Source: a virus. Taken from it: DNA of 64,000 nucleotides. The notes under the pieces were generated by a model. That model was not told the DNA's origin and did no database searches. It saw nothing but the letters and a program-made list of their open reading frames with translations. Numbering within the stretch: the first letter of the stretch is position 1; the number at the start of each line of letters is the position of its first letter. Positions 1 to 64,000 of the stretch are shown one piece after another. The translations under genes and the position numbers were made by a program. The stretch is taken from positions 1 to 64,000 of IMG/VR virus record IMGVR_UViG_3300038441_001309. One strand, 5' to 3'.

Positions 1-583
1 CAACCAGGTCATCAACCACGCGTTGGTGATCTGGCGCAAGGTGCTCTGCCTTCTGACGTTGGTCTTCCTGCTGTTGCTGCGACAGACGCTGCATTGGAGT
101 GCGACGGCTGTAGCCTGCCAACGTATCGCGTGGAGGACCTACGTCTTCTTCGGTGAGGAATGGCAACGCAACTCCATGGAGCCACTGAGCGAAGTTCTCA
201 AGCTTCAGGAGGTTGTCCATCATGTCTGGTGTCCAGCGACCAGAGTTAGGCGCCTGATCGAAGTTCTGCACAGCAGTCTTCAGGTAGCCCACAACCTCGC
301 GGTACAGCTTGGCAGACTTGGGGTGGTCGATGAACCAAGGCTTGCAACCTTTGGCGTACAGCTCTGCCATTTTAGTTGCAGGCAGGTTCACGCGCATGTC
401 TCCCTGCTCTTGCTCACGCTGAGCCATCGGGTTGTCTTGCGCCATCGCCCCGTAGAAGGAGGCGGCCTCTGCCGACTGCAGGAACAACCGAGGTACCATG
501 ACCTCATAGTGGTTGAAGGAGATCTGCTCTGCAGGCGACAGGCTAGTTCCCACGGGTAGGGGTTTTGGACGATTAGGAGTCAT
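1..583 (-). CDS. Hypothetical protein, C-terminus cut off by window edge
   Basis: The reading frame starts at an ATG at 583 and runs open to base 1, so only the first 194 residues are visible. GAGGA sits 8 nt upstream of the ATG, and the ATG overlaps the stop of the upstream gene (ATGA), so the two are translationally coupled. The N-terminus begins MTPNRPKPLPVG and the visible end is rich in Gln and charged residues (coiled-coil-like, RLSQQQQEDQRQKAE). No family is recognised. Its position at the end of a run of probable structural genes suggests a virion protein, but that is inference from context only. Confidence 0.8.
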   Translation of the reverse strand, partial: MTPNRPKPLPVGTSLSPAEQISFNHYEVMVPRLFLQSAEAASFYGAMAQDNPMAQREQEQGDMRVNLPATKMAELYAKGCKPWFIDHPKSAKLYREVVGYLKTAVQNFDQAPNSGRWTPDMMDNLLKLENFAQWLHGVALPFLTEEDVGPPRDTLAGYSRRTPMQRLSQQQQEDQRQKAEHLAPDHQRVVDDLV

Positions 584-1974
584 ATCGAAGGTCCTCGCAA
601 TGCCAGAATGTTCAGGATCATCAACACTGGCACGTAATAGAAACGCTCAAGCTTGTCCCACTCTTTCGACTGACGGACCAGCTCTGCCAACTTGGGCACA
701 TCCAGTTCCTGCTGGTTCAGTACAGACCAAACCAGTTTCTCCAGATGGCTCATCTTCGTGTAGTCCTCCTCGTAGAAGGCTTTACTGAAGACGTAGTAGG
801 TGTCGTCGTTGGTGTCCCAGATGTTCGGTACTTTGTCCTTGGGATCACGCGACTCTACTACTTTAACGTCGGTCAGGTCCTTTTCACGGATCAGGCGATT
901 GAAGTCATGGATCGGGGCTGGGCCGTCACGCAAAGGGGTGGTGGTGTACTGCATGGTCGGCGCACGCATTGAGTCGGCATCTTCACGCGGCTCAATGGGG
1001 AACATGACCATGTCGATCTGTGCCCAGTAAGCCCCGCCGTAGTTGGCACGGGTCTTGAGGACACTCTTTTGCACTAGGCCCATTTGCTGGCAGGCAAGGT
1101 GAAGGTGGCTTGGCTCCATTTGGAGCAGAGCATCCCAGATCGTGGTGGTTCTGAAAGCGTACTGTGCGTCGGTGTTATGGGCCTGTACTTTTCGAAGCAG
1201 GGGGTGCTGGGTAGTTTCAAGTACGCTGAGCACAGCAGAAACCAGGAAAGGATCATAGCAGGTACCGTTCTCTGGCTCCTGGCCAGGAATGATGAGAGTT
1301 TGACTGATCGGACTGAAGAACAACCGCAGGTATTCGCTGATCATCGTTTCCGATGTGCGGAACAGCATGCGGTAGTCGTGATACAGCGAACTGATCAGGA
1401 CAGGGTTCTTGCCGAAGCGGACGAAGTCAACAACGTAGTAGAACTCTTCTACGGTCTTGGCCTTGAGGTCTGCTTGGCGCAGTGGGTCATCACGGGCCAC
1501 CATGCGGAACTGAATCTGCTGACAGGCCTGACCCATCCACGACAGAGGCTCTGGCTTCATGTTGATGTGGAAGAGGCCAGTTTGACCATCCCCCACGTCT
1601 GCCTCAAACATGTCGTGCATGTTCAGGTAGATGCCCGGATAGAGGATCAGGGTACCGGTGATAACACGGTCACCTTCTTCCTCTTCGAACGAATAGGAGA
1701 AGTCGCCCTGCAGGCGAGACTCCACGTTGTTGATCTTCTCGTACTGTTGGTACGGGGCATCCAGGTTCAGTGCCTGAGGCTTGACCGAGTCATGCTCTCG
1801 AACCAGTTGCTTGTACACAGTGATCGGGAAGATCGAGCCACCCGCCTGAGTGATCAGGGATTGGCGAGGTTGATTACGCGTCTGCACCAAGGCAGTGCGC
1901 ATATCCACGGGTACGACACGACCAGTAGCGGGTTGCTTCTCGACCTTGTCTTCATCGACTTCGACCAATGGCAT
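580..1974 (-). CDS. Hypothetical probable virion protein (464 aa)
   Basis: A soluble 464-residue protein with no signal peptide or membrane segment. GGAG precedes the ATG by 8 nt, and the stop overlaps the next start as ATGA. The sequence mixes beta-like stretches (for example VITGTLILYPGIYLN) with aromatic-rich helical segments (EEFYYVVDFVRFGK) and a charged, Tyr-rich C-terminal third. I recognise no family. It lies in a head-to-tail run with 1979-3568 and the gene below 583, with gaps of a few bases, so the three are probably one transcription unit and may form one structural sub-assembly. Gene reality is firm; function is not. Confidence 0.75.
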   Translation of the reverse strand: MPLVEVDEDKVEKQPATGRVVPVDMRTALVQTRNQPRQSLITQAGGSIFPITVYKQLVREHDSVKPQALNLDAPYQQYEKINNVESRLQGDFSYSFEEEEGDRVITGTLILYPGIYLNMHDMFEADVGDGQTGLFHINMKPEPLSWMGQACQQIQFRMVARDDPLRQADLKAKTVEEFYYVVDFVRFGKNPVLISSLYHDYRMLFRTSETMISEYLRLFFSPISQTLIIPGQEPENGTCYDPFLVSAVLSVLETTQHPLLRKVQAHNTDAQYAFRTTTIWDALLQMEPSHLHLACQQMGLVQKSVLKTRANYGGAYWAQIDMVMFPIEPREDADSMRAPTMQYTTTPLRDGPAPIHDFNRLIREKDLTDVKVVESRDPKDKVPNIWDTNDDTYYVFSKAFYEEDYTKMSHLEKLVWSVLNQQELDVPKLAELVRQSKEWDKLERFYYVPVLMILNILALRGPSI

Positions 1975-1978
1975 GATC

Positions 1979-3568
1979 TTATCTCCGGGTGATGATGTTG
2001 TAAGAACCGACTGTCAGCATCAGGATGCGACGTTGGCCTGGGGTGAGGTTACCGCCACCATGTCCGCCAGGTACACTAGGGGGGCGAGATGGACGAGGCC
2101 ACACACCTGGACGAGGAGGTGAGATGATGTCAACAATCCATTCCCACTCTTCACGGGTCCAGAAGCAGCGCTTATTTGGCTTAGGTATCTGTCCGGCTGC
2201 AGCGAGCGCTGGATACATCTGAACCAATACCTCATACATCTTGCAGGCATTCTGACGCAGGCGATCCTGGTCCTCCACAGAGAGTGTGTAGAGGTTATTG
2301 CGGAAGGCAATCACAACATGGTAGATCGGCACCATGGACACATCGAACAGGGAACGGATCATTCCGTCTTCAGTCAACTCGACCTGCCCGTTCAAGTGAC
2401 GCTCGTTATCGGAGTACACCGCGATGTCAAAAAGACTACGGCCGTAATCCACCACGTACTTACGCTCAGACATGATGAAGTCACGAGCAGCGTCGCTGAG
2501 CTTGTGCACGCCCAGGGTGTCGATGGACAACATGTCCTTGCGGTTATCCGCAGAGATCGTTGTCAGGCCATACCACAGGTCGATACAGCCACGAGTACCG
2601 CCTTCCACCTGCCATGTATCGAAGTCAGGGTAACGTTTGTCCAGAATGCCCTTAGGAGGCGTCCAGACGTTGAAGAAGCTACCGAGAGTACGATTGACCG
2701 TGTTAGGGTCTACGTCGTGGTCAGAGAGCTTGTACATGCCTTGCTTGGGACGGAAGTCTGCCCCCAGCATCTTCTGCCGCACAACCAATGGGTAATCCAG
2801 GACAGCCTCAATAGGCTTGTCATAAACCACGCTGTACGACCACTCCAGATCCCAGGTGCCGTTGTCCTTGTTGAAGGTCGGCTCATCCATGACGCCAGAG
2901 AAGTCAAACCAACCCAGCACCCGTACCTGATCTTCAGGCACAACCAACACACCTCCTTTACCTGCCAAGTTGGTGACAGTGTCCACCCGTGGATCGAAAC
3001 GATCCTTGAGGTACTTGGGGAACGAGTCGCCGGTCTTGTCGTGGGCTTCCTGCTTCATCCAGATCTCGTGGAGGATAACCAGGAACACTTCGGGGATCTG
3101 CCAGTGGTAGGTCAGCGTGTGCACTTGCTCGTGGCGCAACAGATGGGAACGGGCCCATGTATCGTCACGTAGCTTGCTGGCCTCAATCTCGTCTTTACAG
3201 CGCAGACGAAACGTCAGCGTGGCTTTGGTAGGCTGATAGACGGGACGGACGTATACGTGCGTCTCTGCGTCCTTAAAGATCACATTGTTGTCGCGTCGGA
3301 TAACCGAGGCTTCATAGATGCGATCGGTGATGGGGTCTTCTTTGATTTTCAGAATGGCTTCGTTGTTAGTGCCGAACCAGTTCTTGGTATCAAAATTGTT
3401 GTCGATGGTGGAGCCCTGAACGAGTGCCTGCTCAGTGTGGCCAGGGATGCTCAGGAATGCGTCTTCGGGAAACCCTAGCCGAGCAAGGCAGTCCTTGGCA
3501 ATGGCAAAAGCCATGGGACGCGTCACGGTCTCGTAGGTATTCCCAATAGCGTAGTTACCATTGGGCAT
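1979..3568 (-). CDS. Hypothetical probable virion protein (529 aa), Pro/Gly-rich C-terminal segment
   Basis: The frame is open to 3652, but the extra N-terminal codons would run through the terminator hairpin of the upstream gene. The ATG at 3568 has AAGGAC 6-9 nt upstream, so I take that as the start (MPNGNYAIGN). The protein is soluble and acidic to neutral. Near the C-terminus is a low-complexity linker (PPRPGVWPRPSRPPSVPGGHGGG), after which about 20 residues complete the chain. No enzyme motif was seen. It sits between an inner-body-like protein gene and another unknown structural-looking gene, which suggests a virion component, perhaps of tail or baseplate. Confidence 0.75.
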   Translation of the reverse strand: MPNGNYAIGNTYETVTRPMAFAIAKDCLARLGFPEDAFLSIPGHTEQALVQGSTIDNNFDTKNWFGTNNEAILKIKEDPITDRIYEASVIRRDNNVIFKDAETHVYVRPVYQPTKATLTFRLRCKDEIEASKLRDDTWARSHLLRHEQVHTLTYHWQIPEVFLVILHEIWMKQEAHDKTGDSFPKYLKDRFDPRVDTVTNLAGKGGVLVVPEDQVRVLGWFDFSGVMDEPTFNKDNGTWDLEWSYSVVYDKPIEAVLDYPLVVRQKMLGADFRPKQGMYKLSDHDVDPNTVNRTLGSFFNVWTPPKGILDKRYPDFDTWQVEGGTRGCIDLWYGLTTISADNRKDMLSIDTLGVHKLSDAARDFIMSERKYVVDYGRSLFDIAVYSDNERHLNGQVELTEDGMIRSLFDVSMVPIYHVVIAFRNNLYTLSVEDQDRLRQNACKMYEVLVQMYPALAAAGQIPKPNKRCFWTREEWEWIVDIISPPRPGVWPRPSRPPSVPGGHGGGNLTPGQRRILMLTVGSYNIITRR

Positions 3569-3618
3569 GATAATGTCCTTGAAGGAATGGTCTGCATAGC
3601 ATGTCCAACCTGCGGCAT

Positions 3619-3646
3619 AAAAGCCGGACCCGAAGGCCCGGCTTTT
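3619..3646 (-). terminator. Hairpin terminator with TATGCC box
   Basis: AAAAGCCGG-aCCCGAAGGc-CCGGCTTTT forms a stable GC stem with a GAA-type loop. On the minus strand it lies just after the stop at 3677 and is followed by TTTTATGCC. It should end the transcript of the 411-residue gene. Confidence 0.8.
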
Positions 3647-3676
3647 ATTCACAACGCACCAGGCGCTACGGAAGAA

Positions 3677-4912
3677 TTACTTCTTGTCGTAGTGCTTCAG
3701 GTGAGCGGCGATGGTGGTGCAGTAGCCGTTGATGGCGGTAACCAGGTAGGACAGGGTGTCCTTGGCCGGTTGGTCCAGCAGGCGGCCAGCGTTCTTGGCA
3801 GCGTTGATCGCGGCGCGGGCAGCAGCATCGTCGCCCTTGTCGTTGGCCTTGGCTTTCTTGGCGAAAGCGTCACCAGCCTTGATCACGCCTTCTTGAGCGC
3901 GGTCTTTTTCCTGGAAGTTCTTCTCGTAGCCGACGACGGCCTTGGCAACGGTGGCCAGGGTGGTCAGAGCCGAGGTGATGGTCTGCTCGTTGGCAGCGGA
4001 AGCTGCGTTGGAGCCACCGGTCGAACCACCTTGCTTGGTGCGGATGGTCATGGTGTCGCCAGCAGGAACGAACTCGCGGCCGCCCGGCAGGTTCTTGATG
4101 GCCAGCAGGACCTTGGCAGGCGCGTCCAGGTTGGACGGTACGCTGAACTCGGCCTTCTCTTCGGTCTTGCCTTCTTCGGCAGCCTTGACTTCGTCGCCGG
4201 CCGACAGGGCGGAGGCGATGCTGTTGGCGTGCGCGATGGCGGCCTTGGTGTAGCCGTCGAGAACGGCGTCGCTCAGCTGCTGCAGCTTGCCGACTTCGGA
4301 CAGAGCCCACTCGCCCTTGTCGCTGACGTTGCCGGACTTCGGCATCGAGAAGTTGCGCTTGCCGGCGTCTTCCTGCAGCGCCTTGATGCGCGGCTCGATA
4401 CGCTGGATGAACTGCTTGACGGCAACGTAGGCTTTCTTGGCCAGGTCGCGACCTTTCTGGATCAGCTCTTTGATCTTGGCCCAGACCTTGTCGATCCAGT
4501 CCTTGATGCCTTCACAGGCCATGACGGTCGCCTGGCGGCGGCTCGAAGGCGAGGTGAAGTTTTCCAGAGCAGGAACCACTTCTTCAGCCGGGGTACCCAG
4601 CGGAGCGGTTTCGTTTTCGACCGCTTTCTGCAGCAGGTCGGCAGCGACTGGGTCCAGGCCGCCGGTTTCCTGGGCAGCTTCTGCGGTTTCCAGCAGGCTT
4701 TCCAGAGCGGCAACGGTGTTTTCCAGCTCGTCGACGGCGCCGTCGTTTTCGGCGACTTCGGTGTTGACGTCTTTCAGATCCAGCAGGGCGGCGTCGGCGC
4801 CGTCACCGTGTTGGCTGTCGGTGTCGATGTCGATTTCAGCTGCGGTCTGGTCAGCGCCTTCGATGCTTTCGATGGCCATGCGACCACGGGTGGAACGGAA
4901 GTTACGGGACAT
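3677..4912 (-). CDS. Abundant helical, probably protease-processed internal head protein (phiKZ inner-body type)
   Basis: 411 residues, Ala/Glu/Lys-rich and almost wholly helical, with strongly biased third-position C/G codons, as in highly expressed phage genes. It contains several sites of the A/S-x-E type used by phiKZ-like prohead proteases: A13-I-E15, A115-L-E117 and A132-C-E134. An acidic N-terminal region of about 115 residues would be the propeptide, and a Lys-rich helical body follows (DKVWAKIKELIQKGRDLAKK). This is the layout of phiKZ inner-body and internal head proteins. It differs from the three internal-protein genes at 11.9-18.4 kb in lacking a membrane helix. Start supported by GGAG 9 nt upstream; a terminator follows. 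Role inferred from composition and cleavage motifs. Confidence 0.6.
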   Translation of the reverse strand: MSRNFRSTRGRMAIESIEGADQTAAEIDIDTDSQHGDGADAALLDLKDVNTEVAENDGAVDELENTVAALESLLETAEAAQETGGLDPVAADLLQKAVENETAPLGTPAEEVVPALENFTSPSSRRQATVMACEGIKDWIDKVWAKIKELIQKGRDLAKKAYVAVKQFIQRIEPRIKALQEDAGKRNFSMPKSGNVSDKGEWALSEVGKLQQLSDAVLDGYTKAAIAHANSIASALSAGDEVKAAEEGKTEEKAEFSVPSNLDAPAKVLLAIKNLPGGREFVPAGDTMTIRTKQGGSTGGSNAASAANEQTITSALTTLATVAKAVVGYEKNFQEKDRAQEGVIKAGDAFAKKAKANDKGDDAAARAAINAAKNAGRLLDQPAKDTLSYLVTAINGYCTTIAAHLKHYDKK

Positions 4913-4946
4913 GTGTCTAACTCCAGAGTTGTTGATTGCGTTAGCG

Positions 4947-5501
4947 CTAGCTAGCTACTAGCGAGCCCACTTCACCCACTTCGATGTCTCCACCGAACAT
5001 GAGATGGAGGGACTCTATCAGATCCACTACACCACCCTCTCGGGAAATCCAGCGGGACATGATTTCTGCGGGATGCCCTTTCAGAAGTTCTGCGGGCACC
5101 TTGATATCCGGGTTCACGGATCGTCCGCCCATAACAATAGGCTTAACGGAACCGTTGTTGTTCATCTCGGCGAGAAGTTCGCGCCAAGTGGCGAGCAAGT
5201 ACCGGCGTTTTCCGGTGACTATATAATTGACAGTGTCAACCATGAACTCGACCTGGTACTTCGACAGGTTGGGGTTAAAGGCCTGGACGGTGATCCAGTC
5301 AGGGCCAGTACCCAACAGAGCCAAAGCATTACGCACGACGCTGTCGAAAGTCTTGGAGTCAACGATCGACACCAAACCTTTCACCATACCATCATAGTGC
5401 GCAACTGCCATAGTATCAGGCTCTTTGTAGCCCGTACCGGCTTGCAGCGGGCTCAGGCGTGCAAAGCCTGAGCTGTAGACGTCGAACCCGCGATCGTTCA
5501 T
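4947..5501 (-). CDS. Hypothetical probable structural protein (184 aa)
   Basis: A soluble 184-residue protein beginning MNDRGFDVYS with AGGAG upstream. Its start overlaps the stop of the preceding gene (ATGA), which implies translational coupling with the 302-residue protein. The C-terminal third is rich in short hydrophobic stretches (GGVVDLIESLHLMFGGDIEVG). No family recognised. Coupling to 5498-6406 and the adjacent abundant head-protein gene point to a minor virion protein or assembly partner. Confidence 0.7.
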   Translation of the reverse strand: MNDRGFDVYSSGFARLSPLQAGTGYKEPDTMAVAHYDGMVKGLVSIVDSKTFDSVVRNALALLGTGPDWITVQAFNPNLSKYQVEFMVDTVNYIVTGKRRYLLATWRELLAEMNNNGSVKPIVMGGRSVNPDIKVPAELLKGHPAEIMSRWISREGGVVDLIESLHLMFGGDIEVGEVGSLVAS

Positions 5502-6406
5502 TCACGTTTCTCCTTGACCGAGGCTTCGTACTTCTCGATCTTTCTGTTGACCTCTTTCAGACGGCCAGTGTGGTACTCGATGGATTTCTCCAGTCGTGGG
5601 TTCTGCGTACCGTCACGGGCGTCCTTCAGGGCCTGGATACGGAACTCCAGAGCCTGGCGGTCTTCTTTGGCGCCTTGGTAGTTGGCGATGCAACGGTCTT
5701 CGATCAGCATGCGCACGGCAGTGATCGGGTTCCAGTCGGCCGAAATGAAACCAGTGGCGCGCAGTGGGTCCATGGCAGCTTGGCCATTGGCTGCTGTCAT
5801 AGCATCAATGTCGGTATGAGCCACGTTGAACTCAGGGATCGACTTGATGGCACGCTCAACACCAGGAGCGGCCGTCTCCAATACCATGATGGCAGTGGCG
5901 AAAGCGCTCAGGTTGCGCTGCAGGCCATCCACCTGTTCTTTGGCCAGGCCCGACTTGAAGTTCGGACCACCGGTACCTTTGGCGATGTCTTCGGTGAAGG
6001 TCAGCAGCAGGTGACGGATGTAACGGTTGGTGAAGCCCAGGATCTCGACGTACTGCACGAGGTTGGCAGCACGGCCGTCCAGAGAGAGCGCATCTGCGTT
6101 CTTGGGGATCAGCTTGTTGATCAGGTCTTCGACGTCGCCAGCCTGGGCCACGTTAGCGCGCATGGCGGCCAGGATGCGGTCGTAGAATTCGCCCTTGCCA
6201 CCTTTACCCAGGCGTTGCAGGAAGTCCTTGTTGAATTTGTCGAGGACTTTCTTGGCCTTAGGTTCGGCACTGACGTACTCGGAGAACAACTCCAGAGACG
6301 GGATGGTGTGATCGATCATCTCTTTGATGACGTTCGAATGCACAGTGACCGTGGCGTTCTGGCTGAAGCCGTCGACAATCTTGTCAACGAAAGCAGTAAT
6401 CTTCAT
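5498..6406 (-). CDS. Hypothetical virion-type protein with C-terminal coiled coil (302 aa)
   Basis: 302 residues starting MKITAFVDKIVDGF, with AAGGA 8 nt before the ATG. The body is helical; the last 60 residues (RIQALKDAR through YEASVKEKRE) are highly charged and heptad-like, consistent with a coiled coil. Codon choice is biased toward G/C-ending codons, suggesting high expression. It is followed by an overlapping 184-residue gene and preceded by a 431-residue gene with a 29-nt gap. No recognised domain. A structural or scaffold role is inferred from context. Confidence 0.7.
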   Translation of the reverse strand: MKITAFVDKIVDGFSQNATVTVHSNVIKEMIDHTIPSLELFSEYVSAEPKAKKVLDKFNKDFLQRLGKGGKGEFYDRILAAMRANVAQAGDVEDLINKLIPKNADALSLDGRAANLVQYVEILGFTNRYIRHLLLTFTEDIAKGTGGPNFKSGLAKEQVDGLQRNLSAFATAIMVLETAAPGVERAIKSIPEFNVAHTDIDAMTAANGQAAMDPLRATGFISADWNPITAVRMLIEDRCIANYQGAKEDRQALEFRIQALKDARDGTQNPRLEKSIEYHTGRLKEVNRKIEKYEASVKEKRE

Positions 6407-6435
6407 GGATTGAATCCTTTAGTGAGGCACCCGAC

Positions 6436-7731
6436 TCAGAGAGTCGGGGCAGAGCCGGACAGGAACAGCTTGACGATATCGGCCACGTCGGAGCCGCCCT
6501 TGCTCTTGGCCTTGGTGTACTCGGTCACCGGCAGTTCAACGGCTTTCGGGATACCGCGGTTGTAAACAACCACCTGGTCCCAGTCACGATCAACGACGAT
6601 CATGTTCATGAGGTAGGTGCGCTTGAAGATCTTCTCACGAGTGTTGAAGTCAGCAAGCTTGCCGCCTACGGCCAGTTCCAGACGCTTGGCAGTGGCGCTG
6701 TCGATCACAGCAACACCCGAGGCAGTGCCGATCGAGGACTTGCCGGACAGCAGAGCAGCAACACGGTTCTTGGTGTCGCGCTCGCGGTTGAGCAGGTACA
6801 CACCGGTGTTGTCGCGGATAGCGGTACGGCGGTGGTTCTCGATGATGTCGTTGGTGAAGATGATGTCTTCGAGGAAGCGCAGTTGACCCGAACGCCAGCC
6901 GTGGTAACGCTCGGAAGCGGTACGCAGCTCGCCGCCGGTGGCGTAGACGTCTACCATGTTGTTCGAGGTAGTCATCATGGTCTTGAAGACCACCATCACT
7001 TGGATGGTAACTTCGCCTCCACCGTAGTCGCCAGACACTTCGAAAATACGGCCGGTAGCCAGGTTCGGGGTATCGAGCAGGTCACCAACCAGAGACGCGC
7101 CACCTTTGGTGGAAGCACCGGCGTGCTTGAGGTCAGCCAGCTGCTTGTCGTATTCCTTCTTGGCCAGTTCGGTTGCCGCCCGCTTGGAGGCTTCCTGATA
7201 CTTGCGCACTTCTTCAGGCGAGGCCACCTTCATCACAGGCTTGCCGCCCTGCCCTTCAGTGATCATGAAGGTGATGGTTGGCTTGCCCTGACCTGGGCGC
7301 GGCAGCTGCATGCCTTCGGTAACGATGTCCAGGACACGACCTTCAACGCGCTGAGGTAGGGTCTTGTTGTCACCGTAGTGCTGCTGGGCGCTGCGCTCGG
7401 CGAAGTCGTAGATTGCAGCGTTCATGTTGCGGTCGGGCTTGAGCGGATCGATGTCACGCAGCAGGCGCATGGCCGATACGTTGATCATACGAGCGGCGGC
7501 CTGCATGTAGTAGGCGGCGAAGATCGAGTTGGTGGTCTGCAGAATCGGGTACAGGAATTCGTACTGGGCGAGAGCGCTATCCACCAAGCAGATCGGCTCC
7601 ACGCGGGCGGGGGCGGAATACTGTATGATGCTGTCACTATCGCCGGTCGAAGCCAACTTTAGGGCATTGCCGAGTACCGTGGTAAACGGTGCCGCCGCCA
7701 GACTGAGGTCTGGCAGAATATTGATGTTCAT
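6436..7731 (-). CDS. Hypothetical virion structural protein (431 aa)
   Basis: 431 residues with GGAG 7 nt upstream of ATG. Residues from about 110 to 260 hold a beta-rich domain with a charged helical insertion (EEVRKYQEASKRAATELAKKEYDKQ). The C-terminal part has a motif-rich stretch around NHRRTAIRDNTGVYLLNRERDTKNRV. There is no membrane helix or signal peptide. It is divergent from the plus-strand gene at 7761, with only 29 nt between the starts. The phiKZ block next to the inner-body genes contains virion proteins of this size, so a virion role is likely; the specific role is unknown. Confidence 0.7.
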   Translation of the reverse strand: MNINILPDLSLAAAPFTTVLGNALKLASTGDSDSIIQYSAPARVEPICLVDSALAQYEFLYPILQTTNSIFAAYYMQAAARMINVSAMRLLRDIDPLKPDRNMNAAIYDFAERSAQQHYGDNKTLPQRVEGRVLDIVTEGMQLPRPGQGKPTITFMITEGQGGKPVMKVASPEEVRKYQEASKRAATELAKKEYDKQLADLKHAGASTKGGASLVGDLLDTPNLATGRIFEVSGDYGGGEVTIQVMVVFKTMMTTSNNMVDVYATGGELRTASERYHGWRSGQLRFLEDIIFTNDIIENHRRTAIRDNTGVYLLNRERDTKNRVAALLSGKSSIGTASGVAVIDSATAKRLELAVGGKLADFNTREKIFKRTYLMNMIVVDRDWDQVVVYNRGIPKAVELPVTEYTKAKSKGGSDVADIVKLFLSGSAPTL

Positions 7732-7760
7732 GAAGTGCTCCTGACCATTCTGGAGGGGTT

Positions 7761-8900
7761 ATGAGTTTAAGCCGCGAAGAATACGAGAAGATTTTTGATT
7801 TCATTTCGCGGATCGGAGGCAAGGGTAGTTCCGTAACCTCGATCTACGAACAGCTGAGAGGCATTAACAGCCTGGGGACACACCCCACGATGCCGCCCGT
7901 TCGAGAACAGTTTGGTCTCACGTTCTTCACGCGACCCAGACTTAACTTGACCGATGGCAACCTGCGTGCATTCCGCCCGTTTTTCAGCATGATCGGTGGT
8001 GCGGACGGCATTAGCCTTCCACGGGCCATTCGAGCCATGCTTGATCCTGTCGGTGTGTGGCGTGACGGCAAAGGCTCCCCGCTGGCCAACCACGAGCAGG
8101 CTTTTATCCCGTGGCTGTCTAACGGTTTGGTTTCCCAATCCGGTTGGCAGGAAATCGCACCAGGCACATTCACCTCGGTAGAGGGTAACCACCATGAAGC
8201 CTGGAGTATGATCGATGACACGATCAAGAACTACAGGGTATGGGACCTGAATACGACGCTGCGTAACGGGACGGGTAACATCATAATAATGATGCTTTTC
8301 GTCTGGGTGTGTTATGCCTCCCTGGTGTATGAGGGGGACATGGTTCCGTACATGGATTCGATCATTCAAAATCGGATCGACTACCACAGCCGGATTTACC
8401 GTTTCTCCCTAGACGCCAACAAGCGTCGGATCACCAGTTGGTGGTCTACCATTGCATATCCTTACGTTGCCCCAACTGCTACCGGCGCCAACATGTCGCT
8501 GGACTCCCCCTTCAACCAAGAAGGTCAGCAGATCTCGGTCAACTGGAAGTGCCATGGCCTGGATACGTTCGACCCGATCGTGTTCACTGAATTCAACAAC
8601 ATCGTTGCCTCGTTCAATGCGAACATGCACCCCGCCCTTCGTGACAAGAACATGGTCCAGATCAATGAAGATCTCTGGCACCTGTTCACATACGACACGT
8701 ACTTCTGGATTGATCCAGAGGAGCAGACAATGCAGCGCTGGGTTTCTCGTGAGGTGTACGAAGAACGTCTGGGTGATTCTCGCATTGCTTGGTCTAGCCG
8801 CTTTGCCAAGGGGGCGCTGACCCCGATGGCTTACAATGGGCAGAACCCTAGCCGGATCATTGTCCCAGGTAACACTCCAACTACAGGTACTGTCGTATGA
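7761..8900 (+). CDS. Hypothetical virion protein (379 aa), probable baseplate/tail partner
   Basis: 379 residues with GGAGGGG just before the ATG. It is Trp- and Tyr-rich (SRIYRFSLDANKRRITSWW) with a hydrophobic stretch at about residues 170-192 (NIIIMMLFVWVCYASLVYEG) that could be a buried helix or a membrane segment. The stop overlaps the start of the 978-residue gene (GTATGA), so the two are made together. Since the downstream protein resembles a baseplate-wedge protein, this one may be its partner. I recognise no family directly. Confidence 0.65.
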   Translation: MSLSREEYEKIFDFISRIGGKGSSVTSIYEQLRGINSLGTHPTMPPVREQFGLTFFTRPRLNLTDGNLRAFRPFFSMIGGADGISLPRAIRAMLDPVGVWRDGKGSPLANHEQAFIPWLSNGLVSQSGWQEIAPGTFTSVEGNHHEAWSMIDDTIKNYRVWDLNTTLRNGTGNIIIMMLFVWVCYASLVYEGDMVPYMDSIIQNRIDYHSRIYRFSLDANKRRITSWWSTIAYPYVAPTATGANMSLDSPFNQEGQQISVNWKCHGLDTFDPIVFTEFNNIVASFNANMHPALRDKNMVQINEDLWHLFTYDTYFWIDPEEQTMQRWVSREVYEERLGDSRIAWSSRFAKGALTPMAYNGQNPSRIIVPGNTPTTGTVV

Positions 8901-11833
8901 CCATGACCAGTGAAGATCTCATGAAGGCGATGGACTTCGCCCGCTTTGACCCAGCTGCCAAAGCGCTCGACGTTCTGGATGCCGTAGATGACAACCTTGC
9001 CGGTAACTACCGCCTGGTCGATCCCACCAGTCCTTTTATGCTCATGTGGGAATACGCCGCTGCATGTGGTGCGCACGTACTCAACGGCATTGACGTATTG
9101 AACCGCAAGCGCTACCCTGGCCTTGCACTGACTATGGAAGACCTGCATCTGCACATGACGGATCGGGACTTCCTCAACGTCTTCAATAAGCCACCTGTTC
9201 TACCAATCACCTTGCTGGTGAGCCGCGATGAAGTTATTCGTTATGCGGTCGAAGTAACGGCCGGTGGTATGAAGAAGTTGGTGATGCCGAAGAACTCCAA
9301 CTTCACCTGCAACGGCTACACCTTCACTGCAGAGTATCCGATTGAATTCCGCATTCCTCCTGTGGGCGAGCCGACCGTTGTGTACGGCACTCCTCTGAAT
9401 GGCGTACTGAACCCATCCAACGGTAACCTGCTAGAAGTTGACCAGGTGGCTGGTAGCGACGGCGTTCCAATGCTGCGCCTCTTGGCCAATATGTCGCAGA
9501 TGGCGATCAACAGCCAGGTCTACCCGCTCAACCAGGCAACGGTGTGGAACACCCGTATCGCTTTCAACGACCTCTACTCGTACTGCCGTGCCTATGTTCG
9601 GGCGCGCGACGCTGCGGGCGTCCCTTACTGGAAAGAGATCAAGGTCAACTATACTCGCCAAGTGTTTGACCCATATGACCCAACCGTGTTGGTCCGGCTG
9701 TACGACAAGGTGATCGACTGCTACCTGCCTCAGATCTACCAGACCACAGGCCAAGTTACTGGCGAGCTGCGCATTGACGTCTACACCACCAAAGGTGTGA
9801 ACGACATGGTGTTCGAAGGCTTCTCGGCCAACGACTGGAGTGAGGAGTGGCTTGACCTTGACAGCGAAGACCAAGGCAAGTACACCGCGAACTGGGGCCT
9901 GCTCTCCACGTACTCGGTTTACTCCGACCAGTACACCACTGGCGGCAAGCCTGCCCTGACGCTGGAAGAGTTGCGTAACCGTGTCATGCAACACAACACG
10001 GGTGAGATCAACATTCCAATTACGCCTGTTAACCTGGACTTTGTTCTGGGTGACATGGACTATACCTCCGTAAAGGACGTAGACGCCATCACCAAGCGTA
10101 CTTTGAACGCAACCCGTGTCATGGAGTCCCCGCAGGACAAATACACCATCACGCCGATCTCAGGGGCCGTAGAGAACCTCATCGTTCGTATGGCCGACCT
10201 CAATGGCATTCCAGGCGTCAGTCACAACACTGACTCGGTCACCATCCATCCTTCGGTACTGTTCAGGTCCGTGGATGGCGGCATGACCATTGTGAGCCAG
10301 TCTGAGATCAATGACCTGTATCAGCTCAAGCCAGAAGCCATGGCCCGCGCTGTGTCGTCTGCAGGTTATCGCTTCAGCCCGTTCCATTGGGTCCTGGATG
10401 CGGCAAACGAGAGCTTTGAGGTACGTGCCTACTATCTCGATGCTCCGACCATTGAAGGGCGCCAGTTCTGGATGGAGAACCCATCCCTGCAGCTGGACCT
10501 ACAGGCCGCACAGACCTTCACGGTGTCGCGTACGGAGAAGGGCTACCTTATTCACCTGCTCACCAAGAGTGGCGATCTGTATAAGGACCTGGAAGATTAC
10601 CAACTGCATGTGCAGCTTGCTTACACCCCACCGGGTGAATCGGCCAAGGCTTACCTGAATGGTACGCTGATCGCCAAGCAAGATGGTGATCGGGTGTATG
10701 AGTTCTTGCTGGAGACCAATTACGCAATCAACGCAAATGACGCGATGACCCTGCGTAACTTCTCCATGTTCGGTGACGGCCCTCTGGATCACTTGATTAA
10801 TCTGTCGGTCACGTTCGACGTGATCTACACCGTGTCCGACTACACCGTGGTCGACATGAAAGAGGGCGACATCGACAACGACAAGAACCGCAACATGCTT
10901 CCGTATGACTCGGTAGGTATCCTGCAGGAGCGTGTCCAGGTTAAACTGGGTAGCCCGCTGAAGTACCTGTGGGCAGGTAGCCGCAGCATTACCACTGAAG
11001 CTGATTACCAAGTCTACGACGACGACGTGCCAGAGCTGTACACTGAGCCGGTGTTCGAGATGGACCCCAACAACCCGAGCATGATGAAGGTTGATGTGGT
11101 AAACGGTAAGGTGGTCACGTATCTGCTGCACCAGGTTGGTGAGCCGGTAATCAAGAACGGTGTTCAGCAGTACCGGAAGTTCAAGGGTGACTTTGTCCTC
11201 GATGCCAACGGTAACAAGATCCTGGTGTCTCCTCGTCAGCTTGCCCGTCAGATTGACCTGACGTTGTTCGATGGTCGGTACTACTTCGCCAACGACAAGT
11301 CGACTGAAGACTACCTGAAGCTCGTTTGCACCAAGATGCTGCAGTGGTCCGATACCGACATGGGCAACACCAACAAGACGGTGCTGGAAAAGACCAAGCT
11401 GTACCTCAAGCCAATCGCAACGAATGGCAAGGTTCGCTGTGTGGTGGAGAGTGGTTCTTCTGTTGTACTCGATGCCGAGCAATCGCCTAAGGTCCAGGTC
11501 TACATGACCGAGGCTGGTTGGAACAACGAAGTGCTTAAGTCCGGCATCCGCACCACCATCATCCAGCAGCTGGCAACCGACTTTGCCAAGGATCGGATTG
11601 AGGCCCTGGAAACGGCTGAGGCCATCAAGAAGAATGCGGGTAGTGAGGTCATCACTGTACGGGTTAGCAACCTTGGCGGCGACAAGAACTATCCACTGAT
11701 CTCCATGGCCGACAACAGTGGTCGTCTGTCTGTGCGTAAGAAACTGACCGCACTGCCAGATGGCACGTTCACGGTGGAGGAGGACGTGGATGTTCAATTC
11801 CTGAAGCACCTCCCAGCTTTGGCTGACAAGTAA
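8897..11833 (+). CDS. Large virion protein resembling T4 gp6-type baseplate wedge
   Basis: A 978-residue protein translated from an ATGA overlap with the upstream gene. It consists of many beta-rich repeats with aromatic residues, typical of a large myophage tail or baseplate component. The segment at about residues 355-400 (LTLEELRNRVMQHNTGEINIP, then DAITKRTLNATRV) recalls the conserved helix-turn region of T4 gp6-like wedge proteins, where a TLEELR-type helix is followed by a D-Y/F-containing helix. The C-terminal 150 residues include a second mixed domain ending in EEDVDVQFLKHLPAL. A bidirectional hairpin terminator follows. The structural assignment is fairly safe; the gp6 comparison is from memory and needs a profile search. 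Confidence 0.55.
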   Translation: MTMTSEDLMKAMDFARFDPAAKALDVLDAVDDNLAGNYRLVDPTSPFMLMWEYAAACGAHVLNGIDVLNRKRYPGLALTMEDLHLHMTDRDFLNVFNKPPVLPITLLVSRDEVIRYAVEVTAGGMKKLVMPKNSNFTCNGYTFTAEYPIEFRIPPVGEPTVVYGTPLNGVLNPSNGNLLEVDQVAGSDGVPMLRLLANMSQMAINSQVYPLNQATVWNTRIAFNDLYSYCRAYVRARDAAGVPYWKEIKVNYTRQVFDPYDPTVLVRLYDKVIDCYLPQIYQTTGQVTGELRIDVYTTKGVNDMVFEGFSANDWSEEWLDLDSEDQGKYTANWGLLSTYSVYSDQYTTGGKPALTLEELRNRVMQHNTGEINIPITPVNLDFVLGDMDYTSVKDVDAITKRTLNATRVMESPQDKYTITPISGAVENLIVRMADLNGIPGVSHNTDSVTIHPSVLFRSVDGGMTIVSQSEINDLYQLKPEAMARAVSSAGYRFSPFHWVLDAANESFEVRAYYLDAPTIEGRQFWMENPSLQLDLQAAQTFTVSRTEKGYLIHLLTKSGDLYKDLEDYQLHVQLAYTPPGESAKAYLNGTLIAKQDGDRVYEFLLETNYAINANDAMTLRNFSMFGDGPLDHLINLSVTFDVIYTVSDYTVVDMKEGDIDNDKNRNMLPYDSVGILQERVQVKLGSPLKYLWAGSRSITTEADYQVYDDDVPELYTEPVFEMDPNNPSMMKVDVVNGKVVTYLLHQVGEPVIKNGVQQYRKFKGDFVLDANGNKILVSPRQLARQIDLTLFDGRYYFANDKSTEDYLKLVCTKMLQWSDTDMGNTNKTVLEKTKLYLKPIATNGKVRCVVESGSSVVLDAEQSPKVQVYMTEAGWNNEVLKSGIRTTIIQQLATDFAKDRIEALETAEAIKKNAGSEVITVRVSNLGGDKNYPLISMADNSGRLSVRKKLTALPDGTFTVEEDVDVQFLKHLPALADK

Positions 11834-11840
11834 CGGCATA

Positions 11841-11867
11841 GCCCCCGGCTCGCAATGAGCCGGGGGC
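11841..11867. terminator. Bidirectional hairpin terminator between convergent genes
   Basis: GCCCCCGGCTC-gcaat-GAGCCGGGGGC forms an 11-bp perfect stem. It is flanked by GGCATA on the left and GTATG on the right, so each strand reads hairpin then TATG. It serves the 978-residue gene (+) and the 454-residue gene (-). Confidence 0.85.
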
Positions 11868-11872
11868 GTATG

Positions 11873-13237
11873 TTACAACTTCATGGCGCCACGGATGTCG
11901 TCGAAGGACTTGTCCAGCACTTTGACGCAGGCTCGGTAGGATGCGCGGTGTTCCTTGTCGGTCAACGCTTTCTCCTTGTAGTGGTTGGCTACGTTCTTGT
12001 AACCTTCCGCTACAGCCAGGCCTTTGATCTTGGCACAGCGGGTCTGCGAAGCAATCTCCATCTCCAGGATGTTGAATACATCACCCAAGGATTTGAGAGG
12101 CTGCTTGCACTTCTCCAACACGCCTTTGATCTGAGCCACGTAATCGGCTGGGAGTTCTTTCGTCTTCTCCAGCTTCTTCTCGTAGTTCTTCACCTTGACC
12201 AACATCTGGGTCATGATGTCCTGTGCCTTGTACAGACCAACAGCAGCCTGCTCAGGGACGTCCACACCGTTGGGCTTAACACCCTTCAGCTTACTGGCCG
12301 CCTCCTCAACACTCACGCTACGGGAATACTTGGCACGGAACTTCTCACAGACCTGATCAGGGCGCTCGAAGTTGACCTGCATGTCGTGACCGAAACGATC
12401 AAGGTGTTTGGACACCATATCCGTGAATTTGAATTCCTGGATCTTTTTGGTGATGTCGTCAATATCCTTGCCCGTACCTGCCTTGGACATCTTGTCAAGT
12501 TCTGGGAAGACTGACGTATCAAAGAACTTCTTGATCTCATTAGCCTGCACCAAGGCATCAGAACCCACCATGCCAACGAAGGACTTGTAGGTCCCAGTCA
12601 TCATGCGCAGGTCCAGCTCTTGCATCTGGCATTGGATTGCCATCTGGACAAGCGCCTCTTCCTTGTTCCACTTGAGTTCGACGTGCTCGATTTCAGGGTA
12701 CTCATGCTTGAGCCCTTCCAACACAACCTTGAGCTTTTCCTCAGCAGTGCCGTATGCCGCAGATACCGCTTTGTCCAACTTGTTCTTAGGCATGCGTTTG
12801 CGGGACTTGGTAATGCGATAGATCAGATAACCCACCGCACCCAATACTGCGATCACGCCGGCAGCGGCCGCGATCTTGATTGCAGTCCCCACATACTCCA
12901 TGGCCATGACATGGTTGGTTTGCGTCACCTGGACAGTGAACGATTCCATCGCCATCTCTGGCGGAAGCAGGTCGCGGAACTGCATGGCCATGTCACGGGA
13001 TACGCCGCCAGAACTCTGGAGCATTTCCATGATGTTGACCAATTCGGTTTCGCGACCATGTGCTAGGAATACGGCATCGTCCAGCTCCTCTTCCGAAGGC
13101 TGTTCGTTGTCCCCAGGCATTGGGATGACGTTCCCTTCTTCGTCCTCTAATCTCAGAGGCGCGTCAGGGTCAGCCACCCAATCATTGCCTTCAAGGTCTT
13201 CGAGCAGCTCTTCCATCTTCATGGAATAGTCGCTCAC
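11873..13237 (-). CDS. Membrane-anchored, protease-processed internal head protein (454 aa)
   Basis: Starts at GTG 13237 with AGGAGG 4 nt upstream. Residues 1-98 are a very acidic propeptide-like region. Cleavage-type motifs A96-M-E98 and A112-M-E114 lie just before a single membrane helix (about 117-141, VGTAIKIAAAAGVIAVLGAVGYLIYRI) followed by a basic cluster KSRKRMPK. The remaining 300 residues are helical and Lys/Glu-rich. The same order (acidic pro-region, A/S-x-E, membrane helix, basic stop, helical body) occurs in the two upstream genes. phiKZ inner-body proteins are cut by the prohead protease at sites of this type; ejection into the host is an inference. Confidence 0.6.
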   Translation of the reverse strand: MSDYSMKMEELLEDLEGNDWVADPDAPLRLEDEEGNVIPMPGDNEQPSEEELDDAVFLAHGRETELVNIMEMLQSSGGVSRDMAMQFRDLLPPEMAMESFTVQVTQTNHVMAMEYVGTAIKIAAAAGVIAVLGAVGYLIYRITKSRKRMPKNKLDKAVSAAYGTAEEKLKVVLEGLKHEYPEIEHVELKWNKEEALVQMAIQCQMQELDLRMMTGTYKSFVGMVGSDALVQANEIKKFFDTSVFPELDKMSKAGTGKDIDDITKKIQEFKFTDMVSKHLDRFGHDMQVNFERPDQVCEKFRAKYSRSVSVEEAASKLKGVKPNGVDVPEQAAVGLYKAQDIMTQMLVKVKNYEKKLEKTKELPADYVAQIKGVLEKCKQPLKSLGDVFNILEMEIASQTRCAKIKGLAVAEGYKNVANHYKEKALTDKEHRASYRACVKVLDKSFDDIRGAMKL

Positions 13238-13246
13238 ATTACCTCC

Positions 13247-16200
13247 TTAGGTATCTTTGCGATCATTGAAGCGGTTGATCTGATCCTGCATCTCTTTCGA
13301 GAGCTTGCCCAGCGTCTCGGACTGTTTACCCATACGGGCATCCAGCTCGGCCACCTTCATCTGGTGGAACTGCAGGGACTTGATCAGCTCACGCTGCACA
13401 CTGCGATGCACCCGCAGGCAGAATTCACTGGCCTCGAAGATGACGTCGCTGATGGCCACATGAGCCTTGATCGAACGCGCAATGACGTTGAAGGTTGGCT
13501 TGAACTCTTCCATGCGGCGGATGAGCTTGGAGGTTGCGTCCCGGTTACCCTTCAGCTCGTTGAACCGATCACCCACTTCGCGGTTGAGGAAGTCCTTGTT
13601 GTCCTTCCACATCGAGTCCAGGTCTTGCGACAAGCTGTGGTAAGACTTGGCCTCGTCCAGGTAGTAGCGCTCGGCCGACTGCACGCACTTCGGATCGAAG
13701 CGACCCATGGCTTCCACCACATCGGACTCGGTGCAAGGCTTGGACCAGTCTGCGAAGTCTTCCTCGGTGCGAGCCATGTAGGCCTCGTCGAGCAGTCGTT
13801 CGGCAGTAGCATCGGCGGTTGCCTTTTCGATGGCAGCCACAACCTTGTCGTAGACCTGCTCAGCCTGTGGATTGGTATCGCCCTGACCGCGGACCACATC
13901 GATGACCGGTTCAACGATGTTCTCCATGACGTGGGTCATGAGGTCCATCAACTTATCGACACGACGCGTGCGGTCACCCGAAAGGATCTCGCTAGCCTTG
14001 TCGAAGCCACCGGTGGCCATGTTCAAAGCAACCATGCCAGGGGCACGCTCAACCAGACGACTACGCAGCACACCCTTGTAGTCGAACTTGCCGAGGTTGG
14101 CGATCAGTTCGTCCACTTCCTTGGCAATCTGTAGGGCCTCGGTGCTGTGTGGTACGTCGTTGATCCAAGTGGTTTCAGGGTTGGCCTGAGACGCATTGTT
14201 GGACCCGGCCACTGGGGAACCGGTCTCGCCGATGCGCGGATGCACAGAAGCAGGGCGCGCGGCACCTGCGTCAACACGCTGGCCGCCGACTTCTTTCTCG
14301 GTCGGCTGCGCGGTCTTCTGGCGAAGGCTCTCCGCTTGCTTGCGCATGCGGTCGAAGTCCTTCTGCAAGGCATCGCCCAGCTCCTCACTGGAAGCCTGCA
14401 TCCGGGCTGCAAACTCTTCAGATGCCAAGCTGGCCTCCAGGTCCTTCTGGATTTGCTTGAACATCTTGTCAGTTGCAAACGAGGAAGGGCTGCGGCGGTT
14501 CTGGGACATGGACAGCAGCAGATAAGCACCAGCACCCAATGCGAGGACGATACCAGCGGTCATCAGCAAGCGCTTGGTCTTGACGCTCATCTTCTCGATG
14601 GCCATCACTGCATCAGTCTGTTCGTCAACATACAGGTCGCCCATGGCGTCTGCAATGTCAACCAAGGGATCGAGATCCTCTTGATACTGAACGATGTCGT
14701 CACCACCGAAGTCATCCTCGACCTCGATGCCGCCAATATCCTCGCCCTTCATCTTGAGGTTGTCTTTTACCGCCTGCATACCTTTACCACCGTCGGCAAT
14801 TGCCTTCTTGGTGATTTCAGTAATGACGAAGCCGAGGGTTGCCAGGTATGCCTGAGCCTGACTGAAGTTGGCATGGGCTTCTTGGGCCTCTGGCGACAGC
14901 TTGGTCAGTTCATCCTTACTTGCGTTCGGGATGGACTTGGCAAAGCGTACGATGCCGTCGGTCAGAACCTTGGCGTTGGCGTCCACGTGCTCGGCCATCT
15001 TCGGGTCCATGACGCCGAACCAGGTGGTGTCGATGCCCTGACGCACGATAGCGTAGTTCGCCTTTTCAGGGTTGAACCACTCGTCAACGTAAGCATCCAT
15101 CGCGTCACGCAGGTTGTGGGTGGTGGCTTTAACCGACGGGTCGCCGCCTGGTACCTTGACCTTCATGCCCTTCAAACGACCTTCCAAAATGGAGATGGTG
15201 CGCTTAAGGTGCTTCATACCGCTGTTGGCGGCGGCAACCATAGCCTCGCTGGTAATCTCACCCCCGCGCGGTAGCTCGTTGGCAAACTCGTTCAGCGACT
15301 TCTCAACGCCAGCAGCCACGTCCTTGAAGCCAGAGTCCAGATGGCTACGGTTCAGAATGAATGGCAGATTGCGTTGGCCGGTTACCAGGGTCGCGCCGTA
15401 TTTGCCAGTACGCTTTTCCTCAACGGTCTTGGCAATGGCGTCGGCGGCTTCGCCAGGGGTGATACGCTTACCGTTCTTGTTGAAATAAACGATGCCGCCA
15501 GCGAAGGATGCAGCCATCGACTGCAGACCCAACATAGACAATACCAGCGCCTGGATGGCGAACACGGCCAGGCCGATCATCGCGGCCACTGCCAAAGACT
15601 TCAGCAGTTCCATCCACACGGACTTGGCTTGCAGGTCCATCATGGTGCCGTAGCTGACCGGGGCAGGAAGTTCTACCAGCGACTCGGTTTTCATTTTCAG
15701 CACTTGTTTGGACGCACGGGCAATCTCGTCCAACGCGGTGCGGATCTCTTTGGCCGCTTCCTTGTCTTCCAGCTTGTCTGCCACATCTTCAATGGCATTG
15801 AGCAGGGCCTTGCCGGCATTGGCGATGCACTTGGAGCGACGAACGATGTTGTCGGACTCCAGGGTCACCAGTGGCGAGATCAGAGGGATGGTGTCGGTCA
15901 GCAGCTGCGCACGTTCGATCTGGGCCTTGAACAGGTCAACCACTTGCTGCGAGCGTTTCTCGCCAGCCACGAAGTTACCCTTGGCACCTTCGATGTACTT
16001 GCCGGTGGCCTTGAGCGACTGGATCATTGCAATGACCTTGGGAACAGTGCCCTCGCCAATCAGCTCATCTTGGATGTGCTGGTCGTAGGCATTGATCTGG
16101 TCGATGGTGGCCGGGGCCGACAGGATGTCGTTGGCATTGCGCAGGGCTTCTTCCAGACGGTTGCTGGACGGGATACCCATGGCATTGATCCAACCCATCA

Positions 16201-16987
16201 GAGCCTGAACACCGGCAGCGTTACCGTTGTCGATCTGGTTCCACTTGAGGCCATTGACCAGGTTGATCATCTGGTGGTCGGTGATATCAGGCGCACCAGC
16301 GATCACGTCCAGGAACTCACGGCGGAAGGCTTCCAGCGATTCCTTGACGTTGGTCAGGTAGATGGTGGCAGCGCCAGAGAAGATCGAGGCTGGACCACGC
16401 ATGCCGGCAACCAGTGCCATGTACGGAACGCCGGAGGTCTTGAACTCGCTGCGCACGTAGGCGTTGAACGGGTCGTTCAGCAGGTCTGCTTCGGACAGGT
16501 TCGCAGTTACTTCGCTGACGCAGTCGGCCAGGAACTTGGTCTTCAGCGCTTCACGGGTAGGGGCGGCGGCATCGCTCCACTGCACCTTGATCAAATGCAT
16601 GGCGAACTGCTGAACTTCCTTCTGTTTCTTGAGGAAGTCGGCGGACTTGGGCTCCTTGGCCATCGAAGCTTTGATCAGCTTGTAGGCGATGATACCGATG
16701 CCAGCGACGACAGCGGCGGATGCGGCCACGAGCAGGATGGTGTGCAGAGCCTCGGTGGACATCTGGTAGCCTTTCTTCGACAGGTGAGTGTCAAAGTCCT
16801 GCATGGTGATTTCGTCGGGCAGGTATTCCTGGTAGCCAAGCGCATGTGCCTGACTGGTACCCTTGAGGCGTTCCAGGTTGGCAATGTGGGCAGTCACCTC
16901 ACCGATGACACGCTCGTTCTGACCGAGGAACTCAACCAGATCTTTGTCAGACGCCTGGGCCAAGCTGGCCAGATCGTACTCTTTCAT
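13247..16987 (-). CDS. Giant internal head protein with three repeated membrane-anchor modules (1246 aa)
   Basis: 1246 residues, AAGGAG 7 nt before ATG. Three modules can be read. Module 1: S77-T-E79 then a membrane helix at about 84-105 (ILLVAASAAVVAGIGIIAYKLI). Module 2: a membrane helix at about 460-487 (ELLKSLAVAAMIGLAVFAIQ...). Module 3: A796-I-E798 then a membrane helix at about 805-826 (LLMTAGIVLALGAGAYLLLS) and RNRR-type basic residues. Each is followed by 300-400 residues of mainly helical sequence. A Pro/Ser/Gly-rich linker lies at about 895-945. The first 50 residues are a charged pro-region. It looks like a fusion of several inner-body genes and might be cut by the prohead protease. 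Neighbours on both sides have single-module versions. Confidence 0.6.
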   Translation of the reverse strand: MKEYDLASLAQASDKDLVEFLGQNERVIGEVTAHIANLERLKGTSQAHALGYQEYLPDEITMQDFDTHLSKKGYQMSTEALHTILLVAASAAVVAGIGIIAYKLIKASMAKEPKSADFLKKQKEVQQFAMHLIKVQWSDAAAPTREALKTKFLADCVSEVTANLSEADLLNDPFNAYVRSEFKTSGVPYMALVAGMRGPASIFSGAATIYLTNVKESLEAFRREFLDVIAGAPDITDHQMINLVNGLKWNQIDNGNAAGVQALMGWINAMGIPSSNRLEEALRNANDILSAPATIDQINAYDQHIQDELIGEGTVPKVIAMIQSLKATGKYIEGAKGNFVAGEKRSQQVVDLFKAQIERAQLLTDTIPLISPLVTLESDNIVRRSKCIANAGKALLNAIEDVADKLEDKEAAKEIRTALDEIARASKQVLKMKTESLVELPAPVSYGTMMDLQAKSVWMELLKSLAVAAMIGLAVFAIQALVLSMLGLQSMAASFAGGIVYFNKNGKRITPGEAADAIAKTVEEKRTGKYGATLVTGQRNLPFILNRSHLDSGFKDVAAGVEKSLNEFANELPRGGEITSEAMVAAANSGMKHLKRTISILEGRLKGMKVKVPGGDPSVKATTHNLRDAMDAYVDEWFNPEKANYAIVRQGIDTTWFGVMDPKMAEHVDANAKVLTDGIVRFAKSIPNASKDELTKLSPEAQEAHANFSQAQAYLATLGFVITEITKKAIADGGKGMQAVKDNLKMKGEDIGGIEVEDDFGGDDIVQYQEDLDPLVDIADAMGDLYVDEQTDAVMAIEKMSVKTKRLLMTAGIVLALGAGAYLLLSMSQNRRSPSSFATDKMFKQIQKDLEASLASEEFAARMQASSEELGDALQKDFDRMRKQAESLRQKTAQPTEKEVGGQRVDAGAARPASVHPRIGETGSPVAGSNNASQANPETTWINDVPHSTEALQIAKEVDELIANLGKFDYKGVLRSRLVERAPGMVALNMATGGFDKASEILSGDRTRRVDKLMDLMTHVMENIVEPVIDVVRGQGDTNPQAEQVYDKVVAAIEKATADATAERLLDEAYMARTEEDFADWSKPCTESDVVEAMGRFDPKCVQSAERYYLDEAKSYHSLSQDLDSMWKDNKDFLNREVGDRFNELKGNRDATSKLIRRMEEFKPTFNVIARSIKAHVAISDVIFEASEFCLRVHRSVQRELIKSLQFHQMKVAELDARMGKQSETLGKLSKEMQDQINRFNDRKDT

Positions 16988-17001
16988 AAAAAACTCCTTG
17001 A

Positions 17002-17031
17002 GCCCCCTACAAGCGTGAACCTGTAGGGGGC
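17002..17031 (-). terminator. Hairpin between internal-head-protein genes
   Basis: GCCCCCTACA-n10-TGTAGGGGGC, a perfect 10-bp stem, lies between the stop at 17040 and the RBS of the 1246-residue gene. There is no T-tract or TATGCC box, so it may act as a partial terminator or as an mRNA-processing or stability element. Confidence 0.6.
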
Positions 17032-17039
17032 AGGGTGGC

Positions 17040-18377
17040 TTAAAGTTTTACCTTGCGCGTGGCTTTGGTTGCATCTTGAGCGTCGCTCATCAACCGCCGA
17101 GCTGCTTGTGGATCAGCTGGCTTGGTGAACGCACCCACAGCGGTTGCCCACTCGATGGTCTGGTTCAGGATGTCCTGGATGTAGATGGTGAACTGGCGCT
17201 GTTCATTGATCACCATTTCGAAGAGGTTCACCGACGCAATAGAATCGAGTCGGATACTTTCGAGGGTGTTCTTAAGCGCCTGATCAATCATCTCAGGTAC
17301 TTCGATCGGAGAGATCTTGCGACGCAGTTGCTCGCATTCGTCCACGATGGACTTACCTGTCGACAGCGAAGGAGCAGCGCCAAGCTTTGCAGCCTGGGCG
17401 CAGATTTCTGGGATACGCCCCAGCATCTGTTCGACATCACCAGCCTTCCAACGATCAACGTTGGCCTGGTAGTGGTTCTGGACGAACTTCTTGTCGTCCC
17501 GAGTGCTGTCGTAGAACTCCTTCAGCGCCGTTACCCGTGCATCTAGTAACTCCGCGCTGTTGGCTTGGAAGGTTACCCGAGGCTGCGGCAGCTCTTTGCC
17601 ATAAACTCGTTCGAGGTGACCCAGGAACGTGCCACGGATAGAACGGGTGTCCAGTTGCTCGATGTCACGAGCGACCTGTTCCAGGCGACCGGAGTTGATG
17701 GTGGCTGGGAGGTTATCCACCATCTTGGTCAGCTGCTTGACACGACCTGCCAGATCCGACATGTAATCAGCCATCGGCGTCATGAGATGCTCGGTGATGC
17801 TGAAGAACTGACCGGTTGCTACCTTGGAGGCAATGGCGTTGGTGAAGTGCTGGTCGTGACCGTAGGCGTAGAAACGATCTGCCCACTCGGGGTAGATAAT
17901 CTCGCCATGCAGGCCCAAGGCACGCCGGGTTGGACCCAGCGGGATGTCACTTGCCTTGATCTTGATGGTACGGTCATGGAAGCCTTTGGCTGCACGGATA
18001 CCCTGAACCAGCTTGGTGATTTCCTTATGCAGGAGTACACCATTGGTGGCCGCATCTGCAGTGGCTTCAGCCGCTTTACGGGAGCGTATGAAGTTGAAGA
18101 TGCACACACCCAGGGCAGACACCAGCAAAACACCGGCAGTCACCTTAAACAGCACCGCAAAGCCTTCCAGCGCGATTTCCAATCCTTTCTCCGATGGCTC
18201 AACGGTAAAGTTGCTGAGCGACACGTTCATCGGGAAGTTCTGGATGTAGGGGCTCACCATCTCTTGGCTTACCATTCGATCTCGTTTGATCGTCTCGTAG
18301 GCCGTGATGATCCCCTTGGGAATCAGAGGGTCGTCGGTAAACAACTCCTCTGTCAGGTTCTCAGTGATCATCTTCAT
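17040..18377 (-). CDS. Membrane-anchored, protease-processed internal head protein (445 aa)
   Basis: A GTG at 18386 is possible, but AAGG lies 8 nt before the ATG at 18377, so I start there. A pro-region of 71 residues ends at A69-L-E71, directly before a membrane helix (about 74-97, AVLFKVTAGVLLVSALGVCIFNF) and the basic stop IRSRK. A helical, charged body of about 345 residues follows. This is the same architecture as the 454- and 1246-residue neighbours, in the same orientation, so the three are probably paralogs expanded in tandem. Proposed as an inner-body or ejected protein; no sequence search was possible. Confidence 0.6.
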   Translation of the reverse strand: MKMITENLTEELFTDDPLIPKGIITAYETIKRDRMVSQEMVSPYIQNFPMNVSLSNFTVEPSEKGLEIALEGFAVLFKVTAGVLLVSALGVCIFNFIRSRKAAEATADAATNGVLLHKEITKLVQGIRAAKGFHDRTIKIKASDIPLGPTRRALGLHGEIIYPEWADRFYAYGHDQHFTNAIASKVATGQFFSITEHLMTPMADYMSDLAGRVKQLTKMVDNLPATINSGRLEQVARDIEQLDTRSIRGTFLGHLERVYGKELPQPRVTFQANSAELLDARVTALKEFYDSTRDDKKFVQNHYQANVDRWKAGDVEQMLGRIPEICAQAAKLGAAPSLSTGKSIVDECEQLRRKISPIEVPEMIDQALKNTLESIRLDSIASVNLFEMVINEQRQFTIYIQDILNQTIEWATAVGAFTKPADPQAARRLMSDAQDATKATRKVKL

Positions 18378-18387
18378 CGCGATCACC

Positions 18388-18840
18388 TTAAACGTTGACG
18401 TAGATACTGTCAGCCAGAGCCCAGTAGTTCTCGTTCAGGGTCGGGTACTTGGCAACCATGGCGCTGTGGCGCTCGGGCAACTTGGCCATGTAGCGACCCA
18501 CACAAGGCCGCACGTCGGTCAGGTTCATCGGCTGGATGATCGACAGGCGGTAAGCGTAGACGCCCCAGACAGCCAGCAGGCACTGTTCCTGGTTGATGTT
18601 GACCATCTCGACCACCTGGTCCAGGAACGCACGCACGCCCTCGATGCAGTTGGCACGGTAGAAGTCGGCTGGGTCTTGGCCAGTTGGGCACAGGGGCAGG
18701 GTGGCTGCTACCAGCTCAGCAAAGCCCAGTTCAGTTACCGCGGTACGATCGATGGCGTCGACTTTGGTGGCGGTGAGCATCTGGTTGATGTTGGCCAGAA
18801 TGTTACCCGACTTCTTGCGGGTGATTTTAAGTTCGCGCAC
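18388..18840 (-). CDS. Hypothetical small protein in inner-body cluster (150 aa)
   Basis: 150 residues from a GTG start with AGGAG 9 nt upstream. Soluble, mixed helical, with Cys at several positions (ATLPLCPTG, RANCIEG, EQCLLAVWG, RPCVGRY). No recognised fold. Sits 11 nt after the metalloprotease gene and a few bases before the 445-residue internal protein, so the four genes are probably co-transcribed. A role in head assembly or as a partner of the protease is possible, on context alone. Confidence 0.65.
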   Translation of the reverse strand: MRELKITRKKSGNILANINQMLTATKVDAIDRTAVTELGFAELVAATLPLCPTGQDPADFYRANCIEGVRAFLDQVVEMVNINQEQCLLAVWGVYAYRLSIIQPMNLTDVRPCVGRYMAKLPERHSAMVAKYPTLNENYWALADSIYVNV

Positions 18841-18851
18841 GGTGGCACTCC

Positions 18852-20153
18852 TCAGGAAAGGCGGTTAGCGAGGTTGGTCAGGCGGGTAGAGGCCACGAGC
18901 AGGTCGTTGGCAACCAGGTTCTCTACGGCTTGCTGGAAGCGCATCTGACTGTACTGACGACGACCTTCTGGGGTGCAGGAGGTGTAGAACAGTTCAATCA
19001 GGCCGCGCTTGTCGTCCAGGTCCTTGATGATCAGATCAATTTCCTTAACGTCTTCAGCGATCTTTGCCTTCTCCTCTTTGGAGATGGTGGGAGACTTCAG
19101 ACCCGAGACGAAGTCGTTACGCATGCGCAACATGCGGGCTTCTGGCTCGTCATAGATCTTCTCTGCCGGGTTGATAAACAACAGCAGCAGAGGCAGGCCG
19201 AACAGCGAGAAGGTCATGACGATGAACATCAGAACCTTGAACAGGGTAAAGATGATGTGGGTCAGGGTACCGTGGTAGGCCGAGGCGCCGCTGTTCTTGT
19301 AGATCAGGTCCATCATCTTCACACCATCAACGCCGGAGCCGTGGCGCATGCTGAACTGGTCAGACAGCGACTCCCACAGGGTGATGTCATAAATCGAAGA
19401 ACCCAGGCTCGACTTGCGGTCGATGACGTAACCGCGGGCCAGGACGGTAATGAAGCCGTCTTTGGAGCGGGAGTTCATCAATGCATCGCGGTCGTCGGTA
19501 TCGACGCCGAACTTGTCACCCACGTCACGGACAACCTTGAGGCGGTCTTCGCGGGAGTTGCACTGGAAGAACATTTCTGAGGCAGCCTGCAGTGCGCCGT
19601 TGAAGGTGGTCACTCGACCCATGAACTCGAAGTAGGTGAAGACGTGACCGATCTCGTGCAGGATAACCGACACGATCATCTCAGGGGTCGCCTCTGGATG
19701 ATTGATGGCCATACGAGTGACGTACATCGGACACTCGATCTTGGTGAAGTCACCAGACACGCGCGAGCGCTCACGGTCAACAGTGCCGAAGATCGATTCG
19801 GATTTACCGAAGACCTTGTTGGACTGCTTGTTGATGTACTCCAGGGTCCAGTTGTCGCCACGCTGCCACTGGTTACCGGCGAACACCGCGTGGTTGGCGT
19901 CGATGTACGGAGGATAGATCCAGGCATTGATGTACGGCGAGTTGTCGATGTACACAGGGATCTTCAGACCCGTGTGTTTCTCGATCACCTTATCGATGCC
20001 CTTCTTGATGAGCAATTCTTTGCCCAGCGCAGCGTAAGGGACTTCCTTGACCTCGCGGATGATCATGAGGAGATCACGGAAGAGTTGGCTTCGACCCTGG
20101 TGGGCGATAGCCTCTTGCACCATCGTGGCGCACTGTTTGAGACGACGTGTCAT
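18852..20153 (-). CDS. Membrane-bound M48-like zinc metallopeptidase
   Basis: 433 residues, AGGAA upstream of ATG. The gluzincin signature H166-E-I-G-H170 (ILHEIGHVFTYFE) gives two zinc ligands and the catalytic Glu. Residues 261-265, ESLSD (WESLSDQFSMRHG), match the E-x3-D third-ligand motif of M48-type peptidases. A strongly hydrophobic segment at about 299-328 (HIIFTLFKVLMFIVMTFSLFGLPLLLLFI) predicts one or two membrane passes, and about 100 cytosolic-type residues follow. Located upstream of membrane-anchored internal head proteins, in the same orientation. It could process those proteins, act in the host membrane after injection, or attack a host target; this is inference. It is not the phiKZ-type prohead protease, which lacks HExxH. 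Confidence 0.7.
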   Translation of the reverse strand: MTRRLKQCATMVQEAIAHQGRSQLFRDLLMIIREVKEVPYAALGKELLIKKGIDKVIEKHTGLKIPVYIDNSPYINAWIYPPYIDANHAVFAGNQWQRGDNWTLEYINKQSNKVFGKSESIFGTVDRERSRVSGDFTKIECPMYVTRMAINHPEATPEMIVSVILHEIGHVFTYFEFMGRVTTFNGALQAASEMFFQCNSREDRLKVVRDVGDKFGVDTDDRDALMNSRSKDGFITVLARGYVIDRKSSLGSSIYDITLWESLSDQFSMRHGSGVDGVKMMDLIYKNSGASAYHGTLTHIIFTLFKVLMFIVMTFSLFGLPLLLLFINPAEKIYDEPEARMLRMRNDFVSGLKSPTISKEEKAKIAEDVKEIDLIIKDLDDKRGLIELFYTSCTPEGRRQYSQMRFQQAVENLVANDLLVASTRLTNLANRLS

Positions 20154-20215
20154 GTGAGTTCCTACCCGGCCGGGATACTGTTTAGAGAATTTCGAGATTC
20201 ACGCTGGAGCACATC

Positions 20216-21967
20216 ATGCCATTCATGTATCCAAATCTCCCCGATCGGGAAGAGATCGACCGCTTCGAATGTGTGCACGCAACTTATTCGAAGGCTAACG
20301 ACTATTCGCCTAATGACGTGGTCGTCGTTAAAGAACTGATTCACTGCAAGGACGGGCGTCCCCCTATTCCTAACCTGCGTCTGATCCACAACTACCAGCG
20401 TGACTTTTACGTCACTCTGGAAAAGTACAGGACACATAAAGACAAGCGCCCGTGGGCACCTATCTCGCAGCTTCGGAAGTTCACTTGCAGTCAGCATGAA
20501 CTACATAATAAGGTCGCTCGCGCCCTCGGCAACCCCAATGCTCGGGGCGGTCTGAGACAGCTTGCCAGGTCCCCTTACCTGTACGGTGCGGACGTATCTA
20601 CACCGGTGTTGGTCAAGCGTGGTTACCGCGATCGCTGGGGTGGAACACCTACCCCAAGTAACGTGGCGGTCTACGATATCGAGACGAATATGAACTCCGA
20701 AGAAGAGGAGATCATTATCGCGTCGATGACCAACAAAAAGAATGTCAGCATGAACATTCTGGGCAGCTGGATTGATGAGTCTGCGCTGTCTGCTGAAGAC
20801 AAGAAACCAGAACGCTTCATTCAACTGGTGCGCGACAAGGCTGAAGAGTTATTAGGGCCGATCTTAAAGAAACGTGGCATTGACCCGCAGACCATGGAAA
20901 TCAACATCCATGACTTCCCGGCTCAATTGGTGCAGCGTAGCTTTGAGGCAGCCCATGAATGGCAACCAGACTACGTCACCATCTTCAACATGGCGTTCGA
21001 TATTCCCAAATCAGAACGCGCCTTACGTGACTCTGGCTATGACCCGGCTGACGTATTCTGCGATCCCCGTATTCCTAAGAAGTTCCGTAACTTCAAATGG
21101 AACCAAGGCGCGGCACACAAGGTCAAGAAGGACGGCGGTAAAGACACCAAGGTTCCAATCAACCCGATTGACCAATGGCACACGGTGACCAACCAGGCTT
21201 CCTTTGTCATCTGTGACTCGATGCTTCTGTACAAGCGTATCCGCACGGCATCGGCGAACGACCCCGAGTACAACCTGGACTATCTGCTGCGTAAGCACAA
21301 GCTGGGCGGCAAGCTTAAGTTCACGGAAGCTGACGGGTTCGTGAAGAAAGAGTGGCACCAGTTCATGCAGAAGTATTTCCCTGTGGAATACTGCATCTAC
21401 AACTTGTGGGACGACATCTCGGTAGAAATGCTGGATGAAACCACCAACGACATCGCCATGTGCCTGCCAGCTCTTCTGAAGTGCTCCGAGTACAAGAACT
21501 ACGACTCCCAGCCACGGATGATCGCTGACGACCTGCACTTCTTCCTGCAGAAGTACAAGCTGATGGCGGGTACTACTTCCGACGAGATGTTAACGGAGGT
21601 GGACCAAGCCAGCCCTGGCCTTGGAAACTGGATCGTCACACTACCTGCTTACATGGGACCGGAACCAGACGACGACATTGTGTCTGACATGCGAGGACAT
21701 GTTCCATTACTGTTCACGCACGTATCCGACATCGACGTGGTGTCAACGTATCCTAAGTTGCAGGACATGCTCAACATTGACAAGTTCACAACGCAAACGG
21801 AACTGTCATCTGTGGAGGGCATGGAGGAGGATCAGTGGAGATGGATCGGTATCGATCTAACTGGTGGTCATGTCAACGGTAACATGATCGCACAACAACT
21901 GCTGGGCCTGCCTGCTTCGAACGAACTGCTGGCACTGTACGACGAGGAACACAAAGACGCAGCATAA
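20216..21967 (+). CDS. Family B DNA polymerase, N-terminal half (3'-5' exonuclease + motif A)
   Basis: 583 residues; CTGGAG upstream supports ATG 20216. The exonuclease motifs are in order: Exo I D154-I-E156-T, Exo II F257-N-M-A-F-D262, Exo III Y395-N-L-W-D399. Near the C-terminus, D507-V-V-S-T-Y-P513 matches polymerase motif A (DxxSxYP), which carries one catalytic aspartate. The chain ends about 70 residues later without motif B or motif C. These two are found in the gene at 51974-54319, so the enzyme is split. It is a single plus-strand gene, diverging from the metalloprotease gene and ending at a bidirectional terminator. The exonuclease assignment is strong; the joint active site is inference from the motifs. 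Confidence 0.85.
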   Translation: MPFMYPNLPDREEIDRFECVHATYSKANDYSPNDVVVVKELIHCKDGRPPIPNLRLIHNYQRDFYVTLEKYRTHKDKRPWAPISQLRKFTCSQHELHNKVARALGNPNARGGLRQLARSPYLYGADVSTPVLVKRGYRDRWGGTPTPSNVAVYDIETNMNSEEEEIIIASMTNKKNVSMNILGSWIDESALSAEDKKPERFIQLVRDKAEELLGPILKKRGIDPQTMEINIHDFPAQLVQRSFEAAHEWQPDYVTIFNMAFDIPKSERALRDSGYDPADVFCDPRIPKKFRNFKWNQGAAHKVKKDGGKDTKVPINPIDQWHTVTNQASFVICDSMLLYKRIRTASANDPEYNLDYLLRKHKLGGKLKFTEADGFVKKEWHQFMQKYFPVEYCIYNLWDDISVEMLDETTNDIAMCLPALLKCSEYKNYDSQPRMIADDLHFFLQKYKLMAGTTSDEMLTEVDQASPGLGNWIVTLPAYMGPEPDDDIVSDMRGHVPLLFTHVSDIDVVSTYPKLQDMLNIDKFTTQTELSSVEGMEEDQWRWIGIDLTGGHVNGNMIAQQLLGLPASNELLALYDEEHKDAA

Positions 21968-21970
21968 AGC

Positions 21971-21996
21971 CCTCCCTCCCCTTGCGGGGAGGGAGG
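21971..21996. terminator. Bidirectional hairpin terminator
   Basis: CCTCCCTCCCC-ttgc-GGGGAGGGAGG, an 11-bp perfect stem, between convergent genes. GCATAAA lies to the left and TTATGCCGTCA to the right, so each strand has a TATGC box after the stem. Confidence 0.85.
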
Positions 21997-22004
21997 TTAT
22001 GCCG

Positions 22005-22292
22005 TCACTCGTCTTCGTCAACACGGGACACTTTGTCGATGATGGTGTCAGCCCACCACGGCTTGTTGCCTGGACCGTACTTGGTAGGCTTCGGGAAGCC
22101 TCCAGACTTCACTGCTTTACGCAGCTGGCCCTTGGTGATACCGAACTTGGTACAGACCTGGCTCTCCGTGTACGTGTCACGGTAAGGGATCAGGCGACGT
22201 GTGTGGTTATCCACCACAAAGCGGGAGGGGCGTGGATCATCCCCCTCCTCATGTCCCATGATAGCGTGACGCATCATGCGGTTGTCGATCAT
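22005..22292 (-). CDS. Small helix-turn-helix protein, AlpA/excisionase-like
   Basis: The frame is open to 22391 but overlaps the upstream gene; ATG 22292 has GGGGAG 6 nt upstream, giving 95 residues. Residues 43-80 contain a winged-helix-like segment (YTESQVCTKFGITKGQLRKAV, then KSGGFPKPTKYGPGNKPWW) of the type seen in AlpA, excisionase and MerR-family small DNA-binding proteins: a helix, a turn with G-I-T, a recognition helix, then an F-P-x-P wing. This suggests a DNA-binding regulator, possibly of phage transcription units. There is no integrase nearby, so true excisionase function is unlikely. Fold call moderate, role unknown. Confidence 0.65.
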   Translation of the reverse strand: MIDNRMMRHAIMGHEEGDDPRPSRFVVDNHTRRLIPYRDTYTESQVCTKFGITKGQLRKAVKSGGFPKPTKYGPGNKPWWADTIIDKVSRVDEDE

Positions 22293-22305
22293 TGTAGACT
22301 CCCCA

Positions 22306-22713
22306 TTACTTCTTGCCCTGCTGAGCTGCTCGCGCTGCCGCGGCAATCTCTTCAGCGCTGTGTGCCTGCTTGCGGTTGCTGACTCGCACAAGACCCATGA
22401 TCATTTCAATCTCGGCACGAGGCCGATCAAAGAACTTGTCCATTGGAATCCCGGTAGTCTCGTAGACCCGCGCATTGATGTAAGCCGCATAGTCACGGAA
22501 CCGACTGGAGTACGGAACAAAATCTTCCTTTGGATGAGCCGCGACCAAAGCGAAAGGATGTTGATTAGGCCCGTAGTGGTTGTGTATACCGAACGCAGAC
22601 TCGTACACCGTGCGCATCATCATCTCGGAGTCCACATAGTCAGGCTTATCACCTGTCTCATGGATCACCTCGCGGATGCGCGCCAGCTCTGTGTCATAAA
22701 GGTCGGTGTCCAA
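22306..22713 (-). CDS. Hypothetical protein (135 aa)
   Basis: 135 residues, read from a TTG start at 22713; no ATG or GTG is available further upstream in the frame and no clear Shine-Dalgarno sequence is visible, so the true start may instead be an internal ATG of the MMMRT cluster. The C-terminal 25 residues are Ala-rich and helical (SAEEIAAAARAAQQGKK). No family recognised. It lies between a 542-residue unknown and the small HTH protein in one minus-strand unit. Confidence 0.55.
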   Translation of the reverse strand: MDTDLYDTELARIREVIHETGDKPDYVDSEMMMRTVYESAFGIHNHYGPNQHPFALVAAHPKEDFVPYSSRFRDYAAYINARVYETTGIPMDKFFDRPRAEIEMIMGLVRVSNRKQAHSAEEIAAAARAAQQGKK

Positions 22714-22787
22714 ACCGAAGTTCGGATCGTTAACGTGGCGCTTAGTGTTAACTGATAATCCGGCTTCGGTTTGGATTTGTGAAGGCT

Positions 22788-24416
22788 CTAGTGCTCCGAG
22801 TTTTTCGAGAGAGTAGTTTGAGTCTTCAGGCCGCTGAGGGTGAAAAAAGTGTGGACCGGGTCGAGGGGGATCAACTTCGGATTGCGCGAACCTTCGGCAG
22901 TCTGGGACTTACCACAGGATGGGCAGCTGTAGTTGTTAATGCCGACGACCGAGACAACACAGTCTTCGATGAACTGCTTGACCGCAGCAATGAACTTGTC
23001 AACCAGGTCGGTGTTATCCGACTGCTTGGCAAGCAGATTGTTGATGGTCTCGCGGTCACGTACCGACACGTCGTTCGGGTAAATGATCGCGTCTACCCAG
23101 TGGGCGTACTGGCGCATCGACTGCAGTTGATACTGCGCAGTCATGTGAGCGTTCAGTTCAGGACCAGTTGGGGTGTTGAGCATGGCGTTCGCCCCACGCT
23201 CAATCGACTCGATCCAGGAATAGCCGGACTGCTCGTACTGTTCGATAGTTGGAGGCATGAGCAGAACGCTGATGCCAGGAGCAATTTCGACAACACGTTG
23301 AGTAACACCGGGGAATTCCTCCTGATACTTCTTGAAGTCCGCCTCGGTTTTCTTCTGGCCAGCCAGACGAGTAGCCATGAACTTCTTCTGGTAAGCCGAC
23401 AGGCCGTTGTCGTCGGTCCAGATGATCTTGGACAGGCGCAGCAGGCCCTTGGTAACGTTGTGGCACTTCATCGGCTCAGCAGAGCACGGGCGCTCCAGCG
23501 GGAAGCCCGACGGATAGATAGCCGACGACATGTTCGCAGCGATCAAGTTAATGTCGGTGATGCGAATCACCTTCTTCAGGAACGCAGTGGTGGTGTGTTC
23601 CGCCGAAGAGTTGATCACATGGTCCAACACGAAGTTGACCAGCGCGATGTTCTGCATGACTGAGGTATTGGAGTAAACCAGGCCCTTGGTCATGTAGCCC
23701 AGGTCGTACTTGGCAGCAGCCAGTGCTTCTTCCAGGACGTGCAGCTCGGAGCCGTGGGGCACTGCGACGTTCAACCAGATACCGGTGTGGTACAGGGGGA
23801 ACATCATCCGGGCATAGGTCTTGGTTTGCTGAGCCATGTGGATCTCAGCATCTTGGCCGGTCAGGATAGTGCCAGGTGCAGGCTGTGCAATGGCGGGCAC
23901 CTGAGCGACCAGCTTGATGCCGTCGTGTTCAGGTGCTTGCAGCCAGAGCGAGCCATCACGTTGCAGAGAAGCTTCGAACTGACCGTTGGCCACGATCATC
24001 GACTGGCTGGTCACAATGCGGCGGAGCCATTCAGCAGTCTGTGGAGAGACATGCTTGATGACTGGTTCCAGCGCTTCAGCAACGCGGGTAGCGTCTTTGG
24101 TGTTCAGCGAGGGGACAATCAAGGTGAACGGGGGTTCGAAGTTAGCCGGACGGTCTTTAACCATCGGCTCCTTCTGGTAGGTCTTGTCGCTCTGCCAGTG
24201 GTCGGCTTCGAAGAACGGCTTACCGGCTTCGGAAGACGCTTGGTCTTCATTGGGCAGGTCGGAGTCTTCGTCGTCGTGCATTTCAGTGCGCGGCTTTTCT
24301 TCGGCCGGGGCACGTTCTTCGGCCGGCAGTTCTACCTGCGCAACAGCCTCGGCCTCATGCACCAGATCGGAATCATCCGGCGCTGGTGCTTCGCTTTCGA
24401 TGTCGGAACCTTGCAT
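22788..24416 (-). CDS. Hypothetical protein with acidic N-terminus and C-terminal CxxC zinc-knuckle-like motif (542 aa)
   Basis: 542 residues; AAGGTTGAG precedes ATG. The first 65 residues are disordered and acidic (repeated AEE/EE/DD). The body is a mixed alpha/beta fold without catalytic motifs that I recognise. Near the C-terminus is Y-S-C-P-S-C-G, a single CxxC like that in T4-type baseplate hub assembly proteins (gp26/gp51 type) and other small zinc-binding modules; a second Cys pair is not obvious. The preceding gene (24419) ends 2 nt before this ATG, so the pair is co-translated. In other myophages a pair of this kind belongs to tail-hub assembly, but the similarity here is weak. Confidence 0.6.
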   Translation of the reverse strand: MQGSDIESEAPAPDDSDLVHEAEAVAQVELPAEERAPAEEKPRTEMHDDEDSDLPNEDQASSEAGKPFFEADHWQSDKTYQKEPMVKDRPANFEPPFTLIVPSLNTKDATRVAEALEPVIKHVSPQTAEWLRRIVTSQSMIVANGQFEASLQRDGSLWLQAPEHDGIKLVAQVPAIAQPAPGTILTGQDAEIHMAQQTKTYARMMFPLYHTGIWLNVAVPHGSELHVLEEALAAAKYDLGYMTKGLVYSNTSVMQNIALVNFVLDHVINSSAEHTTTAFLKKVIRITDINLIAANMSSAIYPSGFPLERPCSAEPMKCHNVTKGLLRLSKIIWTDDNGLSAYQKKFMATRLAGQKKTEADFKKYQEEFPGVTQRVVEIAPGISVLLMPPTIEQYEQSGYSWIESIERGANAMLNTPTGPELNAHMTAQYQLQSMRQYAHWVDAIIYPNDVSVRDRETINNLLAKQSDNTDLVDKFIAAVKQFIEDCVVSVVGINNYSCPSCGKSQTAEGSRNPKLIPLDPVHTFFTLSGLKTQTTLSKNSEH

Positions 24417-24418
24417 GG

Positions 24419-25309
24419 TTACTCAACCTTTTGAGTGGTGGATTCGGCAGCTTCTGCCATCTGCTGGAGTTCGGTCTGCTCGACAGCTGCCAGTTCCTGC
24501 TCGTAGGCAGGGCCGTCCATCTTCTCATGGATGGAACGCAGCTTGGTCAGGGAGAACTGGCGGTAGTCGCCCTTGATCAGCTTGTTGAACTGCTCAGGGG
24601 TGACCTCGATCATCTTGGCGAAGGCCTTGCGCTGGTGCGCCTTCAGCGGTGCTGCCTGCAGTACGCCGAGGATCATCTTGCCCAGGTGATCTTCTTCGGC
24701 GACTTCTGCGGCCAGCTCGTCGAGGCTGGCACCGGAGGCCGCCTTCAGCTCTTCTGGGGTCATGTTCTGCTCGGTCTTCACGAAGCCCTGGCTGTAAGGG
24801 CACAGTACCGGGATGTCCTGACCGAGGGCGCGGAAGAAGTCCAGCACCTTGTCCATGGAGAAGTAGATGATGCGCAGCCAGTCATCCATGAAGGTTTGGA
24901 ACTGCTCGCCGTGGTTCAGCAGCTCGATGGTGTTGTCCTGGGTGACCTTGGTGATCGGGGCACGAGCAGGTTTGCCGTCCATGGCCGGGACGCCTTCACG
25001 CATGGCCTTGGTCTCAGCAACCAGTGCAGCCAGACGTTCTTTCTGTTGCTTGATCTGTTCCATCAATGCCTTGGTGGCATCGTTAACGCCCTGACGGTCG
25101 ATCTTGGCCATCAGTTCGGCGTCGCCGAAGTACGGCATGATCATTGCCGGGGAGGTGGTCAGTGCGGTGCACTGTGCCGCCAGCGAGTCGAAGTCAGCGA
25201 ACCATGGGGCTGGGTCCTTTGCCACACGCAGCTGGTTTCCCTGAACCATGACCGCTGGAGTCTTGATACCTTTGCGGCTACCGAACGCGCCGCTCTTGCC
25301 ATTTGCCAT
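24419..25309 (-). CDS. Hypothetical helical protein (296 aa), partner of 22788-24416
   Basis: 296 residues; AAGGAAA before the ATG. Mainly helical and charged, with a Lys/Gln-rich helix at about 80-100 (MEQIKQQKERLAALVAETKAM) and a Glu/Gln-rich C-terminus. No recognised family or membrane segment. Codon use is strongly biased, suggesting high expression. Divergent from the plus-strand gene at 25397. Tight spacing to the 542-residue gene (2 nt) suggests a stoichiometric partner, perhaps an assembly chaperone. Identity unknown. Confidence 0.65.
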   Translation of the reverse strand: MANGKSGAFGSRKGIKTPAVMVQGNQLRVAKDPAPWFADFDSLAAQCTALTTSPAMIMPYFGDAELMAKIDRQGVNDATKALMEQIKQQKERLAALVAETKAMREGVPAMDGKPARAPITKVTQDNTIELLNHGEQFQTFMDDWLRIIYFSMDKVLDFFRALGQDIPVLCPYSQGFVKTEQNMTPEELKAASGASLDELAAEVAEEDHLGKMILGVLQAAPLKAHQRKAFAKMIEVTPEQFNKLIKGDYRQFSLTKLRSIHEKMDGPAYEQELAAVEQTELQQMAEAAESTTQKVE

Positions 25310-25396
25310 TTGTATATTTCCTTGTCTGTTGAAGAGGCCATAGCCGCTATATCTTAGTAGACGCTCTTCCTATATAACACACAGTTTAGGTGCGCC

Positions 25397-26236
25397 ATGC
25401 TTGAACAATTCTTTAACGCGGTTTATCACCCCAACCGCACCGTAGAGCTGATGCACTGCATCAACCTGCTCTATCGCTGCGGGATGACCGGACACACCGA
25501 TCGCATCGAGCACATCATCAAGGGTGAGCAGGGTCTTGAACCTGAAGTCATCGCAGGTAACGCTGAGAAGATGATGATCGATGGGATCTTGGCTGCCTAT
25601 GCTCAATTTGGCGTTGAGATCGAATTCGAGCCTAGTGCAATCTCCACCACTGCCGACCTGCTGGAGTTCCTCCTGACTTGGGACACGGCAGAAGGTGTAT
25701 CACACCTGGACTACCCAGACGGCATTGACATCCATGAGCTGGGTAACTCCAACACCGACATCCTCACCGAACTGTTCGAGATGGTCGGTAAGAACCACGA
25801 TGGTCACCTGATTGACTGGATCGTTTCCGTATCCCCCAGCTTGATCAAACGGCTGGGCGAGTCGATGGAATCCAAGCCATTGCTCTCGGATGAGGAGTCC
25901 ACCATCCCAGGCGCTGCGCTGAGCGACTTCCGTGTGTTCGCGGCCATCTACCCAGAGTCCAAGGTCGTGGACTACGTGCGCAGTGGCGCTGCACTGGGTC
26001 AGTCGATGAACACCCTGATCGTGAACAACGACAAGTGGTTCGAGGCACTGCCGATTGAGCAGATGGCAGTCGAGGTGTCTGGCATGGCACTGATGTCTGA
26101 CCTCAAGCGCGATACCCTGCGTGAAGAAGTGGCCAAGTTGATGGAGCCTGTGCTGGGCAGTTCCCAAGCAGGTCAACGCCTCTTGGCAGAGATCAACAAA
26201 ATTCTGACAAGGGTACTGGGTCATGGAAACGCTTGA
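25397..26236 (+). CDS. Hypothetical protein upstream of virion RNAP subunit (279 aa)
   Basis: 279 residues starting MLEQFFNAVYHPNRT; a weak GGTG precedes the ATG. Soluble, helical and acidic. The stop lies inside the first codons of the RNAP beta' gene (14-nt overlap), so the two are translationally coupled. This coupling suggests a virion or RNAP-associated protein. No domain recognised. Confidence 0.65.
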   Translation: MLEQFFNAVYHPNRTVELMHCINLLYRCGMTGHTDRIEHIIKGEQGLEPEVIAGNAEKMMIDGILAAYAQFGVEIEFEPSAISTTADLLEFLLTWDTAEGVSHLDYPDGIDIHELGNSNTDILTELFEMVGKNHDGHLIDWIVSVSPSLIKRLGESMESKPLLSDEESTIPGAALSDFRVFAAIYPESKVVDYVRSGAALGQSMNTLIVNNDKWFEALPIEQMAVEVSGMALMSDLKRDTLREEVAKLMEPVLGSSQAGQRLLAEINKILTRVLGHGNA

Positions 26237-27506
26237 TAAGCGGTTGTTCTTTCTCAAATGCATGGAGCTTGGCCTGTACAAACGTTTGTCCTGGTCGATC
26301 CGTGCATTCTCCCTGACCCGTGGTGAGGCGGGCGAGTACGAGCCTTACGTGGAAGGTAAGGAGTGGGTGGTTAAGATGGGTGAGTCCAAGCTTCGCTTTG
26401 AAGCAGACATCACCAAGCCACTGTTCTCCAAGCGTGAGGTGGCCGACTTCAAGAAAGGTGACTTCATCGGATGTGAGGCAGACTGCAATGCACCTTACGC
26501 CTGGGTGCTGTGGCATCATCTGGCTGTGGTCTACGCGTTCAATGGCAAGATTCCTTTCGACCCCAACCCGCGTCGTCTGTCAGACATCGAGAAGATCATT
26601 GCTCAGCGTCTGACCAATAACCCGGAAGACCGTAGCCAGAACGATCCTGCCAAGATCTATGTCTGGGAGTTGCTGCGATACACGGAGGCTACTGCATGTA
26701 TCCTCTCTGGCCTCACGCAGCTCTTCACACCAGGCACCACGCGTAAATCTCTGGTGACTGACCCCAAGGTACGGGAACTGCGCGAAAAGCTTCTGGAGCA
26801 GTACAAGGATCGCCTACACGACCCAGCCACCATCGCCATCATCAAAGGCGAGTTGTCCAAGGTGGACAAGGACTGGGTAAAGGGGGACGACTCGCAAGAC
26901 TACCTCATCGGTAAGAAGAACTTCGACATCGTTCGCATGAAGACGCTGCTCATGCACGGTGAGGAATCTGCTTTCGGTGACGGTACTCAGGTGAACCTGA
27001 TCCCAACGTCTCTGGACGAAGGCCTGAACCTTAAGAACCTCCCGGACTATGCGAACTCGCTCCGCGAAGGTTCCTTCAACCGTGGTGCGCAGACAGCGCT
27101 CGGTGGTGAAGCGGTACAGTACCTGATCCGGGTATTCCAGAACCATGCGATCACCGAAGACGACTGCGGGTCTGTGCTGGGTATCAAGCGGTTTGTGGCA
27201 GCAGATAAAGCCAAGCGCTACATCGGCTTCTACATCATCGTCAATGGCAAGACGGTGCACATTACTGAGCAGAACCTGGACGCGATTGTCAACAAGACGA
27301 TTACCCTGCGGAGTCCTCAGCGCTGCCTGACCCCTGGTGCAGGTTACTGCGGCAAGTGTATGGGCGACATGAACGCTCGCTTCCCGAACTCTCCTGGTGG
27401 TCAAGCCTCCGACATGGGTTCGATGATGCTGTACATCTTCATGGGTAAAGCCCACGGTACGGCCCTTAAAACTACGCGCTTTGATCCAAGGCGCCATTTC
27501 ACCTGA
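26223..27506 (+). CDS. RNA polymerase beta' C-terminal subunit, probably of the virion RNAP
   Basis: 427 residues. The segment from residue 275 (DYANSLREGSFNRGAQTALGG) to 316 (ITEDDCG) follows bacterial beta' around the trigger loop, where the family reads ...TEEDCGT. The four Cys of the second beta' zinc site are present: C315 (DDCG), C368 (RSPQRC), C376 and C379 (CGKC). The sequence after 379 aligns with the G-x-A-x-G-x-x-A-A-Q-S-x-G region by position but is degenerate. A second, different beta' C-half is encoded at 30737-32728. In phiKZ the virion and non-virion enzymes each have one, and the one outside the nvRNAP pair is the virion type (gp80 in phiKZ, recalled). It lies in a plus-strand island with two unknowns. 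Confidence 0.8.
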   Translation: METLDKRLFFLKCMELGLYKRLSWSIRAFSLTRGEAGEYEPYVEGKEWVVKMGESKLRFEADITKPLFSKREVADFKKGDFIGCEADCNAPYAWVLWHHLAVVYAFNGKIPFDPNPRRLSDIEKIIAQRLTNNPEDRSQNDPAKIYVWELLRYTEATACILSGLTQLFTPGTTRKSLVTDPKVRELREKLLEQYKDRLHDPATIAIIKGELSKVDKDWVKGDDSQDYLIGKKNFDIVRMKTLLMHGEESAFGDGTQVNLIPTSLDEGLNLKNLPDYANSLREGSFNRGAQTALGGEAVQYLIRVFQNHAITEDDCGSVLGIKRFVAADKAKRYIGFYIIVNGKTVHITEQNLDAIVNKTITLRSPQRCLTPGAGYCGKCMGDMNARFPNSPGGQASDMGSMMLYIFMGKAHGTALKTTRFDPRRHFT

Positions 27507-27513
27507 GGAAACA

Positions 27514-28041
27514 ATGATGGCTGGCGAAGAACAAACTCCAACCGAAGAAGGTACCGAAGTCATGGCCAAAGAGGTGGCGAAAGCCAACGTGACACCCAAG
27601 ACCAAATACGACATCACCATGGAGACCGTCAACGGCCTGCTGGCTGACTACGAAAAGGTCATGGACCCCAAAGGCAATGAACCGAGCGAAGAGGAAGGCA
27701 TCAAGCAGCAGAAAGCCATTCTCAAGATCATCAAGATGGTACTCAAGCTCGAAGGCCAAGACTTCAACCAGGCCTACGAGGCACTCCTGCAGTGGGTGCT
27801 GAAGAACATCAATGGCGTCATGAGCATGCGCTACCGCAACCGCTTCATGGACCTGCTCAAGACCATGCCGGTGATGGACCTGCGCCTGCTGGAAGCCATG
27901 TTGCACCTGATGACCTCCACCTGCGACGGCCGAAGCCGTGGTGTTGCCATCTCCCGTTACGGCTTCGGTCGCATCGAGAAGTGCGTCAGCGACGTAAGTC
28001 AGGCCGAGCGCCTGCAAGGCTTCTACGCACAGTACATGTGA
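27514..28041 (+). CDS. Hypothetical helical protein after virion RNAP subunit (175 aa)
   Basis: The frame is open from a TTG at 27481 inside the RNAP gene, but GAGGAA lies just before two ATGs at 27514/27517, 8 nt after the RNAP stop, so I start at 27514. A disordered acidic N-terminus (GEEQTPTEEGTEV) is followed by a compact helical domain with many Met and Leu residues (MRYRNRFMDLLKTMPVMDLRLLEAML). No recognised family. It may be co-packaged with or regulate the virion RNAP, judging only from position. Confidence 0.65.
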   Translation: MMAGEEQTPTEEGTEVMAKEVAKANVTPKTKYDITMETVNGLLADYEKVMDPKGNEPSEEEGIKQQKAILKIIKMVLKLEGQDFNQAYEALLQWVLKNINGVMSMRYRNRFMDLLKTMPVMDLRLLEAMLHLMTSTCDGRSRGVAISRYGFGRIEKCVSDVSQAERLQGFYAQYM

Positions 28042-28072
28042 TCTGAAGCAAAAAAAAAAGAGCATAGGCTCA

Positions 28073-28100
28073 CTGCCCCTCCCCTTGCGGGGAGGGGCAG
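28073..28100. terminator. Bidirectional hairpin terminator with distal T-tract on the minus strand
   Basis: CTGCCCCTCCCC-ttgc-GGGGAGGGGCAG, 12-bp perfect stem between convergent genes. GCATAGG at 28061 and CTATGCCGTCA after 28100 give a TATGC box on both sides. A run of ten A at 28050-28059 supplies a T-tract to the minus transcript about 13 nt beyond the stem. Confidence 0.9.
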
Positions 28101-28108
28101 CTATGCCG

Positions 28109-28846
28109 TCAGGCTGGATCTTGCTCTTCTGATACGTCGATCGGCAGTACAGCACCGGTCTTGGAATCGCGTTGCATGGTTTCGTTGAGGACGTTCTCAC
28201 CATGCTCGGCCAGCGCGATCGCGCGCAGGGTGACGATCTTGGCGATGATCAGGGCGTTGAGCATCAGCCAGTTGTGGTAGGTGTGCGGAACACCACGAGC
28301 GTGTTCGAGGTCGTCTTCGTTCTCGTACGCTGCCATGGCGGTGGCTTCGTAGGTTTCACGAATGACCTTGCGATCGTAGCCACCCAGCTTGGACTGCTCC
28401 AGAATGGTTTCGATGTCGTCGGTATGACTACCGATCAGTGGCACGTAGGAGATCTGGTCATACTCAGGCACCATCAGGTAGTGCGCGCTCAGACCTTGCC
28501 AGCCGGTACCAGCCACGAAGCGGATGCCCTGCTGGTCAAGGCCGCCGCCGCGTTTGGCGTCGTAGGCTGCGGTGTTCATGGCCGGGTCGAACTGAGACAG
28601 CTGGAATTCGAACTTCTCGTCGCCCTTCACTTGTTCGGTGAAGATGCGCACCAGGCCGTGTGGCCAGTTGTCGGGCACATTGGCCGGGGTACGGATTTCG
28701 CTGTGGTCGTCGAACATGTAGAAGCTACCCATTGGGTTCAGCTCTTTACGCTCCAGGCCACGGTTGACTTCGTTGGCGAAGAACAGCAGGGCACCGACGC
28801 GCAGGTGCAGTTCAGACAGGGGTGCAGATTGATAGGGCTTGTTCAC
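28109..28846 (-). CDS. Hypothetical protein (245 aa)
   Basis: 245 residues from GTG 28846 with AAGGAAGAG upstream. Soluble, mixed fold; N-terminal segment LHLRVGALLFFANEVNRGLERK and a C-terminal helical stretch (ALIIAKIVTLRAIALAEHGENVL). No family recognised. Last gene of the helicase-RNAP unit before a convergent terminator. Confidence 0.65.
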   Translation of the reverse strand: MNKPYQSAPLSELHLRVGALLFFANEVNRGLERKELNPMGSFYMFDDHSEIRTPANVPDNWPHGLVRIFTEQVKGDEKFEFQLSQFDPAMNTAAYDAKRGGGLDQQGIRFVAGTGWQGLSAHYLMVPEYDQISYVPLIGSHTDDIETILEQSKLGGYDRKVIRETYEATAMAAYENEDDLEHARGVPHTYHNWLMLNALIIAKIVTLRAIALAEHGENVLNETMQRDSKTGAVLPIDVSEEQDPA

Positions 28847-29146
28847 TTACTCTTCCTTTTGCATGAGCCCAACAACTCGGGCAAGGTTGTAGTCGTTACC
28901 GTACTGGTCTTCAACTTTCCAGTCGCGGGCAGGGAAATCTGCGTCGATGATGACCTCCATCAATTCCGGTCCGTGGACCGGATACTTGACGATGATCTTG
29001 CCGACTTTGTAGTGTCGATGGATCAGGTGATACTCTGCCAGACAGCCTGGGTGAGTCCCTACAAGCTGAATGACAAGACCGGGCACGTAGACCCGGTTTC
29101 CACCTGCATCGACCCGATAGAGCTGATACGGGCGTGGATGGCTCAT
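28847..29146 (-). CDS. Hypothetical small beta-rich protein (99 aa)
   Basis: 99 residues, MSHPRPYQLYR..., probably a small beta-barrel-like domain with a conserved-looking VYVPGLVIQLVGTHPGC segment. The ATG lies 3 nt after the helicase stop with only a weak RBS, so reinitiation is likely. Possible helicase or polymerase accessory protein by position; no family recognised. Confidence 0.6.
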   Translation of the reverse strand: MSHPRPYQLYRVDAGGNRVYVPGLVIQLVGTHPGCLAEYHLIHRHYKVGKIIVKYPVHGPELMEVIIDADFPARDWKVEDQYGNDYNLARVVGLMQKEE

Positions 29147-29148
29147 TG

Positions 29149-30669
29149 TCAGATCACATAGTCCGTTAAAAGTGTTTCGTGAGAAATTACCTCAGAGCGG
29201 AAGATTTCAACCTTGTGCTTGTGGTAGTTCATGTGTTGCGGAATGTTCGAGCACAGAAGATACAAGAACTCCGGCGTGAAATAATCAGGTCCCTGATCAG
29301 GCTCGCGCAGACGTTTGATGTGCTGCAAGTTTGCCTGAGTGTCGTTGACGGCTTCAGTCATCAACGAGATTGCCAAGCCGGGGATGTCGATTGCGGTACC
29401 ACACGACTTGGTAGTGGAGACAAGAATGTCTGCCTCACCAATGTGCGAGTACGGGTCCTCACCGATGTAGCGCCGTACCTTGAGATCAGGGTACTTCTTG
29501 GTGAACGCTTCAGCCAGGATCGTACACATCTTCTTCGTACCTGCGAACACCAGCAGTTTCCTGCCTGGCTTCCACAATGGCATGAAGGAGATGGCCGCAA
29601 TGTCGAGGATCATCTCTTTGTACTTGGTCAGGACCTTTCCATAGTGCATGATACTCTTTTCAAAGGCTGCCTGAGAATACTCAGACCGCCCCCGGTGCTT
29701 CCACTTGATCAGGTGCGGGCTCTGCAGACTGAACTGCAATGCCTTACAACGGATGTAGGGTGGAGGTGGTGGCTCGATGTAACGGGTACTCGCGGGGAAC
29801 GTCAGCTTGGTGATGTCGTTCTTGAACGAGTTGTCAGGGTCCAGCGTACCAGAGAGCGTAACGATCAATGGCACGTTTTGGTGAATGATGCAGCGGTGGT
29901 TGAAGTGGAAGTCTTGGTGCACCTCGTCGATGCCCAGAATCTCCACGCCCAACGCACCCATCAACTCAAAGGGCGACAACGGGAAACCTTGATCTTTCAG
30001 GTCGCCGTTGGCCATCTCCCAGAGCTTCAGGTAATTGCGGTAGGTGGAGTTGGAGATCAGGATGTACTTGGCCGTGATGGTTCCCGTCAATGCTGCAAGC
30101 ATCAACTTCATCAGGTCCTTGCCACCCTTGATCTTGAGGATGTCGCCTTCTTCGCAGTGATGCGCACTGCCGATGTCTTTTTCCCACTTGTCCACATACC
30201 CCGACCGGAGAATCATCGCCACACGCTTTTGCTTGGCGAAGGAGATCCGGTTGAATACAAACGTCTTACCACGGCCAGGGCCTAGGCAGATCGCTTTGAT
30301 GTTGCCCTCGCTAAGCCCATGCTCAATGGCACCGGGTTGTCCCCAACGAGGTTCACGCAGGTCTTTAAGCTCGATCTTTACATCGACCGAGTCCCACAGG
30401 TCATGGTGCACTATTTCCGGTTTGATACCTGGGACGATGTCTGCAATGATGCGCAGGAATCGCTCCAATGTATCTTTGTGGAAACAGAACTGCTCCCTGT
30501 TTGCAAAACCCCCGGCATAAGTCGCTGTTTGCTTTTGCTCGTAGCGACCAGTCTCCGTAGGTTGCAATTCAAAGTGACCGAGGAAACGACACAGCTTACC
30601 AACACCAACGCGAGTGGCATTGGTAAGACCTCGCACCGTATACCCGTGGGAGTAAACGTCAATCCGCAT
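29149..30669 (-). CDS. Superfamily 2 DEVH helicase/translocase
   Basis: 506 residues; GGGAG 7 nt before ATG. Motif I (Walker A) G130-PGRG-K135-T, motif II D248-E-V-H251, motif III SGT near 277 (TLSGT), and motif VI Q-x-x-K-R-x-R near 451-458 (QHIKRLRE) are all readable, in the order expected of SF2 enzymes. N-terminal 110 residues form a separate region without motifs. The layout resembles T4 UvsW-like helicases: branch migration or recombination-dependent replication. Directly downstream of the nvRNAP genes, as helicase-type genes are in phiKZ-like genomes. Helicase call strong; pathway inferred. Confidence 0.85.
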   Translation of the reverse strand: MRIDVYSHGYTVRGLTNATRVGVGKLCRFLGHFELQPTETGRYEQKQTATYAGGFANREQFCFHKDTLERFLRIIADIVPGIKPEIVHHDLWDSVDVKIELKDLREPRWGQPGAIEHGLSEGNIKAICLGPGRGKTFVFNRISFAKQKRVAMILRSGYVDKWEKDIGSAHHCEEGDILKIKGGKDLMKLMLAALTGTITAKYILISNSTYRNYLKLWEMANGDLKDQGFPLSPFELMGALGVEILGIDEVHQDFHFNHRCIIHQNVPLIVTLSGTLDPDNSFKNDITKLTFPASTRYIEPPPPPYIRCKALQFSLQSPHLIKWKHRGRSEYSQAAFEKSIMHYGKVLTKYKEMILDIAAISFMPLWKPGRKLLVFAGTKKMCTILAEAFTKKYPDLKVRRYIGEDPYSHIGEADILVSTTKSCGTAIDIPGLAISLMTEAVNDTQANLQHIKRLREPDQGPDYFTPEFLYLLCSNIPQHMNYHKHKVEIFRSEVISHETLLTDYVI

Positions 30670-30705
30670 TCGCTATCTCCCTCACAAAAAAATACAGGGA
30701 GCCGT

Positions 30706-30725
30706 GCCCCCTCCGAAGAGGGGGC
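30706..30725 (-). terminator. Hairpin terminator after nvRNAP beta' gene
   Basis: GCCCCCTC-cgaa-GAGGGGGC, 8-bp stem, 12 nt past the stop at 30737 on the minus strand, followed after 13 nt by TTTTTTTG (30685-30691). Confidence 0.75.
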
Positions 30726-30736
30726 GCAGTCACCTG

Positions 30737-32728
30737 TTACAGCACTGTCATGCCTTCAGGAATGTTGGCGTGCAATGCGTCCATCGGATGGTAGCACCTG
30801 TTCTGGTTAAGATAGGTACGTGGGTTTCCATAAATACGTTCCAAATGTTCGTAAGAAAGAGTCCCTGCGAGGGATCGATCACGAATAAGATCTTCGTACG
30901 GACGGATTACCCCTTCCGATGGCATGCGCGGGAAGCGCGAGTCATCTTCACTGATGGCGGTCATGCAGGAGATAACGATTTCCTGGTGGGCGATATTGAC
31001 AGACAGCTTCGAGGAAACCATCTTGTTCATCATCAACAAGCCCTCGTCCAGAGTCTCGTAGTTCACCAGACGATCGCGTGCGCCATCTCCGCTGCCCTTG
31101 CCACTAGAGCGGGTGAAGGTTTCCACGTCGTTGATGTACTCCAACATGTTCGCATGCTGAACCGGCAGCGACAGCAGGCTGTCTTCGAATTCCCAGTCCT
31201 TCATGTCGACCACCACCATGCCTTCGCTGATGGTCCACCCGGTTTTACGGATGTACTCCAGCGCTTGCAGCGTGAACGACGCCTGACGGGAACCGTTGGC
31301 AACTGTCAGTCGTTGAACCTGATCGAAACCATCCTCGTCCACGTACCACAGCTGCATGGAGTACATGCTCGTGGTGTTGGACAGGGTCAGCTTGGACAGA
31401 TCGTCAACCACCTTGATGTCGTGCAGGTTGCGAACGTAGCGCTCGTCGATCGCGATGCGCAGGTTGTGCAGCTCTGGGTTGTACAACAGCCGCAGGTCTG
31501 CAACCTCCTCGTCCGCCGATGGCGTGAGGAATAGCTGCTCCAGATCCCCGAGCGCAACGTCGGCAATGTCCACCGTGGCATCGCTGTGCTTAACTGCCAG
31601 CAGCGCCTGGGAGGCATCCTTACACAGCTCAGACGACGAGATGTGGCCGAGGTTGGAGTTGCGCACGATCGAGTGACCAAGATAGCCGAAGCAGGTCTGG
31701 CACACGCCATGCTCGTGGAAGCGCTGGCAGTGGATCGAGGAACGCAACAGGATCGTTTGACCGATAAGCTCGCGGCTATCTTTCCAGATCGCTTTAAGCT
31801 TGCCAGTCTCAGGCACCAGCATGTACTTACCAGCGAATGCGTAGAGGAGATCCTCACGCATGGTGATCTGCAGGTACTTGGTAGAACCGCAGTCGCCCTT
31901 GAACAACCTGGCCACAGGGAAGGCGCCAAGCTGCATCTTACGCTGGAAGTATTCGCCCTTCTCAACATGGTCTTTCGAGTAGTACATCGCTTTGGTAGCC
32001 GAGCGCGACTCTGCTGCACTTTCGTACAGCGTGTTCAGACCAGTCAAGAACGAGTTCAGGATCGGATGACGGAAGTATTCCGAACTGATCTCGGTTGGGT
32101 AGCCTTTAGGACCAATACATTGCAACACCTGGCCCAGCGAGATGAACTTCGACCGGCAGAACTCAGACAGCGTGTTCTTCTCCAGGTCATCGCTGGTCAT
32201 GAGCAGGCGACCGATGTTGTCGTGGCAATTACTCACACCACGGCGAGACGGCTCAACGGTATCCAGCTCATGTTTGATCAGCGGCGATTCCACCACGTCC
32301 ACGTAGTCGTCGAGCGACAGGGTTTCCACCCATTCCTGCAGCTCATTAACCGCGTAGTTGTAGATGGCGTTGGCCGACTTACAGCCAATGAGGTCCAGGT
32401 ACTCAAGATCCAGTTCTTCACCTGCCTCCAGGTAGATGTCGAACGTATCCCAATAGCTGTGCTTCATCAGCTGCAAGTGTGCGTTGCTAGTGATCCGATC
32501 CGGGTACAGCAACACGTGACGCTTTTCCAACGGCGTCTTTGGCCAGATGCGCTGGAAGTTCCAGCAGAACGTCGAGTAGACCGCCCGCTGAACAGTGCAG
32601 GGATGTTCCCCGTCATCCAGCTTCAGGGTAAAGGCGCCATCCTCTTCGAGGCCCTGACCCATCAGCCATTCGTTCACACGTTCTGGGCGCATACCCAGAA
32701 GTGTTCTCCCTTCAATTACTAATGACAT
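30737..32728 (-). CDS. Non-virion RNA polymerase beta' C-terminal subunit (663 aa)
   Basis: 663 residues; GGAG 8 nt before ATG, and the RNAP beta gene ends 5 nt earlier. The four Cys of the beta' C-terminal zinc site are C280 (GDCGS), C334 (IHCQR), C343 and C346 (GVCQTCFG), and the following GHSIVRNSNLGHISSSELCKDASQALL aligns with the bacterial region G-x-A-x-G-x-I-A-A-Q-S. Residues 230-260 (LNTLYESAAESRSATKAMYY) correspond to the region before the trigger loop. This is the partner of the beta C-half just upstream; phiKZ gp71-73 and gp74 are neighbours in the same way. Works with the beta' N-half at 46184. It should transcribe middle/late phage genes inside the phage nucleus. Confidence 0.85.
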   Translation of the reverse strand: MSLVIEGRTLLGMRPERVNEWLMGQGLEEDGAFTLKLDDGEHPCTVQRAVYSTFCWNFQRIWPKTPLEKRHVLLYPDRITSNAHLQLMKHSYWDTFDIYLEAGEELDLEYLDLIGCKSANAIYNYAVNELQEWVETLSLDDYVDVVESPLIKHELDTVEPSRRGVSNCHDNIGRLLMTSDDLEKNTLSEFCRSKFISLGQVLQCIGPKGYPTEISSEYFRHPILNSFLTGLNTLYESAAESRSATKAMYYSKDHVEKGEYFQRKMQLGAFPVARLFKGDCGSTKYLQITMREDLLYAFAGKYMLVPETGKLKAIWKDSRELIGQTILLRSSIHCQRFHEHGVCQTCFGYLGHSIVRNSNLGHISSSELCKDASQALLAVKHSDATVDIADVALGDLEQLFLTPSADEEVADLRLLYNPELHNLRIAIDERYVRNLHDIKVVDDLSKLTLSNTTSMYSMQLWYVDEDGFDQVQRLTVANGSRQASFTLQALEYIRKTGWTISEGMVVVDMKDWEFEDSLLSLPVQHANMLEYINDVETFTRSSGKGSGDGARDRLVNYETLDEGLLMMNKMVSSKLSVNIAHQEIVISCMTAISEDDSRFPRMPSEGVIRPYEDLIRDRSLAGTLSYEHLERIYGNPRTYLNQNRCYHPMDALHANIPEGMTVL

Positions 32729-32733
32729 TCAGG

Positions 32734-34836
32734 TCACTCCGTTGGAATGTGGTCAGGTTCCAGTCTGAATCCAACACCCGCACACATGTGTAGGTGCTCG
32801 ATCTGTTTTGCGATGCGGTGCCCGTTTGCAGGGAACTTATCGCGTGGAATGACCTCCTCAATGTTCGTTGGTTGATCGGCCAAGAGGATGCTCTCATAGA
32901 CGATGCTGTGAGAGTCTGGGTTGTTGGTTTGCTCCAACAGGTCCCGTGTCGCCATGCCGCCGATTGCCATCAGCATCAGTCGCACTTCGGTCTCGCCTGC
33001 AAAGCGCATTGGCTGCATGCGGATGTGGGTGCTGTAACGGTCGCTGTTTGCAATCCTGGATGGAACGCCGTTGATCTGCAGCTTCGCCGAGGATACGGCA
33101 GCCAAGTCTCGGGCAATCTTCTCCAGCATGATCGTGTAGATAGAGCCTACGACCATTTCCTTGCGGCTGGTGATCCACTTGCCTTTCGCGTTGCGCCAGG
33201 TGATCTGACTGTAGTTGCATGGATGCTCTGCTTTAAGTCGCGGCAGAATGTCCGAGTAGACCACAGGGTTGTCAGTCGGCAGCCAGAGCTGCATGCCATG
33301 GGAAGCCACCGTGGTCAGGTGACCTTTAACGTCGAAGTCTGGGAAGTCGACGATGCCCTTATGCATGCGTGGGCTCATAAGCTCATAGAAGCTCAGGAAC
33401 CGCTTGAAGAACTCTTGTTGCTGATCTTCGGCCATCTTCTGCAATGCAGTCTGAGCAACACTGTAGTCGGTGAACTCATCACGCAACCCCAGTGCTTCAC
33501 GCAGCAGGCGGGTGTACTCCATGCAGACGGAACTGATGCGAGGCTCGATCACACGACCCATGTTCATCCGCTTGGTAAGCGACATAGGGTCCATGACCAG
33601 ATCGATGATACGGCCGTGCTTGTCGCGCGGCATATCCTCGTCCTTCATCACCTTTACAATCACACCCTTACCACCATGGGTACAGGTGATCTTGATGCCC
33701 ATGCCAGCGCGGATCTCGCGACGGATGGTTACGGTGATGCGCCAGTCATCCAGCTCTACCTTGCGATAGCAGAGTTTACGACCGCCTTTATGGTACGGGT
33801 TCATGTACACCAGCGCTTCAACCACCTGACGGTGGAATTCACGCGTTAGCGACAGACCTTCACCACGTTGCTCCAGCTCACGGTACTTGGCGATGATGCG
33901 CTGATAGTAACGGCGCTGTGCATCGTCATAGCGGTTCGGTGTGTACTCCATGCCGAGTGGCGTATTGTTCACACGTTGTTCGCTGTCGTGCTGAACCTGG
34001 ATGTCAACCACTTCAGATCCTGGCGGCACCTTGATCTGGCGATCGAAGATGCGGTCGATCTTGCGCAGTCGTTCTGGCGTCATCTCGACGGTACCCATCA
34101 TGTCACGTTTCTTACGGAACGCCATGAGGATACCGTCGTCACCCACGAACTCACCCACATCCGGGCAAAGCTTGTAGACGCTGTCGTCGCCGAACAGGTT
34201 TAGCGGGTATTCCTGCTTACCGTACGAGGCAGAACGCTCCTCGTAAATGTAAGTTGACATGTTTCGCGCAGCGGTCTCGGAAATGATACCACCGTCTTCA
34301 ATTACGCCTGGCAAGGTTGCCCAGACGCAGGACAGCTCACGCCCGTACATGTATTCACCTTCCGGTGTCACAGTAGCAGGCTGGGCGAAGACTGTACCTT
34401 TGGGGACGCCGTTCCCTGGCTTGAGCAAGGCCATGGCCTCTGGGTTCTTCACCAGCTCAAAACCAAACCGCTTGTGGAACGACAGGTACTCGGGGATGTT
34501 CAACTGCCCCACTTCACCGGTCTTGATGTCCTCGTAAATCACGAGGGTTGATGGGTTACGTTTCAACGCTCCTTTTACGTTACTGGCAGTAACGCGATCG
34601 ATGACGTCGATGACATAAGCGTCACACGGCATCTCGATCTTAAACACGTACTTCGCGTATTCAGGTTCCATACCCGTCATGAGAATCCGACGAGTTGGAT
34701 TGAGCAGGGACAACGCTTGGGGCATGTTGCCTGCCATCATCTGCTTACGCGACGCCGAGTCGTTACCCACGAATGGGTTCAAGTTCTGCGTCGAGAGAAA
34801 CTCTGGATGCAGTTGATTGACCTTTGAACGAGGCAT
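32734..34836 (-). CDS. Non-virion RNA polymerase beta C-terminal subunit (700 aa)
   Basis: A longer frame starts at 34857, but AGGAG lies 5 nt before the ATG at 34836, so I start there. Near the N-terminus, QNLNPFVGNDSASRKQMMAG matches bacterial beta NLIPFxxHDDANRALMGSNMQ. Residues 387-391 HGGKG with following DMP (401-403) and RMNMGR (423-428) correspond to HGNKG...EDMP...RMNIGQ of beta. The catalytic-region Lys in HGGKG is kept. No alpha-binding or sigma-binding extras are seen. Preceded at 34920-34937 by an early-promoter-type element. Homologous by motif and order to phiKZ gp71-73. Confidence 0.88.
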   Translation of the reverse strand: MPRSKVNQLHPEFLSTQNLNPFVGNDSASRKQMMAGNMPQALSLLNPTRRILMTGMEPEYAKYVFKIEMPCDAYVIDVIDRVTASNVKGALKRNPSTLVIYEDIKTGEVGQLNIPEYLSFHKRFGFELVKNPEAMALLKPGNGVPKGTVFAQPATVTPEGEYMYGRELSCVWATLPGVIEDGGIISETAARNMSTYIYEERSASYGKQEYPLNLFGDDSVYKLCPDVGEFVGDDGILMAFRKKRDMMGTVEMTPERLRKIDRIFDRQIKVPPGSEVVDIQVQHDSEQRVNNTPLGMEYTPNRYDDAQRRYYQRIIAKYRELEQRGEGLSLTREFHRQVVEALVYMNPYHKGGRKLCYRKVELDDWRITVTIRREIRAGMGIKITCTHGGKGVIVKVMKDEDMPRDKHGRIIDLVMDPMSLTKRMNMGRVIEPRISSVCMEYTRLLREALGLRDEFTDYSVAQTALQKMAEDQQQEFFKRFLSFYELMSPRMHKGIVDFPDFDVKGHLTTVASHGMQLWLPTDNPVVYSDILPRLKAEHPCNYSQITWRNAKGKWITSRKEMVVGSIYTIMLEKIARDLAAVSSAKLQINGVPSRIANSDRYSTHIRMQPMRFAGETEVRLMLMAIGGMATRDLLEQTNNPDSHSIVYESILLADQPTNIEEVIPRDKFPANGHRIAKQIEHLHMCAGVGFRLEPDHIPTE

Positions 34837-34919
34837 CTTATCTCCTTTTGTCGACAACGACGGAAGTAATCGTCATAGACAAAGCCTAACAGCAATTGAG
34901 GTTGTATAACCTTCACCTA

Positions 34920-34937
34920 GATACTTTAGGTCTGAAA
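34920..34937 (-). promoter_or_regulatory. Candidate early promoter element (copy 1)
   Basis: GATACTTTAGGTCTGAAA on the plus strand; reads as a promoter on the minus strand, with its near end 83 nt upstream of the nvRNAP beta start. Same element as at 39950, 50005, 51947 and 59966. Confidence 0.55.
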
Positions 34938-34961
34938 TTCCCTTACTGCAGGAAATCAACT

Positions 34962-35312
34962 ATGGGCTCACCACTGAGAAAGCTGGCGATTGCTACACCC
35001 GATTCCCTTACCAACGAGGATGGGTTCCGCTTGATGATTGAAACTCATCGAGGGTTCCTCCGTCAGGATGGCCGGTTTGAGGTTCACACCGTGGACCAAC
35101 ACCAAGCCTTCAAGTACCAGTATGACCTTTACGGTTACCTGGCCTCGATGAAGATACATCCTGAGTATCACTTCGCAACGATGCGCATGAGCGACATTGA
35201 AGTACCCACAGCGTTCGATGCCAGTGTCGAGGTTTTGTACATTCCGACCAAAGAGTCATATACGACACTTAAGGGACTGTACGCTACATCTCGCGGCAAG
35301 GTGCTAAAATAA
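34962..35312 (+). CDS. Hypothetical plus-strand protein between RNAP genes (116 aa)
   Basis: The frame is open from 34896 but AGGA 9 nt before ATG 34962 (MGSPLRKLAI) marks the likely start. 116 residues, soluble, with His/Tyr-rich middle (VDQHQAFKYQYDLYGYL). Single opposite-strand gene inserted between nvRNAP beta and the next unknown, with a terminator right after it. No family recognised; its placement suggests a gain by insertion into the RNAP region. Confidence 0.65.
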   Translation: MGSPLRKLAIATPDSLTNEDGFRLMIETHRGFLRQDGRFEVHTVDQHQAFKYQYDLYGYLASMKIHPEYHFATMRMSDIEVPTAFDASVEVLYIPTKESYTTLKGLYATSRGKVLK

Positions 35313-35328
35313 TAACTAGGTGATAAAT

Positions 35329-35354
35329 CTCCCCCGCCGGTTAAGGCGGGGGAG
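35329..35354. terminator. Bidirectional hairpin terminator
   Basis: CTCCCCCGCC-ggttaa-GGCGGGGGAG, a 10-bp perfect stem between convergent genes, followed on the plus strand by GTATGCCGTTA. Confidence 0.85.
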
Positions 35355-35361
35355 TATGCCG

Positions 35362-36717
35362 TTAGTAGCCCCGACCTTGAGGCTGGGTGCTATACCCGTT
35401 GTTCGCGGTCGTGTAGCTGACGTTGTAGTTACCCACGTTAGTCGTGGAACCTGGTTGTGCACTGCTGCTGAACGGACTACCGCCAACTTCTGGCTGCGTG
35501 TTCACGGTAGCGTAGCCGTAGTGGCCTTGCTGACGTTGGCGCTGCAGTTCGGCGAAGCTTGGCTGATGGTTCTGGTTACCATAGCCGTTCGGACCACCAG
35601 TGTGCACTGGCTGATGCACCGGGATGTGACCTGGGTTGCCGTACTGCGGTTGTTGACGCGGCTTGTACTCGACAGCCTCATCGTCCACCACACGACGTTC
35701 GACCGGGCGCTGCTCTTGCTGCGGTTGATCTTCCCATGGCAGGCTACCCGGCTGACGCTGAGGAGCTGCGCTTGGAGTTGGCATCTGTACGCCACGAGCA
35801 GGCTTTGGATCGTCGATGATCGGAGCATCGGCCTGACCGCGCACAACCTTACCATCGTTGCCCGGCAGGTTCGGCATGCTGTCGCGCATGCGCGACAGAT
35901 CATCCATGCACTCGACCCAGTCATCTTCGTTGACCAGCGTCCCGAAGATCGGGAAGGTTGGTTCGAAGCGCTTGGCCAGCTCAGTGATACGGGCATTGAT
36001 GTTCTGGTAGGCCAGCAGGCTTGCCACGAAGTACGGGGCGACCTGGCTATCGGTGCCACGGCTGTAGGTGTTCTCCACCTGCCAGTTAGGCAGCACGTAG
36101 TCCAGCAGGTTGGTCAGTGCATCCATGTCCTTGACACGCAGGTCGGCGCTGTAAGGCTTCTCCTTGCGTTCCATCTCGGCCAGAGGGAAGCGAACCAGAC
36201 ATGCACGATCGTACGCCTTGCCATTGATCTTGGCGCGGCGCTTGAGGTTCATGTGAACCAGGCTGGACTTGTACTCGGACGGATCTACGCCAAGCACTAC
36301 CTTACCGATGCGTTTGACCATCTCGGCATCGAAGCCAGGCAGACAAGGCAGGAACTCTGCCTGTTCTGGACTGAGCTTGTTAGCCTTGCACTCGTCGGAG
36401 TTCGCTACTTTGAACATTTGCCAGACAAGCGAGGCCAGGCGGATGTTGACGGCGCTGCGAATCATGTCGAGCAGCTCTTGCTGAACTTCAGATTCACCGC
36501 GCAGGATGCTCTCGCAGAGTGGGAAGAACGGAATCTCCGTATCCCAGTTGGAGAGCTTGAGCGTTTCATCGGTAGGCATGACCAGCGTCTTGCCATCGAT
36601 CACGATGGGATCTTCACCGTCTTCGGTTTCAATCACCACCGCTCGACCCTTGACCGAAGCACCCAACGAGACGAGGATGCTGGTCAAGAAGCTGAGTGTT
36701 TTTTCCTTTGCGTTCAT
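35362..36717 (-). CDS. Hypothetical protein with long disordered Gln/Pro/Gly-rich tail (451 aa), nucleus-associated candidate
   Basis: 451 residues; AAGGGG before ATG. The first 260 residues are a folded domain (VVIETEDGEDPIVIDGK early, then helical). The last 170 are disordered, Pro/Gln/Asn/Gly/Tyr-rich (PQYGNPGHIPVHQPVHTGG, NNGYSTQPQGRGY). It lies with 36727-38340 between the fifth-RNAP-subunit candidate and the beta gene. In phiKZ that interval holds gp69 and gp70, and gp69 has been reported as a nuclear import factor (PicA/Imp1, recalled). Which of the two genes, if either, corresponds is open; size and tail alone cannot decide. Confidence 0.55.
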   Translation of the reverse strand: MNAKEKTLSFLTSILVSLGASVKGRAVVIETEDGEDPIVIDGKTLVMPTDETLKLSNWDTEIPFFPLCESILRGESEVQQELLDMIRSAVNIRLASLVWQMFKVANSDECKANKLSPEQAEFLPCLPGFDAEMVKRIGKVVLGVDPSEYKSSLVHMNLKRRAKINGKAYDRACLVRFPLAEMERKEKPYSADLRVKDMDALTNLLDYVLPNWQVENTYSRGTDSQVAPYFVASLLAYQNINARITELAKRFEPTFPIFGTLVNEDDWVECMDDLSRMRDSMPNLPGNDGKVVRGQADAPIIDDPKPARGVQMPTPSAAPQRQPGSLPWEDQPQQEQRPVERRVVDDEAVEYKPRQQPQYGNPGHIPVHQPVHTGGPNGYGNQNHQPSFAELQRQRQQGHYGYATVNTQPEVGGSPFSSSAQPGSTTNVGNYNVSYTTANNGYSTQPQGRGY

Positions 36718-36726
36718 GGTTACCCC

Positions 36727-38340
36727 TTAGAAGCCACGACCATTGCCAGTGCCTGGGACGCCGCCCTGGCCCGACAGATTAACGTTGAGATCAGCGATCG
36801 GAGTAGCGGCAATGCTGCTCCCACCGTAGTTCATATTGTGGAACTGGCCACCATCTGGACGGATGATGCCTGGACCATGGTTGATTGCCGCCGCAGTGAG
36901 CTGCGCCGATACGACACTGAGGTCGGATGCCAGAGACTCCAGACGCTGCACGTTCGGTGCAAGGTTTGGCGAATACAGGGCCGAGCAGTAGGTCGCGATT
37001 GGGAACGGCTTCTTCTCACCGCCGTTGACCGACACGATCACGTTCGAGATCCGGTTCAGCGAGATGTTCGCTTCGATGTACAGCTTAATCGCACCTTGCT
37101 TGGTGAGAGTCGGATATACTTCGTAGATCAGGTGGTGACGGATCATGTTGATGATCGGCTTAGGATCGATACCTTGAGCCACACCAGCTGCGTTCATGAT
37201 GCGCAGGTCGACAGAGCCATCGAGGGTGTCGGTGTGTGCGATGAAGTGCAGCATACCCAGAGCAAACTTCGCCATGGCATTCGGCATGATCATGGTAGCC
37301 AGCTGAGCCACTTGGGACTCATTGCTGGTTTCGCCCCAGCCGTCGGTGTTACCCATCATAGCGGCCATGGTGTGAACATAGTCGCGCTTCATGCGGATCG
37401 GTTGGATACGCTGAGCGATGGTTGGGTCAATCTGGCACAGCTCACCCAGGGTTACGGACCACTCGGACTGGTACTGGCTACGGCGCTGTAGGAGCAGCAT
37501 CATGGCCGAGTTGGAGGTCAGCGGCTCAGCGGTGTAGTTGTTCTCACCAGCCTGCTGCAGGGAGGTGCCGTAGGTACGGGCATCGCTCTCATTGGACAGG
37601 CTCACATCGCGCACGCTAGTGAACACGCGGCTCAGGTATTCGGCCGAGTCGGTGTTGTCGAAGCTGGAACGCTTGGCACGGGCACCGAATTGATAACCAG
37701 TGTTGGCCAGAACAGGGGCGCCGTTCAGCTGACTTTGGCCGGTGGTCATACCCATGCCGGAGAATGCGCCTTCGCCCATGCTGGCCAGAACGTCGCGAGG
37801 ACGCATGGCGGTAGCTTGGCGGTTGACCACTGGCACGTGCTCCTGGTTATCCCAGCCAATCATCGGCGTCAGGATCTCGGTGGCGTTGCCGAAGGTGAAC
37901 ATGCCGTAACCCAGAGCACCGGAACCTTGGGTGATTTGCAGCGTGCCCATGTGGTTGAAGAAGAAGCGCATCTCTGGGTTGTAGATCGGGTTGGTATCGG
38001 TACCACCAATGCCCATGTGGTCGGTGTAGCCGGAGAGGATCTCCTGAGTCTTGCGGCCGCCGACGTTTTCAGTTTCAACGACGAAGGTCACGGTGAAGCG
38101 CTGGGTATCGAAGCCGTTTGCGATTTGCACGGCCCCGGTATGAGCGGCAGAAGGAACCAGCATCTGGTTAGCCACGCGCTTGATCGCGCCCGGCGACAGG
38201 TTGGTACCGTCATTGGTGGACTCCATCAGCCCATCCAGGTACTCTGGGCGATAGTTCACTTCCCACGGACGGTGGAACAACTGTACCGATGGAACTGCTT
38301 CGGCCAACAGGATGTTCAGAATCTTTACGCCAGTTTTCAT
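36727..38340 (-). CDS. Abundant conserved protein in nvRNAP cluster (537 aa), nucleus-associated candidate
   Basis: 537 residues; TAGGAG before ATG. Soluble, globular, with a Gly/Asn-rich C-terminus (GGQFHNMNYGGSS, GQGGVPGTGNGRGF). Codon use is strongly biased toward C/G-ending synonyms, implying high expression. Neither transmembrane helices nor catalytic motifs seen. Position between the fifth-subunit candidate and nvRNAP beta corresponds to phiKZ gp69/gp70, so it is a candidate for the phage-nucleus import factor or other nucleus-associated protein. This is positional inference. Confidence 0.55.
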   Translation of the reverse strand: MKTGVKILNILLAEAVPSVQLFHRPWEVNYRPEYLDGLMESTNDGTNLSPGAIKRVANQMLVPSAAHTGAVQIANGFDTQRFTVTFVVETENVGGRKTQEILSGYTDHMGIGGTDTNPIYNPEMRFFFNHMGTLQITQGSGALGYGMFTFGNATEILTPMIGWDNQEHVPVVNRQATAMRPRDVLASMGEGAFSGMGMTTGQSQLNGAPVLANTGYQFGARAKRSSFDNTDSAEYLSRVFTSVRDVSLSNESDARTYGTSLQQAGENNYTAEPLTSNSAMMLLLQRRSQYQSEWSVTLGELCQIDPTIAQRIQPIRMKRDYVHTMAAMMGNTDGWGETSNESQVAQLATMIMPNAMAKFALGMLHFIAHTDTLDGSVDLRIMNAAGVAQGIDPKPIINMIRHHLIYEVYPTLTKQGAIKLYIEANISLNRISNVIVSVNGGEKKPFPIATYCSALYSPNLAPNVQRLESLASDLSVVSAQLTAAAINHGPGIIRPDGGQFHNMNYGGSSIAATPIADLNVNLSGQGGVPGTGNGRGF

Positions 38341-38367
38341 ATGCCTAACTCCTAAATTTGAAATTGC

Positions 38368-39891
38368 TTACCACGTACCAGCAGATACTTGAAGCTGCAG
38401 GTCTGCGATGGTGTTTCTAAAGCCTGGGGACAGGATCAGATGTCCTTGCTCATTGTGGTTCACGAGATCGTAGAACCGAGAGTCTTTTGCCAGGACCCAT
38501 TCTTCACTGTGGATCATGCGAGCAAGCTCTGCGTTCTCCACGACACCCTTGATAGCCTCATCGGGATTCTGGCTACCGCGGGTCAGTTGCGACACGTGTG
38601 GATACCGCTCACGTAGCAGTTCCAGACGATCCTTGCTAAGCTCTTCTCGTGCCCACAGCGTGGCCGAGGGAGCCATGGTCAGGTCTTGCAGGGGAACCGC
38701 ATCCATCAATGCAGCCAGCTCCAGGTAGCCCCAGTGCCAGAGCAGGGCTTGAGCAGCCCCGAGGAAGCGGAACACCGGCTCGCGCTTGAGCAGGTCATAG
38801 TGCGACGGTGGCTGGCCTCGCGACATTACCCAACGCGCCATGATCGACTGCACTTCATGCACGTCACGGTTCAGTCTGGTGATGTCTGGTCGGGTGCATT
38901 CTTCCACCATGGCCTCAGGCACGGTCGGATCTACCCGACGCGCTGTGAACAGGATGTTACGCGAATACACGTCAACCACTTTCTTACGCCCGCCAGAGAT
39001 TTGCTCACGGATTCGAATCGCTTCCAGCAAGGAAACGTTCTCGTCTTTGTTCGAACCTTCTGTGGTGCGGGTTTTGTTTTTGGTGCCACCAAAGTTCCTG
39101 GGGATGGAGTCGAGGGTCGACTTCACCACAAAGTTGTACACGTTGGTGATGATGGAAGATACATCGTCCACGCTGTGTACTTCGCCGGGTGCGATCCTGC
39201 GGAAGATTGCCTTGGCGACCAGCCAGTAAGGCATTTCTGCAGTACCCAGCTTCCCTCCCAGAATGGCGGAGTTCTGATGCTGGAAGTTCTTCAGAGTTGC
39301 CTCCATGAAACTTACCAACTTCTCCACCGCTGGCATGGTCAGTACGTCCGTATCGTTCAGGATCTTGACCGCACTGGTCTCACGGTATTGCGAGCCCGGT
39401 TGGTCGAGGAACGTATGAATGTACTGGCCGAACACCGGCAACATGGGGCGCAGCCGGATTGCCAGTTGGACCAGGCGATGGTAGTCGGCACGGGTATGGG
39501 TACGCCCGTTGTCGCCACTGTCGCCGTAGGTCTCAGCCATCGAGCTTGGATATGTCAGGTTCAACCCATTGACGATATCCTCGGCATCTTTGGCCGTGTA
39601 GTGCTTGTAGATCTCAACGATAAGCACCATGAGCCTTTCGACCTGCTGCTTATTATCCTCAGGTTCAGTGAGGTGTTGATGGACCTCTTTGTACGCCGCG
39701 AAGATCTTGTCCTGAGCTGCCATGGGTAGCGTAGCCCAGAGCGCATTGATCTCCGAAAAGATCACAGCCGCATTGTGGAACTTCAGCTTGGAATAAGTCT
39801 GCGTGTTCCACGAAATGGACTCACCGTTATGCACGGTAGCCACTCGCTTGAAGGCGCCTGTTGGAGAGTAACCTTCAATTTGGATCTCCAT
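38368..39891 (-). CDS. Candidate fifth subunit of non-virion RNAP (phiKZ gp68-like by position and size)
   Basis: 507 residues; AGGAG 10 nt before ATG, and an early-promoter element 59 nt upstream. Mainly helical, with a basic Lys/Arg/Thr-rich loop at about 265-285 (FGGTKNKTRTTEGSNKDENV) and conserved-looking charged segments near the C-terminus (EELSKDRLELLRERYPHVSQL). In phiKZ the promoter-recognising fifth nvRNAP subunit gp68 (about 520 residues) lies a few genes before the beta C-half, in the same orientation; here this gene lies two genes before. The family is too divergent to confirm by eye, so this is a positional and size argument. Confidence 0.5.
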   Translation of the reverse strand: MEIQIEGYSPTGAFKRVATVHNGESISWNTQTYSKLKFHNAAVIFSEINALWATLPMAAQDKIFAAYKEVHQHLTEPEDNKQQVERLMVLIVEIYKHYTAKDAEDIVNGLNLTYPSSMAETYGDSGDNGRTHTRADYHRLVQLAIRLRPMLPVFGQYIHTFLDQPGSQYRETSAVKILNDTDVLTMPAVEKLVSFMEATLKNFQHQNSAILGGKLGTAEMPYWLVAKAIFRRIAPGEVHSVDDVSSIITNVYNFVVKSTLDSIPRNFGGTKNKTRTTEGSNKDENVSLLEAIRIREQISGGRKKVVDVYSRNILFTARRVDPTVPEAMVEECTRPDITRLNRDVHEVQSIMARWVMSRGQPPSHYDLLKREPVFRFLGAAQALLWHWGYLELAALMDAVPLQDLTMAPSATLWAREELSKDRLELLRERYPHVSQLTRGSQNPDEAIKGVVENAELARMIHSEEWVLAKDSRFYDLVNHNEQGHLILSPGFRNTIADLQLQVSAGTW

Positions 39892-39949
39892 AAAGCGATG
39901 ACTCCTTTTGTTGTCGATCTAGAGTTCCTTTTGGGGAGGATCTCAACTT

Positions 39950-39967
39950 GATAATTTAGGTTTCAAA
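39950..39967 (-). promoter_or_regulatory. Candidate early promoter element (copy 2)
   Basis: GATAATTTAGGTTTCAAA, identical to the copy at 59966. On the minus strand, 59 nt upstream of the 507-residue gene. Confidence 0.6.
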
Positions 39968-39993
39968 AATCGTCATTTCCTAGACGACAGCAT

Positions 39994-40023
39994 AAACGGA
40001 GGACCATTCCTGGCCCACCGTTT
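39994..40023 (-). terminator. Imperfect hairpin terminator after SSB-like gene
   Basis: AAACGGaGGACC-attcct-GGCCcACCGTTT, with the minus-strand transcript of the SSB-like gene reading into it and then TTTATGC. The T-run lies on the ascending side. Moderately stable. Confidence 0.65.
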
Positions 40024-40036
40024 TTTTCAAAAGCAA

Positions 40037-40783
40037 TTACAGCGGGATGTCGTCATCGAACCCGTTGAAGTCGCCGGCCGGTGCAGGAGCTTGTTGCTGC
40101 TGTTGCTGACCACCGCCGCGGTTGTTGTTCTGGTAGTTGTTGTTGCTACCGCCGTTGTTCTGGTAGTTGTTACCGCCGCCGTTGCCACCTTGCTGGTTGT
40201 CTTCGCGGAAGTCGTAGACCTTGACATTCAGCGCGTAGGTGACCAGAGGGGCGAAGGTCTTGGCCCAGGCCTGCGAGTACAGGTTGGAGATGTCGGCCAG
40301 TGGCAGAGGCTGCTGGGTGTTGGCATCGACCAGGTCAACCCAACGGCCTGGCTGGAACACGAACTTGACCTGCGGGGCATCTTTGCGCATGACGGACATG
40401 TAGCACACGCCGTTGGCATCTTTGCCGACGATCAGCACTGCGTCCAGACCCTTGCCGGAATCCTGCGGGGTGCGCTTCTTGCGCGGGCCGTACAGACGGA
40501 TCAGCGGGTACTTGTGGCCGGCGGCTTCCTTGTGGATGTTCTCCACGTAGGTGTGCAGGGCGTTGAAGTCCAGCAGACCCAGCTTGCCATCGATGCGCAC
40601 CTGGGCATTGTCGGCGCCGAAGATACCGGTGTTGCAGCTGATCTGGATCTCGTTCTTCTTGTTGACGCTGACTTCCAGGTTCGGGTTCTTACGACCTTCT
40701 GGAAGTTTGTCGGCGGTGAGGCGCAGACGGAATTCGATCAGTGCGGTTGGAATGTTGACACGGGATTCGTTGCCACCAGACAT
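40037..40783 (-). CDS. Single-stranded-DNA-binding-type protein with acidic tip
   Basis: 248 residues; CTAGGAG before ATG. The N-terminal 175 residues form a beta-rich domain, then a long Asn/Gly/Gln-rich disordered tail (NNYQNNGGSNNNYQ, GGGQQQQQQ) leads to the acidic end DFNGFDDDIPL. That tip is nearly identical to the bacterial SSB C-terminus (DFDDDIPF), which binds partner enzymes. N-terminal oligonucleotide-binding fold is not confirmed by motif. Proposed role: ssDNA binding during phage replication in the nucleus. An alternative is an RNA-binding nucleus protein of the ChmC kind, but the DDDIPL tip favours SSB. Followed by an unusual terminator. Confidence 0.65.
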   Translation of the reverse strand: MSGGNESRVNIPTALIEFRLRLTADKLPEGRKNPNLEVSVNKKNEIQISCNTGIFGADNAQVRIDGKLGLLDFNALHTYVENIHKEAAGHKYPLIRLYGPRKKRTPQDSGKGLDAVLIVGKDANGVCYMSVMRKDAPQVKFVFQPGRWVDLVDANTQQPLPLADISNLYSQAWAKTFAPLVTYALNVKVYDFREDNQQGGNGGGNNYQNNGGSNNNYQNNNRGGGQQQQQQAPAPAGDFNGFDDDIPL

Positions 40784-40847
40784 GGTGTTGCTCCTAGTGA
40801 AAATTTGGGGTCATGGCCTTCAAACAATAACCTGATCCGGTTACGTT

Positions 40848-41711
40848 TTACTCGCGCAGTAATGCCTTCAGGAAACCTGAAAACTTGTTGCCCTGCGAGT
40901 TGTCCAGGTTGTACCTGATCTTCTCGGCAGTGGTCAGTGGAGTCCAGCGATTCTTCCTCGCCAGCTCCGCTACGGAATTCGTAATCTCAGACGCCATGGG
41001 CATAAACATCTTCCCACCGTCGCCAAAGATCTGCAGGGTGAACGCCGAGAAGGGGAGGTGCGTGCCTTCTGGTTTCACCTTGAACTTGCTATTGAACTCG
41101 CTGGGCTTTTTGAATGCGCCAGTGTTGCTCTCTAGCAAATACATCTCCTTGAACTGGTAGCGATTTACCAAGTCCAGGGGGAGGTGGGTCAGCAGAGCCA
41201 CCCGTTCGTTCTCAAGCTTACCACCCTCCACGGTGTACTCGAAGATCTTTGGATAGCCGTACAGTTGAGGACTCGCCACCATGGCAGCGATCACCTGATC
41301 CTCCATTGCCTTGGCAGCCTTCTGCTTGAGCGTTGTGGGTTCAATCAGGTTGGCCTTGGGGAAATGTTTCTTCAGGTCAGGATAGGTGCAGAGGTAGAAG
41401 AACACCTGCACCCTGCCATGACCGATCTTGTCTACCGCGGCACGCACCTGCTGCATTTCCTGAAAGAGGAAGTCAGGGATGTCCACTGCCTGTACCTGCT
41501 CTTTCACAGCCGCTTTCAAGCCGCCCAACATGTTGCGGTACAACGTACGAATGTTGACCAACAACACATCGATCTGCGACAACGGTTCGGGCTTGATCTT
41601 CTCCCGATCCGGGTGCATGTTTACCAGAGACTCGATTGCGTAACTGGTGCCCTTAGAAATCGGGAACTGCCCTTGCTCCCTGCTGGCGAGTGCCTGCGTT
41701 GATTTGCTCAT
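40848..41711 (-). CDS. Hypothetical protein (287 aa)
   Basis: 287 residues; GAGGA before the ATG; the first 20 codons overlap the end of the phosphoesterase gene. N-terminus is Ser/Thr-rich; the middle has SPQLYGYPKIFEYTVEGGKLENE and a MYLLESNTGAF stretch. No recognised domain. Co-translated with the SbcD-like gene, so it may be a partner in DNA processing; not an SbcC (no Walker motifs). Confidence 0.6.
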   Translation of the reverse strand: MSKSTQALASREQGQFPISKGTSYAIESLVNMHPDREKIKPEPLSQIDVLLVNIRTLYRNMLGGLKAAVKEQVQAVDIPDFLFQEMQQVRAAVDKIGHGRVQVFFYLCTYPDLKKHFPKANLIEPTTLKQKAAKAMEDQVIAAMVASPQLYGYPKIFEYTVEGGKLENERVALLTHLPLDLVNRYQFKEMYLLESNTGAFKKPSEFNSKFKVKPEGTHLPFSAFTLQIFGDGGKMFMPMASEITNSVAELARKNRWTPLTTAEKIRYNLDNSQGNKFSGFLKALLRE

Positions 41712-42834
41712 TCAAGTGATCCTCACAATCCTTGATCTCCGTTTCAGAATACCCATTGCGCGCCAACCAATCCATTGTCAACGAAGTGATGTTGGATGGG
41801 CCGAACTGCACGGGGAGATACCGAGAGGAGATTTGCACAACCTGCTCAGTTTCTCGCTTCTTCTCTTTGACCGGGAAAGGCTCAAGACGGTATTGTGGGA
41901 AGTCTTTACGCAGATGACGAATCATCCGCAGCCCCTTGTCAAAAATGTCACCCTTAAGACGAATGTGGCTGCCGTCGCGCAGCTCTTGTGCACGGATCAG
42001 AACAATCACCTCATCGGTCGAGAGTCCTGCCACGTCTAAGGTCCTGTAGTCCATCGCATCGGTGTTTTCGACGAACGTGAGTGTCCTACTACCATCGGGC
42101 TCGATACGCGCTCGTACGTGGCCTTTAGGCTCTTCCTCGCCATGTGCCAAACGATCACAAGAACCGTGCGCACAAATGATGCTGCTAAACTCAGGCAGCT
42201 CCAATGTGGAATGGGTGTGGTCGTGGCCAATGAAGATGAAGTACCGCACCAGTGCAAGGTAGGCACGGGAGTCATGGCACTTGTGTCGAGCGTTACCAAT
42301 GTCCGGCAGTTGGAACTCATACTGACCATGCATCACTGCCCAGTCAACTTTCTCCAGGCCACGTTCAGCCAACAGACGACGAAACTCTGCCAGTGCAACC
42401 TCTGGCGTCTCGTACTCATCCTGGATGTACAGGACATGCTTGTCGAGCTTTTCAATGTACTCGATCTGGCAGCCGTCCATGTACTTGTAATCGATATCCA
42501 GATTGAGAATGTCGATCAATTCCTGGAAGATCTTCGACTGCTTGCGGTCATGGCGGGGAGTGCCCTCCAGAACACGCAGAATGATACCGTACTTGGCACA
42601 GATAAGGAGGATGTACACGATCAGCTGGCGGGCTATGTATACTTCTTCCTCTGGTAAGTTCAGTAGTCGGTCCCAGAAATCACCACAGATGTTCAGGACA
42701 TCCAGCTGGGCAGTGACTGCGTTATCCGGCAGGACGTGCTTGCGGAAGTTGTCAGCGATCAACTGCGTCGGGGTGCGGGGGTGCCCCATGTGAACATCGC
42801 TGACACTGGCGATGTTAATCGTAGAGTCCATCAT
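41653..42834 (-). CDS. SbcD/Mre11-like calcineurin-type phosphoesterase
   Basis: 393 residues. Metal-binding motifs in order: D13-V-H15, G51-D-F-W-D55-R, G91-T-P-R-H-D96 (degenerate for GNHD; Asn is replaced), H169-G (AVMHGQ), G203-H204-D-H206. These are the signatures of the Mre11/SbcD nuclease family, so it probably cuts DNA ends or hairpins with a partner. No SbcC-type ATPase is in the window. Downstream gene overlaps by 59 nt. The loss of the Asn may weaken nuclease activity. The phosphoesterase call is strong; nuclease substrate is inferred. Confidence 0.8.
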   Translation of the reverse strand: MMDSTINIASVSDVHMGHPRTPTQLIADNFRKHVLPDNAVTAQLDVLNICGDFWDRLLNLPEEEVYIARQLIVYILLICAKYGIILRVLEGTPRHDRKQSKIFQELIDILNLDIDYKYMDGCQIEYIEKLDKHVLYIQDEYETPEVALAEFRRLLAERGLEKVDWAVMHGQYEFQLPDIGNARHKCHDSRAYLALVRYFIFIGHDHTHSTLELPEFSSIICAHGSCDRLAHGEEEPKGHVRARIEPDGSRTLTFVENTDAMDYRTLDVAGLSTDEVIVLIRAQELRDGSHIRLKGDIFDKGLRMIRHLRKDFPQYRLEPFPVKEKKRETEQVVQISSRYLPVQFGPSNITSLTMDWLARNGYSETEIKDCEDHLNEQINAGTRQQGARAVPDF

Positions 42835-43480
42835 CGGAATATGCCTGCTCGTCGTAGACTGTCGAAACGGTCCCGGCGGTTGCAGGACTCTCTATCTTTT
42901 CGTGACCAACCGCTTCCAGAACTGCTGGGTCGGTGATCGACTCAAAGATAGAGGGTTTTCCGTAGTGGATGAAGATCTTATCCAACATGGTCATGAACTT
43001 CAGGGCCTGGCCAGTTTCAGAGAAGTCCAGGCGACCACGCAAGGCGTCGTTGAACTCGTTCTTGGCCTGGTGCGGGCGACTGTAGGCGCGGTTCTGGTAA
43101 TTGGCCGCCGCCTCACGCACCGTATCCTTAGGGGAGCGGGCAGGACGTAGTTTGAAGTTGCGGTCAAGTAGGGGAGGTGCCTCGAACAACACCTCGCTCT
43201 GGTTGTGGTCTTTGACAATCAGGAAGCCCTTGTACGGACTACCGAAGCGGAACCCCCACCATTTGAAATCCACCAGCGTGCCGAGTTCACCGCACAGCGC
43301 TGGGAGGATGTCACGTACGAAGATGCTCTCAGGTACTCGCACCAGAGAGTTCAATTCGCCCACCTTCAGCTCTGCCAGCGCCTCTCGCATCGAGTAAGGC
43401 AGGCCAGCAGGCATCTTATCGGCCTCAGCCGCAACGGCGTTGTGATGCTCGTTGAGCTTCTGCAAGTCTTGGTCGTTCAA
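42815..43480 (-). CDS. Hypothetical protein (221 aa)
   Basis: 221 residues from a TTG at 43480 with GGAGG 8 nt upstream; its TTG overlaps the stop of the 111-residue gene as TTGA. Moderately basic in the middle and acidic at the end (VSTVYDEQAYSDDGLYD). The segment KWWGFRFGSPYKGFLIVKDHNQSEV is beta-like. Overlaps the phosphoesterase by 20 nt. Unknown function; coupled to DNA-processing genes. Confidence 0.6.
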   Translation of the reverse strand: MNDQDLQKLNEHHNAVAAEADKMPAGLPYSMREALAELKVGELNSLVRVPESIFVRDILPALCGELGTLVDFKWWGFRFGSPYKGFLIVKDHNQSEVLFEAPPLLDRNFKLRPARSPKDTVREAAANYQNRAYSRPHQAKNEFNDALRGRLDFSETGQALKFMTMLDKIFIHYGKPSIFESITDPAVLEAVGHEKIESPATAGTVSTVYDEQAYSDDGLYD

Positions 43481-43812
43481 AATGAATTCCTCCTTCCATA
43501 GAACCTGCGCAGATGCGCACGCTCTCGTTTCTTTTCACCTTTACCTCGACGACCCATCCCCGCATACGGCGAGATGAGTTCAAGCCCGCAGTGCAGTGAC
43601 GACTCGGGGAACTTATCCACGAGGTCTTTGATGGAGGCCCGGATACCGTCTTCGGTAAAGAGGATGTCTTTCTCCCCCAACTCGACTACCTCAACGTTCT
43701 CCATTGCCCTTAGCGCAGAGACCACGAGGCTAGTTGTAGTGTTGGGATGGTGGTGAGCAATGACGCCCACCTTAATAGTCTTTACAGCCCCGTCACCGTC
43801 TGATTCGACCAT
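43477..43812 (-). CDS. Hypothetical small protein with basic tail (111 aa)
   Basis: 111 residues; GGGGAAG before ATG, overlapping the previous gene by 31 nt. An N-terminal alpha/beta unit (KVGVIAHHHPNTTTSLVV, like a nucleotide-binding fold) is followed by a strongly basic C-terminus (GRRGKGEKKRERAHLRRFYGRR) that could bind nucleic acid. No family recognised. Confidence 0.55.
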   Translation of the reverse strand: MVESDGDGAVKTIKVGVIAHHHPNTTTSLVVSALRAMENVEVVELGEKDILFTEDGIRASIKDLVDKFPESSLHCGLELISPYAGMGRRGKGEKKRERAHLRRFYGRRNSF

Positions 43813-44216
43813 ATCACTTCCCCAGTCTTGGTTAGGAACTGGACAATCTTACCGTTAGCCGAAGAAAGTTGGCGACCGAAGTCATACTTCCGACCGGCTT
43901 GGGCCACTGTCCCTTGGATCGCTAAATCATATCTCCCGCTATTATCGCCCCACGCAGTGACGGTGCACTTAAAGATAGCGGAATCGAAGAAGCGATTGTA
44001 GAGCCGCTCCAATGCGTTGGCGATGGTGGTACCTGCACCGTTTACATCCTGGCCCGCGGCATAGATCATGTGCTGAATGGAAGTGATCTGTCCGACAAAC
44101 ATATTGGACTGGGAGAAATCACTGGCGAACGCGTTCATCAGAATGCGGTCACACTTCTTGTCAATCGCTGTTACCCACCCATCGGAGGATAACGTCACAA
44201 CGGCATTGGTAGGCAT
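43782..44216 (-). CDS. Hypothetical small beta-rich protein (144 aa)
   Basis: 144 residues; GGAG 8 nt before ATG. Beta-rich with repeated Gly/Asn turns (GQDVNGAGTTI, WGDNSGRYDLAIQGTVAQAGRKYDF). It may be a small virion or host-takeover protein; nothing diagnostic. Separated from the upstream unit by a terminator. Confidence 0.6.
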   Translation of the reverse strand: MPTNAVVTLSSDGWVTAIDKKCDRILMNAFASDFSQSNMFVGQITSIQHMIYAAGQDVNGAGTTIANALERLYNRFFDSAIFKCTVTAWGDNSGRYDLAIQGTVAQAGRKYDFGRQLSSANGKIVQFLTKTGEVIWSNQTVTGL

Positions 44217-44254
44217 GGTCTACTCCGAGACAAAAAAAAAAGATACGTCATAAA

Positions 44255-44284
44255 AATGAGGGCGACCCGAAGGCCGCCCTCATT
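44255..44284 (-). terminator. Hairpin terminator with distal T10 tract
   Basis: AATGAGGGCG-aCCcgaaGGc-CGCCCTCATT; the minus-strand transcript of the 213-residue gene continues 14 nt then a run of ten T (44232-44241). Stem plus T-run is strong evidence. Confidence 0.9.
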
Positions 44285-44290
44285 CTCACT

Positions 44291-44932
44291 TCAGATGGTG
44301 CCACCGAATCGACTGGTGAAGTCTTCAGCGCCTTCTTTGCAGAAGCCGTCTTGGACTTGGTGCAGTCTGGCGATGTCCAGAATGTTACGCTGCGACAGGG
44401 GTTCATCCCAGCTGGCAAGATCACGCTTGATCTGAGTATTCTCATACATCAGTTCAACCTCACCATCTTCCTTGACGAACTCGTAACCACGAGTGACGCC
44501 ATGGATAGCCAGGCTGTAATCGTAATGATCACGACCAATGGCGTCGGGCTGGATGTCGACGTAAGATTCGGAGTAGCCGTCAATGCGCCCGTCTTGGAAC
44601 AGGCGGCGAGTTTCTGGATGAGCCATGATCCAACGCTGTTGGCGTGGAGGGGCCATCTGGAATTGCTCAACCGTCTCATAGAGTGCGATCTGACTACTCT
44701 GGACATAGCCTTCTGCTGCTGCAACTGCTCGACGAGCAGCGCGGACAACATCCCAACCGGATACCTCTTCAAATACCCGGTGGGCGTGCTGAGCATGCAG
44801 TCGACCTTGTTCGGTGAGCATTGGGTTCTGAATACTGATCTGTTGCTTCAGCTCAGTAATCAAGGCGTCACTTCGCGAGCCATACACCAGCTCGTTGATT
44901 GCGCCCTCGTCTCCATAGATCACCTGGTTCAT
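44291..44932 (-). CDS. Hypothetical protein (213 aa)
   Basis: 213 residues, helical, with Gln/Glu-rich N-terminus and an aromatic C-terminal segment (GDGEVELMYENTQIKRDL). 3 nt separate it from the stop of the 141-residue gene. No recognised domain; a member of the operon ending at the terminator at 44255. Confidence 0.6.
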   Translation of the reverse strand: MNQVIYGDEGAINELVYGSRSDALITELKQQISIQNPMLTEQGRLHAQHAHRVFEEVSGWDVVRAARRAVAAAEGYVQSSQIALYETVEQFQMAPPRQQRWIMAHPETRRLFQDGRIDGYSESYVDIQPDAIGRDHYDYSLAIHGVTRGYEFVKEDGEVELMYENTQIKRDLASWDEPLSQRNILDIARLHQVQDGFCKEGAEDFTSRFGGTI

Positions 44933-44935
44933 AAC

Positions 44936-45361
44936 TTACTCGCTTGCTGGCACGGCTTGCTCGGCCAGCGGGATTGGCTTCGGGCGCTCGGCCACGTAGC
45001 TGGACACTTCACGCAGACCCATGGTGAAGATGTCAACACCTTCAACATCCTGGGCGATGTCGCCAGCGATGCTGACGCCGATGCTGGTTTTGTCGATATC
45101 GACCAGAGTGTCGAAACCGACGGCCGTATGCACGGCCAAATTGCCGGCCAGCTCCAGCAGCTTACCAACCTGCTCTTCTGGCAGTTCGTTGGAGGTGGCC
45201 AGTTCGGTCATACCCATGCCCAGGGTCATTACAGCAGCGCCGACGGTAGCCACGACACGGCGATCGTCGCTCATCGGGGCGCCTTCGCTCGACTGGTCTT
45301 CGATGTTCAGCTCGTTGGTCAGGCGATGCAGTGCTGCGTACTTGCTCAGGTTCTTGCTCAT
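44936..45361 (-). CDS. Small helical protein, paralog of next gene (141 aa)
   Basis: 141 residues; AAGGAAG before ATG. N-terminal block LSKYAALHRLTNEL matches LEKYSTLHKYVQRI of 45358-45795. It continues with a Gly/Ala-rich helical domain (TVGAAVMTLGMGMTELAT) and a C-terminal Pro tail. Hydrophobic but too short for a clear membrane segment. Co-translated with its paralog; unknown function, possibly an early protein near the ChmA locus. Confidence 0.65.
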   Translation of the reverse strand: MSKNLSKYAALHRLTNELNIEDQSSEGAPMSDDRRVVATVGAAVMTLGMGMTELATSNELPEEQVGKLLELAGNLAVHTAVGFDTLVDIDKTSIGVSIAGDIAQDVEGVDIFTMGLREVSSYVAERPKPIPLAEQAVPASE

Positions 45362-45795
45362 TGTGCTTCCTTAGGCGCTTCGCCGTGGGTTTTGTTCGCT
45401 TCAGCTACGAGGTGCTCGCTGAGGAACAGCTGTGCTTCGTTCAGCAGGGTGTTGTGGACACCGTCGTTGAACATGGCGGCTTCATTGGCCAGTGCGCCGC
45501 CCATGACGCCGTCGGTAACTTCGGCGAATGGGGCAACCATCTCACTGACTTCTTCAGCCATCTGCTTGACATGGTCAGCGATCATGCTAACCCCGGCATG
45601 GAAGTTCTGCACGGCTTCCGGGTTGTTGGCATTGTACAGGCGCTGGGCGGCGGCCTGGATGGTGTTGCCAACCGCGCACACGACTTGACCTACGCCGTAG
45701 GCCACTGCCGCGGCATCGTCCTGCTCTTCGCACAGGTCATCTTCCGCGATACGCTGCACGTACTTGTGCAGGGTACTGTATTTTTCGAGACTCAT
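45358..45795 (-). CDS. Small helical protein, paralog of previous gene (145 aa)
   Basis: 145 residues; GGAGG before ATG and overlapping the neighbour's start by 4 nt (ATGA). Shares the N-terminal L-x-K-Y-x-x-L-H motif with 44936-45361 and has a similar Gly/Ala-rich helical middle (GVGQVVCAVGNTIQAAAQRL). The two genes thus arose by tandem duplication and diverged. No family recognised. Confidence 0.65.
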   Translation of the reverse strand: MSLEKYSTLHKYVQRIAEDDLCEEQDDAAAVAYGVGQVVCAVGNTIQAAAQRLYNANNPEAVQNFHAGVSMIADHVKQMAEEVSEMVAPFAEVTDGVMGGALANEAAMFNDGVHNTLLNEAQLFLSEHLVAEANKTHGEAPKEAQ

Positions 45796-46169
45796 GCTGC
45801 CTCCTTTTCTGGGGTGTTGTAGTCGATGAATTCGCGGAGTGCGGCCAGCACATCAGCGTCACCGAGGACCTGCTCTTCGCCGACGAATTCCAGGAGTTCT
45901 TCCTGGCCTTCCAGCATTTCCAGCAGACCTTCTACAATCTTTACTCGACCCCGTTGGATCTTACTCAGGTCGACCTTCTTGCCATCGCTCAGTGCCATCG
46001 GAATGGCCAGAGCAGTTGCCATGGCGAGCTTCTCCAGGACAACGATGGTCACGCCGTCGATGACGGAGTTGACTGCATCACTTTCCGAGATCATGCCCTG
46101 GATGGACGCGTCCTGGTGTTCAGTTTGTTCCTGCACGACGCTGGTCAGAATGGGGCCCAACTGTTTCAT
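45792..46169 (-). CDS. Small helical protein (125 aa)
   Basis: 125 residues; AGGAG before ATG; overlaps the 145-residue paralog by 4 nt. A hydrophobic middle (GVTIVVLEKLAMATALAIPMAL) and Leu-rich C-terminal helices (GLLEMLEGQEELLEFVGEE). Resembles its neighbours in size and helicity without the N-terminal motif, so it may be a more distant paralog. Unknown function. Confidence 0.6.
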   Translation of the reverse strand: MKQLGPILTSVVQEQTEHQDASIQGMISESDAVNSVIDGVTIVVLEKLAMATALAIPMALSDGKKVDLSKIQRGRVKIVEGLLEMLEGQEELLEFVGEEQVLGDADVLAALREFIDYNTPEKEAA

Positions 46170-46183
46170 GCATTTGCTCCTGA

Positions 46184-47692
46184 CTAATGAACGCTTGGGG
46201 GTGCCTTACGTTCAGAGTGGTGCACGTAGTGCGCCCAGGTGGCGGCTACTGGTGCGTGGATTTTCTGGTTGTCGGACAGTGCGCGTGGCTCTCTCAGCGA
46301 ACGCATGCCCAGGTGTGGACGGAAACGGTTGAACCAGCTCAGCATCTTCTTGTCGAGGCAGAGCAGCATGTTCAGTTCGTCGCCATCGTAGTCGGCGTTC
46401 CAGCTCACCAGGATCATGTTCGAAACCGAGATCGTGTAATCCTCGACATCGTCTTTGATTCGGGTAATGCGCAAGCATTGTGCCGACAGGCGGGTCAACG
46501 AAGGGTTACGCTGGAACAGGCATGGGATGCCACGCAGCAGCGATGGGTCTTCGTCCAGATCTTCGAAGATCCCTGGTGGGAAGTCGTCGATCGGTGGAGC
46601 TTCTGCAATCAGCTCGTCGAACAGTTGGCGCAGCAGTGGATGCCATTGCAGCGTGTGGTCTTCGAGGAACTCCAACGCTTCGTTCGCAGACATGCCGCGA
46701 CGCATCAGCTTGGATTGCAGGTGTGGTTCGAGGATCTGCACTGCGAAGGCCCATGGGACGTGGATCTCTTCGTAATGATGCGCATCGCTGATGGAGGTGA
46801 TTACACCACGACCAGTGAAGTGCAGACGCGAACCGATCAGCTGGCGACGGATCAGACCATACTTGCTACCGATGAACTTGGTACAGATGTTCTGGTAACA
46901 CGGACCAATCGCAGCCATGAACCGGGCTGTGTGCGATTCACGTTGACGCTGGTTCAGCGCAATGGCAGAACCGTAGGTGGAGGTGATCATGTAGATCGCA
47001 TCCAACAACGCCGGCGTCTTTTCGTCGGCGTAAGTACCCATCGCTGTCTTTTCAGAAACCACGAAGATGGAACTCGGCAGCGGAAGATACTGCTGAACTA
47101 CCTTGTCGCGGTTCTGCAGCAGGAAGAGCTGGATGTCAGCCTTGTCCTGCATCGACAGCTTACTACAGAGCTTCGATGTGATGATGAAGCGGATTACCTC
47201 ATCGAAGTTTTCCAGCACGTAGTTCATACCACGCTTGTGCACCTTCTTGTACTCTTCGAGCACGCCTTGGTACGCTGGCAGCGTTTCGCTGTAGTTGGGG
47301 TCACACACCCAGCTCATCATCGAGAACGACTTGAGCGGGGTCAGCCGTGGCGATAGCACGTTCCAGACTTCAGGGTTGATGAATCCCTTCACACCTTCCG
47401 GCGGACGAATCCATACCCCTTGGTCTACTGCACGATCAACCAGGTTGGCTACACGGGTGTCACAGATCTTGCACTTGACGCCGAGCTTATCCTCACCGCC
47501 AATGTGGCCACCCAGACAGGTTGGGACCGCAGGAATCACGTCACCGTCGAATTGAAACGACAGGTACATGGCCAGCTGGTCTTTGCCCTCTTTGGTACCG
47601 AAGTCCAAGTTGAGATCATTGACCACCATCGGAGGCTCTTCCATTGTCTGGAGGATCTCCTTATGGTCAACAACGTAGGCATATAGTCCCAC
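46184..47692 (-). CDS. RNA polymerase beta' N-terminal subunit (catalytic DFDGD-type loop)
   Basis: 502 residues from a GTG with GGGAG 8 nt upstream. The catalytic metal-binding loop reads N432-A-D434-Y-D436-G-D438 (bacterial NADFDGD), preceded at about 279-300 by GLIRRQLIGSRLHFTGRGVI (bacterial [20 protein letters not shown]) and QRNPSLTRLSAQ (bacterial NRAPTLHRL). Cys 59, 74 and 77 give a partial zinc site. Located directly after ChmA in the same orientation, as gp54-gp55 are in phiKZ, so this is the nvRNAP beta' N-half. The active site assembles with the beta' C-half at 30737 and the beta subunits; the beta N-half lies outside the window. Confidence 0.88.
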   Translation of the reverse strand: MGLYAYVVDHKEILQTMEEPPMVVNDLNLDFGTKEGKDQLAMYLSFQFDGDVIPAVPTCLGGHIGGEDKLGVKCKICDTRVANLVDRAVDQGVWIRPPEGVKGFINPEVWNVLSPRLTPLKSFSMMSWVCDPNYSETLPAYQGVLEEYKKVHKRGMNYVLENFDEVIRFIITSKLCSKLSMQDKADIQLFLLQNRDKVVQQYLPLPSSIFVVSEKTAMGTYADEKTPALLDAIYMITSTYGSAIALNQRQRESHTARFMAAIGPCYQNICTKFIGSKYGLIRRQLIGSRLHFTGRGVITSISDAHHYEEIHVPWAFAVQILEPHLQSKLMRRGMSANEALEFLEDHTLQWHPLLRQLFDELIAEAPPIDDFPPGIFEDLDEDPSLLRGIPCLFQRNPSLTRLSAQCLRITRIKDDVEDYTISVSNMILVSWNADYDGDELNMLLCLDKKMLSWFNRFRPHLGMRSLREPRALSDNQKIHAPVAATWAHYVHHSERKAPPSVH

Positions 47693-47943
47693 CGCCTAAT
47701 CTCCCATAAAAAGTAAATTGGGGCATAAGTAAAGCCGCCCCGGAGGGCGGCTATACCCGGATACAACTGGGCAGCCTACCCATGATCTTTGCCTAGCCTT
47801 CGGCTAAGCGGCTTTCGTTGCATCCTGTTCGCTGTCGGTCGATTTATCCCAATGAGGAGCCACCCCCGAATGACGCAGTTTGTTTTAGGTCAACCAACAG
47901 CTATCCAGCTAGGCGCCCCCCTAGGAGGCGTCTGCCGAATTCC
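47693..47943 (-). promoter_or_regulatory. Intergenic region between ChmA and RNAP beta' gene
   Basis: 251 bases without a credible gene. Contents: the terminator at 47734-47751, a second weaker hairpin at 47791-47808 (GCCTAGCC-ttc-GGCTAAGC), an imperfect hairpin near 47915-47935 (CGCCCCCCTAGGAGGCG), and the RBS of the beta' gene. No 18-bp promoter element seen. Confidence 0.5.
47734..47751 (-). terminator. Hairpin terminator after ChmA
   Basis: GCCGCCC-cgga-GGGCGGC reads as a stem after the ChmA stop; on the minus strand it is followed by TTTACTTATGCCCC (TATGCC box). Confidence 0.75.
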
Positions 47944-49941
47944 TTACCAGACCGAACGACCGCCGTAAGCAGCGGTGTTGGCCGCGGTGTTGCCACCGCC
48001 GTTGAACACGCCAGCACCAGCAGCACCAGCTGCGAATGCGCCGTAGTCGTAGCCACCCAGGACCTGACCCGAACCCAGACCGTGAACCATGTTCGCTGGG
48101 TTGACAACCAGGCCGCAGGCTTGGCAGGCTTCCGACAGGACGCGCAGGAACACAGGGCCGATGATGTAGCGGCCGGAGTAGCCAGTGATCACCTGACGAC
48201 CTTGCAGCACGTCGTCGATGATGGCCAAACGCTTGGACATACGGATCGGCGCTTGGGCGGTGCCGGCAGCGAACGAATCAGCGTAGTCGATGAGCGCCTG
48301 TGGGTTGGTCTTGCCCAGGACGTTGGCGACGGCCAGCAGGTCCACATCACGAATGTCACGCAGCTCGCCGGTTTCGGAAGCGTAGTAACCGTTGTGGATG
48401 CGGTTGCCGGTATCGATGAACAGCGGGAAGCCACCACCGATGGCTGCAGCTTTCTGGCCGTAGATACCACCGGTCAGGTTGTTGCACGCATCGGTCAGCG
48501 CCTTGATGGCGTTGCCGTTGCCCGAGGCAGCAGCGCGGAAGATGTCCATGATGAAGGCGTCAGGACCGACTTCTGGGATATCGATCGCGAAGATCACACC
48601 GGCGTTCAGGCGGAAGAAATCGCGCATGAAGTTGCCGAAGTTTTCCTTGAAGCTGGCAGCCTTGGTGTCGATACGAGCATTTTCCGGTACGCAGAAGCCC
48701 AGGGCGCCGACGTCACGGAAGTTCAGCTCCTTGCCCTGGTTGGCGAAGCGCGGCAGGTAGGCGTCAGCCCAGCCATTGCGGATCTGCACCATGGTCGCAG
48801 TGACCAGGCCCAGCAGGGACATTTCAACTTCCTGCGCGTCGAAGCCGGAGGCGATCTGGGTGATCACCATCTGGTTGAAGAACGGCTGGTTGTTGGCAGG
48901 GTTCTGCGGGTCAGGCTGCGCGTACACCGGCTCCATGTAACCGGCAACCTTGGTGATGTTGCTGGAGGCGCCGGCGAAGTCGCGGTTCTGCTGGTTGCGG
49001 ACCGAATCCATCTCGACGATAACGTCGTGACGCTGCGGCATGCCGACTTCGTCGACGTAACGCTCGCCGCCGAAGTTCAGACGGCCGACCAGTTGCTCGC
49101 CGCCTTGGTTACGACCGGCCAGGGTGTAGGCTGGTTGGTCATCGAGCTGAACGACGTAGTTCAGGGTGTTGTACAGTGCCAGGGTGGCCTTGTACAGCAG
49201 GTTGTACACGCCGTTGGTTTCGATGTTGTAGGCGGCAGGCAGGATCACGGCACCGGCGTCGATCAGGTTGATCGCACGGCCCTGGCGGGTCTGAGTGACC
49301 AGCTCGGTGGCGCGGGTGATGTAGTCCTGGCTGTTGTAGATGTCGCCGATGACGATCGGGGTCTCGTAGGCACGGCCATCGACCTTGTCGACCTTCGGAG
49401 TCAGACGGATGTCTGCGCCGTCGATCAGGAACGAGTACATGCCGACGTGCTCGGCGTCGGAGGTCTTGACGGTCATCAGCAGAACAACCGACGAAGTCGG
49501 CAGGTTCAGCTGGGCGGCGTCCATGATCTGCACGGCCCATTCGGAAACACCGTCAGCCTTCAGACCGGCCTTCAGTTCTTTCTCGATTGCAGTCTGCAGC
49601 TCTTTGGCACGGACGGAGCCGGCAGAGCGCGACAGAGGACGCAGGCGACGAGCGCCCAGGTCGTTCAGGGTGTTGAACGATTTTGCGTCGCGGCGACCTT
49701 GGGTGTATTGATCAGTGTTGCTCATGGTGATGCTGTCCTTATTAACGTTAATAGATTGATCGACAATAGCTTCGCGTTGCTGGGCTGGCTGTTGTCGTAC
49801 TGCAGGTTCCTGGATATCCACAGCGGGCTTCGCTGCAGACGTCGCAGGCTCCACTTGCGCTTGGGTGTCAAGGCCGGCCCTTTTAAAGGCTTCTGCCATG
49901 ATGTTACCACCCGATGCGCTTTGCTTCTTTTCAACGGACAT
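47944..49941 (-). CDS. chmA: Phage nucleus shell protein ChmA (chimallin), phiKZ gp54 type
   Basis: 665 residues from ATG 49941 (AAGGAG 7 nt upstream), or 593 from an internal ATG at 49725 (AAGGA 10 nt upstream). The body begins SNTDQYTQGRRDAKSFNTLNDLGARRLRPL and has the globular, beta-rich sequence of large phage chimallins (blocks such as RMSKRLAIIDDVLQGRQVITGYSGRYIIGP), with a Gly/Ala-rich C-terminal tail. It is immediately followed by the nvRNAP beta' N gene, as in phiKZ (gp54-gp55). ChmA forms the protein lattice that encloses phage DNA. Codon use is the most biased in the window. A candidate early promoter is 64 nt upstream. The 72-residue N-terminal extension is unusual: an AFKRAGLD helix plus Gln/Pro/Ala-rich linker. 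Confidence 0.85.
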   Translation of the reverse strand: MSVEKKQSASGGNIMAEAFKRAGLDTQAQVEPATSAAKPAVDIQEPAVRQQPAQQREAIVDQSINVNKDSITMSNTDQYTQGRRDAKSFNTLNDLGARRLRPLSRSAGSVRAKELQTAIEKELKAGLKADGVSEWAVQIMDAAQLNLPTSSVVLLMTVKTSDAEHVGMYSFLIDGADIRLTPKVDKVDGRAYETPIVIGDIYNSQDYITRATELVTQTRQGRAINLIDAGAVILPAAYNIETNGVYNLLYKATLALYNTLNYVVQLDDQPAYTLAGRNQGGEQLVGRLNFGGERYVDEVGMPQRHDVIVEMDSVRNQQNRDFAGASSNITKVAGYMEPVYAQPDPQNPANNQPFFNQMVITQIASGFDAQEVEMSLLGLVTATMVQIRNGWADAYLPRFANQGKELNFRDVGALGFCVPENARIDTKAASFKENFGNFMRDFFRLNAGVIFAIDIPEVGPDAFIMDIFRAAASGNGNAIKALTDACNNLTGGIYGQKAAAIGGGFPLFIDTGNRIHNGYYASETGELRDIRDVDLLAVANVLGKTNPQALIDYADSFAAGTAQAPIRMSKRLAIIDDVLQGRQVITGYSGRYIIGPVFLRVLSEACQACGLVVNPANMVHGLGSGQVLGGYDYGAFAAGAAGAGVFNGGGNTAANTAAYGGRSVW

Positions 49942-50004
49942 TATCCGTCTCCTTAGAGGGATTTAGGTGGCCATGAATCATCAATCCCCAGAACGATTCA
50001 CAAT

Positions 50005-50022
50005 GATAATTCAGTTCTGAGA
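50005..50022 (-). promoter_or_regulatory. Candidate early promoter element (copy 3, upstream of ChmA)
   Basis: GATAATTCAGTTCTGAGA, a variant with three or four changes from GATAATTTAGGTTTCAAA, in the same orientation and 64 nt upstream of the ChmA start. Confidence 0.5.
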
Positions 50023-50180
50023 AGAGTTTATTTCATGCCATTATTCTAAACCGGCGGCAAAGGGTTAATGCACCTTTCAGTGCGGAGAGCTTTCTAGCTA
50101 TACCATAGGAACACCTGTGTGAGTTTAACACGCTGGTCTATCTTTTGACCCCTCACACACCGCCCAAAAGGATTCCCCCA

Positions 50181-51275
50181 ATGTTTGATCTCACCGGCGG
50201 ATCGCTACCAGAAGACGTTGAAGTCTCGCCTGTGGGAGCATCCAGGCAGTTCATCGAGAACTACACGCAGGACATCCAAGCCTACCTTAAATGGAGGGCC
50301 ACGGATGTGTCTGACGTACCCGCTGATCATTGGATGGTCAGCATGCTTACCACCCTTGCCCAGAAAGTGGGCTACGACCTTTCGCGCACAGTTGAAGACA
50401 TTTATCGCAGGTCGGGTTATCTCGCAAATGAGATCGCCATGACCTTTGGGTTCACGTCGCAATCGAACGCAGGGCGCATTCACATTGGTGACTCTGGCAA
50501 CAAGACAGTCTACCTGATCGGTGAGTCGCCGTTCCGCCGTGGTGTCACGCGGTCGACGCCTTACTGGGACATGAATCCCATCCGGTTCCTGAGTCATGAC
50601 TCCACCAACCTTACCCTGGGGAACAACGCTGAAAGCGAAGACCTCATCGGGCTAGGGTTGGATGTTATCGAGATTGACCTTGGGCTGTTGATGTTGCAGT
50701 ACACCCTCTGGATGCGGGAGCAGCTGGCCAGCGAGGAGAAGTACAAGCGTACCCCGCAGATGTATGTGGCGATGCACGTATTGCCCCGTCTGAAATTCAG
50801 CCAGTACGCTATCGCCATCATGAACCGCTGCTGCGCCATTGCAGAAGGTCTGCCCGTCAACAATGTTCCAGTCCGCCTTTCGAAAAGTTACATCGATCGA
50901 ACGGCATCTGGTCAGAAGATCTTCGAGACCTTTACCAAAATAATGCTCTCCAAACAGACGACCTTTGAGAAGCTCATTGGTACCCTGCCTGTTCCCCTGG
51001 TTGGTACTCTGGGGCGAGCGACTTCGGTTGGTCAGTATGCTCCAACTGCTCAAGTGACTTGGGCGTTGGTACTGGGTCGTTACAACTTGCTCCGCTACCT
51101 TTGGGCATTGGGGCGAGTAGAACCGAACCATTCGAAGATGTATCCCATCAATGACATCCGCCGAATCATTGGTCGCGTCACTGGAGCGAATGGCATGTCC
51201 TCTGCATTGGACCGCCGCACGCTTCAGGACGTAACCTTGAAGCTGGATGCACTACTTACTCAAGCAATGGCATAA
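50181..51275 (+). CDS. Hypothetical, probable virion protein (364 aa)
   Basis: AAGGA 8 nt before ATG 50181 (MFDLTGGSLPE) decides the start within a frame open from 50145. 364 residues, soluble, mixed. It has an N-terminal segment rich in Gln and Tyr and a C-terminal helical domain (MYPINDIRRIIGRVTGANGMSSALDRRTLQDVTLKLDALL). Unknown. Plus-strand islands elsewhere in this window hold virion or RNAP genes, so a virion role is plausible. A bidirectional terminator follows. Confidence 0.6.
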   Translation: MFDLTGGSLPEDVEVSPVGASRQFIENYTQDIQAYLKWRATDVSDVPADHWMVSMLTTLAQKVGYDLSRTVEDIYRRSGYLANEIAMTFGFTSQSNAGRIHIGDSGNKTVYLIGESPFRRGVTRSTPYWDMNPIRFLSHDSTNLTLGNNAESEDLIGLGLDVIEIDLGLLMLQYTLWMREQLASEEKYKRTPQMYVAMHVLPRLKFSQYAIAIMNRCCAIAEGLPVNNVPVRLSKSYIDRTASGQKIFETFTKIMLSKQTTFEKLIGTLPVPLVGTLGRATSVGQYAPTAQVTWALVLGRYNLLRYLWALGRVEPNHSKMYPINDIRRIIGRVTGANGMSSALDRRTLQDVTLKLDALLTQAMA

Positions 51276-51279
51276 AGCG

Positions 51280-51305
51280 CTGCCCCTGCCAGAAGGCAGG
51301 GGCAG
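51280..51305. terminator. Bidirectional hairpin terminator
   Basis: CTGCCCCTGCC-agaa-GGCAGGGGCAG, an 11-bp stem; GGCATAAA to the left and GTATGCCGTCA to the right. Confidence 0.9.
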
Positions 51306-51312
51306 TATGCCG

Positions 51313-51414
51313 TCAAAGCAGAATCGTGGCCCACCAGTATAAAGCCGGAGGAACCACGATAATCAACTCGATCACCAATATGGCCATCGCGATTCGAGTC
51401 GCCCACTTCAACAT
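51313..51414 (-). CDS. 33-residue membrane protein
   Basis: MLKWATRIAMAILVIELIIV...ALYWWATILL: a short hydrophobic helix with a Trp/Arg cap, one membrane pass. Its ATG overlaps the stop of the 67-residue gene by 7 nt. The preceding gene is also a small membrane protein, so the pair are co-translated. May be a small host-membrane effector. Too small to be certain it is expressed, but the overlap and hydrophobicity support it. Confidence 0.6.
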   Translation of the reverse strand: MLKWATRIAMAILVIELIIVVPPALYWWATILL

Positions 51415-51611
51415 TCTTCTTGCCGCCGTTTACGATACCACTTCACCACATGGGGTTTGGCGGCAAAGAAGACAACGATGCAGATCAGTGCAGCCAACGG
51501 CTGATAAACTGCAAAGCAAACGTACAGCAAGATGCCCAGAACCATGCAGAGCTTTTTACCAGCTTCGATGACTAAGGCCATGATGAAGGCAATCGCCTCT
51601 ATCGGATTCAA
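51408..51611 (-). CDS. Small two-pass membrane protein (67 aa)
   Basis: 67 residues from a TTG at 51611 with AGGAG 9 nt upstream, 0 nt after the TAG of the 91-residue gene. Two hydrophobic segments (IAFIMALVIEAG and CMVLGILLYVCFAVYQPLAALICIVVFF) and a basic C-terminus (KWYRKRRQEEC), so a small two-pass membrane protein. Unknown function; part of an apparent three-gene small-protein cluster after an early-promoter element. Confidence 0.65.
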   Translation of the reverse strand: MNPIEAIAFIMALVIEAGKKLCMVLGILLYVCFAVYQPLAALICIVVFFAAKPHVVKWYRKRRQEEC

Positions 51612-51887
51612 CTATACACACTCCTTTTCTTTGAAGGCTTGCCATTGCCGGATAACTTCGCGGTAGGCATCCTTATCGTTTTCTTTCTCGTCGTAAAGGT
51701 AGGCATGATGCCTGACGTCACCGAACACGTACAGATACTCGGATGGTTCCCCATCGACAACTGTAGCAGCATCGAAGATTTCAGCACCAGGTTCCAGCAC
51801 TACGTCGAACTTGGGGTTACGCTCCCCGTCCAATGACTGCCCTAAAGTCAAAGAACGGATTCCACGGAAATGGAAATAACCTTTCAT
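51612..51887 (-). CDS. Hypothetical soluble protein (91 aa)
   Basis: 91 residues; TAGGAG before ATG. Soluble, beta-rich (VVLEPGAEIFDAATVVDGEPSEYLYVFGDV) with a charged C-terminal helix. First gene of a short unit whose promoter element is 60 nt upstream. No family recognised. Confidence 0.6.
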   Translation of the reverse strand: MKGYFHFRGIRSLTLGQSLDGERNPKFDVVLEPGAEIFDAATVVDGEPSEYLYVFGDVRHHAYLYDEKENDKDAYREVIRQWQAFKEKECV

Positions 51888-51946
51888 GAGATGCTCCTAT
51901 CTCGTCAAATGAATTGCCCGGACTTATCACCCAGACAGTTCACATG

Positions 51947-51964
51947 GATAGTCTAGGTTTCAGT
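51947..51964 (-). promoter_or_regulatory. Candidate early promoter element (copy 4)
   Basis: GATAGTCTAGGTTTCAGT, 60 nt upstream of the 91-residue gene on the minus strand. Confidence 0.55.
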
Positions 51965-51973
51965 CCGGGTTAT

Positions 51974-54319
51974 TTAGAGCATGTCTGACAAGAGGGTGGT
52001 GAGGTTGGCGTTGATCATTGGCAAACCCAGAGTTTCAGCACACAGGTAGAAGGGCGATACCGTCGAGTAAGTCTGACGACGTACGTCTGCTACCCGAAGA
52101 ATCTCTTCTGGGATACCGTTCAACTGCACGAGGTCCAGAGGCATCAGGAACGATGTGATCTTGACCTTGGGCTTCATCGGAGCATCTTTGCTCTTTGGTG
52201 CTTCCTCGGGCTGCTCGGTGGTTTCCTCGCTGTCCGCTTCCTTGGCACTGATCTCACCCGGCGCCAACTCATCATCATCGGCACCACCACCATCTCCGTA
52301 CACATACAGCTCATACAAAGCGTTTCTCATGGTGTCGTCTTCAATGCCGTCGACCCACTTCTTGATGGCGGTCTTGTTCGGCAGATCAACAGAGATTTTC
52401 ACAGCACGGTACGGGAGTGATGGCGTGGCCCCGTACTTGTGCGAGAACGCTTTCTCCCACAGAAGGTAGTGGAAGTAGTTTGACGACATTGGCTTTTTGT
52501 AGTCTTCCTTAGGACGCACGTAAGCCGACTTCAGGTACTTGGTGTCACCCTTCTTGATGGACTCAGTCACATTCTTTTCAGTCTGCGCCATAGACTTCAA
52601 GATTGGCATCATCTCAAAGTGACCAGTTGCGTAGATCTGATCCATGACGGATTCGATATACGCGTTGTCCTCTTCGATGATTTCTGGCGGGGAGTTGGAG
52701 TCCTTGTACTGAACGCCTTTGATCTCCAAGTCGGCTTTGGTATAAACGCCACCTTCTTGAGCGATCATCGATGCAACGTAGTGCTTGGCGATGTTGGTAA
52801 GGCCGAATGCCGAGAAGGCGTATTCGTTCTTCATTGCCAGCTTAAGGACGTCTTCACCACGCACGCCCATGCCAGCAGACAGACAGGCGAGGGTGTGGGT
52901 TACAACCTGGCAAGCCAAGAACACAACCGAGTGCCAAGTAGCCTGGCATGGTTTGTTGAACGAGGCTTCGCCGTTCTTCCACTTGACCCACTCGCGCACA
53001 GTGAACAGACAGGAGTCAGTGTCGGAACCTACAACCGAACGGCGACGAATGTCACGAGTACGGCTGATGTTTGGCGGAACGTTGAGCGAAGTCCAAAGGA
53101 TCTCAATCAGGTCATGGTACTTATCCAAGGTAGCCATGATGTTGGCATGGGTATTGCAGACCATGCCCAGCGCTTGCAGGTCCTGCTTATCGATCATATC
53201 CTTGATCGACTTACCGGCAGTTACCTCAGAGCACAGAATCAGAGCCAGTGCCTTGTGGTCACCTTTAACCTTCTTGATACCGGCGATTGGATCAGGGTGA
53301 TCGGCGCCGCCGACTGTTTCCAGTTCGGTCAGGAAACCATTCATGAACGCATCGTTGTACTTACGCAGGTGATACATGTCACCCGTGTAAAGGAACGCAG
53401 CGCGCTCGTACCCGTCCAGGGTCTGAACCAGTTCACCGATCTCTTCCATCGATTCCTCGTGTGACCAATACAGGCTGGTCGAGTAACGAATGGCGGCGAT
53501 GATGTCTTCCTGGGTCGGGATGTACAGGTTGTACTTCTCGATGACCTTCTTCAGTTTGTCGTAGTTGGTATTGCGGCAAATAGAAAGTATCTGCGCAATC
53601 ACAACTTCAGGCGACCAGTAGTGACGGCTACCTGCAACGAAACGTTCAATGGCGGCGTTGCCGTATGACACGGCGGAGCGACAGCCAGATGTCAGGGAGG
53701 AGTGGGCGGATACCAGAACGAACGGAGTAGACCCGATGGTCTGCATGCCCGAGATCCCGTTGTTGAAGATCTTGTGCGAGGTCTGTTCGTTGTTCTTAAT
53801 ACCGGCCTTGTTCTTCTCTTGGGCCTGTTTGAGTTCGTAGTCGGCCAGGGCTGCGTCACGAGCTGGAGTTTGGGGTTGCTCCAGCAGCTCGGCTACCTTA
53901 CCACCATACGAGGAAGCCATCAGCTTAGCTTCGAGAGCCTCAGCCTTAGCACCGTTACGCAGGTCCATGTTGCCGTTGATGTAAACCCCCATCATGGACT
54001 TGCGCACTTCTGGACGCACATAGGTGGTCATGGAAGGGGCGCAGATGAGGTCTTTGGCAACGATGTTCTTGAGGTAGTTGAGATAACCTACCTTACGGAT
54101 GAAGCGGTCACCATTCTTATCCTTGTCGATGATGGTGACGAGCGGGTTCTTGATGGGGAACTTACCATCACGACCAATGGTCTTGCGAATCCACTCAACG
54201 TTGTACTCGTAGTCACGGCCACGCATCTTCGTCAGGAAGAAGGCATTGTCGTGCATGTAGGTGCGGACCACGTTCAGGTCCCGCTGGTACTGCTCGGGTG
54301 ACAGCAGGAAGTGTTCCAT
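51974..54319 (-). CDS. Family B DNA polymerase, C-terminal half (palm motifs B and C)
   Basis: 781 residues; its ATG shares one base with the stop of the preceding gene (TGATG). The conserved polymerase motif B is read as K183-I-F-N-N187-G-I-S-G191, a divergent form of KxxxNSxYG. Motif C is G431-S-D433-T-D435-S (family YGDTDS), with the two catalytic aspartates. No exonuclease motifs are present; these and motif A lie in 20216-21967. An acidic disordered linker sits near residues 655-700 (DDDELAPGEISAKEADSEETTEQPEEAPKSK). Together the two halves can supply all palm aspartates. This half carries fingers, motif C and thumb. The call is strong; how the halves associate is inference. Confidence 0.82.
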   Translation of the reverse strand: MEHFLLSPEQYQRDLNVVRTYMHDNAFFLTKMRGRDYEYNVEWIRKTIGRDGKFPIKNPLVTIIDKDKNGDRFIRKVGYLNYLKNIVAKDLICAPSMTTYVRPEVRKSMMGVYINGNMDLRNGAKAEALEAKLMASSYGGKVAELLEQPQTPARDAALADYELKQAQEKNKAGIKNNEQTSHKIFNNGISGMQTIGSTPFVLVSAHSSLTSGCRSAVSYGNAAIERFVAGSRHYWSPEVVIAQILSICRNTNYDKLKKVIEKYNLYIPTQEDIIAAIRYSTSLYWSHEESMEEIGELVQTLDGYERAAFLYTGDMYHLRKYNDAFMNGFLTELETVGGADHPDPIAGIKKVKGDHKALALILCSEVTAGKSIKDMIDKQDLQALGMVCNTHANIMATLDKYHDLIEILWTSLNVPPNISRTRDIRRRSVVGSDTDSCLFTVREWVKWKNGEASFNKPCQATWHSVVFLACQVVTHTLACLSAGMGVRGEDVLKLAMKNEYAFSAFGLTNIAKHYVASMIAQEGGVYTKADLEIKGVQYKDSNSPPEIIEEDNAYIESVMDQIYATGHFEMMPILKSMAQTEKNVTESIKKGDTKYLKSAYVRPKEDYKKPMSSNYFHYLLWEKAFSHKYGATPSLPYRAVKISVDLPNKTAIKKWVDGIEDDTMRNALYELYVYGDGGGADDDELAPGEISAKEADSEETTEQPEEAPKSKDAPMKPKVKITSFLMPLDLVQLNGIPEEILRVADVRRQTYSTVSPFYLCAETLGLPMINANLTTLLSDML

Positions 54320-54744
54320 CAGGAGACCTGTTCTGCAAGGGATTTAAGATCAATCCCGTAGTGGACTGCTTCGCCAGAGGCTAACAGATTAATGCACAGA
54401 TTGTCGTTGACGCGACTGACCGTGTATACTGCCTTGGTTTTGCTGAACCCTGGACCAAACTCATCGCGTAGAAGGATGTACATCTCGTCGGCGAGGTCTT
54501 CTGCTTCTGCGGCGGTCTCATCACTGAACGACGTAAAGATCTCGCGGGTGCGCTCCAGGTGTTCGTGCATGTTGAGGTAGTGACGGTTCACTGTACCCTT
54601 TGCAATGTACTCAAACTCTTGGGCCAGATACTCGTTGGGGAGAGCATCTGCCAACTCTTTGAAGCCGCGTTCGGTAATCAGGTAATCACGGAAGTCAGCG
54701 ATTACCTCATCGAGCGCCACTTTACCAATGAAATGTGTGTCCAT
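54319..54744 (-). CDS. Hypothetical protein coupled to DNA polymerase half (141 aa)
   Basis: 141 residues, acidic and helical (SDETAAEAEDLADEMYILLRDEF). Ends one base into the polymerase ATG, so they are translated together. RBS weak. Could be a polymerase accessory protein; no family recognised. Confidence 0.6.
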   Translation of the reverse strand: MDTHFIGKVALDEVIADFRDYLITERGFKELADALPNEYLAQEFEYIAKGTVNRHYLNMHEHLERTREIFTSFSDETAAEAEDLADEMYILLRDEFGPGFSKTKAVYTVSRVNDNLCINLLASGEAVHYGIDLKSLAEQVS

Positions 54745-54810
54745 GGGAAATGTCTTATGTGTGCGGGACTACTTAATGTCCCCAGCTCATTCTAAACGAC
54801 GGCATAGCGA

Positions 54811-54826
54811 CCAGCCCGAAGGCTGG
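54811..54826 (-). terminator. Hairpin terminator after CYTH-like gene
   Basis: CCAGCC-cgaa-GGCTGG; GGCATAG lies at 54801, giving a hairpin-then-CTATGCC arrangement on the minus strand. Confidence 0.75.
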
Positions 54827-54834
54827 CCACCAAC

Positions 54835-55458
54835 TTACATGGTCTTGTAAGTCATCATCTGCATGAACTCGCGCAGGGCGGCGCGATCTACGTCGGAACC
54901 TTTGTACGGGTCAACGTGTTTCAGGTCGGTCAGGGTGAGCGGCAGTTGCGGACAGGCCTCATCGGCGCTTTCCACTTCGAAGTCGAACTTGGCGTAGCCC
55001 AAGGCATTACCGTGACGGTCGAGGAACACGTCGAGTTCCAACTTCTTCTGACCTTCTGGCTGGATGACGTAGCGCATTTTGGTCATCGCTTCGCCGAAGG
55101 TCTGGGAGAGGAAGTCGTACAGCGCTTCACCGCATTCCTTGGTGTCTTCCATCATGCCAGCTTGGCCAGGCACGAACACCTTACGGGTGATCACGCAGGA
55201 CTCGCGGTTGATGCGGCGCACGCGCAGGGTCGGCGGGTTGTCAGCAGCAGACTTGATCAGGATCTTGCACTGGGATTGCTCCTGCAAGAACTTGGTCACG
55301 TACGGCTGCTTGGCCAGTTCAGCCAACTGGTTGGCGTCGGCGATCTTGCCGTAGAAAACGTGTTCGACTTCTTGGGTAGCTTTGCCGGATGCGTCCTCGT
55401 TGTCCAACGATTCGAGCATCATGAGCATTCGCTGATTGAGTTTTACGTCGCGAGCCAT
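54835..55458 (-). CDS. CYTH-domain-like protein (triphosphate tunnel family)
   Basis: ATG 55458 with AGG 8 nt upstream fits better than the GTG at 55467; 207 residues. Features of the CYTH fold (class IV adenylate cyclase / thiamine triphosphatase) appear in order: an E30-V-E32 strand, KILIKS (65-70), LRVRRINRESCVITRK (78-93, the R..R....E...T.K pattern), KMRYVIQ (127-133), KLELDVFLDRHG (139-150) and AKFDFEVE (156-163). The first Lys of ExExK is not evident, so it may not be a standard enzyme. Such a protein might make or break cyclic or linear triphosphates. Its promoter and role in phage are unknown. Confidence 0.6.
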   Translation of the reverse strand: MARDVKLNQRMLMMLESLDNEDASGKATQEVEHVFYGKIADANQLAELAKQPYVTKFLQEQSQCKILIKSAADNPPTLRVRRINRESCVITRKVFVPGQAGMMEDTKECGEALYDFLSQTFGEAMTKMRYVIQPEGQKKLELDVFLDRHGNALGYAKFDFEVESADEACPQLPLTLTDLKHVDPYKGSDVDRAALREFMQMMTYKTM

Positions 55459-55486
55459 GCTGGGCACCTGTTTTGAGACAAAAAAA

Positions 55487-55843
55487 TTAGGGGGCGAGGA
55501 TGTACATATCTTCCAAGATGATCGACCTCACCCTCGCATCACATGCCGAGAGGTAGAGGTCGTTCTTGGTACCCAGCGCAAAATCTACGCTGCGGATCGT
55601 AGGTGTCGCTTCGTCGTCTACTTCAAAGCTAAACGACTCACTGGTTCCACCCACGCTGGACATCACGTGTTGGGTCGACTGTTCGACGCTGTAGGTATCA
55701 TCCTCCAGTTCGATAGAGCCAACCTTAAAGAAGACCCGGTAGTCCCGACCAACCTTGTGAATCTCTTCCAGGCACGGAGTGAGATCCAAAGGTTGGCCGG
55801 GGGCTATCCGCAGTAGCCCGTCTACGCCGGAGTAGGTGGACAT
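55487..55843 (-). CDS. Hypothetical protein (118 aa)
   Basis: 118 residues; AGG 9 nt before ATG. Beta-rich with SVGGTSESFSFEVDDEA, no recognised fold. Lies in a run of small genes, a few bases from its neighbours on each side. Confidence 0.55.
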   Translation of the reverse strand: MSTYSGVDGLLRIAPGQPLDLTPCLEEIHKVGRDYRVFFKVGSIELEDDTYSVEQSTQHVMSSVGGTSESFSFEVDDEATPTIRSVDFALGTKNDLYLSACDARVRSIILEDMYILAP

Positions 55844-55845
55844 GG

Positions 55846-56259
55846 CTACACCTGTCGTGCGGTGACAGAGAAGTCCTTGAGACCGTTACCGGACAGGATG
55901 TTCTGCAACTCCTGCTCGGTAATGCCATCACGAACCACCACGTCGTACACGGTAGACCCGGCCACTTGCACCGAGGTCAACTCGATCAGTGGCTCAGGGA
56001 TTACGAACACCGGGGTGGACTCCGACTGCTTGAGCAAGATGTAGTTGATCTTGTTCTCGTCGGCCGAAGAACCACTGCGGAAGTACGCCTTGGTCTGGGC
56101 CACCAAAGCGCGCAGGTCACCGGCAAACATGCCGGCAACCGCCATTGGAACCTCGCCCTGGAATGTGTAGCCCGTGAACGTGGTACGTCCTTGGATTTGC
56201 ATTCTGGCAACGAGGTTGATCTTGGTATTAGGCGCCAAGCTGCGCAATGATACCGCCAT
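55846..56259 (-). CDS. Hypothetical beta-rich protein (137 aa)
   Basis: ATG 56259 has AGAGG 9 nt upstream and is preferred over the TTG at 56265; 137 residues. Beta-rich N-terminus (VSLRSLAPNTKINLVARMQIQGRTTFTGYTFQ) followed by an alternating hydrophobic segment. No family recognised. Confidence 0.55.
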   Translation of the reverse strand: MAVSLRSLAPNTKINLVARMQIQGRTTFTGYTFQGEVPMAVAGMFAGDLRALVAQTKAYFRSGSSADENKINYILLKQSESTPVFVIPEPLIELTSVQVAGSTVYDVVVRDGITEQELQNILSGNGLKDFSVTARQV

Positions 56260-56704
56260 TGTCAAGATCCTCTTGAGAGAAGTGTAGCATCACCTTTGTG
56301 GTGCCACTGATTACGGAGAAGCCGATAACGTCCTCCCAGTACACGTTGGCTACCCAAGTCATGCTTTCACGGAGGTCGTCCATCAACTCATTCATGAGCA
56401 AGGTGCCAATGGCCAAACAGTTAGCGTCGTAGAAACGCTCCATGTGGTAGTCATTGAGGCAGATACCCACCGCCTGGGAGACCTTGTGTAGCCATGCGCT
56501 TTGCGGGGCGTCCATAGGAACACCCATTCGAAAACGCTTACGACGCAGCATGTCATAGATGCCGGCCAGCACCTCTGACTCGACAATTACAACAGCTGCG
56601 GTCTGGTCAACCTCGATTTCAAGGGGGCACTCGTGTTGCCATGCCTTCTTGTTCGGGTCTCTGGCTGATTGCTCATCAGCTTCTGGGGGGTTGGATTCTA
56701 TCAT
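56228..56704 (-). CDS. Hypothetical small protein (158 aa), member 1 of small-gene array
   Basis: ATG 56704 (MIESNPPEADE) gives 158 residues. A beta start (CPLEIEVDQTAAVVIVESEVLA) precedes a helical domain and an aromatic middle (WVANVYWEDVIGFSVISG). RBS weak; overlaps both neighbours by about 30 nt. Unknown, but see the array at 56228-59937. Confidence 0.55.
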   Translation of the reverse strand: MIESNPPEADEQSARDPNKKAWQHECPLEIEVDQTAAVVIVESEVLAGIYDMLRRKRFRMGVPMDAPQSAWLHKVSQAVGICLNDYHMERFYDANCLAIGTLLMNELMDDLRESMTWVANVYWEDVIGFSVISGTTKVMLHFSQEDLDNGGIIAQLGA

Positions 56705-57104
56705 GATGTTTCGCCATATCCATTTCGTTGGACACTTCAATGACCAGTCGCTTGTTACTGAAGCTTATGTCTGTCGCGTAGAACAATCCATTCGCGAGCA
56801 GCTGCGGCTTGAACAGATTCAGATTATGGTGCACATCAAACCAAAATTGATCATTGGGCTCTAGCGTGCAGCTATGCCCGATGGCCTTGTCCATGTCCTC
56901 GAATTCCTCTTCCTCGTCATGATTAGGCGAGTTGGGATCGATGTAACCAAAGAACCCACAGGCTGCACTGATTGCCAGCTCGTCGGGTCCTCCGTATTCG
57001 GAAGTCTCGGAGTCCAGTCCCCAAGACTCCTCAGGCAAATCTCCCACGTAGTCATTAACCTCCTCAGTGAGGTCGATGACCAATACTCTCTTTTTACGCA
57101 TCAT
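56676..57104 (-). CDS. Hypothetical acidic protein (142 aa), member 2 of small-gene array
   Basis: 142 residues starting MMRKKRVLVIDLTEEV, an N-terminal beta strand then V-I-D-L-x-E motif, followed by an acidic linker (NHDEEEEFEDMD). Its ATG overlaps the stop of the next upstream gene (ATGA). The V/I-x-I-D-L-x-E start recurs in several genes of the array. Confidence 0.55.
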   Translation of the reverse strand: MMRKKRVLVIDLTEEVNDYVGDLPEESWGLDSETSEYGGPDELAISAACGFFGYIDPNSPNHDEEEEFEDMDKAIGHSCTLEPNDQFWFDVHHNLNLFKPQLLANGLFYATDISFSNKRLVIEVSNEMDMAKHHDRIQPPRS

Positions 57105-57544
57105 TTGCTTATCTCAAATTGAAAGCTCCCCGGAGTCAGCGTGAACTCAATCTTGGCCGGTGCCTGCATCGACCAGTCGGGGAACTCTTGATCAATCGGA
57201 TCGGCGACCCATTCATAGACCGTCATCAGGTCATCAATGATTCGCTCGGTGTCAAACTTACCGCCTGTCATGTACACAAAACGTGACAGGATGCGTTCGT
57301 AGTTTTGCAGGTACTCAACTGCACCAGTGCCGGGGAATTGAATCTTCCACGGCACCGAGTAGTCGCTACGAGCACCTGTATGGATGTACTGCGTGTTGAA
57401 GCGTTCCATTGCAATTGCCTCTAAGACAAGTTCAAGGATCGCCGTGCAGTAACCATCGATGTTGCCAATCTCCAATCCCAGATCGAAGAAATGATCTTCT
57501 CTGGATAATCGCAGGATCATGATGGTCTTCCAATACGGGTTCAT
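57101..57544 (-). CDS. Hypothetical protein (147 aa), member 3 of small-gene array
   Basis: 147 residues. Starts in the TAATG overlap with the upstream stop. After a ten-residue leader come MILRLSREDHFFDLGLEIG, then helices (YCTAILELVLEAIAM), and a C-terminal beta strand (KIEFTLTPGSFQFEIS). Overall shape like its neighbours: beta start, helical core, beta end. Confidence 0.55.
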   Translation of the reverse strand: MNPYWKTIMILRLSREDHFFDLGLEIGNIDGYCTAILELVLEAIAMERFNTQYIHTGARSDYSVPWKIQFPGTGAVEYLQNYERILSRFVYMTGGKFDTERIIDDLMTVYEWVADPIDQEFPDWSMQAPAKIEFTLTPGSFQFEISK

Positions 57545-58119
57545 TAGGTCAGTAGCCTTTGGTTAGGTCCAGGCCTCACCCAAAGAGTGAATGACAACCT
57601 GTTGGCCGGGTCCTTCCTTTCACGGATCACTGGGAACGCCTCTGCCATTCTCTGCTCGTGGGGGGTACCCATCTGCCGAGGATCTGGCAAGTAGTTCTCA
57701 GGTGTTCCGATCTGGATAGGTGTGAATGTATACAAGTGGGGCAGACCCAGGGCTACTTTAAGTTGCGGATAGAAGAACAGGATCGTGTTGACGAAGTTGA
57801 AAGCCAACTCAGTCACTACGGTCATGGTCTCCTGATAGCCCCATCGGGATTCCTCTTGCTGGAACATCGGATAAACCGATTGAATGTTCTCAGCCATGGA
57901 GTTGCGTACTTGTACCACCCGGTGACGATCAGCCAAGCTCAGCGAAACAGGCGACATCATAAATGCACACGCACACACAAGCGCCATGTGCTTGTAGTGT
58001 GTGCATGCCATTGTGGTCATTTCGGTGCTGAATTTGTTGCCTGTTACCGCTGACAGCAGTAGGCCGATCTCTCCAATGGATTCTTCTAGATCAATGGATA
58101 CTCGGTAATGTCCAAACAT
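57544..58119 (-). CDS. Hypothetical protein (191 aa), member 4 of small-gene array
   Basis: 191 residues; MFGHYRVSIDLEESIGEIGLLL start, then a hydrophobic run (HMALVCACAFMMSPVSLSLAD) and a C-terminal RLSFTLWVRPGP strand. Overlaps the next upstream gene by 34 nt. The N-terminal S-I-D-L-E-E-S-I-G-E motif matches those of 58086 (W-D-L-S-E-M-I-G-E) and 58532 (I-N-L-G-E-I-I-G). Confidence 0.55.
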   Translation of the reverse strand: MFGHYRVSIDLEESIGEIGLLLSAVTGNKFSTEMTTMACTHYKHMALVCACAFMMSPVSLSLADRHRVVQVRNSMAENIQSVYPMFQQEESRWGYQETMTVVTELAFNFVNTILFFYPQLKVALGLPHLYTFTPIQIGTPENYLPDPRQMGTPHEQRMAEAFPVIRERKDPANRLSFTLWVRPGPNQRLLT

Positions 58120-58523
58120 GCGTCAGGGTTCTCATAATAGTACCCGCCATGGATAGCCACTCTCAGCATCATGGGGGTGAGTTGTGTAACGTCATCGATA
58201 ACGTACCAATCGAAATCACGGGCAGTGAAGTCGGTGAACCACGTCATCTCTTTATACCAGCGTCGAGCCTGGGACTTGAAGAACAATCCCAAGAACTCGT
58301 AGTTGCGACCGATGTTGCTCTCGACAAAGTCAGCCAGCGCGTCTGTGCCAGCTGCTTGGTCACGCAATGCAATCGCAGCAAGGTCAGCCAGCAGATGTTT
58401 CCACTCTACCGGCGTGTCCCTGATTATTTCATCGTGCCCATCCACGAAAGGGGAGTGTTGCTTGAACGCGAAGTCCGCCTCCCCAATCATTTCAGACAGG
58501 TCCCAGTGTACGACTGCTTTCAT
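58086..58523 (-). CDS. Hypothetical protein (145 aa), member 5 of small-gene array
   Basis: 145 residues; TAGGAG before ATG. N-terminus MKAVVHWDLSEMIGEADF, a helical middle (LLADLAAIALRDQAAG), and C-terminal LRVAIHGGYYYENPDACLDI. Shares the beta-D-L-x-E-x-I-G-E start with its neighbours. Unknown. Confidence 0.6.
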   Translation of the reverse strand: MKAVVHWDLSEMIGEADFAFKQHSPFVDGHDEIIRDTPVEWKHLLADLAAIALRDQAAGTDALADFVESNIGRNYEFLGLFFKSQARRWYKEMTWFTDFTARDFDWYVIDDVTQLTPMMLRVAIHGGYYYENPDACLDITEYPLI

Positions 58524-58531
58524 CGCATCTC

Positions 58532-59020
58532 CTAGAACCCTCGACCCTCGGGCTCGTCAGTCCCGTCGTAGTCAAGAGGTTCCTCCAGTTGTTGTGTGGC
58601 CAGAGACCAGTGGTACCAGATGGTCAAGGTGTGGTAACCATTGACCATTGGGGTTGGTACTTGGTTCGCGTCGAAGGAACGACCAGGGTTTTGTTGCCTG
58701 ATCATTCCTTCCATGCGGGCGATGTCCGCTGCCAATGCATTCCAGAAGTGTTCCAGGAATATCGTGGCAGATGGTTGCAGGTTAATGGGGAAGAACCGAG
58801 CGGCTTCCGAGATCGACAGTCCTCCAGGTATACCCAGGAGGCAATGGATCATGCCGCGACACAAGTAGCCCGACGTATCGCCAGTGAACTGGGAAGCGAT
58901 GGTAGCAAACCGATCGTCTCCCAGGTCATAGTCGAAGGCACCTATGATCTCTCCAAGATTGATGACGATCTTGAAGTCTGGGTTGGGCTCTATTGGCCCT
59001 GGATGGAATGACTGCTTCAT
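58532..59020 (-). CDS. Hypothetical protein (162 aa), member 6 of small-gene array
   Basis: 162 residues. PIEPNPDFKIVINLGEIIGAFDYDLGDD at the start (I-V-I-N-L-G-E-I-I-G), helical middle, C-terminal HTLTIWYHWSLATQQLEEPL. Starts 3 nt after the stop of the upstream gene, RBS weak, so reinitiation is likely. Confidence 0.6.
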   Translation of the reverse strand: MKQSFHPGPIEPNPDFKIVINLGEIIGAFDYDLGDDRFATIASQFTGDTSGYLCRGMIHCLLGIPGGLSISEAARFFPINLQPSATIFLEHFWNALAADIARMEGMIRQQNPGRSFDANQVPTPMVNGYHTLTIWYHWSLATQQLEEPLDYDGTDEPEGRGF

Positions 59021-59023
59021 GCG

Positions 59024-59599
59024 TTATCCGATCAGGTGGTACACAAAGTCATGCATGCTGCCCCCGGAAGCTACAACGGAGGCTTCAACTACATGGCGCT
59101 GGCAACAGAAGTTGAAGATCATGTGTTTGGTGTGCGGTGTGACATCCACCGTCCACAAATCACCACGGTTGTAGAACGAAGACACGAACTCATGAAGCTC
59201 CGTGCCGATGTCGTAATAGATATCGTCCAGCAGATCGTCCAACGCTTCCAGGTACCGGCGCTCTGGACTGTCCTTTGGATAGATGTCCCCATCTTCGCCA
59301 CGGTCAGGAATGGTCGGTGGCTCGTGGGACTCTTGCACTGCGCGGACGAAGAACTTGATCTGATCATCGTCCCCGCCATCATTGGCCACCTTGAGCAGAA
59401 TGGCCAACATGTTTTGTACGCGGTCGTTGTTGGTGCCCAGAATCTTCTCACGCAGAATACCTTTGGCATCCGTGTGAACAAACTCAAGCCAGTGCTTTGG
59501 CTCCAGCAGATTCAAACCCAGTGATTCGGTGAAGCCACCCTGAGGTATCAGCTTAGGGAGTTCAGCCAGTTGTTCGCCCAGGTCAAATACGAATTTCAT
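59024..59599 (-). CDS. Hypothetical protein (191 aa), member 7 of small-gene array
   Basis: ATG 59599 has AAGGAG 8 nt upstream and is chosen over 59680; 191 residues starting MKFVFDLGEQLAELPKL. The V-F-D-L-G-E start again resembles its neighbours. Middle acidic (GDIYPKDSPERRYLEALDDLLDDIYYDIG), C-terminal HMIFNFCCQRHVVEASVV. Confidence 0.6.
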   Translation of the reverse strand: MKFVFDLGEQLAELPKLIPQGGFTESLGLNLLEPKHWLEFVHTDAKGILREKILGTNNDRVQNMLAILLKVANDGGDDDQIKFFVRAVQESHEPPTIPDRGEDGDIYPKDSPERRYLEALDDLLDDIYYDIGTELHEFVSSFYNRGDLWTVDVTPHTKHMIFNFCCQRHVVEASVVASGGSMHDFVYHLIG

Positions 59600-59937
59600 C
59601 CAGCACGCTCCTTGAGAAAACTGATCGAGCAATAAGCCCGACCTTGGACGCACACCAGCAGTTCCTCTTCCCCTGTCCATCCATTTTCATAAAGCATTTC
59701 CGTTAGCGTCTTGTAGATTTCCTTCATATGGAAATCACGAGTCACCTGTGCTTCAAAGGGAAGATCGGGCGCTGTCCACCAAGGTGGGGTGAGGACAGGT
59801 AGCCCGAGATCCACGAGGAGCCAAGCGAGATACTCTTCCATGGCGATGTCACAGTTGACATGGAGTAGGTCCTGCTCATACTCAGATACGTGGAACAAGA
59901 ACGTGGTATGGTCTTGGGGGATTGGTGTTAACTTCAT
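59596..59937 (-). CDS. Hypothetical protein (113 aa), member 8, first gene of the array
   Basis: 113 residues, promoter-proximal, 29 nt downstream of an early-promoter element. MKLTPIPQDHTTFLFHVSEYEQDLLHVN, then a helical middle and C-terminal YCSISFLKERAG. Overlaps the next gene's start by 4 nt (ATGA). Same general beta-helix-beta shape as the others but without the D-L-x-E motif. Confidence 0.6.
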   Translation of the reverse strand: MKLTPIPQDHTTFLFHVSEYEQDLLHVNCDIAMEEYLAWLLVDLGLPVLTPPWWTAPDLPFEAQVTRDFHMKEIYKTLTEMLYENGWTGEEELLVCVQGRAYCSISFLKERAG

Positions 59938-59965
59938 AGACGAATATCCAGGACCAATTCATCTT

Positions 59966-59983
59966 GATAATTTAGGTTTCAAA
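59966..59983 (-). promoter_or_regulatory. Candidate early promoter element (copy 5)
   Basis: GATAATTTAGGTTTCAAA, identical to the copy at 39950, here 29 nt upstream of the first gene of the small-gene array. Confidence 0.6.
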
Positions 59984-60280
59984 AAGGCTCGTATCGCACC
60001 TATCCAGAAAGGGCCTAGAATGCTCTATGTTGCCTTATATGTCCTAAACCATAGCGTGATACCGTTCTACTATAAATCCTTCTCATAGCGCTTTACAGAA
60101 GCCTTCTAGCAGCATAAGCCCTCCGCCCCTTCCGAGGGCGGAGGGTATGCAGTCCACACACAACGACTTCCTTCCGACAAGCTGTTCACAGCCACTCCCC
60201 CAAAGAGTGATGGGCGCTCGTCCAGGTAGACCTTAAACCGCACAGGAGCAAAGCGGCAGGAGTCTTACCAATAGATCCGG
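59984..60280. other. Gene-free region with a terminator and possible structured RNA
   Basis: No credible coding frame. Contents: a terminator at 60119-60145, then three short inverted repeats: 60181-60192 (GCTG-ttca-CAGC), 60193-60209 (CACTC-ccccaaa-GAGTG) and 60238-60256 (CCGC-n11-GCGG). These might be part of a small structured RNA read on the minus strand from the next gene, or chance. Confidence 0.35.
60119..60145 (-). terminator. Hairpin terminator
   Basis: CCCTCCGCCC-cttccga-GGGCGGAGGG, 10-bp stem; GCATAAG to the left and GTATGCAGTCC to the right. Ends the unit coming from 60281-60496. Confidence 0.85.
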
Positions 60281-60496
60281 TTAACCCGTTGTATTTGAAG
60301 AAGGTTTATTCACCACGTCATGAAGTTCTGGGTTGTACACTTCATAGACCATTCGGTTGTGCCAGGGGAGCCCAGCACACTGGGTACAGATGAGGGGAAT
60401 GGGGCGCAGGTCTACATCCATGTCTTCGCCGTGGGGATAGCGAACGTCCATGAGGTCGACGTGGTTACAGCTGACGCAACGAAATACTCCAGGCAT
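60281..60496 (-). CDS. Small zinc-ribbon protein (71 aa)
   Basis: The frame is open to 60697, but that would run through a terminator; GGAG 6 nt before ATG 60496 gives MPGVFRCVSCNHVDL..., 71 residues. Two CxxC pairs (C7-V-S-C10 and C38-T-Q-C41) form a zinc-ribbon knuckle. Such mini-proteins bind nucleic acid or proteins. ATGs at 60508 and 60514 are alternatives. Function unknown. Confidence 0.65.
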   Translation of the reverse strand: MPGVFRCVSCNHVDLMDVRYPHGEDMDVDLRPIPLICTQCAGLPWHNRMVYEVYNPELHDVVNKPSSNTTG

Positions 60497-60518
60497 TGGG
60501 GTCTCCATGGGCATAAGT

Positions 60519-60540
60519 GCCCTGCCCCGAAGGGCAGGGC
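60519..60540 (-). terminator. Hairpin terminator upstream of zinc-ribbon gene
   Basis: GCCCTGCCC-cgaa-GGGCAGGGC, a 9-bp stem; on the minus strand followed by ACTTATGCCC (TATGCC box). It should end the unit from 61804 to 60648. Confidence 0.85.
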
Positions 60541-60647
60541 TTTGGCTTAGCGGTTGACCCAGCCATTCGGCTATCGGAAAGACTGCTCGGCTCTGGGCAC
60601 TACTAACCGCGTCCGTAGCAAACGTAGGTTTGCATAGTATTACGCAG

Positions 60648-61070
60648 TCAGTCGATGTGCGCGAGCTTCTCTTCGAGGAGAGTAACCAGCTTTTCAAGCA
60701 GCTCGATCTGTGGGTTCAGGAAACTGACCGCATGGACGTCGGTGGTGCCGTTGGCCTTGTAGTGCGGGTGGCGGTTCGCAACCTCGGCGTTCAATTCGCG
60801 GATGCGCTGCCGATGGACAGCCAGCTCGGCATGAATGGCGCGTTCTTCATGCGGGATCAAGCGGAGGTTGGGCTCTTCGATCACTGCAGTGCAGTCGACT
60901 GCCTGGTCCTTGGTCATCCACATCGTTGAGGTGTTGGTGCCAGGGGTCATCGGAGTAACGTCGTAACCCTCTTTACCATTGATGGCGTTTTCGACAAACA
61001 CACACGGGGTGAGGATTACACCGAAGTGAGAATTGACCCCGACGATGCCACTCGGATCGAACTTGAACAT
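60648..61070 (-). CDS. Hypothetical protein with C-terminal coiled coil (140 aa)
   Basis: 140 residues; AAGGAG before ATG. N-terminal half beta-rich (FVENAINGKEGYDVTPMT); the C-terminal 60 residues form a Leu-rich coiled coil (QIELLEKLVTLLEEKLAHID). Unknown. Followed after about 110 bases by the terminator at 60519. Confidence 0.6.
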   Translation of the reverse strand: MFKFDPSGIVGVNSHFGVILTPCVFVENAINGKEGYDVTPMTPGTNTSTMWMTKDQAVDCTAVIEEPNLRLIPHEERAIHAELAVHRQRIRELNAEVANRHPHYKANGTTDVHAVSFLNPQIELLEKLVTLLEEKLAHID

Positions 61071-61079
61071 ATCGTCTCC

Positions 61080-61436
61080 TTACAGTTGATAGAACTGGTA
61101 AAGGCTCAGCAGCTCTTCTTTACTGAGCGGTACCGAGACCTGACCGTTGTTGTCCAGTACCCACACCCCAGGCCCCTTACGAATGTACGGGGTGAAGTGA
61201 GCGTAGTTGTTGATGATGCCAGGCTCTTGGGCATTGTGACGGCGCAGAGGCCAAGTGCCTTGGTACTGCAGCATGTGGCCTGGTTTGCCATCGGCACGCA
61301 CCTTGAACATCATCGTCTCAGGTACGTGACTGGCCAGAACCAATTGACCCAGCGTGAACTGCTGCTTGAAGTCTACGCCAAGTGGCGTCACCTCATTGCC
61401 GTGTTCGTCACGGCCATAGACGAGGCGCGGCTCCAT
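61080..61436 (-). CDS. Hypothetical protein (118 aa)
   Basis: ATG 61436 overlaps the upstream stop (TGATG) and is preferred over the GTG at 61439. Beta-rich, with QFTLGQLVLASHVPETMMFKV and a Gly/Asn-containing loop (DNNGQVSVPLSKEEL). No family recognised. Confidence 0.6.
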   Translation of the reverse strand: MEPRLVYGRDEHGNEVTPLGVDFKQQFTLGQLVLASHVPETMMFKVRADGKPGHMLQYQGTWPLRRHNAQEPGIINNYAHFTPYIRKGPGVWVLDNNGQVSVPLSKEELLSLYQFYQL

Positions 61437-61804
61437 CACTCTTCACCGGCGTCGAAGTGGGTACTTGGCTGGATGGTCATGGGGATGAATGCGAACATCT
61501 CGTTTTCCAGGGAGTGTTCGGTGATGGCAATGCGATGGGTGTTGCCCACCCCGACGTCCAGCAGGCCGTCCTGGATAACATCGAATTGTGCGTACTGCTG
61601 ACGGATGTCGTCAGCGTACAGGGTTTCGTCGGTGTCCTGGCGCTCGTCCGGCTGCTCAACCACGATGCCCTGATAGGACAGCACTGCCTGGACCCTGCCA
61701 TCCGGGTAGACACTGACCAGCACTTGGGACTGGATCATGGGGGCGGTAATGAGCGAACGCAGGTTGAAAATGGTGTTGGCTTTGCTGCTGAGAATATAGG
61801 ACAT
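61436..61804 (-). CDS. Hypothetical protein (122 aa)
   Basis: ATG 61804 has AAGG 9 nt upstream; the ATG at 61813 touches the RBS and is unlikely. 122 residues; MSYILSSKANTIF start, a charged middle (EQPDERQDTDETLYADD). No family recognised. It sits just downstream of a terminator with a T-tract. Confidence 0.6.
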   Translation of the reverse strand: MSYILSSKANTIFNLRSLITAPMIQSQVLVSVYPDGRVQAVLSYQGIVVEQPDERQDTDETLYADDIRQQYAQFDVIQDGLLDVGVGNTHRIAITEHSLENEMFAFIPMTIQPSTHFDAGEE

Positions 61805-61839
61805 TTGGGGCATCCTTCGAAATTAGGGCAAAAAAAAAA

Positions 61840-61855
61840 CCTCCCCGAAGGGAGG
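61840..61855 (-). terminator. Classical hairpin-plus-T-tract terminator
   Basis: CCTCCC-cgaa-GGGAGG with ten T immediately after on the minus strand (61830-61839). It sits between PhuZ and the 122-residue gene. Confidence 0.85.
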
Positions 61856-61983
61856 CGATGGAGTCATGCCTGAAATCAACCCGGACCGTGACAACCGGGG
61901 CAGACACCTGACCGTATCTGCAGAGACCTCAATACATTACATCCCCTTGTTTAGTTTAACAAAAAAAAAAGATGGGGCATAAA

Positions 61984-62003
61984 GGCTGGCCCGAAGGCCA
62001 GCC
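61984..62003 (-). terminator. Hairpin terminator after PhuZ with distal T10
   Basis: GGCTGGC-ccgaag-GCCAGCC with outer pairing GGGGC/GCCCC; on the minus strand followed by TTTATGCC and then a T10 run at 61961-61970. Confidence 0.9.
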
Positions 62004-62016
62004 CCATGCGCGGGTA

Positions 62017-63069
62017 TTACAGGAAGCTGCCAGATTCGCTCAGCTCATCACGCTCGCTGCGCTTGATCTCGTCGCCAGAGCTGGCCTGGGCCTGCTTGGC
62101 TTGGATATCGTCGTACAGCTTCTGCTGCTTGGCCAGCTGGTTGGCCAGCTTGCCGGTACGGCCGGAGAACAGCTGGTACTGGACTTCCACGGTGTCGTGG
62201 GTGAAGGTCAGACCATCGGACAGGTAACCACGAGTGGAGTAGCCGGTACCGGTTGGGAACTGCGGGGTAACGCCACGCTTGGACAGCAGGGACAGCGCCG
62301 ATACCGGGGCATCTTCATCGTCCGGGAAGTCTTCCTTCTCGCCACGGGAAATCAGCGACAGGAAGCGCAGCTGACCCTGGCCCTTCAGGCCGCCTTCAGC
62401 GTCGGTGCGGTAGTTCAGGAAGCGCAGCTGGTCCATGGTGTCCAGGGTGTCGTTGCCTGGATGGCCGATCATGATGATGTCTTCCAGGTTGGTCACGAAC
62501 AGCTCGTCGGCACGCGCCTCGTCGATGTAGGTCTTGCCTTCCTCGCCTTCGACCGGGAAGCGGTTCTGGCCGTAGAACATGGCGAAGTTCTTGTCGGACA
62601 GGCTCGCCTTGTGGCGGTAGGTTTTGATGGTCTTGACGGTGTTGCCCAGAGCCTCGGAGTCCTCGTCGGTACCCAGGATCATGGAGATCACGCGATGGCC
62701 GCGCTTGGCCAGCAGTTCGTGCAGGTCGTCAGCGAACTTCGAACCCGAACCACCGGAGGCCGAGGACACGATGATGACCAGGCCGTTTTCGACACCGTTG
62801 TCGTTGACGAAGTCGGTGGCAACGGCGGTGATGGCTTCGTGGTTTTCAGCGCGACGCTTGCCGGAGCCGTCGGCCTTTTCGACCAGCACCTTCTTGACCT
62901 GCTTCTCGATGGCGGAGCCAGCGAAGCGCTTGAGGTTGGACTCGGAGGTGTCGAACGCGACCAGGTTCAGGGAGTCCTTGATCGATTCGAAGAGGGGGCG
63001 AGTGGACAGAGCCAGCATCATGTTTTGGCCAAAGCCGCCGCAAGCCAGAATGTTTACTTTACGAGTCAC
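62017..63069 (-). CDS. phuZ: Phage tubulin PhuZ
   Basis: The longer frame from 63108 lacks a good RBS. GTG 63069 has AAGGAG 7 nt upstream and gives 350 residues starting (M)TRKVNILACGG. The nucleotide-binding loops are readable: G11-G-F-G-Q-N16 near the start, and the tubulin/FtsZ signature at 103-110, S-A-S-G-G-S-G-S (family GGGTGTG). The C-terminal tail is acidic and helical (QKLYDDIQAKQAQASSGDE). PhuZ builds the spindle that centres the phage nucleus and carries capsids. Next to a plus-strand gene of unknown function. Ends in a terminator pair. The tubulin assignment is strong; the family signature is a variant. Confidence 0.9.
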   Translation of the reverse strand: MTRKVNILACGGFGQNMMLALSTRPLFESIKDSLNLVAFDTSESNLKRFAGSAIEKQVKKVLVEKADGSGKRRAENHEAITAVATDFVNDNGVENGLVIIVSSASGGSGSKFADDLHELLAKRGHRVISMILGTDEDSEALGNTVKTIKTYRHKASLSDKNFAMFYGQNRFPVEGEEGKTYIDEARADELFVTNLEDIIMIGHPGNDTLDTMDQLRFLNYRTDAEGGLKGQGQLRFLSLISRGEKEDFPDDEDAPVSALSLLSKRGVTPQFPTGTGYSTRGYLSDGLTFTHDTVEVQYQLFSGRTGKLANQLAKQQKLYDDIQAKQAQASSGDEIKRSERDELSESGSFL

Positions 63070-63151
63070 GGTATTGCTCCTTAGGGGAAATGTGGCATTC
63101 ATCAACATGTATTAGCTAATAAATACCTAATGGTCATTGCGAGTTTAAATC

Positions 63152-63973
63152 ATGAACGCCATTCAGCATACACTTAACGAACTGAAGCATCTGATTCCGA
63201 TGCCCATTCTTCGCGAAGCTTTTCAGAATGACCTGATCCGCCGAGAGACGTGGGGACGCCGTAACGCTCCCGTGGTCAGCATTGATCACGTGATCCGCGA
63301 CAAGGTGATTGAAGGCCGTGTGTTGCCCGGCATCAACCTCATCTCGGGTCAGCGTGAGCTGGTCTCCTTGGTTGGCCTGGTGCAAGAGCAACAAGACGAC
63401 TGGAGCCTGGTAATCACCATTCCAAAGAACCGTACCAACAACCGGTCGATCACTGCAGTCTATGCAATGGTAACCGGTACGCCGACAGGTGCCTTGGGCG
63501 GTTCGGTCTCGATGCAGTTTGGTGCAGCGAGTAGCCTGGTTGACTCCATGCGTGCCGTGAAGCAATCGCGTGAAGCCATGCCGCTGATGTCTGACAGCAA
63601 TCTTCAGATCATCGGCGACAACATGATCCTCATACGATCGCCTCTGCGCCTGGCAGGTACCATGTATCTGGATTGCCAGCTGGAGAACGACAGCACCCTG
63701 TCCCACATTCCACCTGCAGCCTGGCGCCATTTCAAGAAGTTGTGCGAGTTCGCCGTTAAAGCGTACATCTACAACAACATTGTCATCCCCATGGATGAGG
63801 CGCAGATCGCAGGCGGTATGTCCATTGGCCGCTTCAAGGAGATCGTTGACAGCTATTCCGATGCCAACGAACTCTACGAAGAGCAGATGAAGAAGTGGGA
63901 GAAGGTAGCTATCCTCTCCGATCCGCTTTCGCATTTGGATCACATTCAGTCCATTGTGGGTGGACTGCTTTGA
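63152..63973 (+). CDS. Hypothetical, probable virion protein (273 aa)
   Basis: 273 residues; only a weak GAG precedes the ATG. Soluble and mixed, with Arg-rich start (LIRRETWGRRNAP) and a helical C-terminus (DSYSDANELYEEQMKKWEKVAIL). Divergent from PhuZ, with 82 bases between starts. No family recognised; plus-strand genes elsewhere in the window are of virion or RNAP type. Confidence 0.6.
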   Translation: MNAIQHTLNELKHLIPMPILREAFQNDLIRRETWGRRNAPVVSIDHVIRDKVIEGRVLPGINLISGQRELVSLVGLVQEQQDDWSLVITIPKNRTNNRSITAVYAMVTGTPTGALGGSVSMQFGAASSLVDSMRAVKQSREAMPLMSDSNLQIIGDNMILIRSPLRLAGTMYLDCQLENDSTLSHIPPAAWRHFKKLCEFAVKAYIYNNIVIPMDEAQIAGGMSIGRFKEIVDSYSDANELYEEQMKKWEKVAILSDPLSHLDHIQSIVGGLL

Positions 63974-63980
63974 GCACTGG

Positions 63981-64000
63981 GGCCGGCCTTACGGCTGGCC
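63981..64000. terminator. Probable hairpin terminator at right edge
   Basis: GGCCgGCC-ttac-GGCtGGCC just after the stop of the preceding gene; the downstream side is cut off by the window, so the TATGC box cannot be checked. Confidence 0.6.

Follow-up and report, generated by a model that had tools for sequence, protein, structure and literature searches.

A candidate second in-frame start in the chimallin gene of a phage: a long and a possible short form of a nucleus shell protein

Introduction

The closest described relatives of the gene discussed here are the chimallins (ChmA, or PhuN) of the Chimalliviridae, which form the shell of the phage nucleus, a square lattice around the phage DNA. 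In the 201phi2-1 protein, residues 1-47 (the “N tail”) are unresolved in the structure and deletion of the N-terminal assembly segment (NTS, residues 48-61) disrupts assembly (PMC9365700). The same study found that removing residues 1-47 leaves the protein as able to enter the shell as the full-length form (P=0.41; PMC9365700). For phiPA3, the exposed N terminus has been inferred to face the cytosol, and the published PhuN is a 602-aa form (PMC9938867). The way in which capsids, importers and mRNA exporters recognize the phage nucleus has yet to be settled (PMC12908238), and ChmA has so far been described in print as one species. Elsewhere in phages one gene can yield two polypeptides, as is the case for endolysin genes carrying an internal in-frame start (PMC9430671, PMC12203907). 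Might a shell protein be made in the same way? In the literature searched, where journal coverage is incomplete, no report of chimallin isoforms or of an internal chmA start was found. This article describes a chmA gene in which such a second start is strongly suggested by comparative data.

A chimallin gene and its relatives

The window is the whole stretch of DNA that was analysed, 64,000 nucleotides long, and it comes from an IMG/VR virus contig of 140,672 bases. Two of its features are needed at the outset:

47944..49941, minus strand: long form of chmA (665 aa), coding for a chimallin, the shell protein of the phage nucleus; assigned by homology and synteny
49624..49665, minus strand: counterpart of the 201phi2-1 NTS (about residues 93-106), placed by phmmer and a MAFFT panel (PMC9365700, PMC10149743)

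The open reading frame at 47944-49941 (minus strand) is a genuine chimallin. It matches Pfam family PF25677 (E=2e-40, 138.9 bits against a cut-off of 27), phrog_4795, the nuclear shell protein family (E=3e-68), and the chimallins of the PDB (best E=3e-32). Over aligned stretches, its identity to the chimallins listed in the phage collection does not exceed 30%. Comparison with annotated phages also shows the gene order of the family, with an RNA polymerase (RNAP) subunit downstream and a gp52-like gene and a DNA polymerase upstream. Within the NTS-like segment, R101 aligns with R56 of 201phi2-1 and is invariant in all five genes of what is called here the window clade, that is, the window chmA and four relatives from IMG/VR whose identity over the best segment is 53-73%. 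Genome contigs gave no further close relatives, and queries with RNAP and ChmA recovered the same four contigs. For the two-domain chimallin fold, with its GNAT-like C-terminal domain, AlphaFold2 on five sequences returned a pLDDT of 32, too low for use.

Further along the same strand, another gene probably begins at the ATG at 3568 (minus strand), which has an AAGGA and lies behind a terminator-like hairpin, rather than at the more upstream start of the longest ORF.

The upstream start and the N tail

Upstream of the chimallin core, the minus strand carries these elements:

49949..49955, minus strand: Shine-Dalgarno (SD) sequence TAAGGAG, serving the upstream start at an aligned spacing of 5, with AAGGAGACGG invariant in 5/5 clade genes
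49876..49899, minus strand: helix motif MAEAFKRA, residues 15-22, kept in 5/5 clade genes
49747..49875, minus strand: Pro/Ala/Gln linker of low complexity (residues 23-65) that evolves fast and carries indels

A first-pass annotation of this DNA had placed an upstream ATG with a strong AAGGAG at 49941, and this holds: the codon is preceded at good spacing by TAAGGAG (49955-49949). The short helix (MAEAFKRAGLD) and the Pro/Ala/Gln linker that it described are both there. It had also proposed comparing starts in related phages, where a general lack of the extension would have counted against it; the 72-residue extension is kept in all four close relatives, each with AAGGAGACGG 5′ of the first ATG.

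The two parts of the extension evolve differently. Between two of the relatives, L003 and L004, codons 1-22 differ by seven synonymous and no nonsynonymous changes, a sign of purifying selection and thus of a long form that is translated and whose tip is selected. The linker has a pN/pS of 0.78 in this same pair and of 1.15 between the window and L003. At the level of sequence, these data establish the long form and selection on its helix, and there is little reason to doubt that the long form is real. The extension itself is no oddity: chimallins are known to have a disordered N tail, of which this is a long example. Chimallin N tails vary widely in length, with those of RAY and AH06 exceeding the window's, and the idea of an extension special to this phage must be given up.

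A related helix motif is found in chimallins of Erwinia, Salmonella and Burkholderia phages. The pattern [MLVI][AGR][DEA][AS][LFM] lies near the N terminus of 12/25 chimallin sequences and of 6/18 sequences selected for independence, where shuffling gives a mean of 0.11, a significance that is overstated to some degree because the pattern was picked after the sequences had been viewed. The helix does not seem to be a tag common to other phage proteins, as no other convincing case was seen near an SD-bearing start in the 140-kb record. M15 was likewise discarded as a third start: the helix motif accounts for the methionine, whose place is taken by Leu or Val elsewhere, and the SD of M15 is not conserved.

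The chmA leader (window 49955-50110, minus strand) contains three blocks kept in relatives, namely CCTATGGTATAGC, GGCCA and AAGGAGACGG, the first of which may be a promoter. Folding of this leader gave no stable RNA structure. A structured leader RNA that would select the start, suggested by a GAAT...ATTC inverted repeat, was rejected: folding z-scores ran from -1.6 to +0.9 and the structures disagreed.

The internal start

Two further features define the second, predicted product:

49736..49741, minus strand: SD TAAGGA of the internal start, aligned spacing 7, with AAGGA at identical spacing in 5/5 genes
47944..49725, minus strand: predicted chmA short form, 593 aa, from Met73, with a conserved SD and low local structure

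The internal ATG reported at 49725 with an AAGGA is indeed present, as residue 73, behind TAAGGA at 49741-49736. The accompanying statement that the chimallin core begins near this ATG is right as to the neighbourhood but not as to the exact place, as the Pfam match runs from residue 83 and the assembly segment from about residue 93, i.e., 10-20 residues later. Of the internal ATGs in the window's 55 gene-like ORFs, 4.9% follow an SD of 5 nt or more at functional spacing, so that a lone instance in one gene is only mildly unusual and means little. Conservation is more telling. When 39 window genes were aligned to the matching regions of three relatives' genomes (four genomes), 174 ATG columns proved to be conserved in all four, and 7/174 follow an SD of 5 nt or more in every genome. 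Four of these are residue-1 starts, and those at 3568 and 50181 read as the true starts of ORFs whose mechanical start lies further up. The seventh is chmA residue 73, the only within-gene ATG among the 174 columns to meet this description.

The site is also unstructured. The minimum free energy of 140 nt around it lies between -22 and -26, where the gene means are -41 to -46, and the mRNA folds more weakly there than at 96-100% of gene positions. The codon preceding the AAG of the internal SD ends in A or T in 5/5 genes. Synonymous-site conservation was considered as a further mark and set aside: it is raised, but not above other places in the gene. There are strong indications of internal initiation, and the start is probably used.

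Tail starts in other chimallin lineages

A tail ATG with an SD is a candidate internal start in two other deeply diverged chimallin lineages, the FLC9 and SNUABM_54 groups, whose namesakes are isolated phages of Burkholderia glumae and Erwinia amylovora, respectively. In Burkholderia phage FLC9, whose chimallin is 28% identical to the window's, AAGGACGAGGTAAC precedes the tail ATG (M47). The 641 codons of this gene include a single GGA and a single CGA, which are adjacent and both lie at the M47 SD. In six FLC9-like loci, 76-78% identical, the tail around the SD of M39 is altered, with indels, and GAGG is kept before M39; it contains the gene's sole CGA (codon counts from five full-length genes). 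The internal SDs of the FLC9 group (-6.8 and -5.9) equal or exceed the SD of the annotated start (-5.4) in strength. The genes flanking FLC9 chmA use CGA for 13/169 arginines and GGA for 22/141 glycines, and relaxed codon use in tails weakens the argument from rare codons. In Erwinia phage SNUABM_54 and its relatives L057 and L058 (53% and 92%), a tail ATG is preceded by AAGGA or GAGGA; read from this ATG, the L057 sequence is MSQN, which is also found in the window-clade gene L005.

The chimallins of RAY, AH06, SA002, SNUABM37, LucasX, Eowyn and phiKZ lack an SD-bearing tail ATG. RAY, AH06, SA002 and SNUABM37 are long-tailed, and two forms are thus not essential to the family. Immunoblots of phiKZ have reported the ChmA band at 70 kDa (PMC12571901), which fits the lack of an internal start in that phage.

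Two further observations concern tails of other kinds. Codon 57 of chmA in Salmonella phage SA002 (L012) is a GTG in the tail, after AGGTGG (dG -8.1), and could be a non-ATG internal start. The chimallins of 201phi2-1, Viktualia, Phabio, phiPA3, PA1C and D6 (L014, L033, L032, L015, L031 and L019) have a Met-Gln at residue 26-34, shortly N-terminal of the NTS. No internal start is claimed for this recurrent pair in 201phi2-1-like tails, where any SD is weak, at most 4 nt long and accounted for by amino-acid composition; the pair may be a start or a peptide feature.

Assembly of the short form

The predicted short form retains the NTS segment, which both forms would therefore have. Since a tail-less chimallin enters the shell, the two forms would be expected to share one lattice. 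The dispensable tail of 201phi2-1 has no helix motif.

The tail of phiPA3 may itself be longer than described. Its chimallin (L015:2539-2614, NC_028999 gp053) has an annotated start without a Shine-Dalgarno sequence, and an in-frame ATG 25 codons upstream (MSIRDSENN, cf. MIRD in 201phi2-1) is preceded by AAAGGA. The 602-aa construct may lack these 25 natural N-terminal residues.

One form or two?

Two ChmA forms, as the first-pass annotation envisaged, are well supported by the comparative evidence; its assignment of a bulk form and a minor, docking-tagged form is not. Of the two SDs in the window clade, the upstream one is the stronger (-9.1 vs. -5.9 kcal/mol), which favours the long form. 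Codon adaptation rises from 0.31-0.46 in the extension to 0.72-0.80 directly after the internal ATG in all five genes, and this jump could be taken as proof of a bulk short form, or even as a sign that the internal ATG is in practice the main or only start, with the upstream start little used and the extension mostly an untranslated leader. A similar jump occurs in RAY, AH06 and SA002, none of which has an internal ATG start, so that the jump decides nothing. An extension that is mostly leader would also have to be squared with an invariant and stronger upstream SD and with the seven synonymous and zero nonsynonymous changes of the first 22 codons, and it is very improbable.

The main rival is a peptide motif, because Lys-Asp codons readily give AAGGA. 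Only the long form would then be made, K-D-x-[IV]-x-M-[ST]-Q would be a tail motif providing, e.g., an added strand or a lattice contact, and the likeness to an SD would be a by-product. The internal SD is indeed encoded by a conserved Lys-Asp, and given the amino acids, synonymous choice yields an SD of such length with P of 0.18-0.56. The patch has a pN/pS of about 0.26-0.54, tighter than the linker in most comparisons, and the flanking V66, D77, R83 and R84 are likewise invariant, as might be expected of a peptide motif. Such a motif does not call for an unstructured site or for an A or T before AAG in every clade gene, and no second conserved internal ATG with an SD of this kind turned up across the 39 genes. 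The best argument against it is the FLC9 SD, which rests on other amino acids (Q-G-R-G-N) and uses the rarest codons of its gene. A motif in a single long form is accordingly an unlikely reading, though a far stronger one than an untranslated leader.

Translation from two starts is the preferred reading: the conserved internal SD, the two further lineages, the retained NTS and the entry of a tail-less chimallin into the shell make two ChmA isoforms likely. The two in-frame starts would share one gene. From the upstream one would come a 665-aa chimallin whose disordered N tail bears a short conserved helix close to the tip; initiation at the internal one would give a 593-aa chimallin without the tail, with the NTS and both core domains. 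Both forms would enter the same square lattice, so that only some subunits would display a helix tail, probably towards the cytosol, where the helix would bind a partner. The probability of this scheme, partner included, is put at about 0.62. The mixed lattice, the facing of the tail and partner binding are the steps that we infer. A docking role for the tail is plausible, “docking tag” being an interpretive name, and a binding element on the cytosolic side is a tentative proposal with somewhat less than even chances. Partners such as docking capsids, ChmB or import/export factors are guesses. Wider still, and rather doubtful, is the idea that a tail-internal start is a recurrent, selected chimallin feature, yielding two-isoform nuclei whose cytosolic helix tails, at a ratio set by the starts, attach capsids and import or export factors.

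If two ChmA forms are made, the tail helix becomes a ready candidate for a recognition site on the phage nucleus, and the published constructs of chimallins with tail starts represent one of two natural forms.

Comparison with known systems

The window protein resembles the ChmA/PhuN proteins of the Chimalliviridae (201phi2-1 gp105, Goslar gp189, phiPA3 gp53 and RAY gp222) in its Pfam and PHROG families, in the RNAP subunit encoded downstream, in its NTS-like segment (R101 corresponding to R56) and in the disordered N tail that precedes it. Unlike 201phi2-1 ChmA, which has 47 residues before the NTS, it has about 92, and RAY has more still; a further difference is the conserved candidate internal start in the tail of the window clade. 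In this last respect it is closer to the phage endolysin genes, which also have two in-frame starts and one stop, with a short product devoid of the N-terminal part, and whose isoforms can co-assemble. It differs from them in that chmA encodes a shell lattice protein, that the part lost is a disordered tail and that the two products are here predicted from sequence.

Follow-up and report, generated by a model that had tools for sequence, protein, structure and literature searches.

For the nucleus-forming jumbo phages (Chimalliviridae), a core genome of 72 genes was published which had been defined with PSI-BLAST (PMC10299810), and an antisense screen carried out in phiKZ covered core and annotated genes (PMC12571901). 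Within that screen, knockdown of PHIKZ049 and PHIKZ050 resulted in fewer plaques, and both genes are listed among the hits of its Table 1 together with PHIKZ042, whereas the genes enclosed by these, PHIKZ043-048, are absent from it (PMC12571901). A literature search on PHIKZ043-048 yielded no functional description. As to expression, early promoters of jumbo phages were described as AT-rich motifs of about 10 nt (PMC7598289). PHIKZ043-048 is the positional counterpart in phiKZ of the locus reported here, an array of small genes (o1 to o8) within a stretch of 64,000 nt (the window; positions 1 to 64,000 of the IMG/VR record IMGVR_UViG_3300038441_001309).

The source phage of the window is a nucleus-forming jumbo phage of the Chimalliviridae, as documented by chimallin, PhuZ and a divergent family B DNA polymerase (PolB). 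A divergent PolB with an SH3DP gene close by, which is a criterion for the Chimalliviridae, was found in this phage, and the genes for the PhuZ tubulin and the multisubunit RNA polymerase are present (phrog_4733, 1e-34; phrog_2987, 1e-130; phrog_3295, 3e-194). PhuZ tubulin is not universal among Chimalliviridae.

The initial annotation had described eight genes of 113-191 codons, lying end to end with overlaps of up to 34 nt under one early-promoter element, and this architecture was recovered. Eight minus-strand ORFs were found at 56228-59937 with gaps of +8 to -34 nt, the junctions from o1 to o8 being in order -4, +3, +8, -34, -1, -4 and about -29 nt, whereby the last figure was computed from the o8 ATG at 56704 and the o8 ORF opens farther upstream, at a TTG. 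The end of o8 overlaps the next gene, SH3DP (the PHIKZ049 counterpart), running about 26 to 38 nt into it. Seven of the eight array proteins combine a pI of 4.4-4.8 with a charge of -10 to -18, o5 being near neutral. One early-type promoter element, CCTAAATTATC, precedes o1, as does a single exact copy in each of three related IMG/VR phages (L006, L012 and L008); variants of it stand before chimallin (50015) and a beta-type subunit of RNA polymerase (34930), among other genes, and this common element supports the attribute early. With up to one mismatch, six sites were identified in 140 kb, all of them on the minus strand and 14-73 nt before a gene, as compared to two in one shuffled set.

Table 1. 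Features of the array and its surroundings in the window; identities are those of the orthologues in L012/L006/L008.
Feature	Position	Strand	Length, pI	Identity (%)	Remarks
Chimallin	47944-49941				PF25677, 138.9 bits vs cut-off 27
Divergent family B DNA polymerase	51974-54319	-			PF20286 (Pfam), 691 bits; ends the gene run of the array
Possible ninth array member	54319-54744	-	141 aa		motif in relatives' copies; its stop overlaps the polymerase start
SH3DP (SH3-fold protein associated with phage DNA polymerase)	55846-56265	-			PF20287, 31.4 bits vs cut-off 25; phrog_3235
o8	56228-56704	-	158 aa, 4.5	82/81/42	strand VVIVESEVL behind N-terminal extension
o7	56676-57104	-	142 aa, 4.4	73/70/32	VLVIDLTEEVNDY
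o6	57101-57544	-	147 aa, 4.5	50/50/34	strand ILRLSRE; atypical motif
o5	57544-58119	-	191 aa, 6.6	58/59/40	VSIDLEESIGE
o4	58086-58523	-	145 aa, 4.5	48/49/31	VVHWDLSEMIGE
o3	58532-59020	-	162 aa, 4.6	55/63/51	KIVINLGEIIG
o2	59024-59599	-	191 aa, 4.8	54/53/33	N-terminus KFVFDLGEQLAEL
o1	59596-59937	-	113 aa, 4.5	58/51/37	strand then HVSE (weak motif); beta-rich C-terminal end
Early-type promoter element	59966-59976	-			CCTAAATTATC, 39 nt upstream of o1 start codon

Several members had been noted to begin with a hydrophobic strand followed by [D/N]-L-x-E; the segments given were exact, and the members counted there as 2, 4, 5, 6 and 7 are o7, o5, o4, o3 and o2. When scored with a leave-one-group-out PSSM, o3 (18.8), o2 (16.1), o7 (13.1) and o5 (9.7) exceeded the control maximum of 8.9 obtained with 78 other small genes, while o4 (6.4) stayed under it and does not pass. 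An unsupervised comparison of N-terminal 15-mers gave a permutation p of 2e-4 for nine proteins and of <5e-5 for five core proteins, the latter figure being weakened because the five were picked after the motif was seen; single pairs from other parts of the genome, similar by chance, outscored the array pairs. At the level of sequence, the motif is real collectively, beyond chance, its fit being strong in o2, o3, o5 and o7, borderline in o4 and weak in o1, o6 and o8. It is retained in the orthologues of L006, L012 and L008, that of o8 not being confirmed in L008. A weaker version was observed in o1 and in the relatives' copies of the neighbouring gene, the possible ninth member; the L008 orthologue of the latter carries IAIINLEEMIADF and reaches a leave-one-out score of 17.2, as compared to only -0.5 for the window copy.

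Pairwise BLASTP, phmmer and HHalign comparisons of the array proteins (the last with four-sequence profiles) yielded no significant homologous pair, and direct paralogy by these methods was rejected; the best HHalign pair inside the array reached a probability of about 3%, and o3 versus the possible ninth member 22%. Several of the best array HHalign alignments were in register at the motif. No further copy was found elsewhere when an o3 profile was run against the 140-kb record, Pfam, PHROGs and NCBIfam searches of the array proteins gave no match to a described family, PDB sequence profiles and Rfam gave nothing usable, and PADLOC, the database of which consists of defence systems and not of counter-defence factors, gave nothing meaningful. 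One match in a Pseudoxanthomonas MAG was dismissed as chance, its flanking ORFs resembling ordinary bacterial chromosome genes; the divergent DNA polymerase was not found there, which is weak evidence by itself.

AlphaFold was applied to two of the eight array proteins, o3 (pLDDT 71) and o4 (pLDDT 73), and both models possess one common topology, beta-4alpha-beta-beta, at medium confidence, with four-sequence alignments as input and confidence varying across the five models per protein. A common fold of the array proteins is predicted from these two models, and differences in fold from gene to gene, named beforehand as speaking against a family, were not seen between them. All named BFVD matches of o4 (ranks 1-37) belong to jumbo phages of this group, PhiPA3 gp044 among them, and o3 has A0A0A8J8D6, A0A1Y0SUM2, A0A8E5K6U0 and PhiPA3 gp044 in common with o4; individually these matches are weak (E above 0.005, TM about 0.3-0.5), and most of their assignments to interval genes are based on organism and length. 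PhiPA3 gp044, a member of the PHIKZ047 family, sits in the corresponding interval of PhiPA3. Foldseek returned nothing under E=1 for o4 versus the PDB. A PDB fold comparison of both models had a best Z of about 4 and was treated as uninformative; the trigger factor N-terminal domain was among the matches of both (Z 3.4-4.1). The proposed amplified family is supported by the common motif, the one topology predicted for o3 and o4 and the common BFVD neighbours, against which the negative pairwise homology search has to be set.

All eight genes have 1:1 syntenic orthologues in L006, L012 and L008. Copy number, which had been suggested as a check, is eight throughout four close relatives, and gene order is constant too. 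Purifying selection acts on all eight genes: their gene-wide dN/dS, at about 0.07-0.30 (0.07-0.11 for o8), is comparable to that of the neighbouring SH3DP and PhuZ genes, a measure which is insensitive to local positive selection and some values of which are unreliable due to saturated sites.

Beyond these relatives, 11 of 12 sampled chimalliviruses were found to have small ORFs, acidic on average, in a similar run flanked by the PhuZ/PHIKZ042 region on one side and SH3DP-DNA polymerase on the other, with small-ORF runs beside SH3DP in Ea35-70, Huxley, PCH45, FBKp24, Goslar, PA1C, SL2/phiKZ, PhiPA3, FLC6, FLC9 and Moabite; in pVa-21 the interval has large gaps. Proteins encoded in the interval have lower pI values than controls (median 5.0 vs 6.0, p=1e-5) and more often have strand+D/N/P starts (30 of 78 vs 15 of 108, p=1e-4). 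When applied to the distant chimalliviruses, the motif PSSM gave a modest shift only (p=8e-4), and therefore a wider family is not proven by sequence alone. A terminator is predicted between SH3DP and polymerase in Moabite and Goslar.

Considering these data, we favour, at a probability of about 0.4, an early accessory module of hetero-oligomeric nature with a link to SH3DP/PolB. The eight genes would be paralogues that have diverged in sequence but share the fold of a small, mostly acidic protein, in which an N-terminal strand leads into a [D/N]-L-x-E helix cap and some four helices, the last of them long, before a beta hairpin closes the C-terminus. The array would be the local version of a locus which almost every nucleus-forming jumbo phage sampled possesses. 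Presumably it is expressed early and co-transcribed from one promoter, as a packed and probably translationally coupled run which continues into SH3DP. Each copy would most likely contribute its own subunit or adaptor to a complex serving SH3DP and the divergent polymerase in replication, for which polymerase loading, processivity and recruitment into the nascent phage nucleus are candidate tasks. Neighbouring genes need not share a function, and the SH3DP/PolB link is one of gene neighbourhood only. The poor motif fit of o1, o6 and o8, the terminator predicted in Moabite and Goslar and the gaps of pVa-21 count against this reading.

For the earlier idea of host-interaction proteins, possibly counter-defence or takeover factors, no positive evidence was obtained, and stable 1:1 orthology as well as the family-wide linkage to SH3DP/DNA polymerase speak against it. 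Such early factors, with one host target per paralogue and the divergence between genera as the trace of an arms race, appear possible if somewhat doubtful: the early-type promoter, the small, soluble, mostly acidic proteins and the fact that o3, o5 and o8, searched as DNA and as protein, had no match among isolated phages (50,697 phage records), although the locus is there, would fit, whereas constant copy number and order, the low dN/dS (an insensitive test) and the position of the array ahead of the replication genes in the sampled phages would not. Since similar runs occupy the equivalent position in distantly related phages, the array looks like overlooked fast-diverging early machinery and not like one-off anti-host weapons. 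Acidic DNA mimics or restriction-blocking proteins, suggested by the pI and charge of seven of the eight proteins, are highly improbable given the moderate charge density, the near-neutral o5, the lack of a known-family match and a phage genome which is expected to be nuclease-shielded anyway.

Decidedly unlikely are cargo-specific transport adaptors or chaperones, bringing e.g. the polymerase to the import machinery of the phage nucleus. Imp4 and Imp5 are reported in a review as cargo-specific import contributors besides PicA/Imp1 and Imp3 (PMC13282480), the array type occurs, as far as sampled, only in chimalliviruses and its promoter class is that of chimallin; against this, PHIKZ043-048 are not named as import factors in the literature searched, a scope outside of which the primary Imp1-6 study lies. 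It is likewise unlikely that the genes are not one family at all, but unrelated small genes whose strand and capped-helix start is a common opening of small alpha/beta proteins. The absent pairwise homology and the higher-scoring chance pairs are in line with such a view, with which the collective motif statistics, the identical topology of the o3 and o4 models and their common BFVD neighbours are at odds.

Returning to the accessory module, a wider and rather speculative extension is that of a hidden core module. Under this reading, a superfamily without recognised solved relative, occupying a single invariant site as an array of several copies in probably the majority of chimalliviruses and too divergent for PSI-BLAST-style core-genome analysis, would take part, as a hetero-oligomer, in early replication or transfer of the genome inside the phage nucleus. 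A family this divergent would be missed by sequence-based core-genome analysis. Should the array be a module that is conserved yet hypervariable in sequence, a set of early genes is missing from the current parts list of phage nucleus and replication, and, if true, this is directly testable in phiKZ or Goslar.

Among known systems, PHIKZ043-PHIKZ048 and their counterparts (PhiPA3, PA1C, Ea35-70, Huxley, Goslar, PCH45, FBKp24, FLC6/FLC9, Moabite) resemble the array in position, size, overlaps and acidity, and many share strand+D/N/P starts with it, but they have no significant sequence similarity to the array genes of the window. With PhiPA3 gp044 as structural neighbour of the o3 and o4 models, a fold common to the interval genes is a candidate only. 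SH3DP (PF20287, PHIKZ049), the gene following the array in the sampled phages, has a different fold, belongs to a recognised family and lies outside the array. Small early paralogous gene arrays of phages in general are likewise compact early-type clusters of small divergent genes; unlike these, the array of the window keeps its position across genera, shows stable 1:1 orthology in close relatives and precedes replication genes.

The initial annotation had described a tight run of eight overlapping small genes, and this was recovered as minus-strand ORFs (o1-o8, numbered from the promoter end) lying end to end with gaps of +8 to -34 nt, whereby the quoted motif strings proved exact and members 2, 4, 5, 6 and 7 of that description correspond to o7, o5, o4, o3 and o2. 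The window covers positions 1-64000 of a virus record that is 140,672 bases long. Each gene possesses an orthologue in three related IMG/VR phages with intact locus (L006, L012 and L008; polymerase identity 75-66%, as compared to at most 34% with isolated phages), with identical order and number and 31-82% identity; copy number, proposed earlier as a check, is constant at that range, all eight being 1:1. Pairwise dN/dS is about 0.07-0.30, with one value of 0.02 (computable pairs, some saturated at synonymous sites), comparable to SH3DP, the SH3-fold protein associated with the phage DNA polymerase (0.13-0.28), and PhuZ (0.27-0.36). Considering these orthologues and ratios, o1-o8 are genuine, constrained genes whose copy number is stable among these relatives. 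The pre-polymerase gene, a possible ninth member, is only ~22% identical between L006 and L012 beside neighbours at 70-98%, suggesting that it was swapped for a divergent paralogue.

Coordinates of the features discussed (G000, full 140-kb record)
Feature	Sequence	Coordinates	Strand	Remark
Array o1-o8	window	56228-59937	minus	o8 start codon ATG at 56704
Pre-polymerase gene	window; L012	54319-54744; 9559-9993		
Zinc-ribbon ORF	window	60281-60496	minus	71 aa (CVSC...CTQC); upstream of array
PHIKZ042 homologue	window	63152-63973	plus	adjoins PhuZ
Two elements between zinc-ribbon ORF and array	window	60193-60209; 60119-60145		CACTCTTTGGGGGAGTG; GC-rich terminator-like hairpin
Adjacent overlapping small genes	window	44936-45361; 45358-45795		KYAALHRL / KYSTLHKY
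Early-type element CCTRAATTATC	G000	34930, 39960, 50015, 59976, 72649, 89560, 93627	minus	TGA ~4 nt on
SspB-like protein	G000	89057-89524		phrog_8945, host-takeover category
Similar C-terminal endings	G000	96294-96851; 101023-101574; 112470-113207; 113255-113776		LSGLNYPV, LNGFTPA, LNGFDAA, LGGLNYPL
DWR/DYR subfamily	L025; L026; L031; L030	8635-9138; 8672-9163; 5661-6140; 6670-7245		C-terminal DWR or DYR

Pairwise searches within the array returned no significant matches between members, and profile-profile comparison of four-sequence alignments, as suggested initially, remained weak, although several of the best alignments bring the N-terminal motifs into line (a strand, then [D/N]-L-x-E and a helix); this motif is retained in orthologues. 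When scored with a matrix built without the own group, four members, o3 (18.8), o2 (16.1), o7 (13.1) and o5 (9.7), rank above every one of 78 further small genes in the record, which reach at most 8.9; o8 equals that maximum but fails in its L008 orthologue, and o4 (6.4), o1 and o6 are not outstanding; the pre-polymerase gene scores 17.2 in L008 and -0.5 in the window. A motif-free comparison of the nine proteins gave a permutation p of 2e-4. Elsewhere in the window, two adjacent genes have paralogue-like N-termini.

The structure check stood for the two of eight members modelled by AlphaFold, o4 (pLDDT 73) and o3 (71), which share their element order (strand, four helices, the last long, strand, strand), o3 having one extra short helix; the remaining six were judged by eye from sequence to have beta-rich C-terminal segments. 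PDB comparison reached Z of about 4 only. Against BFVD, o4 gave weak single matches (best E 0.006), yet all organisms named among the first 37 ranks belong to the chimallivirus group of jumbo phages, including RSL2, Noxifer, Ea35-70, SL2, Psa21, PhiPA3, 201phi2-1, Goslar and FBKp24. Common to o3 and o4 are A0A0A8J8D6, A0A1Y0SUM2, A0A8E5K6U0 and PhiPA3 gp044, which sits in the corresponding PhiPA3 interval; the other matches are tied to interval genes via organism and length, as for SL2, whose 178-aa match has the length of its PHIKZ047 homologue. A common fold of the array proteins is predicted from the two models.

As described initially, one early-type element, CCTAAATTATC, lies over the array, 39 nt upstream of o1; it is conserved in all four relatives and recurs, also as close variants, ahead of chimallin, of an RNAP beta-type subunit gene and of several more genes in the record. 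Its natural reading is a putative early promoter, as early promoters of jumbo phages have been described as ~10-nt AT-rich motifs (PMC7598289). The sites sharing CCTRAATTATC, among them 50015 upstream of chimallin and 34930 upstream of the RNAP subunit, could mark the early regulon of this phage; an exact copy precedes the SspB-like protein. After o8 the run continues with SH3DP, 55487-55843, 54835-55467, the pre-polymerase gene and the polymerase, every gap from o1 onwards being at most 90 nt. Between SH3DP and the polymerase a terminator is predicted in both Moabite and Goslar, which leaves SH3DP, not the polymerase, as the array's constant partner. Upstream, the zinc-ribbon ORF has counterparts of 63-70% identity in each of the three relatives, and Goslar_00200, in the equivalent position behind PhuZ, matches it at 32%; the two elements following the ORF are conserved in the four relatives, the former less exactly in L008. 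The PHIKZ042 homologue, found in 11 of 11 other loci searched, is 79-93% identical in close relatives, above PhuZ conservation, and PHIKZ042 knockdown is strongly deleterious (PMC12571901). Several further proteins have similar C-terminal endings near the stop, which might be a tag carried by structural proteins.

Established is an array of constrained, tightly packed, conserved genes with a collective motif, of whose products seven of eight are acidic (pI 4.4-4.8, as compared to a median of 5.95; Fisher p=0.0016). That they act as DNA mimics is regarded as very improbable, and the absence of any common family as unlikely. The flanking genes, namely chimallin (PF25677), a divergent family B DNA polymerase (PF20286), SH3DP (PF20287), PhuZ and RNA polymerase subunits, identify the phage by gene content as a nucleus-forming jumbo phage, of Chimalliviridae type. 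A role of the array proteins as nuclear-transport adaptors is doubtful, slightly more so than the lack of a family. The initial proposal of counter-defence or takeover factors is the strongest of these alternatives, albeit still rather unlikely. Distinct retained paralogues, fixed order and close coupling suggest interchangeable anti-host factors less than subunits of one assembly, each paralogue being a different one. This assembly would act in early replication together with SH3DP, since this constant neighbour was suggested to be a polymerase subunit (PMC7824862) and phiKZ requires it to form plaques normally (PMC12571901). We place this reading at roughly 0.4; the readings are partly compatible, so probabilities need not sum to one.

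Across 11 phages, selected non-randomly for diversity among polymerase matches (PA1C, SL2/phiKZ, PhiPA3, Ea35-70, Huxley, FBKp24, PCH45, Goslar, FLC6, FLC9 and Moabite), ~5-10 small, often overlapping ORFs, counted by position and hence only candidate family members, lie between the PHIKZ042/PhuZ region and SH3DP-polymerase; the pVa-21 interval holds fewer, with large gaps. No significant tblastn matches of the window array proteins were found in the chimallivirus loci compared. Interval proteins differ from the remaining small genes of their phages in score with a window-derived PSSM (p=8e-4), in their lower pI (p=1e-5) and in more often having a strand with D/N/P after it in the first 20 residues (30/78 versus 15/108), a pattern picked after inspection whose p=1e-4 is only indicative. 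Given these tests and the shared position and starts, the locus is conserved in position and general character, not in sequence, and the fold is probably conserved as well. A DWR/DYR subfamily seems recognisable by eye in several genera (FBKp24, PCH45, Moabite, FLC6). Many interval ORFs have starts resembling the window array genes, as in FLC6 gp5 (ERIIVDLRHALREF), Ea35-70 (NVLLIDLKPIVYQW), PCH45 (NVVVIDLRRLI) and Moabite (VHIVDISNLLSLF), and in phiKZ the interval comprises PHIKZ043-048, followed by PHIKZ049 (SH3DP) and PHIKZ050 (polymerase).
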